Below are positions 1-64,000 of a stretch of 64,000 nt of DNA, in pieces. The stretch is from Pseudomonadota bacterium (lineage in GTDB: Bacteria; Pseudomonadota; Gammaproteobacteria; Acidiferrobacterales; Acidiferrobacteraceae), in the NCBI GenBank assembly GCA_021819245.1, contig JAKARI010000002.1, positions 61,639 through 125,638 of the forward strand. Reading direction: 5' to 3'. The notes under the pieces were generated by a model, which searched no databases, was not told where the DNA came from, and saw nothing but the letters and a program-made list of their open reading frames with translations. Within the stretch, counting starts at the first letter, position 1. Every line of letters starts with the position of its first letter. The translations under genes and the position numbers were made by a program.

Positions 1-1249
1 CGATGACGTCCTCCTCGGCGCCGGTCAAGGTGAGCGTGAGGTCGGCCGACGCGCGGTTCGGGAGATTGATGAAGGCGTCGTCGTGTGCAAGCCAGTTGGC
101 AAGATTCATGGCCAGGGCGAGGTTGCCGCCCTCGCCCACGTAACTATTGCTCGCAAAATCACTGTCGCCCACCACCGCGACGCGCTGCTTTGTGCCCTTG
201 TCCGCGCGCGTGAGGATCGCGCCGATCGAAAGGGCCGCGGGCGTGGTGCCGCGCGGCGCTTCTACGATGCGTGCAAGCGGCGCCTCCTGCGTCCAGGCGC
301 TCGCGCCGGTGGCGAGGATAGGGGCGGCCCGAAACCCGTGGGCCGGGGTCAGGGCCAGGGCTGCGGCCGTCGGAAAGACCGTCACGAGGTGCATGCCCCG
401 CACCGGGCCGCGATCGGGGTAGCGGCGGATGGCGACGAAGTCCGGGCTTTCGTCGGTCAGCAGGCTCGAGGTCGGATCGACCACGTAGCCCTTGCGCAGG
501 TGTACGCCCAGGTGCGTAAGCAACGGTGACAGGCCTCCGGTGTGACCTGGTTCGAGCAGAACGAGCAGGTTGCCGCCTTTGTGCACGAAGCCCTCGAGGG
601 TCCTGACCTCGCCCGCGAGAAAGCGCACGCGCGGATCGGCGATGACGAGCACCCCCGCGGCCGCCGGCGTGAGCGGGCCCGCGCTGATGTTTGTCGAGGC
701 GACCGTAAAGCCGCGTGCCCGCAGCTGCCCCGCCCATGACGAGAGCCCGAGCCCCGAGCGGTCCTGCGCGCGACGCTCCCGGTTGCCTGTGAGGAAGGTG
801 AGCCGGCGGATTCCGGTGCGCTCGAGGCGCGCCAAGGCGTTGGTGATGCCGGTCTCCGAGGGGTCTGTCACCAGCACCCGCTGCCCCCGATAGCGGACCT
901 GGATCTCCCCGTTAAAGCGGATCCCAAGGCGCCGTACCCGCGCCGGGTGCTCGTTGGGGTTGATGAATGTCAGGCGAATGTGCGGATCGACGCGCCGGTA
1001 CTTGGCTATGAGCGCGGTCAGTTCCCGCCGTAGCGACGCGCCATGGGCAAAGGCCACGATATCCACCGGGGCGCGCAATGCCCGCACGATGTGCGCGCTC
1101 GGACGGCTCAGGCTGTTGCGCCCGTTGGCCGTCCAGTCCGCCACATAGCGGTAGCGGGCCGCGGCATACAAGGCGAGTGCCGCCACGACAAGCCACAGCA
1201 CCACAAAGAGGCCGCGCCCGCCGAGGGCCGTTGCCCGGCGCCAATTCAT
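1..1249 (-). CDS. GldG-like ABC-type auxiliary/substrate-binding transport protein (3' end beyond window start)
   Basis: Open minus frame from ATG at 1249 (MNWRRATALGGRGLFVVLWLVVAALALYAAARYRY...) running off the left edge; adjacent to ABC permease and ATPase genes; not in the ORF track because its stop lies outside the window. Confidence 0.75.
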   Translation of the reverse strand, partial: MNWRRATALGGRGLFVVLWLVVAALALYAAARYRYVADWTANGRNSLSRPSAHIVRALRAPVDIVAFAHGASLRRELTALIAKYRRVDPHIRLTFINPNEHPARVRRLGIRFNGEIQVRYRGQRVLVTDPSETGITNALARLERTGIRRLTFLTGNRERRAQDRSGLGLSSWAGQLRARGFTVASTNISAGPLTPAAAGVLVIADPRVRFLAGEVRTLEGFVHKGGNLLVLLEPGHTGGLSPLLTHLGVHLRKGYVVDPTSSLLTDESPDFVAIRRYPDRGPVRGMHLVTVFPTAAALALTPAHGFRAAPILATGASAWTQEAPLARIVEAPRGTTPAALSIGAILTRADKGTKQRVAVVGDSDFASNSYVGEGGNLALAMNLANWLAHDDAFINLPNRASADLTLTLTGAEEDVI

Positions 1250-2001
1250 CGGACCCCCAGGCGGTCGGCCTCGAGCCGGCGCACGCTCATCACGAGGCAG
1301 GTTGCCGCAAGGACGACATAGTAGGCGACATTGGAGGTGTCAAAGAGGCCGCGCAAAAACGGCTCATAATGATTCACGATCGAAAGATAGCCGACCAGAG
1401 CGCCGCCTGCGCCCCGCCCATGCCCGGCGTAGTCGACGATCCACAGGAAAAACACCACACCAAAGGTCCCCATGGCCGCAACCGCCGGATAACGGGTCAG
1501 GGTCGACATGAAAAGCCCGATGGCACCGAGGCTTGCGGCGAACAACATGAGCCCCAGAAGACCACAGGCGAGCGCCCCCCAATCGAGCCCCCCGCCGATC
1601 AGAAGCGAAAGCGGCATGGCAAGGCTCATGAGGATGATGACGGCGTAGAACCCGAGAATGCCGAGATACTTGCCAAGCACGATCTCGGTGAGCGACGCAG
1701 GCGAGGAATACAGAAGCGTCAGTGTCCGGTTGTGGCGCTCCTCGGCGATGAGCCGCATGGTGGCAAGCGGCGTGATGAGCATCAGCAAGACGCCGGTGTT
1801 GCCGAGCACGGGGGCGGCCACGAGGCTTGTGAGTCCGGGGGCGTTCGGCAGTGTGGCAAGCCGCCCCTGGATCATGAGAAACAGATTCACATGGCCAAGG
1901 AACAGCCGCGCCAGTATGATCTGCGTGACCCCGAGAATGATGAAGGCAAGCGGCGACAAAAAGAGCCCGCGCCACTCCCGCCAGGCGATTGCGCGTATCA
2001 C
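1246..2001 (-). CDS. ABC-2 type transporter permease (GldF-like)
   Basis: 251 aa multi-TM ORF MIRAIAWREWRGLFLSPLAFIILG...; overlaps neighbouring ABC genes. Confidence 0.85.
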   Translation of the reverse strand: MIRAIAWREWRGLFLSPLAFIILGVTQIILARLFLGHVNLFLMIQGRLATLPNAPGLTSLVAAPVLGNTGVLLMLITPLATMRLIAEERHNRTLTLLYSSPASLTEIVLGKYLGILGFYAVIILMSLAMPLSLLIGGGLDWGALACGLLGLMLFAASLGAIGLFMSTLTRYPAVAAMGTFGVVFFLWIVDYAGHGRGAGGALVGYLSIVNHYEPFLRGLFDTSNVAYYVVLAATCLVMSVRRLEADRLGVR

Positions 2002-2939
2002 GATGCCTCCGGAGATTCGCCGGTCAATTCCACGAATATAGACTCGAGAGTCGAGTGCTCGGGATTGATTTCGCGCAAACCCCAGCCCTTCTCGAGGGCA
2101 AGGCCTACGATGGCGTCGGTCGGGTCCGCGCCCGGTTCATGAAGGATGCGCACCCGCCCATCCTCTTGCGTCGTCACCGCATGTACCTGCGGGAGCCGGC
2201 CGAGGGCGCCGAGATCCGGGGCTGCGCGGAATGCGGCGATGAGCGCCTGGGACTCCATGTGCGCCATGAGCGTGTTGATGTCCTCGTTGAGCACAAGCCG
2301 GCCCTTGTGAATGATCTGCACGCGGTCACAGCTTGCCTGAACCTCGGGGAGGATATGCGTGGACAGGATCACGGCGTGCTCGGACCCGAGCTCGCGAATG
2401 AGGGCGCGCACCTCGCGGATCTGAATGGGATCAAGGCCCACTGTCGGTTCGTCGAGTATGACCACATCCGGGTCGTGGATGATGGCCTGCGCGAGCCCCA
2501 CGCGCTGCTGAAAGCCCTTCGAGAGGTTTGCCGTAAGCCGCCCGCCGACCTCATGCAGCCCGCACCGCGCCTTGGCGCGCTCGCGCGCGGCACGCCTGGA
2601 TGCACGCGGGATACGGCGCAGCGCGGCTGCGTAGTCGAGATATTCGTCTACGGTAAATTCCCGGTACAAGGGCGGGTATTCCGGCAGGTAGCCCAGATGC
2701 GCCTTGGCCTGCTCGGGGGCCTCCTGCATGTCGTGGCCGGCGATCAGAATGCGGCCTGAAGACGGCGCGAGATTGCCGCTAAGCATCTGCATGGTGGTGG
2801 TCTTGCCCGCGCCGTTTGGCCCAAGAAAGCCCAGCACCTCACCACGCCGGATCATGAAGCTCATGTCCGACACCGCCGCATGGCGCCCATAGAAGCGGGT
2901 GACAACGTCGGTCTCGACGAGGACCTCGGAATGACTCAT
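1998..2939 (-). CDS. ABC transporter ATP-binding protein (GldA-like)
   Basis: Walker A GPNGAGKTTTMQ, signature LSKGFQQRVGLAQA, Walker B VVILDEPTVGLDP; start MSHSEVLVETDVVTRFYGR. Confidence 0.9.
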   Translation of the reverse strand: MSHSEVLVETDVVTRFYGRHAAVSDMSFMIRRGEVLGFLGPNGAGKTTTMQMLSGNLAPSSGRILIAGHDMQEAPEQAKAHLGYLPEYPPLYREFTVDEYLDYAAALRRIPRASRRAARERAKARCGLHEVGGRLTANLSKGFQQRVGLAQAIIHDPDVVILDEPTVGLDPIQIREVRALIRELGSEHAVILSTHILPEVQASCDRVQIIHKGRLVLNEDINTLMAHMESQALIAAFRAAPDLGALGRLPQVHAVTTQEDGRVRILHEPGADPTDAIVGLALEKGWGLREINPEHSTLESIFVELTGESPEAS

Positions 2940-3137
2940 GATTGCGCCTGGGCCCCGCTTTGCATAGGCGGCATTAAAGGCGGAGTGCGGCTTTTTGTCA
3001 ACGGAGCGCACGCCCCTCTTGTCGCCTCGCGGGCCGCGGCCATGCGGTTTGCGGGTCCGGCGTGCCGCCGCTCTTTCGCCGCCGTGCCCTTTTGGCGACA
3101 ATGGCGGTTTCGTGCTGTCATCAAGGGGTCAATACCC

Positions 3138-4160
3138 ATGAAGGTCCGGATCGAGCCGAGCGGTCATGAGTTCGACGTGATCGCCGGCGAGACGCTGCTC
3201 GAGGCCGCGGTGCGCGAAGGCTTCCATCTGCCCTACAGCTGTCGCAACGGCGCCTGCGGGACCTGCAAGGCGCGCATCCTGTCGGGCACCGTGACCCATA
3301 AGCCGTACGAGACCAAGGCCTTGAGCGCAGCCGAGAAGGCTGCGGGCCTAGTCCTCCTCTGCCGCGCGCAGCCCGAGGGCCCGGTCGTAATCGAGGCGCG
3401 CGAGATCGGGGTCGCAAAGGACATTATCATAAAGACCATGCCATGTCGGGTGGCGCGCATGGAAAAGCTGGCCCCGGATGTGATGCGGCTTTTTCTGAAG
3501 CTCCCGCAAAACGAGCGGCTGCGGTATCTCGCCGGGCAATATATCGATATCCTCTTGAAAGACGGGCGGCGCCGGGGGTTTTCGATCGCAAACAGACCGG
3601 GCGCCGACGAATTCCTGGAGCTCCATATCCGGCACGTCCCGGGCGGCCTGTTCTCGGGGCATGTCTTTACCGCCATGCAGGAGCGCGCGCTGCTGCGCTT
3701 CGAGGGGCCGCTTGGCACCTTCTTTCTACGGGAAGACACAGACAAGCCCGTAATCCTCATGGCCGCGGGTACGGGTTTTGCGCCCATCAAGGCGATCATC
3801 GAACACAGCCTGTCCACCGATTCACGCCGGGAGCTGCACCTCTATTGGGGCGCGCGCACGCGCGCGGACCTGTATCTCCATGACCTTGCGCTCAAGTGGG
3901 CGGCCGAGCATCCGCAGGTCCGCTATACCCCGGTGCTCTCGCGCCCGGCGAGCGCGGACGCGTGGAATGGCCGGACGGGTTATGTCCAGGAGGCGATCGT
4001 GGCCGACTGGCCGGACCTCTCGGGCTTCGAGGTCTACGGCAGCGGCCCGCCGCGCATGATCGAGGCGGCCAAGGGCGCGCTCGCGTCCCGGGGCCTGCCG
4101 GCGGACGCCTTCTATTACGATGCGTTTGAGTACGCCCAGGATCCCGTGCCGTTGCCATGA
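3138..4160 (+). CDS. 2Fe-2S ferredoxin / FAD / NAD(P)H oxidoreductase (CDP-6-deoxy-delta-3,4-glucoseen reductase-like)
   Basis: Plant-type 2Fe-2S motif CRNGACGTCKARILSG...LLCRAQ, then FAD motif RGFSIAN and NAD-binding GTGFAPIKAI. Confidence 0.85.
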   Translation: MKVRIEPSGHEFDVIAGETLLEAAVREGFHLPYSCRNGACGTCKARILSGTVTHKPYETKALSAAEKAAGLVLLCRAQPEGPVVIEAREIGVAKDIIIKTMPCRVARMEKLAPDVMRLFLKLPQNERLRYLAGQYIDILLKDGRRRGFSIANRPGADEFLELHIRHVPGGLFSGHVFTAMQERALLRFEGPLGTFFLREDTDKPVILMAAGTGFAPIKAIIEHSLSTDSRRELHLYWGARTRADLYLHDLALKWAAEHPQVRYTPVLSRPASADAWNGRTGYVQEAIVADWPDLSGFEVYGSGPPRMIEAAKGALASRGLPADAFYYDAFEYAQDPVPLP

Positions 4161-5110
4161 GCGATCTCCATGCACACCACGGGCACCACCACGAGGCCCA
4201 TGGCCCGGCTCACGGCCATGATGTGTCCCGAGAGGGGCGGGGCCTGTGGACGTCGCTTGCGCTCACCGCCGGATTTGCGGTGATCGAGGCGTTCGCCGGG
4301 CTTTTTGCCCATTCGCTTGCGCTTTTGAGCGACGCCGGCCACATGCTGTCGGATACGCTCGCCTTGGCCCTGTCGCTATTCGCCGCGTGGATGGCGCGCC
4401 GCCCGCCGTCGGCACGCCATTCCTATGGCTTTGCGCGTACCGAGATCATCGTCGCGTTCATCAATGGCCTCGTGCTGCTCGGGGTCGTGACCGCGATCGT
4501 GATCGCCGCCGTCGGCCGTCTCCAGCACCCGGGGCCGGTGGCAGGCGGGGTGGTCATGACAATCGCCGCGCTCGGCATCTTCATGAACGGCGGCGTGGTC
4601 TATGCGCTCAGCCGCGAGCGCCGTACGCTCAATACCCGCAGCGCCATCCTGCATGTCCTGGGCGATCTCCTGGGGTCGGCGGCGGCCCTGGTGGCGGGCG
4701 CCGTCGTCTACTTCACCGGCTGGGACCCGATCGACCCCATCCTGTCGCTTGTGATCTCCGGGCTCATCTTGTATTCGACCGTGCAGCTTCTGCGCGAGAC
4801 CCTGAACGTGCTCATGGAGGGGGTGCCGAGCCATATCGACTTGCGGACTGTCGGACGATCGCTCGCCGAGGTCCCGGGCACGATATCCGTGCATGATCTG
4901 CATATCTGGACCCTGTCGTCGGGGACGCTGGCGCTGTCGGCGCACGTGGTGATAGACGACCTCGACCAGTGGGGCGGGCTGCTCTCCGCCATGCAGGATC
5001 TGTTGCGCACGCGCTTCGACATCGATCACGTGACCCTGCAGCCCGAGACCCTGGACGCCGAGCTCATCCGCGGCCGGCCGGTCATCCCCATCCACCCTCG
5101 ATCCTCGTGA
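4157..5110 (+). CDS. Cation diffusion facilitator (CDF) family transporter
   Basis: His-rich N-terminus (HAHHGHHHEAHGPAHGHD), ALLSDAGHMLSDTLAL motif, C-terminal HDLHIWTLSSG. Confidence 0.9.
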   Translation: MSDLHAHHGHHHEAHGPAHGHDVSREGRGLWTSLALTAGFAVIEAFAGLFAHSLALLSDAGHMLSDTLALALSLFAAWMARRPPSARHSYGFARTEIIVAFINGLVLLGVVTAIVIAAVGRLQHPGPVAGGVVMTIAALGIFMNGGVVYALSRERRTLNTRSAILHVLGDLLGSAAALVAGAVVYFTGWDPIDPILSLVISGLILYSTVQLLRETLNVLMEGVPSHIDLRTVGRSLAEVPGTISVHDLHIWTLSSGTLALSAHVVIDDLDQWGGLLSAMQDLLRTRFDIDHVTLQPETLDAELIRGRPVIPIHPRSS

Positions 5111-5367
5111 AGTCCGCATGGCCGGGCGCAGGCGGGCGCCCACCCCGAAGGCCTGTGGCATCGATACAAGGCGTCCGAGCCCCAGGGTTTTTATGGTGTC
5201 GGTGGTGGCGGCAGATTTTCTCTCCAAGAAAAAAATCAGCTACGTACCCTTTACGGCACCTGCCGGCCGCCTAACGCCTCTGCGGCATACTCCCTTCGAC
5301 GATGGGCTTGCAAGACGTGATTCTTGAAACGGGACATGACTAGACCGCGATCCCCGGCGCGACTCGA

Positions 5368-5772
5368 TTACTGCCTTGCTATGAGCCTGAGATCGGGTTC
5401 CATCCGGGCAAGGTATTCAAAGTCCCGGTCGTCATGCAAGAGCGACACGCCATGCTCCACGGCAATGACCGCGATCAGGCAATCGTGCGGGCTACGCGGT
5501 GTCATGCCGGCCCAGCGGCAGCGCGCATACAGCTCGGCCGCCGCGACATGGGTTGCCGCTTCGGACCGGGACTCCAACAAGGGTAGTGGAAGGAGATGCG
5601 TACGCAGGCGCTCAAGGCTCTGCGCGTCAGATGCGCCCTGAAGAATCTCCTGGATAATGACCGGCGTTACCGCGGCCTCACCCCATTCGAGCAAGCGCTC
5701 GAGTATGGCCGTCGGCGCGGTCGGCTGTTTGCGAAAAAGATCGATCCAGACCGTCGAATCAACCAGGATCAT
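5368..5772 (-). CDS. PIN-domain toxin, VapC family
   Basis: MILVDSTVWIDLFR... with PHDCLIAVIAVEHGVSLLHDDRDFEYLA PIN motifs; overlaps upstream antitoxin. Confidence 0.88.
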   Translation of the reverse strand: MILVDSTVWIDLFRKQPTAPTAILERLLEWGEAAVTPVIIQEILQGASDAQSLERLRTHLLPLPLLESRSEAATHVAAAELYARCRWAGMTPRSPHDCLIAVIAVEHGVSLLHDDRDFEYLARMEPDLRLIARQ

Positions 5773-5980
5773 GGTTCATCGCCCGCCGGACCGCACGCAC
5801 GTCATAATCCGGTGCGATCAGGTCCTGGCCGATGAGCTCCAGTACATCCCGCTGTTTGCCGCGGGCGACGAAATCCCGCAGAGCGAGATCCACGGCCTCG
5901 CGCTTGGTTTTTACCTTGGCTAGACGCATGGCCTGCCTGATCAGGCGATCATCCAGAACGATATTGGTGCGCATATACAC
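5759..5980 (-). CDS. VapB-family antitoxin
   Basis: MRTNIVLDDRLIRQAMRLAKVKTKREAVDLALRDFV ribbon-helix-helix-like, directly upstream of VapC. Confidence 0.85.
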   Translation of the reverse strand: MYMRTNIVLDDRLIRQAMRLAKVKTKREAVDLALRDFVARGKQRDVLELIGQDLIAPDYDVRAVRRAMNHDPG

Positions 5981-6280
5981 CTCCTAAGGTGTATGATACC
6001 TTGGTCTATGGACGCCTGCAATGGGCGGACCTATGCCCCGGGACAACCTTTGGGGGGCGCATGCGGTCCGCCTTCTAGGGGTGGCTAGAACGCGTGGCGC
6101 CCGGCGGGTTTTGCCATTTCCCGCGGGGTGTCCGACCGGTTGCCAGTACGCATCAGGGAGCTTGGCGGGCGTACCCGCTCATAGGGGGTGAATCGCGCCC
6201 CTTTTGGAATATGAAACGCCAAAAGACCATTGATGCGCGGAAGTCCTCCCATCAGGCATTAGGCTTTACTTACGCATTGT

Positions 6281-6668
6281 TTAGTAGCCCATTATCGCGA
6301 GCCGCGCAAGGCGGAACACCCCGCCGCTATGAGCGTATTTCTCTAGAAATGCCGTAGCCTCATCATGCCGCAGACTGCTCGCGCCGCAGGCATATAGCAG
6401 GATACCGACGCCGATGCCGAAGCTCATCGCCCTATGGGGTCGATGGCATCGAGGATCGCGTCCTTATCGGCCACATCGACACGCCCATTCATCGGCCGCG
6501 CGATCCACGGGAAAGCCGGCGCTGCAGGTTGTGAATCGGCCTGCTGGCGGGTTGCGGGCGTCACGGCAAGCGGATCCGATACCAACCGTCCCAACGGCTG
6601 GCCCTGACGCCGCTGGCGGCGTTTCAGGCCTTTGAGGATCGGATCATCGATATCGCCAGGGTGCGCAC
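6281..6668 (-). pseudogene. Decayed VapBC toxin-antitoxin module
   Basis: Antitoxin-like DIDDPILKGLKRRQRRQGQPLGRLVSD...FPWIARPMNGRVDVADKDAILDAID with a frameshift near its GTGCGCACC start, followed by a truncated VapC N-terminus (VGILLYACGASSLRHDEATAFLEKYA...) ending at TAA. Confidence 0.6.
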
Positions 6669-6892
6669 GGAGACTGATGACAATAAATGTTGCATCTGAT
6701 GTCGGATAAGCGGGCGACCAACATTGCGGCGGGGCAGAAGTGCTCACGGTGCGCATTGGATAGTCGTCGGCGCGATCTGCCGTGATTTCTGCATGTGATG
6801 CCACCATGGCGACGGGTCGCCACCCTGCGAGGGGTGTTTTGAGGGCGGGGCTGTGCATATGGCCCCGCCCTCAAAGCGTGATCTGCGGTGAC

Positions 6893-8116
6893 TTAGGGGA
6901 GCGGCAACAAAAGCGGCTCTACCGGGCGCCCGTTGTCGTTTTTTGTCTTCTGAAGGTCAAGCCCGCGGCGGCAGTACTCGCGGGCGCGGGCCTCGTCGCC
7001 CAGGCGCTCCATGACGAGCGCAAGCTCGGCGTAGAGGTCAGGGGGCGGGTTCTGGCGGGCGCAACGCTCGGCGTATTCCCGGGCCTTGCCGGGGAGGTTC
7101 GCCGCCTGCGCAAGCTTGGCGAGCGCAAGCAGCAGGGTCGCATTCTGCGGCGCGGCCTTAAGCCACGTCTCGGCCTGCGACAGGAACCGCAGGGCGTTGT
7201 CCCCATGGAGCTCCCCATAGGCGGCGAACAGCTCATCGGCCGGCTCGTGGCGCAAGGCGGGGCTCAGCAGCCGCTCGGCCTCCTCGATCGCGCCTTGGCG
7301 GATCAGGCTGCGGGCATAGATGGCCACGAGGCTCGGGTGCTGGCGATGGGCCTTTGGGATCGCCCGCCACGCGGCCTCGATCTCGCCGGGCGCGTGCTGG
7401 CTGGCCAGCACGAGGAGGTGGCGGTGGGCGTCGCGTTCAAGATCGTCGATCGCCGCCGGTTCCATGACCTTGTAGCGCCGTAGCTCAGGGGTAAGCTGCG
7501 CGATTGTCGTCCAGTCGCGCAGCCCGCGGGCGCGCTGGGCGAGCAGACGCAATACCCTGCGGTTTCCGGGGTGCGAGATGCGCAGGGCGTTGAGGGTGGC
7601 GAGACTGCGCTCGTATTCGCGCGCGGCCTCATACAGGTAGGCCTGAAGGAGGCCTGCGGCAAGCCCGAGGCCCGGGACATTGTGCGCCTGGGTCAGGTAT
7701 TCGTCCCGTTTTTCCGGGTGGCCCTGGCCCTGCGCCGCGCATGCCGCAGCGAGATAATGGATCCCCGGCACACTATCGGTCTTGATGTCGCCGACCAGAT
7801 CCTTCTCGGCGCCGGCGTGGTCGCCTTCCAGGAACTTGATGAGCCCGGAATGGAGGGCCTTTTGCTGATGGCGCAGGCGTCGATCCAGCCGCCAGCGGCC
7901 CACGTCCTTGGGGAGACGCACGAGCCGCACGGTCATATGCAAAAGGCCATAGAGCAGGATGACCGCCACGATCAGCAGCAATCCAAAGAGTGTCAGCGGC
8001 ATCTCGACGCTCCAGGGGCTGCGCTCGATCAAGACATAGCCCGGATCGTGCATGGCCGCCAGGGTCAAAAGGATCGTGACCAGGAGCAGGGCGATGATGG
8101 CAGACAGGATTTTCAT
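6893..8116 (-). CDS. hemY: HemY-like membrane/TPR protein
   Basis: MKILSAIIALLLVTILLTLAAMHDPGYVLIERSPWSVEMPLTLF... plus TPR; position hemC-hemD-hemX-hemY. Confidence 0.85.
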   Translation of the reverse strand: MKILSAIIALLLVTILLTLAAMHDPGYVLIERSPWSVEMPLTLFGLLLIVAVILLYGLLHMTVRLVRLPKDVGRWRLDRRLRHQQKALHSGLIKFLEGDHAGAEKDLVGDIKTDSVPGIHYLAAACAAQGQGHPEKRDEYLTQAHNVPGLGLAAGLLQAYLYEAAREYERSLATLNALRISHPGNRRVLRLLAQRARGLRDWTTIAQLTPELRRYKVMEPAAIDDLERDAHRHLLVLASQHAPGEIEAAWRAIPKAHRQHPSLVAIYARSLIRQGAIEEAERLLSPALRHEPADELFAAYGELHGDNALRFLSQAETWLKAAPQNATLLLALAKLAQAANLPGKAREYAERCARQNPPPDLYAELALVMERLGDEARAREYCRRGLDLQKTKNDNGRPVEPLLLPLP

Positions 8117-9117
8117 GAGGCCGCGCGCGACAGTCTGCGCAAAAGATGCAGGGACTGCGAGATATCCGGCCACGTGAGGGTGCTGGTTTGGTGCTCGAGG
8201 GCCGCAAGCTTCACCAGCACCGCCTGCGAGGCGCGCGCCTTGACGTCAAAGTAGCGATGAATCCAGCGGTCGGCGGCGGCGAGATTCGCGCCCACGAGCG
8301 CCGGCCGGTGCTCGAGCAGGGCAAGCTGCGCCCCGTAGAGCCGCAGGGCCAGATTCTCGCGCACGAAGTAGGCGCGCTTAGGGGAGAGAAGGGCGCGTTC
8401 GTGAACCGGTTCCTTGCGAATCCTGATGAGGCGCCTGAAGTCGCGCCAGATCCCGAAGGCGGCACGCCGCCAAAACGGCAGGGGCTTGGTCGGGGCGGCG
8501 GCCTTGCGCGGCGCGCGCATGAATCGCGGTACCGCCAACGGCAGGGTCCGGGCGCTATGGGCCAGGGCCACGAGCTCAAGCGCCATGGTAGAGGTGTGTT
8601 GGCGGCGCAGGGCCTTGAGCCGCAGGATCTCTCGCAAGATCGCCTCACGCACCGGAATCAGGCGGGGATCATCCTGGCGGCGCAGCGCGCGCTGGGCCTG
8701 ATGGAGGGCGAGTAGCGAAAGCGGCACGTCATGCTCAAAGCGCAACTGGTCGTTGGCGATGAGCAGCAGATCGGCCGCGGCGTGGATCTGCCAATGGCGC
8801 CCCGGATGATGGGTGCTGGCCAACGAGGCCTCGCGCTGCGCCAAGTCCCGTACGGCCCTGCTGTTTGCCGCCTGCGCCTGTCCGAGGGCCGCGATTCGGG
8901 TATCGAGTTGGGTCAGGGCCGCGCCTTGGGCCTTGAGTCTCTTCGCGACGTCCACGCCCACGATATGGGTCTCGTAGGACAGTATGTACCACACATAGCC
9001 CAGACCGATCAGGGTCACGAGCGACAGGAGGAGCGCCAGCCCCCCTGCGACCGGACGTGCGCGGCCCGGCCCGGAGGGCGGCGCGGAAGGGCGGGTATTC
9101 TCGGTTTCGTCGGTCAT
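8113..9117 (-). CDS. hemX: HemX-like protein (uroporphyrinogen-III C-methyltransferase-like)
   Basis: Single N-terminal TM and coiled region; operon position downstream of hemD. Confidence 0.8.
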   Translation of the reverse strand: MTDETENTRPSAPPSGPGRARPVAGGLALLLSLVTLIGLGYVWYILSYETHIVGVDVAKRLKAQGAALTQLDTRIAALGQAQAANSRAVRDLAQREASLASTHHPGRHWQIHAAADLLLIANDQLRFEHDVPLSLLALHQAQRALRRQDDPRLIPVREAILREILRLKALRRQHTSTMALELVALAHSARTLPLAVPRFMRAPRKAAAPTKPLPFWRRAAFGIWRDFRRLIRIRKEPVHERALLSPKRAYFVRENLALRLYGAQLALLEHRPALVGANLAAADRWIHRYFDVKARASQAVLVKLAALEHQTSTLTWPDISQSLHLLRRLSRAAS

Positions 9118-9140
9118 GGGAACTCGAAAAGTTTAGGCGA

Positions 9141-9926
9141 TTATAGGGGGTTTTTGCCAGCATGCCAGGCGGCGAGTGCTGCGATCAGCGATTCGTCGTC
9201 GGCGCCCGAGGCCACGATCAGGGGCCCCGAAAGCCCCAGCGCCCGGCAGGCCTCTTGCTGGCGGGCCCCGACTACGACCAGCGGGGTGCGGCTCAGCCAC
9301 TGGCGGCCGACCTGGCCCAGGGCATCATACAGGTGATGCAGGCCCTCGACGCTGGTCACGATCACGGCATCCAGGCCGTGGCGGGCCCAGGCCCGCAACA
9401 GGAGGGAGACGTCCGTCGAGGGCGGTGCGCGCCGATAGCATTCCGCGTACTGGACACGGGCCCCGCGCGCCATGAGGGTGTCTCCGAGGAGCTCGCGTCC
9501 CCCCTCCCCCCGGAAGATGACAACCGCCTGTCCGCGCAGGTCCTGTAAAGGCCCCATGAGGAGGAATGACTCGCTGTCGAACCGCCCCTGCGGCACCAGG
9601 ATGTCGCGAAACCCCAGGCGCTCGAGTTCGCGCGCGCTGCCGCGGCCGACGGCCGCCATGCGCACCCGGGGTGGCCAGGCCACCCCGGCGCCCTGTATCG
9701 CATGGAAGGCGCGCGTCACGGCATTGGGGCTTATGAAGATGGCCCAATCGAAGGCCTCGAGATCCGCGATCACGGCCTTGAGGCCGGCCGGATCACGCGG
9801 CTCCTGGATCTCCAGGGCGGCAAAGTGCAGGGGGCTTGCGCCGAGCGCCGCAAGCCTGTCCATCAGCCCCTGGCACTGGCCGGCGGGCCGGGTGACGAGG
9901 ATCTTAAGGCCCGCCAGATCGCTCAT
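9141..9926 (-). CDS. hemD: Uroporphyrinogen-III synthase
   Basis: MSDLAGLKILVTRPAGQCQGLMDRLAALGA... and VVVGARQQEACRALG; adjacent to hemC. Confidence 0.88.
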   Translation of the reverse strand: MSDLAGLKILVTRPAGQCQGLMDRLAALGASPLHFAALEIQEPRDPAGLKAVIADLEAFDWAIFISPNAVTRAFHAIQGAGVAWPPRVRMAAVGRGSARELERLGFRDILVPQGRFDSESFLLMGPLQDLRGQAVVIFRGEGGRELLGDTLMARGARVQYAECYRRAPPSTDVSLLLRAWARHGLDAVIVTSVEGLHHLYDALGQVGRQWLSRTPLVVVGARQQEACRALGLSGPLIVASGADDESLIAALAAWHAGKNPL

Positions 9927-10855
9927 GCCCCGTCCTTCAGGAGCCGCGCGATGATGGCCCCGGCCCCCTGCGCCAGCAACCCCTCGGTCACATCGCGCGC
10001 GAGGGTCGCGGCGTCGGTCGGCCGCCCGGTCCGGGTCTCGGTCAGAAGCCGGCTGCCGTCGGGCTCGCCGACCAGGGCGCGCAGGGTCAGGCGGCTGTCT
10101 TCCAGGGTGGCGAATGCCGCGATCGGCAGCCGGCACCCCCCCTCCAGGGCCCCGGTCACGGCCCGCTCCGCCTCCACGCACAGGGCCGTATCCGGGTGAT
10201 GCAGGGGCGCTATGAGCGAGGCCGTCCTTTCGTCCCTCTGCCGGCATTCGATGCCGATGGCCCCCTGCGAGGCGGCCGGCAGGCTCTCCTCGATCGGCAG
10301 GTAGGCCTGTATCCGCTCGATGAGCCCCAGGCGTTTCAATCCCGCCGCGGCCAGGATGATCGCCGAGAACTCACCGGCATCGAGCCGTGCCAAGCGGCTG
10401 TTGACATTGCCGCGCAGGGTCTCGATGTGGAGGTCGGGCCGCCTGTGGCGGATCTGGCAGGCGCGGCGCAGACTCGCGGTGCCGATGCGTGCCCCGGATG
10501 GGAGCCCTTCGAGGCCCGCGGTCTCGAAGGACGCGATCAGGGCATCGCGCGGGTCCTCGCGCTCAAGGATCGCCCCTATGGCGAGCCCCTCCGGGAGGCG
10601 TGCCACCACATCTTTCATGGAATGAACCGCGAGGTCGATGCGTCCTTCCAGGAGACTCTGCTCAAGTTCCTTGGTGAACAAGGCCTTGCCCCCGGAGGCC
10701 GTCAGGGGCCCGGAGAGCTGCCGATCACCGGTGGTGGTCATCGGCACGAGGGTGACCGCAAGACCGGGGTGCAAGGCGAGAAGCCGATCGCGAACGTATA
10801 TGGCCTGCCATAGGGCCAATGCGCTCTTACGGGTTCCAAGGTGCAGGGTCGTCAC
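9923..10855 (-). CDS. hemC: Hydroxymethylbilane synthase (porphobilinogen deaminase)
   Basis: TTLHLGTRKSALALWQA...HSMKDVVARLPEGL...GTASLRRACQIRHRRPDL...RGNVNSRLARLDAG; GTG start at 10855 (an upstream start is possible). Confidence 0.93.
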   Translation of the reverse strand: MTTLHLGTRKSALALWQAIYVRDRLLALHPGLAVTLVPMTTTGDRQLSGPLTASGGKALFTKELEQSLLEGRIDLAVHSMKDVVARLPEGLAIGAILEREDPRDALIASFETAGLEGLPSGARIGTASLRRACQIRHRRPDLHIETLRGNVNSRLARLDAGEFSAIILAAAGLKRLGLIERIQAYLPIEESLPAASQGAIGIECRQRDERTASLIAPLHHPDTALCVEAERAVTGALEGGCRLPIAAFATLEDSRLTLRALVGEPDGSRLLTETRTGRPTDAATLARDVTEGLLAQGAGAIIARLLKDGA

Positions 10856-11164
10856 GGAGGGTCCGAATTGGTGGAGTGTAAGGGCCGCCATCCTAAGAAA
10901 TTGGCGGGACTTACGCAAACCCATGGGGCTTGCCGCGCGCCGATGGCCCGCTCGCGGGGTACCGCCAGGCCTGGCCGACGGTTGGGGCTCGCCGCCCCGG
11001 GGTCTGTCGGCGCGTGGCCCGTAAGGGGGTGACGGTGTAAGGCGGATCCGTGCTATAGGGGAAGATCCCGAGGGCCAGGGACGATCGTACGGGCCCCGGT
11101 CGGGGAAACGGCGATCGACAATAAGAGAGAAGCTTGCAAAACCCACCAGAGGAGCACTGCAGAC

Positions 11165-11614
11165 ATGACCTACAAAACAGCCCGTGATCGGTTCCTTGCG
11201 GCGTGTGCCATGCTGGCTATCCTGGCGTTCGCGGCCCCCAGCTACGCGAACACGCAGAGCCACGCCTTCGCCACGCATCATGTCGTCTTTCAGATCAGCA
11301 ACGGCTCTGCCCAGGAGCAGGAGCTCGTGCTGGCCAATGCCGAGAATGTCCTCAGGTACTTCGGGCCCACCAAGGTCCAGATCGAGATCGTCGCCTTCGG
11401 CCCCGGCCTGCGCCTGCTCTTGAAGCACAATGTGCATTCGCGGATGATTCAGAGCATGCATGCCGAGGGCGTCGAGTTTGCGGCCTGCCATAACACGATG
11501 ATGAAGCTGCACCTGACGAAGGCCGACCTCAATCGCGTCGCCCATGTCGTTCCGGGGGGCGTGATCGAGATCATGCGCCGCGAGAGCGAGGGCTGGAACT
11601 ATATCCGCCCGTAG
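11165..11614 (+). CDS. Exported DsrE-family protein
   Basis: Signal peptide; HHVVFQISNG...GVEFAACHNTMMKL...VVPGGVIEIMRRESEGWNYIRP. Confidence 0.8.
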   Translation: MTYKTARDRFLAACAMLAILAFAAPSYANTQSHAFATHHVVFQISNGSAQEQELVLANAENVLRYFGPTKVQIEIVAFGPGLRLLLKHNVHSRMIQSMHAEGVEFAACHNTMMKLHLTKADLNRVAHVVPGGVIEIMRRESEGWNYIRP

Positions 11615-11689
11615 GCGCCCGGGGCCCGATCGGTCGACAGGAAAAATTACAATAGCAATACCAATGGCAATACCATCTAGGAGGAGTTC

Positions 11690-13102
11690 ATGAGAAAGCG
11701 GTCCTTGCTGGCGGCAGCCGTTGCCGCCGCCTGTTTTGCGGGTGGCGCGCACGCTACCAACTGGTTCCAGTTGCAGGGCACGGAGCCCAACGGCACCGCC
11801 TCCCCGTACCATCTCTTCGGCTTTATTCAGCCGACCTATCAGGACTCCGGCGGTACGGCAGTCAGTGGGCTTCAGGGCGCCGCCGCCCCCTTCAATGGCG
11901 CGGTGCCGAAGTTCAACGAGGTCGCCCCGCAGGATACGTCGATGAGCAGCTTTAACATGCTGCGCGCGCGCATCGGGGTGCGCGGCACGGTGTTGCCGAT
12001 CAGCAACAAGATCGACTACTTCATCATGGCCGAGTTCGGAAACAACAACTTCACCTACGGCAACGGCAGCTACACCCCGCGCCTGACCGACGCCTCGGTC
12101 ACCTTCAATGAGATCCCGGGCATGCGCGTGCGCGTCGGCCTCTTTAAGACCCCGGGCCCCGAGGAGGACCTGCAGGGCATCCCGGACTTTAACTACATCA
12201 ACTTCACCAATGTGAGCGCCCAGCTGATTCAAAACCAGTTCATCGGCACCAATCTGGCGGTTGCCGAGACGGGCGTAAGCGGCGCCTACGCCGTCCAGGC
12301 CGCCCCGACCGATGCCGGCCGCGATCAGGGCATACAGCTCTTCGACTGGTTCAACAACGGCCCCTGGCAGTTCGCCTACGCCGCCATGATCGGCAACGGC
12401 GCCCCGCTCTACGCCAACGCCCAGTCCAACAGCGCGAGCTATTACGGGCGCATTCAGGAGTCCTACATCTTCCACCACAGCAAGGGCCCGCATCAGGCCG
12501 GCATCACCGCCTGGGTCTGGGATCACCTCGGGCATCAGGACCTCGATGTGTCGACTGCAGGGACTACCACCGGCGGCTTCACCCGGCAGAGCTACACCTT
12601 CAAGCGCTATGGCCTGGGGGCCCAGTACCGCAGCGGCTTCATGACCCCGGGCGCTGTGCGCGTGACCGGCGAGCTCATGCGCGGCACGGGCTGGATCCTG
12701 GCGCCGGCGGCGTTCGCGGCCCCTTATGGCACCACGGGCGGCTGCGTTGTGGGTTCACCGCTATGCAACGAGACCCTCTACCCCGGGGCCAATAACGCGG
12801 CCGTCGGCGGCTATGTCGAGACCGGCGTGTTCGTGACCAAGCACCTGGATCTCGAGGCGCGCTATGACCAGTACAATCGCATGACCAACAACCCGGGGCT
12901 CGAGCGCATCTTCAAGACCACCACCCTGGGCGTGCAGTACTACATCTCGCCCATGGCGCGTGTCACCTTGAACTATGCGATCAATCGCATCGACGTCCCG
13001 CACCTGTCGGATGTGACGGGCGCGGGGGGGCAGGCGAACGCCTCGGCCATTGCGAGCGCCAAGGACGACACCATCGCCCTGCAGACGACGCTGATCTTCT
13101 AA
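11690..13102 (+). CDS. Outer-membrane porin (phosphate-selective OprO/P-like)
   Basis: Signal peptide MRKRSLLAAAVAAACFAGGAHA; alternating beta-strand character; C-terminal aromatic TTLIF. Confidence 0.75.
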   Translation: MRKRSLLAAAVAAACFAGGAHATNWFQLQGTEPNGTASPYHLFGFIQPTYQDSGGTAVSGLQGAAAPFNGAVPKFNEVAPQDTSMSSFNMLRARIGVRGTVLPISNKIDYFIMAEFGNNNFTYGNGSYTPRLTDASVTFNEIPGMRVRVGLFKTPGPEEDLQGIPDFNYINFTNVSAQLIQNQFIGTNLAVAETGVSGAYAVQAAPTDAGRDQGIQLFDWFNNGPWQFAYAAMIGNGAPLYANAQSNSASYYGRIQESYIFHHSKGPHQAGITAWVWDHLGHQDLDVSTAGTTTGGFTRQSYTFKRYGLGAQYRSGFMTPGAVRVTGELMRGTGWILAPAAFAAPYGTTGGCVVGSPLCNETLYPGANNAAVGGYVETGVFVTKHLDLEARYDQYNRMTNNPGLERIFKTTTLGVQYYISPMARVTLNYAINRIDVPHLSDVTGAGGQANASAIASAKDDTIALQTTLIF

Positions 13103-13127
13103 AGGGCTGACAGCAAAGGGAGGCTTT

Positions 13128-13640
13128 ATGAAAAAAGGTATTCTCTGGACGGTCTTGTCCTGTCTCGCGGTAAGCGCCCCGGCGCTCGCCGTGCAGGGCA
13201 ATCTGCACTGGCACACCATCCACATCCAGATCCCGGTGCGCCTGAGGCACGCCAAGGTGGTCTTCAACATGGACCATCCGGTGTTCATCCCCCATACCAA
13301 GGAGCCGGTGGGGCTGTCGCAGCTGCGGATGATGGTGGCGAAGTTCACGCGCGACCATACCCGCTGGAAGATCGACGCGGTCTTTCAGGGGGCGGATGGC
13401 TATATGCTGCTCAACGACAGGGCCTATGACCAGTTCATGCATGTGCGCACCGGCAACCCGTACCGCGGCCAGATCGAGGCCCTCTATCACAAGGGCGTCG
13501 ATATCGAGGAGTGCGGGGTCACCATGCGCGCCCATCGCTGGGGCAATAAGCAGTTGCTGCCCAACGTGAAGGTCAATGCCGGGGCGGTGGCGCGCATCAT
13601 CTGGCTCGAGCAGCACGGCTATATCGAGGTCAACCCCTAG
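13128..13640 (+). CDS. Exported DsrE-like protein, second paralogue
   Basis: Signal peptide; AKVVFNMDHPVF...GLSQLRMMVAKF...GVDIEECGVTMRAHRWGN...VNAGAVARI. Confidence 0.7.
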   Translation: MKKGILWTVLSCLAVSAPALAVQGNLHWHTIHIQIPVRLRHAKVVFNMDHPVFIPHTKEPVGLSQLRMMVAKFTRDHTRWKIDAVFQGADGYMLLNDRAYDQFMHVRTGNPYRGQIEALYHKGVDIEECGVTMRAHRWGNKQLLPNVKVNAGAVARIIWLEQHGYIEVNP

Positions 13641-14434
13641 CGGATGCGATAACGCGGTGTTCCGTCACGGGTGAGGATCTGGGCGAGGGGCGGTATGACC
13701 TCGCCCAGTTTTTTTCTGAGACCATAGGGCGGATTGAGAATGAGCAGGCCCGAGCCGTTTAAGCGGCTTTTGATGTCCGCGGGCCAGGTGAGCAGTTCCA
13801 CGCACAGGTTCTCCCCGAGGGCCGACAGCACCGATACGAGCCGTTCGGCGTCGTGGGCATCCTTGATGGGGTACCACACCAGAAAGATCCCCTGGCGGAA
13901 GCGCTGCAAGGCGGTCTTGAGGCCGGCAAGCAGGGCGCTGCGCTCCGTCACCCGCTCGTAGGGGGGGTCGATCAGAATCACCGCCCGACGTTCCCGGGGG
14001 GGCAGCAGGGCCTTGAGGGCATGGTAGCCATTGCCGAGAAAGATCTGGCTGTGCGGGGCGCGCAGCACCTGCTGCAAGACGGCGTGGGTGGCCGTGGCCT
14101 CCTCGACTGCCACCAGGCGGTCTTGAGCGCGCAGGCGTCCGGCTATGAGCAGGGGTGAGCCCGGGTAGTCGCGCAGGTGCGTGCCATTGAAGCGGCCCAC
14201 CGCCTCGCAATAGCCGCGCAGCATAGGCCATGTGTCGCACCGCCCCCAGAGACGGCGGATACCGTCGTCGGCCTCCCCTTGCGGCGTCAGGCGATAAAGG
14301 CCCTCGCCGGCATGGGTGTCGAGCACAAAGAGCGGCTTTGGCTTTGCCAAGACGAGATCCAGGGTCTCTAGGAGCACGACGTGCTTGAGGACATCGGCCG
14401 CCGACCCGGCATGAAAGGCATGGCGGTAATTCAC
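13637..14434 (-). CDS. rlmJ: 23S rRNA (adenine2030-N6)-methyltransferase
   Basis: NYRHAFHAGSAADVLKHVVL...DTHAGEGLY...VILIDPPYE; GTG start at 14434. Confidence 0.92.
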   Translation of the reverse strand: MNYRHAFHAGSAADVLKHVVLLETLDLVLAKPKPLFVLDTHAGEGLYRLTPQGEADDGIRRLWGRCDTWPMLRGYCEAVGRFNGTHLRDYPGSPLLIAGRLRAQDRLVAVEEATATHAVLQQVLRAPHSQIFLGNGYHALKALLPPRERRAVILIDPPYERVTERSALLAGLKTALQRFRQGIFLVWYPIKDAHDAERLVSVLSALGENLCVELLTWPADIKSRLNGSGLLILNPPYGLRKKLGEVIPPLAQILTRDGTPRYRIR

Positions 14435-14781
14435 GGATAGTCTGTGTATTTGCGGGCGCTGCCGCGCACCTTGTCGGCCGGATACTTGTCGGCGTTCTTG
14501 GCGATCTTGGCCCATGCCGCCTGCTCGAGATCGATGCCCAGCCGGTCACAGAATCGCAAGAGATAGAGGAGCACGTCGGCCGCCTCCTCGCTCACCGCCT
14601 CGCGTTGCTTGGGGGAGGGCGCGAGGCTTTCGTCTTCACTGAGCCACTGTAGCTGTTCTACCAGCTCGCCGGCCTCGACGATCAGCGCCATGGCCAGGTT
14701 CTTCGGGGAATGGAACCGCTCCCAGTCGCGTTCCTTCGCAAATTGCGCAAGGCGTTCCGTGAGATCGTTAAAGCCGCTCAT
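14431..14781 (-). CDS. MazG-like nucleotide pyrophosphohydrolase
   Basis: FHSPKNLAMALIVEAGELVEQLQWLSEDES...EEAADVLLYLLRFCDRLGID. Confidence 0.88.
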   Translation of the reverse strand: MSGFNDLTERLAQFAKERDWERFHSPKNLAMALIVEAGELVEQLQWLSEDESLAPSPKQREAVSEEAADVLLYLLRFCDRLGIDLEQAAWAKIAKNADKYPADKVRGSARKYTDYP

Positions 14782-15028
14782 CGAGGTCCTCCGGTGGCGC
14801 GCAGTCGCCCGGGCCCGGGGCGCGGACCCGCGGGCGCCCCGCGGTCTGGAAACCGCCAGTCTAGCGGATTTTGTACGCGCCGTCGGCCCGGCGGGTCCCG
14901 CGACCTGTCATCAGGACGTCATAAACCCCCCCTAGCATGAGGCGGTCGCCCGAGGTCGTGTCAGGGGAAGGGCGGCCCATCGCTACCTGAGCCGGTAACC
15001 ACTGGATCGCTTTCTTAAGGAGGACCGC

Positions 15029-16444
15029 ATGACCCAGGACAATCGCTCCCTGCTTCAGGCGCTAGACGAGGCGCCGGTCAGTTTCTTTCACATGCGCGCG
15101 GCCATCACCGCCGGGATGGGCTTTTTCACCGATGCCTATGATCTTTTTATCATCGGCATGGCGCTCGTGTACCTAACGCCCGAGTGGCACTTGAGTGCGG
15201 CCCAGATCGCCATTCTGGGGAGTGGCTCGCTGCTCGCGGCATTCCTGGGGGCGCTGGTGTTTGGGCGCCTCGCCGACCTCATAGGACGCAAGACCATCTA
15301 CGGGCTCGAGGCGGCGCTGATGGTCGTAGGCGCGCTCGCCTCCGCCTTTGCCCCGGATTTCGCGTGGTTGCTCGTATTCCGCTTCATTTTGGGGTTCGGG
15401 ATCGGCGGCGATTATCCCATGAGCGCGGTGCTCATGTCCGAGTATAGTAATGCTAAGAAGCGCGGCTCGCTCGTGTCTCTCGTCTTTGGCATGCAGGGCC
15501 TGGGGCTCGCCTTTGGGCCGATCGTCGCGCTCACCCTCGAGGCCTCGGGCTTAAGCCATGACATCATCTGGCGGATCATGCTCGGTATCGGCGCGCTCCC
15601 CCCGCTTGCGGTCTTGTACCTGCGCCGCACCATGCCCGAGTCGCCGCGCTATAAGGCGCTGGTGCGCGGGCAATCGGAGGCCGCGGCCCAGGACATGGCG
15701 CGGTATTCCGAAGGCCAGATTCAGGCCGCGGGCCGCAACTCGCAGCCGCGCAAGACCACGCTGCGCGCGTTTTTGAGCGATCGCCACAATCTCCTCATGA
15801 TCCTGGGGACCGCCGGCTCCTGGTTTCTGCTCGACTACGCCTTCTACGGCAATGCCATATCGACGCCCCAGATCCTGGCCCTGATCGCGCCGCACGCCGG
15901 CCATCTGAGGGGGACCGCCTGGGCGCTCATCATCTTTGCCGTAGCCGCGGTCCCTGGCTATCTTGCCTCCATCCTGCTCATGGACCGCATAGGCCACCGC
16001 CGGCTGCAGCTGATCGGTTTTGCGGTGATGGCGGTGAGCTTTGCGTGCATCGCGCTGGTGCCGGGGGTCACGCACGATGTCGTGCCATTCCTGCTCTTGT
16101 ATGGCGTGAGTTTCTTCTTTATCGAGTTCGGGCCCAACTGCACGACCTTTGTTATTCCCGCCGAGGTCTTTCCGACCAGCTCTCGCACCACCGGCCATGG
16201 GATCGCCGCCGGCATCGGCAAGCTCGGGGCCTTCTTCGGCACCTTCCTGTTTCCCTATATCAGTCAGGTAGGCGGCCTGAAGGGTGCCATGATGTTTGCC
16301 GCCGGCGTCTCGGCGCTGGGGCTCGTTCTGACCTATCTGACACTGCCGGAGGCAAGCGGCCGCGCGCTCGAGGATCTGTCGGCCGAGCCGGGTGATGAGG
16401 CCCTGGATGACCCGCGCCTTGTGCGCACCGGCGTGTCCCGGTAG
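15029..16444 (+). CDS. MFS transporter (phosphate:H+ symporter-like)
   Basis: 12-TM ORF; GMGFFTDAYDLFIIG, GRLADLIGRKTIYG, GIGGDYPMSAVLMSEYS. Confidence 0.85.
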   Translation: MTQDNRSLLQALDEAPVSFFHMRAAITAGMGFFTDAYDLFIIGMALVYLTPEWHLSAAQIAILGSGSLLAAFLGALVFGRLADLIGRKTIYGLEAALMVVGALASAFAPDFAWLLVFRFILGFGIGGDYPMSAVLMSEYSNAKKRGSLVSLVFGMQGLGLAFGPIVALTLEASGLSHDIIWRIMLGIGALPPLAVLYLRRTMPESPRYKALVRGQSEAAAQDMARYSEGQIQAAGRNSQPRKTTLRAFLSDRHNLLMILGTAGSWFLLDYAFYGNAISTPQILALIAPHAGHLRGTAWALIIFAVAAVPGYLASILLMDRIGHRRLQLIGFAVMAVSFACIALVPGVTHDVVPFLLLYGVSFFFIEFGPNCTTFVIPAEVFPTSSRTTGHGIAAGIGKLGAFFGTFLFPYISQVGGLKGAMMFAAGVSALGLVLTYLTLPEASGRALEDLSAEPGDEALDDPRLVRTGVSR

Positions 16445-16867
16445 GCCGCATTCGGGATCGCTCAGGGGGGGTCGCAAGGGCCGCAGGCGGCGTGCCGCGC
16501 CCCATGCCCCCCCGATGTTATTGCGTACCAGGGAAGTCAGCCCACTTGGGCGTGCCGTTCACAATGGCGCGAAAAACGCACGCCGGACAGCGGGCGAAGA
16601 AAACGGTGAAGAAGCACGCCCGCTATTTGGGTCCTGGGCGGCGAACTGATTCGGCGCGTGCTCACACGAGAAAGCCCGCAAGCCCCTCGCCCTCAACGTG
16701 GGTCCTACCACATCGACGAGATGGGCGAACCTCTAGGGCGCCACACGCGCGATGAACAGGACCATGCGGCTTACGATGCGGTATGCCGGCATTTTTATCG
16801 GTTCCGGACCGGCACCAAGAGCTACATGACACCCACTGGCTTTAGCGGGCTGAGGGTGTCACTCGAA

Positions 16868-17293
16868 TCATTGAACAAACACAACCTTGCACTTGTGGCG
16901 TTTCGCGGCCGCCGCAAGAGTCCGGTCGGACGTTGCCAACGGAAGCATTTCCGCTACGGCCACCGAAAGATGTATCGCATCCAACGTGTGCAATGGGACA
17001 GTGAATGAACCGAGCAGTTGTCGCGCCTTGAGATAGTGATCGGCAGACAGAGAAACTCGGCGGTAAAACCCTTCGGCAACATGGTTCCCAAAAAGATCGA
17101 GGACTGCGCGGGCCTGGCGTTCGTTCAGTTCCTTGAGTCGTCGCTTTTTCGCTACCAGCGAATAGAACTCGACCTCGCTCAATACACTAATGACAGGCGA
17201 TTTGATGCGACGCACCGCCTCCTCCGCTGCTCGACTTCCGGGCTCTGGGCAATAATAGGCCCCTAACACGCTGGTATCGATATATATGCTCAT
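16868..17293 (-). CDS. PIN-domain (VapC-like) toxin
   Basis: MSIYIDTSVLGAYYCPEPGS...HTLDAIHLSVAVAEMLPLATSDRTLAAAAK; overlaps antitoxin. Confidence 0.85.
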   Translation of the reverse strand: MSIYIDTSVLGAYYCPEPGSRAAEEAVRRIKSPVISVLSEVEFYSLVAKKRRLKELNERQARAVLDLFGNHVAEGFYRRVSLSADHYLKARQLLGSFTVPLHTLDAIHLSVAVAEMLPLATSDRTLAAAAKRHKCKVVFVQ

Positions 17294-17520
17294 CGAGTAT
17301 CGCGTTCCCCACGAAGGATCTGCGCCGACGGTGTCCCAAAACGCCCGATTCCCCGGCGAAATTCCTCAAGCGATGGCAGCTGTTTCGCTGCAGTCGGGGC
17401 AGATACCAGCTTCGCCACGGCCTTGCCTTGGCGGGTAATCAGGATTTCCTCTCCGGCCTCCACTTGATCGATCAGATCCGGCAGGTGCTGACGCGCTTCT
17501 TTAATGCCGACCTGCTTCAT
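17290..17520 (-). CDS. Phd/YefM-family antitoxin
   Basis: MKQVGIKEARQHLPDLIDQVEAGEEILITRQGKAVAKLVS. Confidence 0.88.
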   Translation of the reverse strand: MKQVGIKEARQHLPDLIDQVEAGEEILITRQGKAVAKLVSAPTAAKQLPSLEEFRRGIGRFGTPSAQILRGERDTR

Positions 17521-17604
17521 ACCAGCCCCCTCGTTATGTACACCATAAGTGTACACACGGTACCGCGGGCGTCAATCCTGCGGCCGTCATCCGTGACGCA
17601 CCTC

Positions 17605-17765
17605 GTCTCAATGGCAGCCTGATAGGGTGTAAACAGGCCGGCGGAATCCCGCCCTAAGCCTCTCGCAGAACCGTACGCGACACCCTCGGGTCATATGGCC
17701 CCCATCATCCGAACCGGGACCCTTCCTGACGCTGTAGTGTGTGCCGGCCTCCGTTAAATTCCGAG
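17605..17765 (-). mobile_element. Probable 3' remnant of a group II intron
   Basis: Minus strand has ...GCGTACGGTTCTGCGAGAGGCTTAGGGCGGGATTCCGCCGGCCT, resembling group II intron 3' domain sequence; no intact RT ORF upstream. Confidence 0.4.
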
Positions 17766-18034
17766 CGGGTACTGATCACGGACAAGATACCGCCAGAGGT
17801 CCTGATGGGAAGTGGCGGTGGGGACATAAGCCGTCCGGTGGGATCTGGCCGGCCATCCCGGAATACATCAAAAACCGAGAGCTTGGAGATCGGCGCCTGG
17901 ACCCAATGGTATTGGCGAGCCGCCATCCGCTGGTCCTCAAAGAACTGGGGTGGCGCAAGCACCCCTATAGCCTCTTCGAGCGGCTCATACAGGAAAGCCC
18001 CAGGCCCTGCCGGGAGATATTGATCATGCGGCTG

Positions 18035-18505
18035 TCATTCAAGACCGTGCTTGCCCGGACGCAGCATGACGCGATGCCGGCCGTCCGCGGCAACCGCGCG
18101 TACCTGTTGAAACACTGATTGCAGCACGTTCATTTGGGTCTCGGTAAGCCCCGTCTCCAGCGCCGCACCGGCTGCGGTCAGCTTGCGTTGCCGCACGCGC
18201 CTGTCGTTTTCACTCGGGTTCATCGCCACCATGCGCATGTCGATCACCTGGCGCAGCGGCGCATTCGGCGCCTGCCCGCTCCCGCCGAGGTTGCCAAGCC
18301 GCGCATTCACCGAAATCTGTGGGTTGCGACCGACGAAATAGAGGATGCGATGGCGCACCCTCCCCAGGCCGCGCTGGTCGAGAATGCGGCCCGGGCGCGC
18401 GGTGAAGGCGCGGTAGCTGAAAGAGAGCTCCTCGATCGCTGGTCGCAAGGCCCCCTTGCGCGGCAGAGAGGAAAGCGGCTTATCCGGTGGTATTGCGTCA
18501 ATCAT
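18035..18505 (-). pseudogene. Decayed MarR-family regulator
   Basis: ...RILDQRGLGRVRHRILYFVGRNPQISVNA...NPSENDRRVRQRKLTAAGAALETGLTETQMNVLQSVFQQ resembles MarR, but the helical core is degraded. Confidence 0.5.
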
Positions 18506-18574
18506 GTTGACCTAACAGCGCGGGACTCGTCAGGCTGTCCATTGGCCAATACTGTTGACTTGATTGAGTAAGCC

Positions 18575-19700
18575 ATGCATGAACGATCCGAAAACACGAC
18601 CGGGGAGGGCGGCCCGCGGCTATCCGCCCGCATTCGCGATCTCCGCGCCTCGCCCATTCGCGAGATCCTGTCTGTCATCAACCGCCCCGGCATGATCTCC
18701 TTCGCAGGCGGCCTGCCCGCACCCGACAGCTTCCCGAGATTTGGCCTGCAGGACATGGCTACGGCCAGAGCGAAGGGGAATGGGCGCTGCGCGAGCGTGT
18801 GGCGGCCGATCTTGGCGCCCGTGGCCTACGCTGCAACGCGGAGCAGGTCCTGATTCTGTCTGGTTCGCAGCAAGGTATCGATCCGGCCGCCAAGCCATTC
18901 ATCGACCGCGGGACCCAGGTGATGGTGGAGGCGCCCACCAACTCGCGGCATGGCAGGTGTTTCGCCTGTTCGGGGGTGCGCTTCACGGTGTACGATGCCG
19001 CCGCGCCGGATCAGGGGGCGCTGCGGCGTGAAAGGCCTGCGTTTGCCTATACTATTCCCGCTTTCCAGAATCCGAGCGGCCGCTGCCTCACCGCAACTGA
19101 GCGCGACGCCCTGACCGCCTGCGATGCGAGCGCGTGGCCCTGTCCGAGGATGATCCCGACCGTGACCTGGTATATGACGCTTGCGGGCGCACCCCGGTGT
19201 GCGCCCGCCTGGAGCGCGCGCCTTGGATCTATCAGGGGTCGTTTTCCAAGACCCTCGCACCGGGCCTGCGCAGGGATTACCTTGCGGCAGCGCCCGAACC
19301 GATGCCGCTGCTCACGCGGCTGAAGCAGGCGGCGGACCTGCACAGCAACCGCATCGGCCAATGGCTGGTGCTGCCGGAATTGAACCGATCGGATTATGAC
19401 AGGCGCATCGCTGCCCTCGCGCAGCGCACCCGCAATCGCCGGGATGCGTTCGAAATCCCGCTGCGGCGGCATGTGTCAGGCGCAGCAACATGGCAGACCC
19501 CGCCAGGCGGCTTGTTCTTCTGGCTCACGCGCACCCGTCGCATCGATACCCGCCTGCCGCTCTCGCGATCACTCGAGGCGGGAGCCGCCTTCATGCCGGG
19601 GGGCCTTTCATGTCAGTGCATGGACCCATTGGCGGGCAAATCCGCCTCAACTTCCCCATGCCAGCGAGACGCAGGCTGACGAGGGGCGGAAAATCCTAGC
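18575..19700 (+). pseudogene. Frameshifted PLP-dependent aminotransferase (2-aminoadipate/MocR-type fold)
   Basis: Fragments in different frames: SARIRDLRASPIREILSVINRPGMISFAGGLPAPDSFP (18575), LGARGLRCNAEQVLILSGSQQGID...AFAYTIPAFQNPSGRCLT (18799), IYQGSFSKTLAPGLRRDYLAA (19134). Confidence 0.8.
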
Positions 19701-20166
19701 GGCGCTCTTGTGCGCCATTCTCTAGGCCTCGCTTGGCTGGCAAAGGACATGGCCCCCTGATGGGCAAGCACCCCCGGTTTTCGACGCAGGCCCGGGTCGA
19801 GGCCGGACGGGGGCCCGGTCCGCGGGATCGGCCGACCACGACCCCCGCCCGAATGCGACATTCCGCCCTGTGGGGGGCATCGGATGCCCGCCGCCCCTCG
19901 GCGGGCGGCACGGGGGGTCTGGCCGGCCCCCGTTTCGCGCAAGCGCCCGTCGTACCGGGGCTGTCGGCGTACGGGCAAGGCCCGTCCGATGGCGGCAAGC
20001 CTCCGTCCGGGCGCCGGGCCTTGGCGCATCCGGTGACGCGCCGGGGCGCCCTGCGTTAAGCTAACGGTGGGCCGCCGATCGGGAACTCGGGCGATCCCGA
20101 AGAATCTTAACGGTCCATGCGCGGCCGATTCGGCCAGAGCCTCCTTACGACGAGAGGGATAACACT

Positions 20167-20568
20167 ATGGATTATCAGCAAGCCGAAAACCAATTGACCG
20201 TTGTCCAGCAGCAGAATCAGGCCGTCTTGCAAAAGCTTCAGGCCTTGGCGCAGAAATTCGCGGCGGCGGCCCCGGATCCCACCACCGGGCGCGAGTGGGC
20301 GATGGACTTGCGCGAGATCGCGATGATGATGCAGACCCAGGCGCAGGGTACCACGACGCTGATTCAGCAGATGGCCCAGTACATCCAGCAGCTGGAGGGC
20401 ACGCTCGCCACGCACCCCAACCCCCCCCTGCAGCCCACCGGATGGGCCAATCAGGCCCCGCAGCAAAGCGGCGGCGGTTTTATGGGGTCGCTCGTAAGCG
20501 GCTTAGGGATGGGCGCGGGTTTTGCCGTCGCCGATGACGTCGTAAGCGACCTCTTCAACCTTTTCTAG
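20167..20568 (+). CDS. Small Gln-rich hypothetical protein with Gly-rich C-terminus
   Basis: 133 aa [31 protein letters not shown]...[35 protein letters not shown]-like sequence upstream. Confidence 0.6.
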
Positions 20569-21982
20569 CGGGCCCGCCGGTCAGGGCGGCCAGGCGCGCG
20601 CGCGCGCGGGTGACCGCGGCCCGGACCTGGGCGGGGGCGGTGCCGCCGAGGTGATCGCGGGCGGCCAACGACCCCTCCAGGGTCAGTACCGGGAAGATGT
20701 CGGCCTCGACGAGCGGCGAGCAGGTCTTGAGCGCAGCAAGCGGCAGATCCGCAAGGTCCACGCCCCGGTCTATGGCAAGCCGCACCGCGCGGCCGGCGGC
20801 CTCATGGGCATCCCGAAACGCAAGGCCCCGCCGCACCAGATAATCGGCGAGATCCGTGGCGGTCGGGTAGCCGCGCAGGGCCTCGCGGCGCATGCGCTCG
20901 CGCTGAAAGCGGGTGGCCGGCAGGAGTTCGGTGAGCGCGCGCAGGCTATCGCGCACCGTATCCAGGGTATCGAACAGCGGCTCCTTGTCTTCCTGATTGT
21001 CCTTGTTGTAGGCGAGCGGCTGGCCCTTCATGAGCACGAGCAGGGCCGTGAGGTGCCCTATGACGCGAGCGCTCTTGCCGCGCAATAGTTCAGGGACATC
21101 CGGATTCTTCTTTTGGGGCATGATCGACGAGCCGGTGCAAAAGCCATCGGCCAGCTCTATGAAGCCAAATTGCGGCGTCGACCACAACACGAGCTCCTCG
21201 GCGATGCGCGACAGGTGGACCATGATCAGGGCCGCGGCGGCCGCACACTCGATGACGAAATCGCGGTCGGAGACCGCATCCAGGGAGTTCTCGGCGGGGC
21301 GCGCAAAACCCAATGCCTGGGCGGTCATCTGCCGGTCTATCGGAAAACTGGTCCCGGCCAGGGCGCCGGCGCCCAGCGGCATGACGTTGACCCGGCCGCG
21401 GGCGTCGATCAGGCGCTCGGCATCGCGCAGGGTCATCTCGAACCACGCGAGGATATGATGGCCCAGGGTCACCGGCTGGGCCACCTGCAGATGGGTAAAG
21501 CCCGGCATGACGGTCTCGTTCTCGCGTTCGGCGAGCGCGAGCAGCACCGAACCCAGGTCCTGCAGCTGCCCGATAAGCCCGTCTAGCCCATCGCGCAGAT
21601 AGAGCCGGACCGTGGTCGCTACCTGGTCATTGCGCGAGCGCGCGGTATGCAGTTTCTTGCCCACCTCGCCTATGCGTTCGATGAGCGCCGCCTCGATGTT
21701 CATGTGCACGTCCTCGCGGCCCACCGACCAGGTAAAGCGGCCCTCGTCGATCTCCTTTTCAATGGCCGCGAGCCCCTCTGCGATGAGCGCCGCCTCGCGC
21801 TCCGTAATGATGCCGACCGCGGCCAGCATGCGGGCATGCGCCACCGAGCCGCGAATGTCATGGCGGTAGAGCCTCTGGTCGAACCCGACCGAGGCGGTGA
21901 ACGCCTCAACGAAGGCGTCCGTGGGCTCTGTGAAGCGGCCTTTCCAGGCCTTGTCGGAAGGGGGCATGGGTGTGCTCGGCAA
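20555..21982 (-). CDS. argH: Argininosuccinate lyase
   Basis: [29 protein letters not shown]...[20 protein letters not shown]. Confidence 0.95.
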
Positions 21983-22114
21983 ATGATGTGGGGCCCATGG
22001 TACCGAAGCGCGGGCGCGCCGTTAAGGGCGGGCCTGCGCGGCCCCGCCACTTGTCCGTCGACGGCTCCCGGCCATCGGTGTTCGATTGAGACTCGGACCG
22101 CCGTGGGCTAAGGT

Positions 22115-22213
22115 TCCTCTCGTAGTGTCCGGGCTGGACTCTCCTTATGCACCCCCACCCCGAAATACCAGCCTGGAATTATCACGCCCCGAGACTGCTC
22201 GGGGCGCCTTTTT
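22115..22213 (+). ncRNA. Candidate small RNA or attenuated leader
   Basis: Sigma70-like TTGAGA-17nt-TAAGGT (22086-22114) followed by a strong hairpin plus T-tract terminator ending near 22213, with no coding frame obvious. Confidence 0.3.
22185..22213 (+). terminator. Rho-independent terminator
   Basis: CGCCCCGAG-ACTG-CTCGGGGCG followed by CCTTTTTCC. Confidence 0.75.
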
Positions 22214-22284
22214 CCTGATATTGTTAAGAAATATCGCGGTCCCCGCGGGCCAAGAGATGCCCCGCCATTCCGACCTGGGTGATC

Positions 22285-23364
22285 ATGAAGGACTCGACGA
22301 GCTACTTCCTGCCGGACTTCGGTTCGCTTGCCATAGCGGCCAAGGTGCTGTTCATGGCCGAGGTCATCGCCGTGATATTCACGATCGCCTCGAGCGACAG
22401 CCTCGGGCCCGCGGCCCTGCGCCGCTTTGTGTTTCTCTCCGCCTACACCCTGATCGTGGCCCTGGTGAGCCTTGGCCTGTTGCGTGTGGTCCATCGCGGC
22501 CTGCGCCAGCTGTCGGCGATCGTAGGATCCCTAGTGGTGATCGCACTCATCCTGGTGGCGGTGGTCATGGTCATCGAGGGCCTCATAAGCGGCCTCTATG
22601 GCTTCGGCGTCATTGCCACCCGCACCCCCGTGTGGCAGCTCACCCTGGTGATTCACAGCGTGCTGATCAGTATCGTGGTCATGCCGCTCGTCTTGCGCTA
22701 CCTGTTCGTATCCCACAAGGCCCAGATCGACGCCAAGCTCGAACAGGAGGCGCGCATGCAGGCGCTGCAGTCGCGCATCCGTCCGCATTTCCTGTTCAAC
22801 AGCATGAACAGTATCGCAAGCCTCACACGCAGCGATCCGCCGCGCGCCGAGGCCGCGCTTCAGGATCTTGCGGATCTCTTTCGAGTGCTGCTGGCTGATG
22901 CCCGCAAGCTCGTGCCGATCAGCGCCGAGCAGGAGATATCGCGCCAATACCTCGAGATCGAAAAGCTGCGCCTGGGCGACCGCCTTTCCGTCCATTGGAC
23001 GGTCAGCAACGTGCCGCGTAACGCCCTCATTCCCGCACTGACCCTGCAGCCCCTCCTGGAAAACGCCATATATCACGGCATCGAGCCGCGCTTTGGCGGG
23101 GGCACGGTCAAAGTCGAGCTGTGGGCCGATCAATCCGATACCCTAAACGTGCTCATCAGCAATCCGATACCGGAGGTGCGCAAGCACGCCCACGGGCGGG
23201 GCAACAAGATCGCCATGGACAATATCCGCCAGAGACTCGTCACGCATTTCCTGGACGCGGCGAGCCTTCAGGCCTTCGAGGAAGGCGATCAGTATCATGT
23301 CAGGATAAAAATGCCCATTATCAGAAACCAGGGGGAGCGATCTTTGGCGGAGAGCGGGCGATAG
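22285..23364 (+). CDS. LytS/AlgZ (FimS)-type sensor histidine kinase
   Basis: Four-plus TM N-terminus; QSRIRPHFLFNSMNSIASL, LQPLLENAIYHGIEP; upstream of LytTR regulator and next to argH. Confidence 0.88.
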   Translation: MKDSTSYFLPDFGSLAIAAKVLFMAEVIAVIFTIASSDSLGPAALRRFVFLSAYTLIVALVSLGLLRVVHRGLRQLSAIVGSLVVIALILVAVVMVIEGLISGLYGFGVIATRTPVWQLTLVIHSVLISIVVMPLVLRYLFVSHKAQIDAKLEQEARMQALQSRIRPHFLFNSMNSIASLTRSDPPRAEAALQDLADLFRVLLADARKLVPISAEQEISRQYLEIEKLRLGDRLSVHWTVSNVPRNALIPALTLQPLLENAIYHGIEPRFGGGTVKVELWADQSDTLNVLISNPIPEVRKHAHGRGNKIAMDNIRQRLVTHFLDAASLQAFEEGDQYHVRIKMPIIRNQGERSLAESGR

Positions 23365-23400
23365 GCAGGCCGAGGCGCAAGAACAATGGAGGATGACACG

Positions 23401-24132
23401 ATGAAGGTCCTGATTGTTGACGACGAGAAACTGGCGCGCGACAGGCTGCGGGAGATGATCGGGGAGATCGGCGAACATACGGTCGTGGGCGAGGCCATGA
23501 ACGGCAGCGAGGCGATCAGCGAGACTGCGCGCCTCAATCCCGATGTGCTGCTCATGGATATCCGCATGCCCGGCATGGACGGCCTGGAGGCGGCCATGCA
23601 CCTCATGGGTCTGGACGCGCCGCCCGGCGTGATCTTTACGACCGCCTACGATCAGCATGCCCTGGACGCCTTTGAGGTCAACGCCGTCGACTATCTCTTG
23701 AAACCCATTCGCAAGGATCGTCTGGCGAAGGCCTTGGGCAAGGCCGGGAAGCTCACCTTGCAGCAGGTTCAGGACGTGAATCAGGCCCAGGAATGCCCGA
23801 CCGTGCGCACCCATCTGAGCGTGCATCTTCGCGGCAATATCCGCCTGGTGCCGGTTCAGGACGTCTTATACTTTCTTGCCGACAACAAATATGTGACGGT
23901 GCGGACGACCAAGGAAGAGCACTTGATCGAAGACTCGCTTGTCAATCTCGAGCGCGAGTTTAGCGAGAGCTTTCTGCGCATCCACAGGAATGCCCTGGTG
24001 GCCACGCCCTATATCAGCGGTATCGAGAAGGACGCAAGCGGCACTTGGCATGTCACCCTAAAGGGTCTCGACAAGCGTCTTGCGGTAAGCCGCAGGCACG
24101 CCGCCGCGGTGCGGCGCTGGGCGCGCCGCTAA
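23401..24132 (+). CDS. LytTR-family response regulator (AlgR-like)
   Basis: MKVLIVDDEKLARDRLREMI...DVLLMDIRMPGMDGLEA receiver plus C-terminal LytTR domain (RIHRNALVATPYISGIEK). Confidence 0.9.
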   Translation: MKVLIVDDEKLARDRLREMIGEIGEHTVVGEAMNGSEAISETARLNPDVLLMDIRMPGMDGLEAAMHLMGLDAPPGVIFTTAYDQHALDAFEVNAVDYLLKPIRKDRLAKALGKAGKLTLQQVQDVNQAQECPTVRTHLSVHLRGNIRLVPVQDVLYFLADNKYVTVRTTKEEHLIEDSLVNLEREFSESFLRIHRNALVATPYISGIEKDASGTWHVTLKGLDKRLAVSRRHAAAVRRWARR

Positions 24133-24136
24133 GCCT

Positions 24137-24652
24137 TCACCTTCGCCACAGGGCGGCAAGCGGCCGTTGCGCGTACGTCTCGGCGGCAAGCAGCAGCTGG
24201 TGATGGCGGATGTCGTCTACCGCCTGCGCGACGCGCGCGAAGTCGTGCCCCAGACGCCAGTAGACCCGCGCGCGCCCGCTGTTTTTTTCCAGGTCGGCAG
24301 TCTGTCCAAAGGCGCTGCGCCCCTGGTCGGTGTAGTACGCCAATTGCCCGCGTGAGCGCAGGCGCTCGCGAAAGACGCTGCTCATGAAAAGCGTGTACTC
24401 GGCGAGATGGCGCACGATGACCATCTCGCGGGCGCGGTCCATGTCTTGCGCGGCCTGTTGCGCCACCCGGAACTGCACGATGGTGGTCAGCGGGCGCCGC
24501 CCCTGGTCGTTTAAGGGATAGAGGGCGTCTGTGTGGGCGAAGCGCGCGAGCAGGTCGCTGACATAGGCCACGGTCTCGGGTTCTCCAAGGCCCGCGCGCC
24601 GAAGCCCATATTGGACGTGGCGGTGGAAGAACTGGTAGAGAGTCGGCGTCAC
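24137..24652 (-). CDS. Conserved hypothetical protein
   Basis: 171 aa minus ORF with coherent composition; convergent with the AlgR-like gene. Confidence 0.55.
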   Translation of the reverse strand: MTPTLYQFFHRHVQYGLRRAGLGEPETVAYVSDLLARFAHTDALYPLNDQGRRPLTTIVQFRVAQQAAQDMDRAREMVIVRHLAEYTLFMSSVFRERLRSRGQLAYYTDQGRSAFGQTADLEKNSGRARVYWRLGHDFARVAQAVDDIRHHQLLLAAETYAQRPLAALWRR

Positions 24653-24839
24653 AATAACCTCCTCACATGATCCCCTGCCTTTTATTATAGTGACCGGGGA
24701 TGCCAGCGGAAGACCGCGCGCATGCGCTGTTGTGCTCGCAGCGCATGCGAGACTGCACGCGAACGTCGCGCCGCGTCACCCCTAGGGCTGCTGGGCCGCG
24801 AAAGGCCCGCGGGGACCTGGGGTGCGCAATGGGGCAGCG

Positions 24840-25655
24840 CTATCGGTACGCATCATCATCCCGGCCTACCGGGCCCAGGCGCGCATGGCCGCGGCCGTGC
24901 ACTCGATGCGTGCACAGTCCTATGGGCATGGGGATCTGATCGTCATCGCCGATGACGAGGCCGATGACCGGCCTTGTTGTCTGCTGGTGGAAGGGCCGTG
25001 CTCATGGACACCGGGGCCTGCGGCCGCGGCGCGCCGGTCGCCCGTAATCACGGACTCGATGCCGCATCCGGCCCGCCCATGACGTTTCTCGACAGCGCTG
25101 GCGTCTGGTATCCGGACACGCTCGCGATCCTCGCCCCTTTGGCGGAAGAACGCGGCATCGCACGTGGCAACACGCGATCTCGCGACGACCCGGTTCGGGC
25201 TTTCGCGCCGATTGCTGGGACGATCCGGTCGAGAGGTATCATGACTCGCGATTTTTTGCCGAGGTCGGTGACAGTCTCTGGCCGCGGGATCGGCGCACCG
25301 GCATCGCCTCCCTGCGCTTCCCAGGACCCTCCCATGTGCCGAGGACGCGGTATTGGCGCTGTCGGTCATGGCCCATCACGGCGGCGCCTCCCTTTATCCG
25401 CGGCCCTTGCACGGGTATCGTTTACGGCCGCAGTCCCCGTCGCGATCGGACGATGCGGTGGGGCGCGCCGATCGGGCCTATGGGGATCGTGCGGGCATGG
25501 CCGGCGGGCGGCCTATCATGTCCGGCTGGGGCCGTGGCGCAGGCGATCGCGGCTTTTTAAGAGGCGCCGGAGGCGCAATCGCGCGTTCGCATCAAGCGGC
25601 ATGCGCTATTTTCGGGAGTTCGAGACGCGCGTCCGGCGAGGCCGGGCCGATATCA
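24840..25655 (+). pseudogene. Decayed family-2 glycosyltransferase
   Basis: Fragments in several frames: VRIIIPAYRAQARMAAAVHSMRAQSYGHGDLIVIADDEADD; GRGAPVARNHGLDAASGPPMTFLDSAGVWYPDTLAILAPLAEERG; DAVLALSVMAHHGGASLYPRPLHGYRLR. Confidence 0.65.
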
Positions 25656-25667
25656 GGGAGGTGGCAT

Positions 25668-26231
25668 GTGGCGATAACGATACTGGACCTGCGCACGGCG
25701 CTGGTCCTGATTGATCTGCAAAAGGGGATTGTCGGGCAAACGATGGCCCATCCGACGGGTGATGTCGTGGCGCGCGCCGCCCGGCTTGCCGGGGCCTTTC
25801 GTACCTACGCCCTGCCGGTCGTTCTGGTCACCGTCCATGGCGGGGCCCCGGGCCGCGTCGAGCTGCGCCGCCATACCGGCGACCGGCCGCCCGATTGGGA
25901 CACGCTCGTGCCGGAGCTCCCGGTGCATGCCGGCGACTATCGCATCGGCAAGCGCACCTGGGGGGCCTTTACCGGGACCGGGCTCGAGGGCCTGTTGCGC
26001 GCCTGCGGCGTGACCGGGATCGCGATCGCCGGTATCGCGACCAGCATCGGCGTCGAATCGACCGCGCGCCAGGCCTATGAGCTCGGGTTCAATGTCGCCC
26101 TGGCCCATGATGCCATGACGGATTTTAGCCGCGAGGCCCACGACAACAGCGTGCAGCGGATCTTTCCCCGCCTAGGCGAGACGGGGACTGCCGACGAGAT
26201 TGGGGCGTTGCTCGCCCGCCGCGCCTCGTGA
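25668..26231 (+). CDS. Isochorismatase-family hydrolase
   Basis: TALVLIDLQKGIV...KRTWGAFTGTGLEGLLRACGVTGIAIAGIATSIGVESTARQAYELGFNV; GTG start. Confidence 0.87.
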   Translation: MAITILDLRTALVLIDLQKGIVGQTMAHPTGDVVARAARLAGAFRTYALPVVLVTVHGGAPGRVELRRHTGDRPPDWDTLVPELPVHAGDYRIGKRTWGAFTGTGLEGLLRACGVTGIAIAGIATSIGVESTARQAYELGFNVALAHDAMTDFSREAHDNSVQRIFPRLGETGTADEIGALLARRAS

Positions 26232-26362
26232 TCGAGGCGGGCCCCCTGATCGGTGGCGCGACGCATCAGGCCACGGGCACCCGGAAGATCGAGAATTGAC
26301 AGGCCCCGGACCCGGGGTATGATGCGCGGCAGCCACCCGGCCCCCGCTTCGGAGTCCTCGCC

Positions 26363-27574
26363 ATGACAGTCTTGGGTACCCCTCTTACACGCGATGCCGT
26401 GCGCATGCTGTTGCTGGGCAGCGGGGAATTGGGTAAAGAGGTCGCGATCGAGGCCCAGCGGCTCGGTGTCGAGGTGGTGGCGGTCGATCGCTATGCGCAT
26501 GCGCCCGCCCACCAGGTGGCCCACCGCTCCTATGTGATCGACATGCGCGACCCTCAGGCCGTGCGCGATGTCATCACCCGCGAGCAGCCGGACTTCGTGG
26601 TCCCGGAGATCGAGGCCATTGCCACAGAGACCCTCATGGAGATCGAAAACGAGGGGCTCTCCGAGGTCATACCCACCGCGCGCGGCGCGTTCCTGACCAT
26701 GAACCGGGAGGGCATCCGCCGTTTGGCCGCCGAGGAACTGCGGCTGCCGACCTCGCGCTACGCCTTCGCCGGCAGCCTCGAGGAGCTCAAGGAGGCGGCG
26801 TCGGTCACGGGGTTCCCCTGTGTCGTAAAGCCCGTCATGTCGTCGTCGGGCAAGGGCCAGTCGGTCTCCACAAACGAGGCCGAGCTCGCGTCCGCGTGGC
26901 GCGAGGCCCAGAAGAAGGGCCGGGTCGCCGTCGAGCGGGTCATCGTCGAGTCGTTCATCGAATTCCAGTATGAGATCACCCTGCTTACAGTCCGCGCAAG
27001 CGGCCCGGGCGGAACGATTGAGACCCACTTCTGCGAACCGATCGGGCACCGGCAGGAGCGCGGGGATTACGTCGAGAGCTGGCAGCCGCAGCCGATGAGC
27101 GAGAAGGCCTTGTACCGGGCCCGCGAGATGGCCGAGAAGATCACCACGGCGCTGGGCGGGCGCGGGATCTTCGGCTGTGAGTTCTTCGTAAACGATGATC
27201 AGGTGTGGTTCTCGGAGGTGAGTCCGAGGCCTCATGACACAGGCCTTGTCACCCTGGCGACCCAATATCAGAGCGAGTTCGAGCTGCATGTTCGCGCGAT
27301 CCTGGGTCTACCGGTGTCGACGGCGATGCTGCACCCCGGGGCGAGCGCGGTCATTTATGGCCAGCGTGACGCTGCGGGCGTCCGCTATGGTGCGCTCGAT
27401 GCGGCCCTGCGCGTACCCGGGACCAAGTTGCGACTCTTCGGTAAACCCGAGGCCTTCATGCGCCGGCGCATGGGTGTGGCCCTGGCGATGGCCGGGGATA
27501 TCGATACCGCCCGCCGCCGCGCTCAGGAGTGTGCGGCCCAGGTCGCGGTGTTGGCGCCGCGCGACCCGAGCTAA
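26363..27574 (+). CDS. purT: Phosphoribosylglycinamide formyltransferase 2 (formate-dependent)
   Basis: [30 protein letters not shown]...[17 protein letters not shown]...[15 protein letters not shown]. Confidence 0.95.
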
Positions 27575-27584
27575 GCCCACCCCC

Positions 27585-28124
27585 CTATAGGCCGACTGCG
27601 ATCCCGAGGCCGACGTGCCAGCGGCGCCGCCAGGGTCGATCGAGGCGCCAGACATGGGTGGCTAGGATCCGTATGCGCGGATAGACGTAGCGGGCCTTTC
27701 CGATGAGGCCACGGCGGGTCCCGGTCACGACCCCCGCTACCGTGATCGGCCGCCCGCGGGCAAAGAGCATCGGATCGAGATAGCCGGGCGCCACCGCCTG
27801 AAAGCGCCCTTCCGGCATGCGTCTCAGGCGCGGCCGGCCGCGGCTATTGAGGGGATAGGCGAGTACCGTAAGAGTGCTATGCGCGCGGCCCACCCGGTCT
27901 TGCACCACAAGACCCCCCCAGCGTACGCGGGCCCCGCGGGTGCGCCGCGGGTGCCTAAGGACCGCCTGCAGGTCTATATGCCGGTCGATGTGCGTGGCCG
28001 CGGGGCGCGGGTGCACGGCGCAGCCCGCCAGGGTCCCGGCAAGCACGACGCCGCCGATCCGTGCGTACAGCGCCCCGACGGCCGGACGGGTGATCCGCCC
28101 GGCCCGGTACCCACCGGCCCTCAT
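27585..28124 (-). CDS. Slp-family outer-membrane lipoprotein
   Basis: Lipobox LAGC; RVRWGGLVVQ...PEGRFQAVAPGYLDPMLFARGRPITVAGVVTGTRRGLIG. Confidence 0.75.
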   Translation of the reverse strand: MRAGGYRAGRITRPAVGALYARIGGVVLAGTLAGCAVHPRPAATHIDRHIDLQAVLRHPRRTRGARVRWGGLVVQDRVGRAHSTLTVLAYPLNSRGRPRLRRMPEGRFQAVAPGYLDPMLFARGRPITVAGVVTGTRRGLIGKARYVYPRIRILATHVWRLDRPWRRRWHVGLGIAVGL

Positions 28125-28663
28125 GGCCCCACCCGTACCCCGGCCCGCCATCCCCACCAGCCGAAGCCCGGACCAAAGCCCATGCCCCATCCCCAAGGCC
28201 AGGGATAGGCATAGTAGAAGCGGGTGTAATAGTGGGGCCGGATACGCCAGAGATGGACCGCGAGCGTCCGCACCACCGGGAAGTCGTAGAGATAATTCCC
28301 AATCGGCTTCTTCTCGTAGCCCGAGAATACCCCGACGACCGTGATCTTGCGGCCGACGGCATAGATATCAGGGTCGAGGAAGCCCGGGACCCGGGCCAGG
28401 AAGCGTCCCCCGCTAAAGCGCGTCCGGCGCGGACGGCCATCGTGCCGGAGCGACCGGCTTATGACCTGCACCCAAGTCGCATGGGGACTGTTGGTAACCT
28501 TGCTGATGATGCCACCCCAGCGTACCCGTACCCCGAGCGGGACGCTATGCGCGCGCGCCGCGGCGACGCTCACCGGCGTGATATGCGCCACGCGCAGGGA
28601 TCGTGGAACGGTTGCACACCCGGCGAGCAGGAGTATGCCCGCGAACACCCAAAAGCTCCTCAT
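28121..28663 (-). CDS. Slp-family outer-membrane lipoprotein (paralogue)
   Basis: MRSFWVFAGILLLAGC lipobox; VRWGGIISKVTNSPHATWVQVISRSL...GFLDPDIYAVGRKITVVGVFSGYEKKPIGNYLYDFPVV. Confidence 0.8.
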   Translation of the reverse strand: MRSFWVFAGILLLAGCATVPRSLRVAHITPVSVAAARAHSVPLGVRVRWGGIISKVTNSPHATWVQVISRSLRHDGRPRRTRFSGGRFLARVPGFLDPDIYAVGRKITVVGVFSGYEKKPIGNYLYDFPVVRTLAVHLWRIRPHYYTRFYYAYPWPWGWGMGFGPGFGWWGWRAGVRVGP

Positions 28664-28877
28664 CGCATGGCCCCCTCGATTCAGGTCTGTCAGTATTACC
28701 GTTACGCTATCATAAGGCCGCCGTGCCGTGCTGGCCAGAGACGTCCGTGTCGGGCCGGCAACTTTAGTATGCCTCGTACGTGAGTCCGGCCCTTGAAGCC
28801 CCGGGGAACGGCCCCATTAAAGAGCAGGTCCGTGAATTGTGCGGTCAATCATAATCAATAACTATGAACACTCAATG

Positions 28878-31253
28878 ACCATGAGCGAGCCCGAATCGAC
28901 CGCCCCATCCCCCGGACTATTGGCGCGCGCCAACGATGTCCTGCCGACATCGCTCCCCATCGTGCCGATCACCAATCGGCCATTTTTCCCGGCCCAGGCC
29001 ATTCCGCTGGTGCTGGATCGGGAGCCGTGGAGCTCGACGATCATCGCCGCGACCGAGAGCGCGCACAAGGTCGTGGGATTGGTGCTGGTTCGCAAGGATG
29101 AGGCCCTTGACATTACGAAGGACGATTTTTATGAGATGGGCACCGTGTGCCGCATCCATAAGGTCGCTCAGAACGAGGATAAGCTGCAGGTCTTCGTCGA
29201 GGGCCTGCAGCGCTTTCATATCGACCAGTGGTTGTCTTCCGAGCGCCCGTTCGCGGTGCGCGCCCGCTATTTCCGGGAGCCCGAGGGCCTGGGGGGTGGT
29301 GATGCCAAGGCCTATTCGGTGGCGGTCATCAACACCATAAAAGAGCTCTTGCCGCTTAACCCCCTCTATGGCGAAGAGCTCAAGTTTTTCCTCGCGCGCT
29401 TTGGTCCGGATCAGCCCTCGCGGCTGGCGGATTTCGCGGCAAGCCTCACGACCGCAAGCAAGGTGGAACTGCAGGATGTCCTGCAGACCGTCGATCTCGA
29501 GCCCCGTCTCGAGAAGGTGCTCTTTCTCCTTAAAAAAGAGCTCGAGCTCGCCAAGACCCAAGCGCGCATCAGCGAGCGGGTCGAGGAGAAGATCAACGAA
29601 CAGCAGCGCCAGTTCTTCCTGCGCGAGCAGCTCAAGGCCATTCAGAAGGAGCTCGGTATCGCCAAGGACGACCGCACGGCCGAGATCGAGGTCTTCCGCG
29701 AGCGGCTGGCTGCGCTCACCCTGCCGCCGGCTGCGCAAAAGCGTATCGATGAGGAGCTGCAAAAGATGGCGGTCCTCGAGACGGGTTCACCCGAATATGC
29801 GGTGACGCGCAACTACCTCGAATGGCTCACGCTTTTGCCCTGGGGCCGCTATTCACCGGACAAGATCGATCTCAAGAAGGCGCGGGCGATCTTAGACCGC
29901 GATCACGACGGTCTGGAGGACGTCAAGGACCGCATCATCGAGTTCCTCGCGGTGGGCGTCATGAAGGGCGAGGTGGCGGGTTCGATACTCCTGCTCGTGG
30001 GGCCCCCAGGGGTAGGCAAGACATCCATCGGCCGCTCGATCGCGGCGTCGCTGGGGCGCGTCTTCTACCGGTTTTCGGTGGGAGGCATGCGTGATGAGGC
30101 CGAGATCAAGGGCCACCGCCGCACCTATATCGGGGCGATGCCTGGCAAATTCATTCAGGCAATCCGCGAGGTCGGAGCGGCAAACCCCATCATCATGCTA
30201 GACGAGATCGACAAGGTCGGATCTTCCTATCACGGTGATCCGGCCTCGGCGCTGCTTGAGGTCTTGGACCCCGAGCAGAACGCGGACTTTCTGGACCATT
30301 ATCTCGATGTCCGTTTCGATCTTTCGAAGGTGCTCTTTATCTGCACCGCCAATCAGCTCGACACCATACCCCGGCCGCTTTTGGACCGCATGGAGGTCAT
30401 AAGGCTGGCCGGCTATATCACGAGCGAGAAGATGGCGATCGCCAAGCATCATCTCCTGCCCAAACAGATGGACAAGGTGGGCCTAAAGCGCGGGCAGTTG
30501 CGCATGGATGATCAGGCCATACGCGAGATTATCGAGGGTTATGCGCGCGAGGCCGGGGTTCGCGGCTTGGAAAAACGGCTCGGCTCGATCGCGCGCAAGG
30601 CGGTGGTGGCAATCATCAACGGCAAGCGCCCCCCCATAAAGGTGAGCGCGCGTAATCTCACGAAATATCTCGACCGGCCGAGGTTTGAGCCGGTGAAGCC
30701 CCTGCGCGGCGTGGGGGTCGTGACCGGGCTTGCCTGGACCCCTATGGGCGGCGAGACCCTCGACATCGAGGTCACGCGCGTGCATGAGGCCGCGCGCGGG
30801 ATCAAGATCACGGGCCAGCTGGGGGAGGTGATGCGCGAGTCGGCGGAGATCGCCTACAGCTATATCGCATCGCACTGCAAGCGCTATGGCGCCCCCGAGG
30901 ACTTTTTCGACAAGGCCTTCTTGCATCTGCATGTGCCGGCAGGGGCGATCCCCAAGGATGGGCCGAGCGCGGGGGTGACGATCGCAAGCGCGCTTCTGTC
31001 GCTAGCGCGCGGCAAGCGCATCAGCCGGCCGCTTGCCATGACCGGCGAGATCACGCTCACGGGTCACGTCCTGCCGGTCGGCGGGATCCGCGAGAAGATC
31101 ATTGCCGCACGCCGCGTCAAGATCCCCGAGATCATTATTCCCGAGGCGAATCGCCACGACTTCGAGGAACTGCCAGACCACATCCGCAGCGGTCTTGTCA
31201 TGCATTACGCCAAGCATTACCGTGATGTCGCAGCCGTGATCTTTCCGGAGTAG
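28878..31253 (+). CDS. lon: Endopeptidase La (Lon protease)
   Basis: AAA Walker A GPPGVGKTSIGRSIAASLGR; Lon S16 motif PKDGPSAGVTIASALLSL. Confidence 0.95.
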   Translation, partial: TMSEPESTAPSPGLLARANDVLPTSLPIVPITNRPFFPAQAIPLVLDREPWSSTIIAATESAHKVVGLVLVRKDEALDITKDDFYEMGTVCRIHKVAQNEDKLQVFVEGLQRFHIDQWLSSERPFAVRARYFREPEGLGGGDAKAYSVAVINTIKELLPLNPLYGEELKFFLARFGPDQPSRLADFAASLTTASKVELQDVLQTVDLEPRLEKVLFLLKKELELAKTQARISERVEEKINEQQRQFFLREQLKAIQKELGIAKDDRTAEIEVFRERLAALTLPPAAQKRIDEELQKMAVLETGSPEYAVTRNYLEWLTLLPWGRYSPDKIDLKKARAILDRDHDGLEDVKDRIIEFLAVGVMKGEVAGSILLLVGPPGVGKTSIGRSIAASLGRVFYRFSVGGMRDEAEIKGHRRTYIGAMPGKFIQAIREVGAANPIIMLDEIDKVGSSYHGDPASALLEVLDPEQNADFLDHYLDVRFDLSKVLFICTANQLDTIPRPLLDRMEVIRLAGYITSEKMAIAKHHLLPKQMDKVGLKRGQLRMDDQAIREIIEGYAREAGVRGLEKRLGSIARKAVVAIINGKRPPIKVSARNLTKYLDRPRFEPVKPLRGVGVVTGLAWTPMGGETLDIEVTRVHEAARGIKITGQLGEVMRESAEIAYSYIASHCKRYGAPEDFFDKAFLHLHVPAGAIPKDGPSAGVTIASALLSLARGKRISRPLAMTGEITLTGHVLPVGGIREKIIAARRVKIPEIIIPEANRHDFEELPDHIRSGLVMHYAKHYRDVAAVIFPE

Positions 31254-31256
31254 CCA

Positions 31257-31538
31257 ATGGGACATACTGTCGATTTTGTGTGCCGCGCGTGCCGTTACGA
31301 GGAGCGTGATCTGGCTGTCGGGCACGGACGCCAGCCTGAACCCTGTTTGCGGCTGTTCCATTGCGACAACTGCCATTCGGTAGGCAGCACATGGCTTGGC
31401 GCCGGCCGGATCGCGCGGTGCAGCTTCTGTTACCATGAGGCCATAACGCTGCTTGCGGATGACGCCGCGGGCACGCCGTGCCCGAAATGCCATGCGCCGG
31501 GGACCTTCGTTCATCGCCGCGATCAGTCCTGGGAGTAA
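31257..31538 (+). CDS. Small zinc-ribbon-like protein
   Basis: 93 aa with four CxxC-type pairs (CRAC, CDNC, CSFC, CPKC); 3 nt after lon stop. Confidence 0.7.
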   Translation: MGHTVDFVCRACRYEERDLAVGHGRQPEPCLRLFHCDNCHSVGSTWLGAGRIARCSFCYHEAITLLADDAAGTPCPKCHAPGTFVHRRDQSWE

Positions 31539-31802
31539 ACCAACCCGCGAGCGAAGTCACAGGCTTTATTCTGGAGAGCACAGCAATGCTGCATTCACCG
31601 AACATTCCGGAGGTTTACACACAAGCCAACGCTGCGGCCTGACGTATTTCCGTGTCGGGCATCACCGGTTGCCGAATCGTGCCGGACGGTCCGCGTCCTG
31701 TGGCGAATGTAGACCGTTAGCTTGCGTCGGCAATCCCTCGTTACTCGGTCTCGTCACCATGCCCCGTGGGGATACGGGTGATGCGGCCATTGTAACGCAA
31801 TT

Positions 31803-31831
31803 CCCCCCCCGCGATTGAAATCGCGGGTTTC
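31803..31831. repeat. Perfect inverted repeat CCCGCGATT-GA-AATCGCGGG
   Basis: 9-bp arms at 31808-31816 and 31819-31827, T-rich flank. Confidence 0.6.
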
Positions 31832-32018
31832 CTTGCTAGGAACCTATGAACCACTCCCGCGAGGCCCGTTAGGCTACGGGGTGAGTTTCGGGCCTTGGCG
31901 CGGGCGCCTGGGTTGCCCCAAGCCTTGCCCCGCCCCCCGGACGGCTTGGTATTCAGCCCACGCACCAAAACCCGGACGGCATGGCGCCGATGATGGGCGC
32001 ACCGCCCGTCTGTGCGGC

Positions 32019-32339
32019 CTAGCGCAGCCGTACCGGCCTTTGCAGCTGGCCGCTTGCGAAGGTCTCGAGGTCGGCGAGGAGCTCATGGCCGTCGCCGCGC
32101 ATCCAGCACCCGGTCGCGGCGTCGTAGTCGTAGTGGAAGCCCCCGGCGCGTGCGGCAAGCCAGATCTGCTTAAGCGGACGCTGTTTATTGACGACGATGC
32201 GCGAGCCGTCCGGAAACTCAAGCGTCAGGATCTCGTTTTGCGTCTCGAACTCGATCTCCGGGGCCCGGGTTTCCAGCGCCTGCTCGATGCGCTCGAGCAT
32301 GATCTGCGCCTGTGTTTCGTAGCCGTTGTCGCCTGCCAT
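32019..32339 (-). CDS. cyaY: Frataxin-like iron donor CyaY
   Basis: LTLEFPDGSRIVVNKQRPLKQIWLAARAGGFHYDYD...W frataxin core. Confidence 0.93.
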   Translation of the reverse strand: MAGDNGYETQAQIMLERIEQALETRAPEIEFETQNEILTLEFPDGSRIVVNKQRPLKQIWLAARAGGFHYDYDAATGCWMRGDGHELLADLETFASGQLQRPVRLR

Positions 32340-32554
32340 GGTACCCCCTGTCTCCTGTGACACGCCGTTGGTCTCTTAAAGCCGCGCCCGCCGGCGGGCG
32401 CAGTGGCCGATTAGGCACATGGTAACGGGCCTTGGGGGGAACGAACAGGCGCGGCCAGCGGGGGTCTCCCCCGAAAAACGCCGCCGGCCGATTATCGGCA
32501 CGCTCGGCGCCCTGCCCTTGAGTCGTGCATGCCTTAGCCTCTATTCTTGGCACC

Positions 32555-33634
32555 ATGACGAAAAAAGTCCTTATTCTCGGCGGCTACGGCACCTGCGGGC
32601 GGCGGATCGCCGAGATCCTGAGGCAAGACCCGCAGGCCGAGTGCATCATCGGTGGGCGCGACCTAAGCCGCGGCCGGGATGTGTCGGCTATGCTGGGCGT
32701 GCCATTCGTGGCGGTCGACATGCAAAGGCAGTCCTCGCTTAATGCCGCGCTCGAGGACGTGTTCGCCGTCGTGAATACCTGCGGGCCCTTTCGCCCCCAC
32801 GATTACATGGTCGCCGAACGCTGTGCGCGGCGCGGCGTGCATTATGTCGACATGGCCGACGAGACCTCCTATATACTGGGCATGCAGGCCCTGGCGGCGC
32901 GCGCGATCGAGGGGGGGGCGACGGTGGTGTCGGGGGCCGGGTCGGCGGTCGCCTTTTCCACGGTGCTGGCGGCGGTCGTTGCCCCCGCGTTCGATGTCAT
33001 CACCGATATCGAGGTGGCGACGCTGTCGGGTAACCGCAACCCGCGGGGGCTTGCGAGCATGCGCGCGCTCCTTGCCACCCAGAACCGTCCGGCGCGGATT
33101 TACGAACGCGGGGCGTGGCATGAGGTGCCGGGATATACAAAGGGACGGACCGTGGCCCTTCCCAGGCCGTTCGGGCGCCGGCGCCTGTATGTGACGGATG
33201 CCCCGGAGATTGAGATCCTCGGCCGGCACTATGGCGCGGGGGTGACCTATCGGACCGGGTTTGAGCTGACGGTCTTGAATCGTGCCCATGCTTGGCTTGG
33301 CGCCTTGAGCCGCCTCGGGGTGATCGCCGATCCCGCCCGATTGGCCACGGGGCTGCACATGGCGCATAGGGGCCTTAGGCGTTTCGGAAAGGCGGCATTT
33401 GGCGTGCGCGTCGTATTGCGTGGCGAGCGCGGGGGGCAGCCGCTCGTACGCAGCGCCGCGCTCGTGGCGCCGGATGATGGCCTGTCGGTGCTGTGCACGC
33501 CGGCGGTCGCGCTCGTGCGCAAGTGGATGGCGGGTGCCGGGGAGCCCGGCGCCTTTGCCTGTTCCGGCCTTCTTACGCTTTCGGACATGACACACGAATG
33601 GACCATGCGGCAAGTGGTGTTGCAGCTCTCGTGA
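32555..33634 (+). CDS. Saccharopine dehydrogenase-like NAD(P)-binding protein
   Basis: MTKKVLILGGYGTCGRRIAEIL...VVNTCGPFRPHDYMVAERCARRGVHYVDMADE. Confidence 0.85.
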   Translation: MTKKVLILGGYGTCGRRIAEILRQDPQAECIIGGRDLSRGRDVSAMLGVPFVAVDMQRQSSLNAALEDVFAVVNTCGPFRPHDYMVAERCARRGVHYVDMADETSYILGMQALAARAIEGGATVVSGAGSAVAFSTVLAAVVAPAFDVITDIEVATLSGNRNPRGLASMRALLATQNRPARIYERGAWHEVPGYTKGRTVALPRPFGRRRLYVTDAPEIEILGRHYGAGVTYRTGFELTVLNRAHAWLGALSRLGVIADPARLATGLHMAHRGLRRFGKAAFGVRVVLRGERGGQPLVRSAALVAPDDGLSVLCTPAVALVRKWMAGAGEPGAFACSGLLTLSDMTHEWTMRQVVLQLS

Positions 33635-33762
33635 GGGCAAGGTGCTGGGTTCTGGCAGGCATGCTCGCGTTGAGCGCGTGCGGCAAGCAGGGCCCGCTCT
33701 ATATGCCCGCACCCCGGCCGGCCCCGGCCCCGGCCGTGTCTCACAAGGGAACCGGGCCGTGA
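33631..33762 (+). CDS. lptM: LptM-like small lipoprotein (YifL family)
   Basis: GTG start, WVLAGMLALSACGKQGPLYMP; immediately upstream of lysA. Confidence 0.8.
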   Translation: MRARCWVLAGMLALSACGKQGPLYMPAPRPAPAPAVSHKGTGP

Positions 33763-35027
33763 GCGTCTTTGCGTATCGCGGCGAGCGGCTGTTCGTGGAG
33801 GATGTGGCGCTTGTCGACATCGTGTCTGCGGTCGGCTCCCCGTGTTACATCTATAGCCGTCGGGCCCTGACAGAGGCCTATCAGGCCTTTCGCGAGGCCC
33901 TGGGCGCGCAGCGGGGCCTGATATGCTATGCCGTGAAGGCCAACGGCAATCTCGCCCTGCTTGCGATCCTGGCCGATCTCGGCGCGGGCTTTGATATCGT
34001 CTCGCAGGGGGAACTCGAGCGCGTGCTGGCCGCCGGCGGGGATCCCAAGCGGGTCGTATTCTCCGGAGTGGGCAAGACCGAAGGCGAGATGCGCCGCGCC
34101 CTCGAGGTGGGCATCCGCTGCTTCAACGTCGAGTCAATGGCCGAGCTCGCGCGCCTCGATGCCATCGCGTGCGCGCTGCATGTGCGCGCCCCGGTGTCCT
34201 TGCGCGTAAACCCCGACGTCGATGCCAAGACCCACCCCTATATCGCCACGGGGCTCAAGGAAAACAAGTTCGGGATCCCTCTGGGCGAGGCCGTGGCCTG
34301 TTATCGCGAGCAGGCCTGCTATGCCCATCTGTCGTTTGTCGGCATGGATTGCCATATCGGGTCGCAATTGACCGACCTGGGACCGTTTGCCGATGCCTTG
34401 GACCGCATACTTCCGGAATTCGCGGGGCTGCGCCGTGCGGGGGTGGCGCTCACCCATGTCGACGTGGGCGGGGGGCTTGGCGTGCGCTACCGGGATGAGC
34501 AGCCGCCGACAGTCGCCGCCTATGTCGCGCTCCTCAAGGATCGCCTGGCAGCGCATGGCCTTTCGGATCAGGAGCTGGTCCTCGAGCCCGGCCGGGCGCT
34601 GGTGGCCTCCGCCGGGGTACTGGCCACCCGTGTGGAGTACATCAAGGAGACCGAGGCCCGGCGCTTTGCCATCGTCGACGCCGGGATGAATGACCTGATT
34701 CGCCCGGCCCTCTATGGGGCCTGGCAGGGCGTGACCGCCGCTTGCCGCCGCTTAGGACCGGTGCGCGAATACGATATCGTGGGCCCGGTGTGCGAGAGCG
34801 CCGATGTCTTTGGTCGCGGCCGGCGGCTTGCCATAGAGCCCGGCGACATCCTGGCGATTGGCGAGGCCGGGGCCTATGGTTTTGCCATGAGCAGCCAATA
34901 CAACGCCCGGCCGCGGGCGGCCGAGGTCCTGGTCGACGGGACGGAGTTTCATGTGGTCCGCCGCCGCGAGACCTATGAGGACCTCATGCGCGGTGAATGC
35001 GTGGTGCGCGCAGGGGGGCGGTCATGA
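33759..35027 (+). CDS. lysA: Diaminopimelate decarboxylase
   Basis: [19 protein letters not shown]-lysine motif, [26 protein letters not shown] start. Confidence 0.95.
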
Positions 35028-35872
35028 CCAAAAACGCGGGTGGGCAGCGGTTCGTCAAGATGCATGGCCTGGGCAACGATTTCGTAGTCCTGGACGCCGT
35101 GACCGGGGCCCCGGACCTGACACCCGAGCGTATCCGCCTCCTTGCCGATCGCCACTTCGGCGTCGGCTGCGATCAGGTCCTCGTGGTCCTGCCGAGCACC
35201 GAGCCCGGGGTCGATTTCGGATACCGCATCTTCAATGCCGACGGCACCGAGGTCCAGCAGTGCGGGAATGGGGCCCGATGCTTTGCGCGCTATGTGCGTG
35301 ACGAGGGCTTGAGCGCCAAGCCGACCCTTACGGTACGCACCATGGGCGGGATCATCACATTGTCTCTGCAGGATGATGGCGAGGTGGTGGTCAATATGGG
35401 GCTCGTGCGATGGGATCCGGGCGCCATCCCGTTTCTGGCCGAGCGCGAGACGCGGCTTTACACGCTGGATGTCGGGGGGCGGCCCGTGGAGATGAGCGTG
35501 CTGTCTTTGGGCAACCCCCATGCTGTCGTGATCGTGGCGGATGTCGAGCGCGCCCCTGTGGCCGATGACGGCCCCCTGATAGAGCGCCATGCCCGGTTCC
35601 CGCAGGGGGTGAATGTCGGTTTCATGCAGATCATCGATCGGGGCACGATCCGCCTGCGCGTCCATGAACGCGGTGCCGGCGAGACGCTTGCGTGCGGCTC
35701 GGGGGCATGCGCGGCGGTTGTGGCGGGACGCGAACGGGGTCTGCTCGACGATGACGTCCTGGTGCATGTGCGTGGCGGGCGGTTGCGCGTGCGCTATGAT
35801 GGTGCCGGTCCGGTGTGGATGCGAGGTCCGGCGCAGCGAGTATACGAGGGATGGTTCTGCGAGCAGAGGTAA
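35024..35872 (+). CDS. dapF: Diaminopimelate epimerase
   Basis: [50 protein letters not shown]. Confidence 0.96.
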
Positions 35873-35876
35873 TGCC

Positions 35877-36566
35877 GTGAAACAGTCGAGCGAAGAGCTC
35901 TCGTGGGAAGAAGGTGTGGCGCGCTATCTGCGCGACCACCCGGATTATTTCGAGCGGCACGAGGATCTCCTGGATATCCTGCGGATTCCGCACGCCGGCC
36001 GCGGGGCGGCGGTTTCGCTTCTGGAGCGCCAGACCGCGGTGTTGCGCGAGCGTCTCGCCGCCCAGGACCGGGAGCGTCAAGGGTTCCTCGCGGCCGCCCG
36101 TGAAAACGAGGCGCTTGCCGAGCGGCTCCATCGTCTGGCCATCGCCCTGATCGATGCCGCATCGCTGGACGATGTGTTTGGCAGCCTCTATGACCTGGCA
36201 CGCAACCAGTTGCGGCTCGATACCGTGACCGTCCTCGTGGGTGTCGACGGCGGCCCCCTGGCCGGTCGTCCGGAGTTCGTGTCCCCCGATGATGCGCGCG
36301 TGCGGCATGCGCTCGCCCTGACGCGCGGGCGGCCGCTGTGCGGGCCCAAGACCGTGCTCGCCGAGGCCCGCACTCTGCTGGGGGCCGACGAGGCCTCTAT
36401 CGCCTCGGTGGCGCTGGTGGCGCTGCGGGATCCGGTGCGTTCGGGCATGATCCTGCTTGGCAGCCATGACCGGGATCGATTCCAGCCCGGGGCCGGAACG
36501 CTGTATCTGGGGCGTCTGGGCGATCTCGTCATGCGTGCCGTGGCCCGTCAACTGGATCGGCCGTGA
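35877..36566 (+). CDS. DUF484 family protein
   Basis: VARYLRDHPDYFERHEDLLDILRIPHAGRGAAVSLLERQTAVLRERL; between dapF and xerC; GTG start. Confidence 0.9.
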   Translation: MKQSSEELSWEEGVARYLRDHPDYFERHEDLLDILRIPHAGRGAAVSLLERQTAVLRERLAAQDRERQGFLAAARENEALAERLHRLAIALIDAASLDDVFGSLYDLARNQLRLDTVTVLVGVDGGPLAGRPEFVSPDDARVRHALALTRGRPLCGPKTVLAEARTLLGADEASIASVALVALRDPVRSGMILLGSHDRDRFQPGAGTLYLGRLGDLVMRAVARQLDRP

Positions 36567-37453
36567 TGGCCGGCGCGTGGCCTGAGGCCGTACGCACCTG
36601 CCTCGATCGGCTGGCCTACGAGCGGCGCTATTCAGCCCATACCCTGGCGGCCTATCGCCGGGATCTCGAGGGGCTGGCGCGTTTCGCCGCGGGCCAGGGT
36701 TGTGATGCGCCCGCGGATATGACCGTCGAACTCGCACGACGCTTCGCCGCAGGCCTCTCGCGCGCCGGGCAGGGCGGGCGCAGCGTGGCGCGCGCCTTGT
36801 CGGCCGCGCGCACCCTCTATCGCGAACTGCGGCTTGGCGCCAATCCCTTTCGCGGGGTCAAGGCACCGCGCAGCCCGCGTTCCTTACCTCACGACCTGAC
36901 CGTCGATACCCTTCAGGGCCTGCTGCGTGCCGTGCCGGCGGGCGATCTCGATGTCCGTGACACGGCCATGGCCGAGCTTTTTTATGGCGCGGGCCTGCGG
37001 TTGTCGGAGCTAAGAGGCCTGCGGCTGACCGATCTCGATTTTGCCCAGGGCCTGGTGCGCGTGACCGGCAAGGGCCGGCGCGAGCGGCTCGTGCCCATGG
37101 GGCGTGGCGCGCAGGCCGCAGTCCAGGCGTGGCTTGTGTTGCGGCCCGTTACCGATCCCCTGGGATCGGTGTTCCCGGGGCGAAACGGCCGGCCGCTCGG
37201 ATCACGCGCGGTGCAAAAGCGCCTGGCGCTCCTCGGGCGCCGCCGCGGGCTCGATGTGCCGCTTCACCCGCATATGCTGAGGCACTCGTTTGCCAGCCAT
37301 ATCCTGCAGTCGAGCCAGGATCTGCGCGCCGTTCAGGAGCTCCTGGGGCATGCGCACGTGAGCACGACTCAGATCTATACCCACCTGGACTACCAACAGC
37401 TGGCGCGGGTCTATGATGCCGCCCATCCGCGGGCGCGCAAGCGCACGCGTTGA
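36563..37453 (+). CDS. xerC: Tyrosine recombinase XerC
   Basis: YGAGLRLSELRGL, HPHMLRHSFASHILQSSQDLRAVQELLGHAHVSTTQIYTHLD; conserved neighbourhood. Confidence 0.95.
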   Translation: MMAGAWPEAVRTCLDRLAYERRYSAHTLAAYRRDLEGLARFAAGQGCDAPADMTVELARRFAAGLSRAGQGGRSVARALSAARTLYRELRLGANPFRGVKAPRSPRSLPHDLTVDTLQGLLRAVPAGDLDVRDTAMAELFYGAGLRLSELRGLRLTDLDFAQGLVRVTGKGRRERLVPMGRGAQAAVQAWLVLRPVTDPLGSVFPGRNGRPLGSRAVQKRLALLGRRRGLDVPLHPHMLRHSFASHILQSSQDLRAVQELLGHAHVSTTQIYTHLDYQQLARVYDAAHPRARKRTR

Positions 37454-37520
37454 AGCAGGGCCAGCGGTGTGCTAGCGTGCCCGCAATAATTGACACGGGG
37501 AACCGCCTCGGGGGGGCTTC

Positions 37521-37706
37521 ATGACCAATACTGGTGGAACACGGGGCCGCGTGCGTACCGCAACCTACTGCGGTCCGGATCGGCGGCGATGGGTCCGGCG
37601 CACGCATCCGGAGCGGCGGGCGCTGGTGCGTTGGGAACCGGATCTCGGCGGCCGCCGCCAAAACGAGGGCCGCCGCGCGACCGACAGCCGCTTCGCCTGT
37701 CGCTGA
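37521..37706 (+). CDS. Small Arg-rich (RRxxxRR) hypothetical protein
   Basis: 61 aa [61 protein letters not shown]. Confidence 0.45.
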
Positions 37707-37770
37707 TCACCCCTTGGCTTTGGCGCCATGCGCCCCCACATCGCGTTTATGCACCTTAAAGGGGGCCACA

Positions 37771-38313
37771 TTGGAGCAGTTTCGCGGTACGACCATTTTG
37801 TCGGTGCGCCGCAACGGGCGCGTCGTGATCGGTGGCGACGGCCAAGTCACCATGGGCCAGACCATCATGAAGGCCAATGCGCGCAAGGTGCGCCGGCTCT
37901 ACAAGGACGCCATTCTGGCCGGTTTCGCGGGTGGAACGGCGGACGCGTTTACCCTGTTTGAGCGTTTCGAGGCCAAACTCGAGAAGCATCAGGGGCATCT
38001 GACGCGGGCGGCGGTAGAGCTTGCCAAGGACTGGCGCACGGATCGCCTGTTGCGCCGCCTCGAGGCGCTTTTGGCGGTGGCCGACAAGGATGCCTCGCTC
38101 ATCCTCACCGGGAATGGCGACGTCATAGAGCCCGAGGATGGGCTGATCGCCATCGGATCGGGTGGCCCCTACGCCCAAGCGGCGTCGCGCGCCCTGCTTG
38201 CCCATACGGATCTTCCGGCACGCGATATCGTCGAGCGCGCCTTGCACATAGCCGGCGATATCTGCCTCTATACGAATCATAATCTCACCATAGAAGAGCT
38301 GGAATACGCCTGA
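37771..38313 (+). CDS. hslV: ATP-dependent protease subunit HslV
   Basis: [45 protein letters not shown] start; followed by hslU. Confidence 0.95.
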
Positions 38314-39656
38314 TGTCCGAGATGACGCCGCGCGAAATCGTGCAGGAACTCGACCGCCATATCGTTGGCCAGACCGCCGCCAAGAGGGCGGTGGCCATTG
38401 CGCTGCGCAATCGCTGGCGGCGGGCACAGGTACAGGACCAGGACCTGCGCACGGAGATTACCCCGAAGAACATCCTCATGATCGGCCCGACCGGTTGCGG
38501 CAAGACCGAGATTGCCCGCAGGCTCGCGCGGCTTGCGCATGCGCCGTTTCTCAAGGTGGAGGCCACCAAATTCACCGAGGTCGGCTACGTCGGGCGCGAC
38601 GTCGACTCCATTGTGCGCGATCTCGCCGAGATCGCGGTCAAGATGGTGCGCTCGCAGGAGATGGAGCGGGTGCGGGCCAAGGCTGAGGACGCCGCCGAGG
38701 AGCGGGTGCTCGACGCCCTCATCCCGCCGACCCGCGAGAATGCCTATTCGCTGACGCGCTCGAGCACCGAGCACGACGGCGGGGCCGCGCGCCAGCGCTT
38801 TCGCCAGCGCCTGCGCATGGGCGAGCTCGACGATACCGAGATCGAGATCGAGGTGCGTGTCGGGGCATCGGGGGTCGAGATCTTTGCGCCGCCGGGCATG
38901 GAAGAGATGACAAGCCAGCTGCAGGGGATGTTTCAGAGCATCGGCAGCCGGCCGATGAAGCAAAGACGCCTCAAGGTCCGGGAGGCGATGAAGCTTCTGA
39001 CCGAGGAAGAGGCGGCGCGGCTCGTAAACGAGGACGACATGAAGGCGCGCGCGGTCGATCTTGCCGAGCAGCAGGGCATCGTTTTCATAGATGAGATCGA
39101 CAAGATCGTGGGTCGCGCCGAGAATCAGGGGGCGCAGGTGTCGCGGGAGGGTGTGCAGAGGGACCTGTTGCCGCTCATCGAGGGATCGACGGTATCCACC
39201 AAGTATGGCATGGTCCGCACCGATCATATTTTGTTTATCGCCTCCGGGGCATTTCACGTGGCGCGCCCATCCGACCTCATTCCGGAATTGCAGGGTCGCC
39301 TTCCGATCCGTGTGGAATTGGACGCCCTGAGCGCCGACGACTTCGAGCGCATTCTGAAGGACACCCACGCCTCGCTGACTCAGCAATATGCCGCCCTGCT
39401 CGCAACCGAGGGCCTGGCGCTCGATTTCAGGCCTGATGGTATCCGCCGGATCGCAGAGCTCGCCTTTCAGGTCAATGAACGCACCGAGAACATCGGCGCG
39501 CGCCGCCTCCATACCCTCATGGAGAGGCTGCTCGAGACCGTCTCCTACGAGGCCCCGGACAAAAGCGGCAGCGCCGTGTCCGTCGATGGGGCCTATGTCG
39601 ACCACCACCTCTCGGCGCTCGCCGGCAACGAGGATCTGGCGCGCTACATCCTCTGA
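38313..39656 (+). CDS. hslU: HslU ATPase subunit
   Basis: [49 protein letters not shown]. Confidence 0.96.
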
Positions 39657-39708
39657 TTGCGCCTGCGGGCCGGCATCGGTTTGCCTGCATGGCCGCGCGC
39701 CCATAAAA

Positions 39709-39735
39709 AAGGCCCTCGCGAGGAGGGCCTTCAAG
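39709..39735 (-). terminator. Rho-independent terminator downstream of the H+-ATPase gene
   Basis: AAGGCCCTC-GCGAG-GAGGGCCTT; T-tract on minus strand (ccataaaaaa on plus). Confidence 0.75.
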
Positions 39736-39755
39736 GATATTAAGCGCTCAGGATT

Positions 39756-42119
39756 CTAGCTGGCGTTGGCCTCGGCGGCGCGCGCGGTCGGCGACCGCAG
39801 CAGCGGCACCTTGATGAGGTCGAGCAGCGCCACAAAGACGATCGTAAACCCGAGCAGGAGGCCGATCGCAGTCCACTTCACCGGCGCCATGCCGAATACC
39901 CCGAAGTGCGCGAGTATCGACACCATGATCACATCCCCTACGATCGCCATCAAGAGATAGGTGCCGGGACGCGAGGACCACATGTAGGAGCGTTCGCGCA
40001 CGAGCAGCACGTTGGACAGACCCGAGAACACGAGACCGAGGAAGCTCAAGGTGCGCAGCTCGCCGATCGGCAGATGCAAGACATCCTTGCCCAGGCCAAA
40101 TACCGCGAAGATGTAGATGAGCCATGCCACAGCGATGACGATCGAGACCTTGATGAGCGTGCGAACGTTCCAGATATCCGGCTCGCGCGATACGCGGACG
40201 TTATCGTTGGCGATCGACATGGTCACGAAATCGTTGGCGAACAGGAGCAGGAGCACGAGCAGCGGCGTCACCACGAAGTGCCGGAATATGATGAGGCCCA
40301 GGGCCAGGAACACCGCCACCTGGATGGTCTTTACGATCTTGTTGATGGTGTAGGTCAAAAGCCGCTGATAGACCCGCCGGCCGGTCTTGACCGCCTCCAC
40401 GACCCCCTTGAGGCCCGATTCGGTCAGCACCATACTGGCCGCCGCCTTGGCGACGTCGGTGGCGCTCGATACCGCGATGCCGACCTCCGCCTGCTTGAGC
40501 GCCGGCGCGTCGTTCACCCCGTCGCCGGTCATGCCCACGGTGTGGCCGATGTTCTGAAAGGTCTGCACCAGACGGAACTTGTCTTCAGGATAGACGCCGG
40601 CGTAGATGTCGCAGATCGCGCCCTTGGCGATCTCGTCCCGGCCGCCGATCACGACGCCTTCCATGCCGAGCTCGGCGGCCACGACGCGCGCGGTGGCCAT
40701 GCTGTCGCCGGTCACCATGCGCACGCGCACGCCGAGCTCCCGGAGCTCGGATATGATGCCGCGCGCCTCGGGCCGCGGCGGATCGGCGAGCGCGATGAGC
40801 CCCTTGAATGCGAGCGCGCCCTCGCGGCCCGCCGCCACTCCGAGAACCCGGGCGCCGCTGGCCGCAAGGTCGGCGATCGCGGTCTCCCAGAAATCGCCGT
40901 CGACGCCGGCGAGCTTGGCGACCACATGCGGGGCGCCCTTGACCGCGCGCCAGGTCTCGCCGTCGCGCAGAAAGGTCGCCTCCGAGCGCTTGGTGGCCGG
41001 GTCAAACGGCGTAAATCCGGTCTTCTCGGGGGCACGGACACCCGTCTCCGCAAGCCGCGTCAGGATGGCCTTGTCGAGGGGGTCTTGCGTGCGCTCATCG
41101 CTCGCGAGCGCCCCCATGAGCAAGAGATCCGCGTCGTCGACGCCATCTGCCGTCTGCATGCCCGAGAGCGTCAGTTCATTGAGCGTAAGCGTCCCGGTCT
41201 TGTCGCTGCAGAGCTCGTTCATGGCCGCCGATTCCTCGACGGCCGCAAGCCGCGTGAGCAGCACGCCCTTGCTCGAGAGGTCGAGCGATGCGACCGCGCT
41301 TGTGAGTGTGAAGGTCGCGGTCAGCGCCACCGGCACCGAGGCCACCAGCAGGATGAGCGCAAACGGCAACACCTTCATGAAGGCAAGCCCGGTGATGCTC
41401 GCGTATATGAGGATCGCCACCACCAGCGCGCCGTCCATGAGCAGGAGATAGCGGACGATCGACATCACCAGTTCTTCGGCGTGGCTGCGGGCCCCGGCGC
41501 CGCGCATGAGCTCCGCGGTCTTTCCGAAGAAGCTGCGGCTGCCGGTGGCCGTGACGCTGCCGCTTGCCTCTCCGCGGCGCAGGACCGAGCCCGAATAGAC
41601 GAGCTCCCCGGGTTCACGCTCCACCGGCACGGACTCTCCGGTGAGCGCAGACTGGTCGACTAGCACCTGCCCTTCGGCCACCACCAGATCGGCGGGCGCG
41701 AAGTCGCCGACGCGCAGGTGCACATAGTCTCCGGGTACGAGATCCGACGACGGCACCTGCTTCCACGCGCCGTCACGCAGCACGCGCGCCATGATCTGCA
41801 GGCGGGTGCGCAGCATGTTGAGTGCGGTTTGCGCCTTTTGCTGATGCATGAACCCGAGAATGGCGTTGAATACCAGCAAGAATCCGATGATCGCGCCTTC
41901 GATGTAGTTGCGCATGATGACTTCGAGGACGAGGGTGGCCTCGAGCATCCACGGCACCGGCCCCCAGAATTTCTTGAAAAACAGCTTGTAGGGATTGGGT
42001 TTGTCCTCGGCGATGACATTGGGCCCGTATTCGGCCAATAACCGCGTCACCTCTTCGCTGGTCAGGCCCTTGGGGTTTATTACATACTCCGTCTTGCGCT
42101 CGCTTGCTGCCTCACCCAT
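39756..42119 (-). CDS. Plasma-membrane proton-efflux P-type (P3A) ATPase
   Basis: CSDKTGTLTLNELTL phosphorylation motif, MTGDGVNDAPALKQAEVGIAVS; IIIA-like organisation. Confidence 0.92.
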   Translation of the reverse strand: MGEAASERKTEYVINPKGLTSEEVTRLLAEYGPNVIAEDKPNPYKLFFKKFWGPVPWMLEATLVLEVIMRNYIEGAIIGFLLVFNAILGFMHQQKAQTALNMLRTRLQIMARVLRDGAWKQVPSSDLVPGDYVHLRVGDFAPADLVVAEGQVLVDQSALTGESVPVEREPGELVYSGSVLRRGEASGSVTATGSRSFFGKTAELMRGAGARSHAEELVMSIVRYLLLMDGALVVAILIYASITGLAFMKVLPFALILLVASVPVALTATFTLTSAVASLDLSSKGVLLTRLAAVEESAAMNELCSDKTGTLTLNELTLSGMQTADGVDDADLLLMGALASDERTQDPLDKAILTRLAETGVRAPEKTGFTPFDPATKRSEATFLRDGETWRAVKGAPHVVAKLAGVDGDFWETAIADLAASGARVLGVAAGREGALAFKGLIALADPPRPEARGIISELRELGVRVRMVTGDSMATARVVAAELGMEGVVIGGRDEIAKGAICDIYAGVYPEDKFRLVQTFQNIGHTVGMTGDGVNDAPALKQAEVGIAVSSATDVAKAAASMVLTESGLKGVVEAVKTGRRVYQRLLTYTINKIVKTIQVAVFLALGLIIFRHFVVTPLLVLLLLFANDFVTMSIANDNVRVSREPDIWNVRTLIKVSIVIAVAWLIYIFAVFGLGKDVLHLPIGELRTLSFLGLVFSGLSNVLLVRERSYMWSSRPGTYLLMAIVGDVIMVSILAHFGVFGMAPVKWTAIGLLLGFTIVFVALLDLIKVPLLRSPTARAAEANAS

Positions 42120-42167
42120 TACCGCCTCCTCATGTCCGTGTATGTCGTTCCAGTCGCGGTTCCCACC

Positions 42168-42659
42168 TTATACCCGTGGCTTTAACGCGGGTTTCTTGCT
42201 GCTCTGGCCGAGCTTGTGATCGAAGGTCTCCTTCAAGACCGCCTTGTGGACATCGCCGATACTGAGGATTCCGACGAGCTTGCGGTCCACGGTCACCGGG
42301 ATGCGTCGGATCTTATGCGCAATCATGACGGCCACGGCACGCAGGATCTGATCGTCCGGCCCGACCGTAAACACATGGGATGTCATAAATTCCGCGACCC
42401 GGGCATCCATGACGTCACGGAACTCGCTATCGAGGTCCTCGAATTGCACGTGCGCCGACATCTCGATGGCCTTGTCGATCTTGGGGTACAGGGCCCGCAG
42501 GACGTCTTTTTCCGATATGACGCCGACGAGAATGCCATCCTCGGTTACTACCGGCAGCCCGCTGATATGGTAGAACCCGAGAACGGTGGCTACGTCGCGC
42601 AGCGCGCTATCCGGCCGCACGGTCTTCATTTTTGTTGTCATGACTTCTTTTACCAGCAT
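42168..42659 (-). CDS. Tandem CBS-domain protein
   Basis: MLVKEVMTTKMKTVRPDSALRDVATVL...GISVEKD-like ISEKDVLRAL... second CBS repeat. Confidence 0.88.
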   Translation of the reverse strand: MLVKEVMTTKMKTVRPDSALRDVATVLGFYHISGLPVVTEDGILVGVISEKDVLRALYPKIDKAIEMSAHVQFEDLDSEFRDVMDARVAEFMTSHVFTVGPDDQILRAVAVMIAHKIRRIPVTVDRKLVGILSIGDVHKAVLKETFDHKLGQSSKKPALKPRV

Positions 42660-43370
42660 AACGGACCTCCGTAGGTGGAACAGCGCGATTCCCAGTACCT
42701 AGCACCCCGATAGCCGCCAAACCAATCTCCTGGGAACGTGGAATAGACGACCACTGGCTCGGAGCCTGAAAATCCGGAGACGGCGCGACATCAAGGCCTA
42801 GGACTATAGGACGCACGTGCGTCGACCGCAAGAACGCGAGTGCGCCTCCTGCGCGGCGATGAGGGAGAAAACGATGATCGGGGGGGATAAGGATTTTCTA
42901 TATATTGCGGAGGGCAAAAAAAGCGCACTTTATAAGACCATGGAATGTTCCGCCATGACTTGATTTATCTCAATGAAAAGACACGGGAATTTCCCAAAAC
43001 GCGCGCACGGCCGCAGTGTGAGTAAACGCAGGGTTTCAATATATAACGAAACACTATTATTAAAGCAAGCAATGAGTCCGTAAAAAAATCAAAAGAGCAG
43101 AGGGTCTTACGCACGGCCCCCAATGCCCTATAAAGCGTGTTTTATGGCCCCCGCCGTCCCGGCACGGGGGCCGTCCGTGGGGGCCTCCTGATCGCCCCCG
43201 TGGCCCGCTCGGGCGCGATGCGCCTCGCGGATTCGGGGGCCGCGATCGGCGCGCGGCATAGGGCGACATCGCGCGGAAAAATCCCTTGAAAACCTGCGCG
43301 CAGACCCCAGATTATCACCCGTCCCGGGGAGCAGGTCCCCGATAACCGTTATCATCAGGAGGTGATTGTC

Positions 43371-43820
43371 ATGGCAGCCTTGATACCCAGTCCGACCAAT
43401 TCCGGATGGACCCTTGTGAATGACGAATTGGATAATCTGCTGGAGGGCTTTTTCCGACCCCTGCACCGGAGGGCCGATGCGGGCCCGGCGACCGGCACGG
43501 TACCGGCCATGGACGTGATGGAGCGCGATAATGAATACGTGATCCGCATGGATATGCCCGGCGTCAAACGTGAGGATATCGACATTACGCTCGCCGAGGG
43601 CGTGCTGACCGTGACGGGCGAGGTCAGGCGCCAGCATCAGGAGAAGGCGGGGGATCGCGTGATCCGCGAGGAGCGCTGCTACGGGAAGATTTCACGGAGC
43701 GTGCGCCTCGGGTCGCACATCGACGACAAGAAGGTGGCGGCCAACTATAAAGACGGCGTATTGGAGCTCACGTTGCCCAAGGCCGACGAGATGAAGCCGA
43801 AGAAGATCACGGTCGCCTAA
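43371..43820 (+). CDS. Hsp20/alpha-crystallin small heat-shock protein
   Basis: YVIRMDMPGVKREDIDITLAEGVLTVTGEVRR...GKISRSVRLGSHIDDKKVAANYKDGVLELTLPK; strong AGGAGGTGAT RBS. Confidence 0.93.
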   Translation: MAALIPSPTNSGWTLVNDELDNLLEGFFRPLHRRADAGPATGTVPAMDVMERDNEYVIRMDMPGVKREDIDITLAEGVLTVTGEVRRQHQEKAGDRVIREERCYGKISRSVRLGSHIDDKKVAANYKDGVLELTLPKADEMKPKKITVA

Positions 43821-43838
43821 GGCCGCGCATCGTGTCGT

Positions 43839-43865
43839 GAGGGCCCCCGCCGGGGGCCCTCTTTT
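43839..43865 (+). terminator. Rho-independent terminator of hsp20
   Basis: GAGGGCCCCCGCCGGGGGCCCTCTTTT. Confidence 0.8.
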
Positions 43866-43915
43866 ACGTTTTATGGGCGGAGCCTAGGGCTCGCGGCTGT
43901 GGACCGCACGGCTGA

Positions 43916-44845
<930 letters not shown>

Positions 44846-44863
44846 TCGAATGGAGGGGGGACG

Positions 44864-45127
44864 ATGGATGAGTCGGCAATCGCGCGGTATTTTGCCGCAA
44901 CGCCCGCCATTGCGGCGTTGTGCTCGCAAAACGGCTGGCCTGATCATGACAGCCTGAAGATCGAGGTGTTGGAGCGGGGGCGCGACAGCGCCCTGTGCGC
45001 GGTCTCGTTCGAGGAGATTCTTGTCGAGGGGGCCGGGTGCGTGGCCGGGCGAGTGCCCTGCTGGGGGCGGTTTCGCGTGCAATGGGACGCCGCGGGCCGC
45101 ATCGTGCACGCGTCGCGCATCGACTGA
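44864..45127 (+). CDS. Hypothetical protein
   Basis: 87 aa ORF between argB and slmA, same strand and close spacing. Confidence 0.5.
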   Translation: MDESAIARYFAATPAIAALCSQNGWPDHDSLKIEVLERGRDSALCAVSFEEILVEGAGCVAGRVPCWGRFRVQWDAAGRIVHASRID

Positions 45128-45130
45128 TCC

Positions 45131-45727
45131 ATGGCCCGGCCACGTCGCGGCGAACGTCGCCAAGAGATCCTCGAAACCCTGGCGCGCCTCCTCGAGGAGG
45201 CCTCCGGGGTCCCCATCACCACGGCCCATCTGGCCTCGGCCGTCGGCGTCTCGGAGGCCGCCCTCTATCGGCATTTCCCAAGCAAGGCGCGCATGTTCGA
45301 GGCGCTCTTTGAGTTCGTCGAGGAGAGTCTCTTTACGCGTATCAACCGCATCGCCGCAGAGCCGGTCGCGGCATCCCTCAAGATCGGCCAGGTCCTGCGC
45401 CTGTGGCTCGCGTTCGCCGACAAGAACCATGGGCTCGCCAATCTTTTGCAGGGGGTCGTGCTGGCCGGCGAGCATGAGCGTCTGCGCGACCGGCTGGCGC
45501 AACTCTACGAGCGCATGGAGACCCATCTGCGCACGCTCTTGCGCGATGCCCATCTCGCGCCGCATCTGCCGGCCCCTGCGGTGTGCGCGCAGCTTTTGCT
45601 GGCCACGGCCGATGGACGTGTCGCGCAGGCCGTGCGCACGCGGTTTCGCATATCACCGCTCGCCGACTGGGACGCCCAATGGGCGATCTTGAGCGCCGCA
45701 CTCTTTGGTTCCGGGGCGCCGATCTGA
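45131..45727 (+). CDS. slmA: Nucleoid occlusion factor SlmA (TetR family)
   Basis: RRQEILETLARLLEE...ITTAHLASAVGVSEAALYRHFPSKARMFEALFEFVEESLF. Confidence 0.92.
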   Translation: MARPRRGERRQEILETLARLLEEASGVPITTAHLASAVGVSEAALYRHFPSKARMFEALFEFVEESLFTRINRIAAEPVAASLKIGQVLRLWLAFADKNHGLANLLQGVVLAGEHERLRDRLAQLYERMETHLRTLLRDAHLAPHLPAPAVCAQLLLATADGRVAQAVRTRFRISPLADWDAQWAILSAALFGSGAPI

Positions 45728-45775
45728 CTTGCGGCCTAGCCGGTCACCGCGGGACCGCCCGGACCCTGGCGGCCC

Positions 45776-46522
45776 TCACGGCAAGGTCTTGCAGAGGGGG
45801 CAATCCGGATCCCGGCGCCGGCGGATACGGCGGCCTTCCAGGGTCTTGTCGTCGAACACCCAGAGGTCTTGTGTCAGGGGCGTGGGGATGCCGGCCAGCA
45901 CCTTGATGGCCTCGGCCGCCTGCAATGCCGCAATCGCCCCGGCCACGGGCCCCAGGACCCCGCGTTCCGAACAGCTTTCGGCATCGTCTCCGCCCTCGGG
46001 ATAGAGGCAGCGATAGCAGCCCGCGGCGGGCTCTTTGGGGTGTACCACGAGCAGTTGGCCCGTCATGCGGATCACCGCCGCCGATACGAGCGGGATGGCG
46101 GCCCGGATGCACGCCTCGTTGACGGCAAAGCGCGTGGCAAAGTTGTCGGAGGCATCACACACAAGGTCAGCCTGGGCCACCTCGGCTGCAAGCACCGCGC
46201 CTTGCAGACGCTCGGGAATGAGGCGCAGGCCTGTGGCCCCCAGGGCCGTCAGTGTCTCGTGCGCAGCGTCGGTCTTTGGCAGCCCCACATGGCGATCGCC
46301 ATACAGGATCTGGCGCGGGAGATTGGACAGGCCGACGGTGTCGGGGTCGGCAAGCGCGAGCGCGCCCACCCCGGCGCGCGCGAGATACAAGGCGACCCCT
46401 GAGCCCAGACCGCCTAGACCCACGATCAGCACCCGTGCGCGGGTCAGGCGCAAAACCCCTTCGATGCCCATCTCCGGTAAGAAGATGTGGGCGCTGTGGC
46501 GCAAAAGCTCGGCATCATCCAT
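45776..46522 (-). CDS. moeB: MoeB/ThiF-family adenylyltransferase
   Basis: VLIVGLGGLGSGVALYLARAGVG, DCASDN-like VCDASDNFATR, CYRCLYP...CPLC zinc cysteines. Confidence 0.88.
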   Translation of the reverse strand: MDDAELLRHSAHIFLPEMGIEGVLRLTRARVLIVGLGGLGSGVALYLARAGVGALALADPDTVGLSNLPRQILYGDRHVGLPKTDAAHETLTALGATGLRLIPERLQGAVLAAEVAQADLVCDASDNFATRFAVNEACIRAAIPLVSAAVIRMTGQLLVVHPKEPAAGCYRCLYPEGGDDAESCSERGVLGPVAGAIAALQAAEAIKVLAGIPTPLTQDLWVFDDKTLEGRRIRRRRDPDCPLCKTLP

Positions 46523-47366
46523 GCCACACCCCCTCGGTCACTCGCGGGTGGCCTGCGTAGTCGGGATAGGTGGCGACCGCGGCAAGCCCGGCCTGCGCGC
46601 ACAGCGATCGCACCGCGCCATCTTGCGTGGCGCCATGCTCGATCAAAAGCCGGCCGCCCGGCCGCAGCACGCGCACCGCGGCCGGGATCAGCGTAGCGAT
46701 CGCGCGCAGGCCGTCGGCCCCGCCGTCAAGTGCGCTGCGCGGTTCGTATCGCAGGCCATCGGCATTCAGGCAGGGGTCGGTGCCCTCGACATAGGGGGGG
46801 TTGCTCGCGACAAGGTCGCAGGAGCCGGCCGCGATCGCCTCGGTCCAGGAACCGATCCAGAAAACCACGTCGAGCCCCAGGGCCGCGGCATTGGCGCGTG
46901 CCACCGCCAGGGCCCTCGGGCTCACATCGCAGGCCGCAACCCACGCCTGCGGGCGCTCCTTTTTGAGGGCCAGCGCCACCGCCCCCGAGCCGGTCCCGAC
47001 GTCCATGTAGCGGGCCCCACGGGTAGCCGGCTGGGCCAGCGCCCGCTCCACCAGGATCTCGGTCTCGGGCCGCGGCACCAGCACGTCCGGTGTAACGGCA
47101 AGATCCAGCGACCAGAACTCCTCGTGGCCGACCAGATAGGCGATCGGCTCCCCGCGCGCGCGTCGCGCGATGAGCGCGCGCCACCGCGCCTCGTCGGCCG
47201 GGTGCAACTCCAGGGCCGCATCGGCCGAAAGCAGTCCCGCCAGGGGGCGCTTGAGGACATGGCAGCCGAGTGTCCAGACCTCGCGCATGGGGCAGTGCGC
47301 CTCGCCTCCGCATGCCTCGCGGCCTGCCCGGGCCATGTCCGCCAGGAACCCCTGCACGGTCATCAT
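46515..47366 (-). CDS. prmC: Peptide chain release factor N5-glutamine methyltransferase
   Basis: [26 protein letters not shown]; next to prfA. Confidence 0.93.
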
Positions 47367-48445
47367 TCCAGGGCGAGCGCGGCGAGCTGCTCAGTTTGGT
47401 CCTCGGCGATCAGGGCATCGATCAATTCGTCGAGATCCCCCTCGAGCACCCGCTCGAGGCGGTAGAGGGTGAGATTGATGCGATGGTCGGTAACCCGTCC
47501 CTGGGGAAAATTATAGGTCCGGATGCGCTCCGAACGGTCGCCGCTGCCCACGAGCTTGCGGCGCGTGGCCGCCTCTTTTTCCTGCTTGGCGCGCATCTCC
47601 TGTTCCCGCAGGCGCGAGGCGAGGATCGATAGGGCCCGCGCGCGATTTTTATGCTGCGACCGTTCATCCTGGCATTCGACGACGAGGCCCGTGGGCAGGT
47701 GCGTGACGCGGATCGCCGAATCGGTCTTGTTGACATGCTGGCCACCGGCCCCGGAGGCGCGGAAGGTGTCGATCTTGAGGTCCGCCGGGTTGATCGTGAT
47801 CTCGCGCTCTTCCACCTCGGCCATCACCGCAACTGTGCATGCCGAGGTGTGAATGCGTCCCTGCGCCTCGGTGGCCGGCACGCGCTGGACCCGGTGTCCC
47901 CCGGATTCGAATTTCAGCCGCGAATAGACCGAGGGGCCGGCAAGCCGCGCGATAATCTCCTTGTAGCCGCCGTGCTCGCCCTCGCTTGCGTGGACGACCT
48001 CCAGCTGCCATCCGCGCCGCGTCGCATAGCCCGCATACATGCGGTAGAGATCGCCCGCAAAGAGCGCCGCCTCGTCGCCGCCGGTGCCGGCGCGCACCTC
48101 GAGAAAGATGTTGCGCTCGTCATTGGGATCGCGCGGCAGCATGAGGCGCTTTAAGTCCGCCTCGCATGATTCACGCGCGCGCGCAAGGGCTGCGATCTCC
48201 TCGGAGGCCATGGCGCGCACGCTGGCATCGGCGTCTTGCAGAAGCGATTGGGCGGCCGTCATCTGCTCCTCGGCGCGGCGCCACGCCGCGAAGCGTTCGA
48301 CCACCGGAGTGAGTTCGGCGTGTTCGCGTGATAGCCTCCGGAAGCGCTCCTGATCCTGAGTCACGAACGGGTCCGAGAGTTCGGCTGTGGTTTCCTCGAG
48401 CCGCGATGCCAGGCGCTCGAGTTTGGCGGTGAGCGAGGCCTGCAT
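47363..48445 (-). CDS. prfA: Peptide chain release factor 1
   Basis: [43 protein letters not shown] motif; PAT-type anticodon motif. Confidence 0.96.
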
Positions 48446-49704
48446 CAGGAGTTCGTGTCGTCTAGCCGAAACAAGGCGCGGGTCGCGCCGACCAGATCAA
48501 TGTCGCTATAGGTATTGGCGTCGCGCAAGGTCGTACTCGGGCCATGCATGAATTTGTTGGTAAGGGCATGCGCGAAGCGCAGCAGCACCTGATCGGGGTC
48601 CTCGCCACGCTCGAGCGCGCGCCGCGCCCGCTCGAGCTCGGCATCGCGCAACGACTCGGTGGCACTGCGCAGGGCGCGTACCGTCGGCACCGAATCGAGC
48701 GAGCGCACCCAGCGCATGAACTCTATCACCTCGCCTTCGATAATGGTCTCCGCCTGACGCGCGGCGGCCTGGCGGGACTCCATGTTTTCCTCGATGACGC
48801 CCTTGAGATCATCGATGGTGTACAGATAGACGTCCGCAAGCTCGCTTACCTCCGGCTCTATGTCGCGCGGCACCGCGAGATCGACGAGGAACATGGGCCG
48901 GTGCTTGCGCGCCTTGAGCGCCCTTTCCACCGCACCCTTGCCGAGCAAAGGCAGGATGCTGGCGGTACATGAGATCACGATGTCGGCCGCCGGCAGAGAG
49001 TCCGGTAATTCCAGAAGCGACACCGCCTCGGCGCCATAGATGCCCGCGAGGCTGTTTGCGCGCTCGACCGTGCGGTTGGCCACTATTATGCGCCGGATCC
49101 CCTGTTCCTTCAGATGGCGGGCGGCGAGCTCGATCATCTCGCCGGCCCCAATAAGGAGTACGGTCTGATGGGACAGGTTGTCGAATATGCGTCGCGCGAG
49201 GCTTACCGCCGCATAGGCCACCGATACCGCGTTGGCGCCGATGGCGGTATCCGTGCGCACCTGTTTTGCGACCGAGAACGTGTGCTGGAATAGGCGATTG
49301 AGGAGCTTGCCGGTAGTCCCCGCCTTATGCGCCGCCGCGAATGCCGCCTTCATCTGGCCCAGGATCTGGGGTTCTCCGAGCACCAGGGAGTCGAGGCCGG
49401 AGGCGACGCGAAAGGCGTGGGCGACCGCCGTGCGCCCATCATGAACATAAAGGTGCGGGCGGACCGTGCGTGGCGCGAGTTTGTGGTAGTCGCAAAACCA
49501 GTCGATCAGGGATTCGTCGGAGGCGCCGTCGAGCCCGCAATAGATCTCCGTGCGGTTGCAGGTCGACAGGATCGTCGCCTCCCCGGCCCCGGCCCTGGTC
49601 ACGGCGCGCAGGGCGTCTGGCAGGGCCTGCAGATCGAATGCCGCCTGCTCGCGCAGCGCGACGGGTGCGGTTTTATGGTTGATGCCCAGTGCTACGAGGT
49701 GCAT
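48445..49704 (-). CDS. hemA: Glutamyl-tRNA reductase
   Basis: [51 protein letters not shown]. Confidence 0.96.
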
Positions 49705-51199
49705 GGTCTTCGGACCGAGATGGCAATCCCCAAATCCGGGCCGCTGCGACGGCCTCGAGTGTCATGACGGCGACCGCCAGCACGGCACGTACCGGATGGT
49801 GGGCGGCGCCCATCCATCCGATCACGATGACCGCGATGTTGGCCAGTACCAACAATACATAGCCCAAGAATACCATAAACCCCGGAAAGGCGCGGCGTGC
49901 CTGGATCAAGGCCAAGGCCGCCCCGGCGGCGAGGGTCGCGGCGATCAAGAGCTCGCTCCGTACGCCCAGGCCATGGGCGATCCACAGGATCCCGCCGAGG
50001 GTCGCGGTGACCGCCAGGGGTTGTATGCGGCCAAGCGGCCAACGCCCCCGGCCGAGCGCCTCCTGCTGGCTCTCGAGGGCCGCGGCGGTCAGCAAAAGCA
50101 GGCTTGCACGCAGGGTCTCGCTGGCCCAGGGACCGAGACCGATGGTGCCCAGCAACCGCCGGCTGCCATCGATGCCGGCCACGAGCAGCGCCACGGCGTC
50201 CGGGCTGTGGCCAAAGAACCGTGCCCACGAGGCCGTGTTCGCAAAGCCGCTGGCCGTGGCCATGAGAAAGCCCACCGCGCACCCCGCGCCGATGAGTACG
50301 GTAAAATAGAGGGCCGACAGCGGCCGGCGGCTTATGGGATTGTCCCCCAATGGGGCGAGCGATGCGGCCATGGGCAGCGCGCAGGGCAGGAGCGGGAGCG
50401 CCATCACGAGGTGCCCCGGGCGCAGTCGCGGGACCGTAAGCGGCGGGTGGCTGATCAGGGCTGCGGCCATGAGACATACCGTCACAGCACCCAGCAGCAA
50501 GGCCCCGACCGCCCCATAGGCCGGGCGCGCCGCCAGGCGGCCTGCCCGTTTTCTTAGGATGAGCAGGCCAAACAGCAGGCCATACCAGAATAGAGGCGCC
50601 ATCGGCACAACGCCTCGATAGGGCCCGATGGCGATGTGAGCGGAGCCTGCCACTGCCATGGGCCAGAAGACACCGATCGCCGAAAAGAGCACCCCGATGG
50701 CCGCGACCAGGATGAGGCCGCTGACGAGATCGCCGCGCCGGGCGAATAATAGGGGGATCAGGCGGTCGGCTGCGAGATACAAGACCAGAAAGGTCAGAAG
50801 CGCGTGACCACCCTGTACGGCAAGGCCCGTCCAGACAAGCGCCAGGACGGCACTAATGAGCACACGGGCCATGGTATTGACGGTGCGCCATGCGGGGTAC
50901 GTCTCAAGCCGTCCCTGGGCGAGTGCGCTGGCGGCGCCCACGGTCGTGCCCGACAGCAGGATGGCGAGAACGGCCGGGCCCCAGCCGAAACGCAGGCCAA
51001 AGGCCGCCCCCGCCAGCAAGAGCGGGATCCCGAGGACGCCGAGGTCGTGCAACCCCGCGACTATGCGCGGGCCTGCCCCGGCGATCGCCCTTGTATTATA
51101 ATCGGGCCCTTCTCCGAGCACGACCGCAAGCCGGCCCAGGAAACGGTAGGCCAGGGCCAGGACCGGAATGGCGATCAGGGGGAGTACAATCAGGTTCAT
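49673..51199 (-). CDS. Polytopic membrane protein with CstA-like N-terminal motifs
   Basis: AYRFLGRLAVVLGEGPDYNTRAIAGAGPRI...ILLSGTTVGAASALAQGR resembles CstA AIAGAGP region; many TM segments. Confidence 0.55.
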   Translation of the reverse strand: MNLIVLPLIAIPVLALAYRFLGRLAVVLGEGPDYNTRAIAGAGPRIVAGLHDLGVLGIPLLLAGAAFGLRFGWGPAVLAILLSGTTVGAASALAQGRLETYPAWRTVNTMARVLISAVLALVWTGLAVQGGHALLTFLVLYLAADRLIPLLFARRGDLVSGLILVAAIGVLFSAIGVFWPMAVAGSAHIAIGPYRGVVPMAPLFWYGLLFGLLILRKRAGRLAARPAYGAVGALLLGAVTVCLMAAALISHPPLTVPRLRPGHLVMALPLLPCALPMAASLAPLGDNPISRRPLSALYFTVLIGAGCAVGFLMATASGFANTASWARFFGHSPDAVALLVAGIDGSRRLLGTIGLGPWASETLRASLLLLTAAALESQQEALGRGRWPLGRIQPLAVTATLGGILWIAHGLGVRSELLIAATLAAGAALALIQARRAFPGFMVFLGYVLLVLANIAVIVIGWMGAAHHPVRAVLAVAVMTLEAVAAARIWGLPSRSEDHAPRSTGHQP

Positions 51200-51282
51200 G
51201 GCAGGTGTCTCCCGCGGGCTTTTGGAGAGCATAGACGCTCACGGTTCCGATGGGCCCCCTAATCCTAAGCGAATGGAGCGTT

Positions 51283-53013
51283 ATGAGACAGGGTCTGTGG
51301 CGGGCGGCGGTCCCGGTCTTGGCGCTCGGTGTCTTGGCGGGCTGTGCGACCCTGGGCGAACGGCCCGCGGCCCAACCTCCCGCATCGTCTGCGAGGGCGG
51401 CGCGCGCCCATGCGCCGGGTCGGCTCCTGTATTACGTCCTGCTCGGGGACATCGCCGGCCAGCAGGGCCACCTGGGGGCGGCGGCGCAGGCCTTCGGCTG
51501 GGCCGCGCAAGCGACCGGTGACCTCGGCCTGGTCCGGCGCTCGGCGCTTTTGTCCTTGTATGCCCGGCGCTATGGCCAGGCCCGCCACCTGGTGCGTTTA
51601 TGGCTCTCCTCGAATCCCCAGAGCGTGAGCGCGCGCGCCGCCCTGGCGGACGCCGAATTCGGTCTGACGCGCATCGCGGCAGCCGATCAGGGGTTTCTGC
51701 GGGCCCTGGCCCGGGCCGGTACTCAAGGGGGGGCCGAGGAGCGGGCCTTTACGTTCGAACATATCGCCACCCTGCTGTTGCGCCACAAGCGCAAGGCGCT
51801 GGCCGTAACCATCATGCAGACCCTGGCGTCGCATTACCCGAAAGACCCGATCGGGGAATACATTCTGGCGGAATTGGCGCGCCGCGATCACGACCGCACC
51901 GCGGCGCTGCGCGCCGTCGACGCCGCGCTCGCCCTCAAGCCCCATTGGGAGGACGCCGCGGTCCTGAAGGCGCGCATCCTATGGGCCAAGACACCGCGCC
52001 GGGCCCTGGCATTTTCCTTGCGGTTTTTGCGGAGCTATCCGTCGGCGACGCGCTTGCGGCTCGATTATGCCCGCCGCCTGGTCTCGCTGCGCTATTGGCA
52101 TCGGGCGTTGGCGCAATTTCAGTTGATCGCCGCCGCCGCGCCCAACGACCCGCGCGTGTTGTATGCCGCAGGCCTCATTGCCATGCGTTCGCATGCGCTC
52201 GATCTCGCCCGATCCTATCTCAAGCGGTCTCTCGCGCTCGCCCCCACTAATGCCCATGATGCCCACGCGAGGCTCTATCTGGGCGAGATCGCCGAGACCG
52301 AAAAGCGCTATGCGCGCGCGCATTATTACTATGCGCGCGTGGGCCGTCCCTATCGTTTCGCGGCCATGGTGCGCGATGGGCTCATGTTGCTTGCGCAGTC
52401 GGCCCCGCACCTCGCCTGGCAGCGCCTGTCGCAGGTCACGGCCCATACCCCGGCTCAGGTTGTAACGCTTACGCTGGCGCGTAACCAGGTTCTGATGGCC
52501 CTGGGCCAATACGCCAAGGGGCTTTCCCTGGTGAACGCCGTCATTCATCGTGTCCCGCAACCCGATGCCTTGCTCTACGCCCGCGCCCTGGATGAGGAGA
52601 GGCTCGGTGCGGCGGCGGCTGCGGAACGGGATCTGAGGCGCCTGGTGGCGGCTCATCCGCATAATGCGATCGCGCTCAATGCCCTCGGATACACCTACAT
52701 CGACAACCGCCAGCATGAACGGCGCGGCATGATCCTTGTCCGCCGGGCGCTTGCGCTCGCCCCTCATGATCCGGATATCCTAGACAGCCTCGGTTGGGGC
52801 TATTATCGCGAAGGGCATATGAAGGAGGCCGTGGGCTATCTCAAACAGGCCTACGCGCGCTCGCATGACCCGACGATTGCCGCCCACCTCGGTGCCGCGC
52901 TGTGGGCCTTTGGGCACCACGCGCGCGCCCTGCGGCTATGGCATAGGGCGCTCATCAAGGCGCCTGACAACGGGGCCCTCAAGGCCGAGCTTGCCAAGCA
53001 CCAGGCCCTGTGA
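51283..53013 (+). CDS. TPR-repeat lipoprotein
   Basis: Lipobox-like VLAGCA; repeated TPR units; directly upstream of lolB. Confidence 0.8.
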   Translation: MRQGLWRAAVPVLALGVLAGCATLGERPAAQPPASSARAARAHAPGRLLYYVLLGDIAGQQGHLGAAAQAFGWAAQATGDLGLVRRSALLSLYARRYGQARHLVRLWLSSNPQSVSARAALADAEFGLTRIAAADQGFLRALARAGTQGGAEERAFTFEHIATLLLRHKRKALAVTIMQTLASHYPKDPIGEYILAELARRDHDRTAALRAVDAALALKPHWEDAAVLKARILWAKTPRRALAFSLRFLRSYPSATRLRLDYARRLVSLRYWHRALAQFQLIAAAAPNDPRVLYAAGLIAMRSHALDLARSYLKRSLALAPTNAHDAHARLYLGEIAETEKRYARAHYYYARVGRPYRFAAMVRDGLMLLAQSAPHLAWQRLSQVTAHTPAQVVTLTLARNQVLMALGQYAKGLSLVNAVIHRVPQPDALLYARALDEERLGAAAAAERDLRRLVAAHPHNAIALNALGYTYIDNRQHERRGMILVRRALALAPHDPDILDSLGWGYYREGHMKEAVGYLKQAYARSHDPTIAAHLGAALWAFGHHARALRLWHRALIKAPDNGALKAELAKHQAL

Positions 53014-53624
53014 TGCTCCGATCCCTGGCGGCAAGCCTCTTGATCATCCTGGCGGCCGGCTGCGCGCTCATGCCTCCGACCGCCGTGGTCCAACACCCTC
53101 GCCGGGTCTGGCGCGTCCACCGCGCGCGCATGATGGCGATGCAAGGCTTTCGTGTGTCGGCGCAAGGCGGAGTGCGTGCCGGCCACCACGGCGGGACGCT
53201 GGTGTTGCACTGGGTGGTGGCGCCTAGCGCCTATCGGATGACCGGCTACGGGCCCTTTGGGCGTGTCATCTTCCGCCTGCGCGCCGATGCCGGAGGCGCC
53301 CATCTGCGTACCGGGCGCGGGCGTTTTCGGGGGGCAAGCGCCGAGCGCCTTTTGTGGCGGCTGACCGGCTGGCGCCTACCGGTCGCGGGCCTGCGGTTTT
53401 GGATACGCGGGATTCCGGCGCCCGGGCCGGTAACCCGTCGCCGGCTCGATCGTGCGGGGCTGCTCGCGTCTTTGTGGCAGGATGGCTGGGTGATCCGCTA
53501 CCGTCGCTACCGCCGTACGCGAAGCGGCCGCCTGCCGCGTCTATTGACATTGACCCATGCCGTCACGGCGGGTGCCGGCCGGATCGTGGTGACGATTCGA
53601 ATCACTAGGTGGGACGTGATATGA
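53010..53624 (+). CDS. lolB: Outer-membrane lipoprotein LolB
   Basis: AAGCALMPP lipobox; between TPR protein and ispE; MMAMQGFRVSAQGGVRAG... Confidence 0.8.
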   Translation: MMLRSLAASLLIILAAGCALMPPTAVVQHPRRVWRVHRARMMAMQGFRVSAQGGVRAGHHGGTLVLHWVVAPSAYRMTGYGPFGRVIFRLRADAGGAHLRTGRGRFRGASAERLLWRLTGWRLPVAGLRFWIRGIPAPGPVTRRRLDRAGLLASLWQDGWVIRYRRYRRTRSGRLPRLLTLTHAVTAGAGRIVVTIRITRWDVI

Positions 53625-54496
53625 CCAATGAATGGCCCGCGGTCTGGCCGGCCCCGGCCAAGATCAATCTCTTTTTGCATGTCGTGGGTCGCAGGCCCGA
53701 TGGCTATCACGAACTTCAGACGGTCTTTCAGTTCATCGACTGGCAGGACGATCTGCGGTTTACCGTCACAGACGATGGGGTGATCGCCCGCGCAGAGGAT
53801 GTGCCCGGCATCGACGCCGACCGGGATCTGACGGTGCGCGCCGCGCACAGCCTGAAGGAGGCCTCGGGGTGCCGGTACGGTGTCCGTATCGGGCTCACCA
53901 AGCGTCTGCCGGTAGGCGGTGGGCTGGGTGGGGGGAGTTCCGATGCGGCGACCACCCTGCTCGCGCTTAATGCCCTCTGGGGGCTGAAGTGGCCGCTAGA
54001 CCGCCTGGCAGACCTCGGGCTTGCGCTCGGCGCCGATGTGCCGGTGTTCGTGCGCGGTACGTCCGCCTGGGCCGAAGGGGTAGGGGAGCGCCTGAGCCCC
54101 ATCGATCTGCCCGAGCCCTGGTATGTGGTGATCGTCCCCGATGCCGCGGTCCTCACCGGACCGGTCTTTGCCGGGCTTCATTTGACAGGCTTTCGGCCGC
54201 CCATCACAATACGCGACTTCCGTGCTGGGCAAGGGGATAATGATCTCGCATCGGTCGTTCGCTCCCGTTATGGGGCGGTCGACGCGGCGTGGCGCTGGTT
54301 GGAGGCCTACGGGCATGTACGGATGAGCGGATCGGGCGCGTCGCTTTTTATCGAGGTGCCGGATTCAGGGCATGGGCAAGAGGTGGTAGCGGCCTGTCCG
54401 GCGCACTGGCGCGCGCATGTCGCGCGCGGGCGCAACACCCATCCCGCGCATGCGCTGCTGCGGTCGATCACGCATTGGGGTGTCGCCAAGCGGTAA
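53621..54496 (+). CDS. ispE: 4-diphosphocytidyl-2-C-methyl-D-erythritol kinase
   Basis: [51 protein letters not shown]. Confidence 0.96.
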
Positions 54497-54550
54497 GGCA
54501 CCGGATTTTGATTCCGGCATTCCCAGGTTCGAATCCTGGCACCCCAGCCA
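54476..54550 (+). tRNA. tRNA-Gln (TTG), CCA encoded
   Basis: TGGGGTG...CACCCCA acceptor, CCGGA-TTTTGAT-TCCGG anticodon arm, CCAGG-TTCGAAT-CCTGG T-arm. Confidence 0.95.
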
Positions 54551-54594
54551 TTTTATCGGTACGGAACAGTTTTCAGAAGATCCGCGAGGAACCC

Positions 54595-55545
54595 GTGTCA
54601 ACAGACAATATGGCGGTCTTCACGGGCAACGCGAATCCCGCGTTGGCCGAATCCATGGTCCGGCATCTGGGTATCCCGATCGGCAAGGCGCATGTCGGGC
54701 GGTTCAGCGATGGTGAGATCCAGGTAGAGATCATGGAGAATGTCCGCGGCAAGGACGTCTTCATCCTGCAGCCGACGTGTGCGCCGAGTAACGACAATCT
54801 CATGGAGCTTTTGATCCTGATCGATGCGATCAAGAGGTCCTCGGCGCGCCGGATCACGGCGGTGATCCCGTATTACGGCTATGCGCGGCAGGATCGCAGG
54901 CCGCGCACGGCGCGCGTCGCGATCGCCGCGAAGCTGGTTGCGGACATGGTAAGCGGCGCCGGGGCGGACCGGGTGCTGACCATGGACCTCCATGCCGATC
55001 AGATTCAGGGTTTCTTCAGCATTCCGACCGACAACATTTATGCCGGTCCGGTGCTGCTGGGCGACATATGGCGCCACTGTTATGACAACCTGCTGGTCGT
55101 GTCCCCCGATGTCGGGGGTGTGGTACGCGCGCGGGCGCTTGCCAAGCACCTCGATGCGGGGCTTGCGATCATCGACAAGCGCAGGCCCAGGCCCAATGAG
55201 GCCAAGGTCATGCATATCATAGGCGAGGTGGAAGGCCGGACCTGTGTTTTGATAGACGATCTCGTGGATACCGCCAATACCTTGTGCGAGGCGGCTACCG
55301 CCTTGAAGGCCAACGGCGCCGTGCGGGTCGTGGCGTATTGCACCCACCCGGTCCTGTCGGGGCGCGCCGTAAGCCGTATCGAGGGATCGGTGCTAGACGA
55401 GATCGTGGTGACAGACACCATACCGTTGGGTGCGCAGGCCCGTTCCTGCGCAAAGATCCGGCAGCTCAGCGTAGCCGAGCTGCTCGCGGAGACCATAAGG
55501 CGCATCGCGGACGAAGACTCCGTGAGTTCGCTCTTCATGGACTAA
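54595..55545 (+). CDS. prs: Ribose-phosphate pyrophosphokinase
   Basis: [59 protein letters not shown] motif. Confidence 0.96.
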
Positions 55546-55608
55546 TCGGTCCGGCCGCGGGACGTCGGCGGGCCCTGGTCGCGGGGCCCCCTTATCGAGG
55601 AAGTGGTC

Positions 55609-56277
55609 ATGAGTGGAAAATTCGAGTTGAACGCCGAGGTACGCAGCGCAAAGGGTACGGGTGCGAGCCGCCGCCTGCGCCGCGCCGGCAAGGTCCCGGG
55701 GATCATGTACGGGGCGGGCAAGGAACCGGTCATGCTGTCTTTCGAGCACGACCCGCTCTGGCACCAGATCCGCCACGAGGCGTTTTTCACATCGATCCTG
55801 TCCATCAAGGTCGACGGCAAGGTCATTGATCAGGCGGTGTTGCGCGATCTGCATATGCACCCCTTCAAGCCCCGGGTGGCGCATCTGGATCTGCAGCGGG
55901 TGAGCGCAACCGAGCGCCTGCACCTGCCGGTACCGCTGCATTTCGTCAATCAAGAGACCGCGCCGGGCGTGAAGCTCCAGGGGGGGCTGGTCGCGCATCT
56001 CGTGACCGAGGTGGACGTGTCCTGCCTGCCGAGCCAGCTGCCGGAATTCCTTACGGTCGATGTCGGCAATCTGCATGTCGGCGAGTCCATCCATCTGAGC
56101 AACCTCCCGTTGCCTGAGGGTGTGACCTTAACCGATCTTGCCCACGGCAATGATCTTGCGGTCGTGACCATTACCGTGGTGCGCGAGGTCGTGGAGCCCG
56201 AGCCGACCCCGGTGGCCGAGGCGGCAGCCGCAGCCCCGGCGCCCGAGACGGCAGCCCCCAAGACGGAAGGGAAGTAA
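55609..56277 (+). CDS. rplY: 50S ribosomal protein L25/Ctc
   Basis: FELNAEVRSAKGTGASRRLRRAGKVPGIMYGAG; between prs and pth. Confidence 0.95.
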   Translation: MSGKFELNAEVRSAKGTGASRRLRRAGKVPGIMYGAGKEPVMLSFEHDPLWHQIRHEAFFTSILSIKVDGKVIDQAVLRDLHMHPFKPRVAHLDLQRVSATERLHLPVPLHFVNQETAPGVKLQGGLVAHLVTEVDVSCLPSQLPEFLTVDVGNLHVGESIHLSNLPLPEGVTLTDLAHGNDLAVVTITVVREVVEPEPTPVAEAAAAAPAPETAAPKTEGK

Positions 56278-56877
56278 TTGGGGGAGCCCCTGGCGGCCTT
56301 GGTGGGGCTCGGCAATCCGGGACCAGAGTATGACGACACCCGGCATAACGCCGGGTTCTGGTTTCTGGATCGCATCGCGCAACAGGCGGCGGTCCCATGG
56401 CGGCACGAGGCCAAGCTGTCGGCCTCCGCCTGCCGGGTACGGCTGGGCGGTGTGGATCTGTGGCTCATAAAGCCTGCGACCTTCATGAACGAAAGCGGCA
56501 CGAGCGTGGGCGCGCTCTGCCGCTATTATCGGCTGGCGCCTAGCGAGGTCCTGGTCGCGCATGACGATCTCGATCTTTCGCCGGGTGTCGTGCGCCTGAA
56601 AAAGGGCGGGGGTGCCGGCGGCCATAACGGGCTGACCGACATCATCGCCCATGTCGGCGCCGATTTCTGGCGGCTGCGCATCGGTATCGGCCGCCCGGCC
56701 CCTCGCCGCGACCTCATCCCTTATGTACTGGGGCGGCCATCGCGGGCGGAGACCGAGGCCATAGAGGCCGGTCTTGGGCGCGCGCTGGATGTGCTGCCGC
56801 TGATCGCTCAGGGGGAGAGAGAGCGGGCCATGAATCTTTTGCATACGGCGGATGGAGAGAAGGCCCATGGGGCTTAA
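56278..56877 (+). CDS. pth: Peptidyl-tRNA hydrolase
   Basis: LAALVGLGNPGPEYDDTRHNAGFWFLD, KPATFMNESG; TTG start. Confidence 0.96.
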   Translation: MGEPLAALVGLGNPGPEYDDTRHNAGFWFLDRIAQQAAVPWRHEAKLSASACRVRLGGVDLWLIKPATFMNESGTSVGALCRYYRLAPSEVLVAHDDLDLSPGVVRLKKGGGAGGHNGLTDIIAHVGADFWRLRIGIGRPAPRRDLIPYVLGRPSRAETEAIEAGLGRALDVLPLIAQGERERAMNLLHTADGEKAHGA

Positions 56878-57964
56878 ATGCGGTATCGTGGGGCTTCCGA
56901 ATGTCGGCAAATCGACGCTCTTCAATGCCCTGACCGCGGCCGCCATTCCCGCGGAAAACTATCCGTTTTGCACCATAGAGCCGAACGTGGGGGTCGTGGC
57001 CATCCCCGACCCCAGGCTCAAGGCCTTGGCCGAGATCGCCAAGCCCGAACGCATCGTGCCGGCGGTCATGGAGTTCGTGGACATCGCCGGGCTCGTGGCG
57101 GGGGCATCGCAGGGCGAGGGGCTTGGCAACAAGTTCCTGTCCCACATCCGTGAGACCGACGCCATCATCGAGGTCGTGCGCTGCTTCGAAGACGAGAATG
57201 TCGTCCACGTGGCTGGCCGCGTCGACCCGCTCGCCGATATCGATGTCATCCACACCGAGCTTGCGCTCGCCGATCTCGAGAGTGTCGACCGGGCGCTCGC
57301 GCGTGACGGCAAGGGCGCGCGCGCCGGCAACAAGGAAGACGTCAGGCGCCGTGAACTGCTGACACGGATCCGCGAACACCTCAACGGTGGCGGCATGGTC
57401 CGAACACTGCCCCTCACCGAAGAGGAGCGCCTGATGATTCGCGGCTTCTCGCTTCTGACCGCAAAGCCCGTGCTCTATGTCGGGAATGTGAAGGAGGGCG
57501 GGTTTACGGGAAACCCGCTATGGGACCGGGTGTCCGCGCGGGCGCGCGATGAGGGCGCGCAGGCACTCGCCATCTGTGCCGCTTTCGAGGCTGAATTGGT
57601 CTCGCTCGCCGATGAAGAGCGCCCGGCGTTCTTGGCCGAGATCGGATTGAGCGAGCCCGGGCTTGACCGCCTCGTGCGCACGGCCTTTACCCTCCTTGGG
57701 CTCGAGACCTTTTTCACCGCAGGGCCCCAGGAGGTGCGCGCCTGGACCATACGCCGGGGCAGTCTCGCCCCGCAGGCCGCAGGGGTCATTCATACCGACT
57801 TCGAGCAGGGCTTTATTCGCGCCGAGGTCATAGGCTATGAGGATTATGTGCGGCTGCGCGGCGAGCATGGGGCGCGCGAGGCCGGGAAATTGAGACTGGA
57901 GGGCCGCGACTACGCGATGCAGGATGGCGACGTCGTGCATTTCCGGTTCAATGTGAGCCGCTAG
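56867..57964 (+). CDS. ychF: Redox-regulated ATPase/GTPase YchF
   Basis: MGLKCGIVGLPNVGKSTLFNALT, IPDPRLKALAEI, VDIAGLVAGASQGEGLGNKFL. Confidence 0.97.
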   Translation: MGLKCGIVGLPNVGKSTLFNALTAAAIPAENYPFCTIEPNVGVVAIPDPRLKALAEIAKPERIVPAVMEFVDIAGLVAGASQGEGLGNKFLSHIRETDAIIEVVRCFEDENVVHVAGRVDPLADIDVIHTELALADLESVDRALARDGKGARAGNKEDVRRRELLTRIREHLNGGGMVRTLPLTEEERLMIRGFSLLTAKPVLYVGNVKEGGFTGNPLWDRVSARARDEGAQALAICAAFEAELVSLADEERPAFLAEIGLSEPGLDRLVRTAFTLLGLETFFTAGPQEVRAWTIRRGSLAPQAAGVIHTDFEQGFIRAEVIGYEDYVRLRGEHGAREAGKLRLEGRDYAMQDGDVVHFRFNVSR

Positions 57965-58054
57965 CGGGGCATGGCGTGGGAGGACCTATGGGGCCCGCCC
58001 GCATTCCTTGACATCATGGAGGGCTGCCCCCAAAATGCCCCACCTTCAAGACAT

Positions 58055-58131
58055 GGCTATGTAGCTCAGCTGGTTAGAGCGCGGCACTCATAATGCTGAG
58101 GTCGGTGGTTCGAGTCCACCCATAGCCACCA
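58055..58131 (+). tRNA. tRNA-Met (CAT), CCA encoded; island integration site
   Basis: GGCTATG...CATAGCC acceptor, CGGCA-CTCATAA-TGCTG anticodon arm, GGTGG-TTCGAGT-CCACC. Confidence 0.95.
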
Positions 58132-58149
58132 TATAAATCAAGCACTTAG
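58087..58149 (+). repeat. Att-like direct repeat copy 1 (anticodon loop to 3' end of tRNA-Met plus 18 nt)
   Basis: 45 bp identical to 62798-62842; extended to 63 bp with 3 mismatches. Confidence 0.95.
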
Positions 58150-58263
58150 GCGACGTACCGCTCCTGCCACACTCCGAGTTGGCGACACTGAAGAGGCGCC
58201 CTGGCTGAGTCAGCAATAGACCGAACAGGGGTCCTTACGTCGGGAATGAGCGCTGGCGCCCAC

Positions 58264-58962
58264 CTAATCGCAGAAAGTTATGGGGGGGGGCGGGTAATTG
58301 GTGCTCCACCAAGATGGAATAGGGGCCGCCTCACCCACTAATTTGCCATCAAGGAAGTAGGCGAAAGCATTGTAGCTCCCTCTATCGTCCTCGGAGACAT
58401 CCGTGCTGTTATCTACCACCAGAGCGGCCGAAACCAGATTTACCGCCTGGGCAAAGTTGCGTAGCACGCGAGGGTACCGTTCCCGGACTTTTTCAGGCCT
58501 TACATTGTGGCCGCCACGGGCCACTCTGTGTTGTACCCGTTCCAGGGATTTGTCGGCCGAACTCAAGCCGATTGCGAGCAGTACCACATAATAGCCACAG
58601 GCGACCGCATTGGCCATGAAGCCGAGCTTGTCGCCAACTGGGTCGGACAGGACTGTCTCCATGCTGAACGATATGCGGTCTTTGATATAGCCTAGGCGGA
58701 GGTGTGTGGCCTCCTTGGCTGCGCGCAGGGAGAACTCCTCGTCGGTGAGTTGAGGATCTTGCCAATCGGTGCGGATCTGGCGCTCGATCGCGTCAGCGTC
58801 GATATGAAAAGAGAGGTGCTCTTCAAGGGCGTCCCGCAGGTATTCCTTGTAGCAGGTCGATTTTCCGGCACCGTTGTGGCCGGCGATGACGACCAGTAAT
58901 GGGCCACTGCGAGAGGCTTGGTCGGCGTCGACACGCTCTACAAAGGATTCGAAGAGACTCAG
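58264..58962 (-). CDS. Zeta-toxin/COG4185-like P-loop kinase
   Basis: Open frame LSLFESFVERVDADQ...GPLLVVIAGHNGAGKSTCYKEYL...FSMETVLSDP...VARGGHNVRPEKVRERYPRVLRNFAQAV...VVDNS; no ATG/GTG/TTG before Walker A, CTG at 58962 is the best candidate start. Confidence 0.75.
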   Translation of the reverse strand: MSLFESFVERVDADQASRSGPLLVVIAGHNGAGKSTCYKEYLRDALEEHLSFHIDADAIERQIRTDWQDPQLTDEEFSLRAAKEATHLRLGYIKDRISFSMETVLSDPVGDKLGFMANAVACGYYVVLLAIGLSSADKSLERVQHRVARGGHNVRPEKVRERYPRVLRNFAQAVNLVSAALVVDNSTDVSEDDRGSYNAFAYFLDGKLVGEAAPIPSWWSTNYPPPPITFCD

Positions 58963-58965
58963 GGG

Positions 58966-59673
58966 TTACCCCCTCCCCGCACGCTCTTTCTCGTTCGCAG
59001 CCAGTTTTGCAAACGCCCCCTTCATGCTCTTCACGGCGCCGGTAGCGCGCCGATTTTCGTCGGCCTGCAGGTGCGGGCCCATGGCGACAAGTATGTCGCG
59101 GGCCCGGCTCACGGCCTCCTCGCTGAGATTCGTCTCGCACAGTAAATCAAACACGCTCTTGCCGTTTGGCAAGGCGGCGTGGAGCCATCGGCCGCGAGGC
59201 GGCGTGTGCTTAGACCAATCGAGGGCGATGAGGTAGAGCCGCTTCAGGCGGTCGCGATCATTGTGAGCCCGGATCGCCTCGATGTCGGTCAGGGACTCCC
59301 ACTGGTAAACGGTGGGTCGGCTGACGCATAGCACCTGCGCGGTGTCGCTGATCGTGAGGCGAAATGTCTTGCGCACAGTGTCGACAATGTTAGCTGGTGG
59401 GGGCACAGGCACACAGGATTTAGTCCTGTTAGACGTGAGCTGCACGACGAGCCAGGCATTGACGGCGCCTGTTGCCGCCATGCCGTAGATCTGGACTGGC
59501 CCATTTTGGAGATTGAGTCCGGGACGAAGATTGGCAACGATCAAGCCGATGTATTCGTTAGCGTCGTTGACATGTACCGCGTCGCCAGTGTTGTAAGAGG
59601 TTGTACTGGCTCCAAGCTGTTCCAGCAACGCCTGCCGAGCAATAGCCTCGCGCAGACCTTCTTGAGCTGTCAT
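58966..59673 (-). CDS. HTH-domain protein, candidate antitoxin/regulator
   Basis: FRLTISDTAQVLCVSRPTVYQWE helix-turn-helix; same strand, ends 3 nt before candidate kinase start; ORF may start at 59715. Confidence 0.7.
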   Translation of the reverse strand: MTAQEGLREAIARQALLEQLGASTTSYNTGDAVHVNDANEYIGLIVANLRPGLNLQNGPVQIYGMAATGAVNAWLVVQLTSNRTKSCVPVPPPANIVDTVRKTFRLTISDTAQVLCVSRPTVYQWESLTDIEAIRAHNDRDRLKRLYLIALDWSKHTPPRGRWLHAALPNGKSVFDLLCETNLSEEAVSRARDILVAMGPHLQADENRRATGAVKSMKGAFAKLAANEKERAGRG

Positions 59674-59675
59674 TT

Positions 59676-60512
59676 TCAGCACTGGGTTTCTTCCTCGGTA
59701 GTTGTTTGCATCCATTCGCGTTCAGCGAGTGGCGACATGATACGCCGAAAGGACTGCGACATATCGGCGCGGAGGCGATCGAGTTCGTCGCCAATAGCGG
59801 TGGCGGCGAAGGGGCGGTTGACCATGCGCCAGCGATCCATGTCCAGAACCGCGGACAGGCCGCTGGCCGACATGGCGGCGAAGTGGGTAGGCAGGACAAC
59901 TGAGTCCTGCAGGTCCGGAGGCAACGCGGCGACGCCGAAACCACGTCCATATTGAACGCGCAACTGACCGCCATCCTCGCGCGGGAAGTCATAAAGATTG
60001 AAGGCCACCGATGATTGTTCCCCCAATACGTCAGGAGATTTGCCCAGTCCGCCGAGGAAGTAATCCTCCGGCACATGGCCGTCAGTGGGAACAATGAAGT
60101 CGATGTAGCGCAGACCAAGCCGGACCACTTGAAGTTGGCGGTCTTCACAGAGAGCGGCCATGAAAGTGCGCCACTGGCCGATGAAGTGGCGGGAATCCTG
60201 ATAGGCGGAACTCAAAAAGGTCAGGCTCCCCGTTTGGAGACGGATCACCTCGGTGTTCTCATCATTCCGGAGATCCAGGCCGACAGGCTGCATCGATGTT
60301 GGCATGGGGGTAGCGGCAGCCGCTTGGCCAATGACTACTGATACAGGGGTCAGTTGGCTGATATGGGGGTGACTCCGGCCGGTTGCATTGAGGATGCGCT
60401 CCGAAGTCACGCTGGGCGCGGTAACAGGTTCGTGAATGAATCTGACTTGGGCGACCACGAGGGCGAGGGGGGCATTGGGCCAGCGTCCAAGTCCGTGACG
60501 TGAAGTGCTCAC
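59676..60512 (-). CDS. TIGR04255-family-like protein
   Basis: LGRWPNAPLALVVAQVRFIHEP...VVRLGLRYIDFIVP motifs; GTG at 60512 or TTG at 60575 as start. Confidence 0.65.
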   Translation of the reverse strand: MSTSRHGLGRWPNAPLALVVAQVRFIHEPVTAPSVTSERILNATGRSHPHISQLTPVSVVIGQAAAATPMPTSMQPVGLDLRNDENTEVIRLQTGSLTFLSSAYQDSRHFIGQWRTFMAALCEDRQLQVVRLGLRYIDFIVPTDGHVPEDYFLGGLGKSPDVLGEQSSVAFNLYDFPREDGGQLRVQYGRGFGVAALPPDLQDSVVLPTHFAAMSASGLSAVLDMDRWRMVNRPFAATAIGDELDRLRADMSQSFRRIMSPLAEREWMQTTTEEETQC

Positions 60513-60584
60513 TGTCTCTCCGATCAAAGGGCTTCGTCTGTCTGTGGGGCTGTATGGTCTGGCATTTAAAACCAATTTTACAGG

Positions 60585-60629
60585 CTATTTGACTTTCTAC
60601 AAGGCGGTCATTACTATTTGACACTCTAC
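60585..60629. promoter_or_regulatory. Imperfect 16-bp direct repeats in divergent promoter region (candidate operators)
   Basis: CTATTTGACTTTCTAC (60585-60600) and CTATTTGACACTCTAC (60614-60629), 2 mismatches, 29-bp offset. Confidence 0.5.
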
Positions 60630-60648
60630 TTTACACATGAGGTTTGAC

Positions 60649-60921
60649 ATGACACATCCTGCTAACGACCCCCCCGAGCAGTCGCATGCACCGGTTTATA
60701 ACATCACGATCAACGCCGATGCGGTGACGGTACACCAGGCACGGCTCTCCTTCGACGAGGTCTGCCGTCTAGCGTTTCCGGCTGGTCCGTTCGGCCCCAA
60801 AATCCGCTACACCGTGACTTACAGCCTGCCGGATGGCCACGAAGGCTCAATGGTTCAGGGTGACACGATCGAGGTCCTAGACGGGGAGGTATTCTATGTC
60901 GGCAATACGGATCGCTCGTAG
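60649..60921 (+). CDS. Single-domain ubiquitin-like (multiubiquitin-family-like) protein
   Basis: YNITINADAVTVHQARLSFDEVCRLAFPAGPFGPKIRYTVTYSLPDGHEGSMVQGDTIEVLDGEVFYVGNTDRS; GAGG RBS before ATG 60649 (alternative start 60637). Confidence 0.75.
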   Translation: MTHPANDPPEQSHAPVYNITINADAVTVHQARLSFDEVCRLAFPAGPFGPKIRYTVTYSLPDGHEGSMVQGDTIEVLDGEVFYVGNTDRS

Positions 60922-62095
60922 TCCCGCTCTTCAGCGTCTGCGCGACGAGGGATACTCGGTCGAAATCCGGAACGGATCGGCAGGTCCGATTCTTTTGATT
61001 CACGATGTCCCTTACGTCAATGCGCAACGGCAGGTCTGCCGTGGCACGCTGGTATCGCCCCTGGAACTCAAGTCGGATCAGGCCGCCGAACCGGTACCGG
61101 TCGGCAAGCACCAAGTCTGGTTCATTGGGGAGCACCCGTGCAACCCGGATGGCTCCGTCATTGGGGAAATTCAACACTCATCCGGAAAACAGGACTTCGG
61201 GGGCAATGTAGTGACCGATCACGACTTTTCCGCAAAGCCGCCCAATCAGAAGCCTTACCCGAACTACCACGCCAAGATGACGACCTATGTCAATCTCCTG
61301 CTGGGTCCGGCCCAGCATGTGGAACCCGGAATCACAGCCAAGCTCTTCAAACCCTATGTGAACATGGATGATTCGGTCTTCAAGTATGGCGACTCGGCCA
61401 CCAGCCGGTCAGGAATCGGGGCCGTGGCTAGCAAGTTGGCCATGAACCGGATCGCCATCATTGGGCTGGGCGGGACGGGCTCATATCTCCTCGACCTAGT
61501 AGCCAAGACCCCTGCGCGGGAAATCCACCTCTACGATGGTGATGAGTTCCACCAGCATAATGCTTTCCGGGCACCGGGAGCGCCGGCTTTCGAAGAACTG
61601 GCCGGACCGAAGAAAGTGGATTACTTTGCTGGGATCTACAGCAAGATGCGGCATGGCATCATCCCGCATGCCGTGAACATTACGGCCGAGAATCTTGCGG
61701 AATTGGCCGGCTTCGACTTCGTGTTCGTCTGTGTGGACAAGCCGGTTGTCAGGAAGGTCATCCTTGAAGGACTGAGAGGGCTGGGGGTGCCGTTTATCGA
61801 CGCCGGGATTGACGTGCAGAAGCAGGGCGAAGAAGGGCTTTTCGGTCAATGCCGTGTGACGCTGGGCACGCCGGAAAAGAACGACCACATCGAGAAACGG
61901 ATTTCCTACGAACAGGGTAGGGTTAATGATCTGTACGTCTCGGACATCCAGGTCGCTGACCTGAACGCAATGAACGCCGTGATGGCCGTCCTGCGATGGA
62001 AGAAGTACGCCGGCTTCTATCAGGATGATCAGCGGGAGCATCATTCCGTCTACACTATCGGCATTCACTCGCTAACTAAGGATGAAAAGGCGTGA
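60896..62095 (+). CDS. E1-like ThiF-fold adenylating enzyme with N-terminal DUF6791-like domain
   Basis: N-terminus LQRLRDEGYSVEIRNG...DVPYVNAQRQVCRGTLVSPLEL...HQVWFIGEHPCNPDG; C-terminus IAIIGLGGTGSYLLDLVAKTPAREIHLYDGDEFHQHNAFR, FVFVCVDKPVVRK. Confidence 0.85.
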   Translation: MSAIRIARSPALQRLRDEGYSVEIRNGSAGPILLIHDVPYVNAQRQVCRGTLVSPLELKSDQAAEPVPVGKHQVWFIGEHPCNPDGSVIGEIQHSSGKQDFGGNVVTDHDFSAKPPNQKPYPNYHAKMTTYVNLLLGPAQHVEPGITAKLFKPYVNMDDSVFKYGDSATSRSGIGAVASKLAMNRIAIIGLGGTGSYLLDLVAKTPAREIHLYDGDEFHQHNAFRAPGAPAFEELAGPKKVDYFAGIYSKMRHGIIPHAVNITAENLAELAGFDFVFVCVDKPVVRKVILEGLRGLGVPFIDAGIDVQKQGEEGLFGQCRVTLGTPEKNDHIEKRISYEQGRVNDLYVSDIQVADLNAMNAVMAVLRWKKYAGFYQDDQREHHSVYTIGIHSLTKDEKA

Positions 62096-62544
62096 GGCGC
62101 ACCCGAATCAAGCCCCGCTACGTCGAGTTGATGCCTCCCTCGCTTGAGGAGGGGGTACTCTACATTTCAAAGAAATTCTCGACGGCGGCGCACAAATGTT
62201 GCTGTGGGTGCGGTACCAAGATCGTTACGCCTTTGAAGCCGACGGATTGGGTGCTGACCGAGTCCAGGGCGGGAGTATCCCTTGATCCATCAATTGGTAA
62301 CTGGAACCACCCATGCCAGTCCCATTACGTCATTCGACGGAACCGCGTGGTCTGGGCCGGCCGGATGACCAAGGCTGAAATCAATTACGGACGGTCACTG
62401 AGCGACGCGGCTAAACATTTCTACTATGGAAGGCGCGTGGACGCGCGGAACCTAGTGTCGCCCTTAACCCCATTTACTGAGGAAGTTTCACCTCAGAAGA
62501 AGAAGGGATGGTGGACCAGAATTATCCAATGGTTCCTGCCCTAA
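62092..62544 (+). CDS. DUF6527-like Cys-rich protein
   Basis: LEEGVLYISKKFSTAAHKCCCGCGTKIVTPLKPTDWVL...VSLDPSIGNWNHPCQSHYVIRRNRVVWA; GTGA overlap with E1 stop. Confidence 0.78.
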   Translation: MRRTRIKPRYVELMPPSLEEGVLYISKKFSTAAHKCCCGCGTKIVTPLKPTDWVLTESRAGVSLDPSIGNWNHPCQSHYVIRRNRVVWAGRMTKAEINYGRSLSDAAKHFYYGRRVDARNLVSPLTPFTEEVSPQKKKGWWTRIIQWFLP

Positions 62545-62797
62545 CGGCGTCCCCTCTCATGAGCAGCGGCGCTTCGATCTGGGTTCGATTTGCGGGCAAG
62601 CACGCGAGCCTTGTGCAGGCCACATACACCTGCCGGAGCGTTAAGAAACGCCCTGCGTCATGCGGCACTTTTGCGACACTTCCCATGCACAACAATGCGC
62701 TTTAGTGCACGAAAGGTGGGTAAAAAACGTGATTAACTATATGAAATAACACAGAAGTTTGTGCACAGAGCGGCGTTGCAATGAACTATGGTTCGCC

Positions 62798-62860
62798 CTC
62801 ATAATGCTGAGGTCGGTGGTTCGAGTCCACCCATAGCCACCAATGAAATCAAGCACTTAG
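62798..62860 (+). repeat. Att-like direct repeat copy 2 (duplicated 3' half of tRNA-Met)
   Basis: CTCATAATGCTGAGGTCGGTGGTTCGAGTCCACCCATAGCCACCA identical to 58087-58131, then AAATCAAGCACTTAG shared. Confidence 0.95.
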
Positions 62861-62978
62861 CAACATCTACCTCAGGCGCACGCCCGCCAGACTCCACTGA
62901 GAGCCCGCCTATGGCCCGGGTGAGTGCCTGCGCCATTTGCTAGGCTCATGGCCACAGTCTTCCGTGGACCCCGTAGAT

Positions 62979-64000
62979 ATGGCCTCCATTACGAAAACCA
63001 AAGGCAGGTGGCAGGCGCGCGTGCGCCTCCAAGGGCACAACTTGCAGTGCAAGACCTTCGATGCGCGCCACGAGGCCATGATTTGGGCCCAGGACACGGA
63101 GACGGTGTTGCGCAAACGCTCTCCTGGCGCCGAGGAGGCGCGGCGGCTGGCGACGACGCTGACTCTGCGTGGCATGCTCCAGCGTTATGAGAACGAGGAC
63201 CCCCCGCAAAAGGTCGGCCGAGCGCGAGCGCTACATGATGCGCAATCTGCGGGCCGAGACCGACCTCGTCGACAAACCCATCGGCAAAATTCTTCCCAGC
63301 GACATCAGCACCTGGCTCACCAAACGGCGCCAGTCGGTTGCCGAAGGGACGGCGCTGCGGGAGTGGTGCCTGCTTCAGCATGTGTTCGAGGTGGCGCGCC
63401 GCGACTGGGGCCTGACCGTGGACAACCCGCTCAAGGAGGCGCGGCGCCCGAAGCCCGCGCCCGCGCGGGAGCGGCGCCTGGAGCCCGGCGAAGAAGCCTT
63501 GCTGTTGGCGGCGTGCGGTACGGCGCGCGTCCCCTGGCTTACACCGCTCGTCTGCCTTGCCATCGACACCGCCATGCGTCAGGGTGAACTCCTGTCGCTC
63601 ACATGGGCGGATGTCAGCGCGGACAGGAAGTATGTGACTCTTGCCAGTCAATCGACGAAGACCTCGAAGGCGCGCACCGTGCCTCTTAGCCCACGAAACC
63701 AGCGCATGCTGGCGAGCCTGCGACCTAGGGACGCGTCCCCCTCAGGCCGTCTGTTTTCCTTGACGCGAAATGCCGTCCGGCTTGCGTGGACGCGCACGCG
63801 AGAGCGTGCCGGCCTTACCGATTTGCGCTTCCATGACTTGCACCACGAAGCGACCAGCCGCTTCTTTGAGATGGGGCTCGACACCATGGGGGTCGCTGCC
63901 ATACCCGGCCACGAGACACTGGAGATGCTGAAGCGCTATGCGCATCTGCGCACAAAGAACATCGCCGAAAAATTGAAGTGGCCGCCCGATGTGCGTGCCG
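62979..64000 (+). pseudogene. Tyrosine recombinase/integrase, apparently frameshifted, truncated by window end
   Basis: MASITKTKGRWQARVRLQGHNLQCKTFDARHEAMIWAQDTE (frame 1); after ~63213 continues in another frame SAERERYMMRNLRAETDLVDKPIGKILPSDISTWL...DTAMRQGELLSLTWADV...FHDLHHEATSRFFEMGLDTMGVAAIPGH. Confidence 0.8.

Follow-up and report, generated by a model that had tools for sequence, protein, structure and literature searches.

The window analysed here is a stretch of 64,000 nucleotides from a bacterium of the family Acidiferrobacteraceae (Gammaproteobacteria; contig JAKARI010000002.1 of assembly GCA_021819245.1). It carries a cassette of three genes on the plus strand, which encode a ubiquitin-like protein (Ubl), an E1-like enzyme and a protein of the DUF6527 family. 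The features of the cassette are:

60637-60921, plus strand: Ubl gene, from its first ATG; single beta-grasp domain, product ending in ...FYVGNTDRS directly before the stop
60649, plus strand: alternative start of the Ubl gene, the next in-frame ATG
60896-60921, plus strand: 26 nt shared by the end of the Ubl gene and the start of the E1 gene
60896-62095, plus strand: E1-like gene, whose product has DUF6791 at residues 11-166 and, fused to it, a ThiF adenylation domain at residues 179-306
61934-61936, plus strand: codon of E1 Tyr347, a candidate non-cysteine catalytic residue
62092-62095, plus strand: 4-nt overlap (GTGA) of the E1 and DUF6527 genes
62092-62544, plus strand: DUF6527 gene (PF20137)

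The three products are 94 (Ubl), 399 (E1) and 150 (DUF6527) residues long. An earlier note, made from the letters of the sequence, had described three tightly coupled genes; the open reading frames bear out this layout with both overlaps, and every motif quoted for the three proteins was found in them. The note had started the Ubl gene at 60649, which is a valid in-frame ATG, although the first ATG is at 60637. The family calls made in it are backed by profile scores far above the curated Pfam cut-offs: Multi_ubiq (PF14452) on Ubl residues 21-89 with 38 bits (E 1.9e-9; cut-off 24.5), DUF6791 (PF20590) and ThiF (PF00899) on the E1 with 165 bits (E 1.7e-48; cut-off 25) and 42.9 bits (E 4.3e-11; cut-off 28.1), and DUF6527 on the third gene with 81.2 bits (E 5.1e-23; cut-off 23.6). 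Over its entire length the E1 corresponds to NCBIfam PRK06153.1-4 (489 bits). PADLOC gave weak matches to E1-E2 models, confined to the ThiF core of the E1, and no match for the Ubl or the DUF6527 protein. The trio of the window is a genuine Ubl/E1 cassette without an E2 or a JAB peptidase.

In a scan of GTDB genomes, relatives turned up in at least 580 stretches, from bacteria and archaea, of which 80 were kept. The three families co-occur far above chance: among the 120 E1-like ORFs of the fetched loci, 8 of which come from JAB-type or otherwise different loci, the Ubl lies directly upstream in 112 and both partners are present in 102. The overlap of Ubl and E1 is exactly 26 nt in all 112 loci where the two adjoin, a count that includes loci repeating one genome (the reduced set has 99 loci), and the E1 starts with ATG in 110 of them. 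The overlap of E1 and DUF6527 is 4 nt in 65 of 94 loci. The Ubl falls into single (45), double (20) and triple (33) length classes in 98 loci, so the single Ubl of the window is not special. The note was right that the operon has a single Ubl domain and lacks an E2 and a JAB, and a Prok-E2_E relative was found in none of the 99 homologous loci; the same loci gave only two weak, distant JAB matches. Nor did the rest of the source genome (~91% complete) yield such a partner: the two E2 profiles searched, Prok-E2_E and Prok-E2_B, found no E2, and the sole JAB match is RadC-like.

The best solved relative of the Ubl is the last domain of PDB 9cd2 (ZDHYS365), a multi-ubiquitin protein that belongs to the same Ubl subfamily (E 1.5e-61 for the whole profile) and has the C-terminus TDKS. 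Its 222 residues hold more than one beta-grasp domain; the window Ubl has one, matching the last 81 residues. In homologous loci T-x-[K/R/Q]-S immediately precedes the stop of the Ubl, with few exceptions, and this tail is fixed from archaea to Bacteroidota. The terminal Ser is present in 98 of 99 loci and is encoded by all four TCN codons (TCG, TCT, TCA, TCC), while the same bases give R, L, H or P at residue 8 of the E1. In the codon analysis of the overlap, the terminal Ser scored 0.08 bits against 1.65 bits for E1 residue 8, and the Thr of the tail 0.16 against 1.18 bits for the E1 residue that overlaps it. The tail is fixed while residues in the E1 frame vary freely, which shows selection on the Ubl frame and not on the E1 frame; the idea that the C-terminal conservation is a by-product of the E1 start was rejected on the same variation. 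Since the gene stops exactly at T-x-[K/R/Q]-S, C-terminal trimming is apparently unnecessary.

The adenylation site of the E1 is complete, as read from the sequence: G190, G192, G193, D214, N222, R225 and K240 are present in 100% of 98 E1s, and D281 in 98% of them. Tyr347 is likewise invariant in the 98 E1s. The AF2 model of the E1 has a pLDDT of 92.5, and its best match in Foldseek is Citrobacter BubCD (E 6.5e-14); judged from the aligned length, the match falls within the E1 part of BubCD. When the C-terminal halves were aligned as profiles (probability 93.6), Tyr347 paired with an invariant Tyr of the JAB-E1 enzymes. When a JAB-E1 was aligned by HMMER with the three deposited BubCD sequences, 9ea4 and 9ea5 had Tyr in that column, and 9eav had Phe; the chain of 9eav is named D104A/Y370F and belongs to a BubA-BubB complex. 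The residue changed by the depositors is therefore kept in the DUF6791 enzymes, the role of Y370 in BubCD being read solely from its mutation in the deposited complex. In the DUF6791 domain H72, P81, G86 and S112 are invariant in the 98 E1s. The domain alone had no significant match among PDB sequences. By hhalign it scored 10.5 against 11 Prok-E2_E-like domains (reversed control 12.3) and 16.7 against the JAB domain (reversed control 14.3), which supports neither relationship; E2 homology of DUF6791 was rejected as a profile similarity, with a score no better than the reversed control.

The DUF6527 protein has a metal-binding pattern, C36-x3-C40-x34-C75-x2-H78, which 87 sequences keep without or almost without change. 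These four residues are common to DUF6791-type and JAB-type homologues; Cys38 and His34 never vary in the DUF6791 type, which does not hold for the JAB type. The AF2 model (pLDDT 87.5) matched no PDB fold at E <= 0.001, and the sequence had no significant match among PDB sequences.

Among described systems, Iyer, Burroughs & Aravind 2006 (PMC1779556) reported an operon type 6e with one to three Ubl repeats and a metal-binding partner, in which the E1 has at its N-terminus either a JAB or, in one subset of operons, an uncharacterised domain ('domain X'); one species (Amac) was listed with a solo Ubl. The cassette type is like this subset in its one to three Ubl repeats and its metal-binding partner. 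JAB is absent from the window E1, and DUF6791, which takes its place, fits domain X by the description of that paper and may correspond to it. The printed metal motif of type 6e is H-x(2)-C with x(35-38), whereas the window DUF6527 has C-x(2)-H after x(34). Bub (Citrobacter BubA / BubB / BubCD) shares the ThiF-type E1 of closest fold, the Tyr and the multi-Ubl family, and DUF6527 is also the last gene of JAB-type operons; the cassette differs in having no BubB-like E2 and no JAB, in carrying DUF6791 in place of JAB in the E1, and in a Ubl that ends in T-x-[K/R/Q]-S and not in FG. CBASS Cap2 and Bil are alike only in the ThiF core of E1 type, to which the weak PADLOC matches belong; unlike CBASS type II (Cap2) and Bil, the cassette has no Cys-type E2, JAB or CD-NTase in the operon. 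E2/JAB operons (L130, L132-L134) run Ubl - E2/UBC - JAB-ThiF - phosphotransferase - DUF6527. The Ubls of the JAB type end in FG, FGGGV or FGHGTY, which is consistent with trimming of those Ubls; on the natural reading, JAB would trim them to Gly. The phosphotransferase between E1 and DUF6527 in L130, L132, L133 and L134 (TCAD9/APH in L130) has no counterpart in the compact type. On the minus strand of L042, a locus of an uncultured archaeon, a JAB-ThiF E1 of another system lies ~3.7 kb from a DUF6791 cassette.

The cassette sits in an island of ~4.7 kb between a tRNA-Met gene and a repeat of its 3' end, with the following additional features:

58055-58131, plus strand: tRNA-Met, integration target (ARAGORN, Rfam)
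58966-59715, minus strand: helix-turn-helix protein, possible regulator or antitoxin (weak HTH matches)
59676-60575, minus strand: TIGR04255-family protein, divergent, same island (NCBIfam, E 9.4e-28)
62795-62860, plus strand: second copy of the tRNA-Met 3' end, far attachment site (66 nt, 94%, repeat search)

Relatives keep the tRNA-Met and its upstream flank, and two of them, G012 (L147) and G001 (L148), have att-like repeats at other distances (5.3 kb and 15.4 kb from the tRNA-Met) with other cargo, which marks the site as an integration hotspot. Just beyond the far repeat (62860-64000) a frameshifted tyrosine-recombinase-like gene was seen by eye; its N-terminal ORF has no Pfam match, and it may be a remnant of the island integrase. 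The TIGR04255 and HTH genes form, with a zeta-like P-loop kinase, a divergent module (58264-60575, minus strand), and L015 and L080 keep this module beside their cassettes. The kinase frame of the window has no ATG, GTG or TTG ahead of the P-loop. A CapP-like ImmA/IrrE gene, nearly always divergent, lies upstream in 28 of 99 loci; the island of the window has no CapH/CapP pair. Such neighbours agree with the report that PF14452 genes adjoin COG2856-type 'TA' loci in 70% of cases (PMC4963859) and with the control of Bub operons by CapH and CapP (PMC13373217). In one clade, whose Ubls mostly end in TVQS or TIQS, a same-strand gene lies directly upstream of the Ubl, and relatives of it occur in 18 of 99 loci (L008, L009, L010, L043, L051, L056, L060, L061, L063, L065, L068, L079, L083, L087, L089, L092, L094, L095). 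In L008, the member scanned, its product joins an IrrE-like peptidase domain with a UvrD helicase and a PD-(D/E)XK nuclease. Twelve of these 18 loci also have a gene of ~190 aa with unknown product before it.

Bub uses ester-linked intermediates, and ubiquitin-type tagging is usually taken to need an E1, an E2 and a trimmed, Gly-ended tag. The cassette is read here, with about an even chance of being right, as a self-contained module for conjugation of the Ubl to proteins, kin to Bub and type 6e, that would act by adenylation and then by ester transfer through Tyr347 to a target amine. The ThiF domain would adenylate the carboxylate of the C-terminal Ser of the Ubl, the acyl group would move to a residue other than cysteine and form an ester intermediate, most likely on the invariant Tyr347, and the Ubl would pass from there to an amine on the target. 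DUF6791 would stand in for a separate E2-like protein and hold the Ubl tail or the target in position, which is functional guesswork, and the DUF6527 zinc protein, common with the E2/JAB type, could serve in deconjugation or in target choice. Carried on mobile DNA, the cassette probably answers stress or DNA damage, and possibly phage. The three families, the adenylation residues, the BubCD-like fold, Tyr347, the fixed Ser tail as against the FG-type ends of JAB-type Ubls, the missing E2, the 26-nt overlap and the CapP-like neighbours all count for the module. That the DUF6791 cassettes have a distinct chemistry, in which a single E1, with no E2, processing peptidase or Gly-Gly, activates a fixed C-terminal Ser and transfers the Ubl via an invariant Tyr, is rather doubtful.

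Cys82 of DUF6791, in the motif GE-PC---G, is found in 92 of the 98 E1s beside the invariant H72, G78, P81 and G86, and this counts against a reading by Tyr only. It could be the acceptor in a thioester chemistry, with DUF6791 a strongly diverged E2-like domain of the UBC/RWD kind and Tyr347 structural only. The order of elements in the AF2 model of DUF6791 (helix - four strands - loop - strand pair - helix) is compatible with UBC/RWD, and by eye the motif FS-KP--GY-DYY-Km resembles FSWH---W-P--D-L of E2-like proteins; however, the cysteine is replaced by H, R, F or Y in the remaining six E1s, and the profile comparison with 11 E2-like domains gave no support, and thioester transfer is considered unlikely.

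It is quite improbable that no protein is tagged, and that the E1 instead modifies the activated Ubl tail, or transfers it to a small molecule or nucleotide, with the Ubl as a carrier. MccB and PaaA, which act on peptide tails, are among the fold matches of the E1, and at its C-terminus the Ubl has a conserved polar residue and not Gly, but the closest fold and sequence match of the E1 is BubCD, the title of Ye et al. 2026 (cited in PMC13373217) names protein conjugation, and DUF6527 is common to the E2/JAB-type operons. A role as toxin-antitoxin-like or addiction cargo, in which the Ubl would modify a partner in order to control it and defence would play no part, could explain why the cassettes of the window, L015 and L080 adjoin divergent TIGR04255, HTH and zeta-like kinase genes, as well as the frequent 'TA' neighbours of PF14452 genes; yet the three-gene unit stays the same from locus to locus and its neighbours do not, and such a role is very unlikely. 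On the conjugation-module reading, the operon type is widespread and apparently works without a separate E2 and without trimming, unlike the usual ubiquitin picture. The trio of the window, as the smallest natural set, is easy to rebuild, which makes the minimal size of such a pathway directly testable, and two Pfam domains of unknown function gain a candidate function to look for.

The earlier note had presented the cassette as a minimal variant; that this form is rare or special is not supported, given the arrangement described in 2006, the share of single-Ubl loci and the number of GTDB stretches. It is a common, mobile Ubl-conjugation module of known kind and no singular discovery; what merits laboratory work is the chemistry that it suggests, with an untrimmed Ubl ending in Ser and an E2-free E1 that keeps the tyrosine. 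NCBI-style plasmid annotation already calls the trio 'multiubiquitin / ThiF / DUF6527'. To call it under-described was fair: DUF6791 and DUF6527 are not mentioned anywhere in the open-access literature searched, and no description of the chemistry and purpose of the operon type was found in the searchable literature. New here are the fixed 26-nt overlap, the selection on T-x-[K/R/Q]-S in the Ubl frame, the absence of E2 in 99 loci, Tyr347 and the tRNA-Met island. The 80 stretches kept come from Pseudomonadota, Bacteroidota, Acidobacteriota, Chloroflexota, Cyanobacteriota, Planctomycetota, Verrucomicrobiota, Nitrospirota and others, with Nitrosopumilus and one other archaeon among them, and the E1 matched on 115 plasmid records. 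Phyla are mixed in the E1 tree: 12 changes are needed for Pseudomonadota, and well-supported branches force at least 6 of them. DUF6791 is present in none of 13 other genomes of the source genus; this sporadic distribution suggests mobility. A phage origin was rejected, as no phage record matches. Five viral-labelled contigs do match, two of them sharing the 26-nt overlap, and carriage by viral or misassigned contigs is thus rare.
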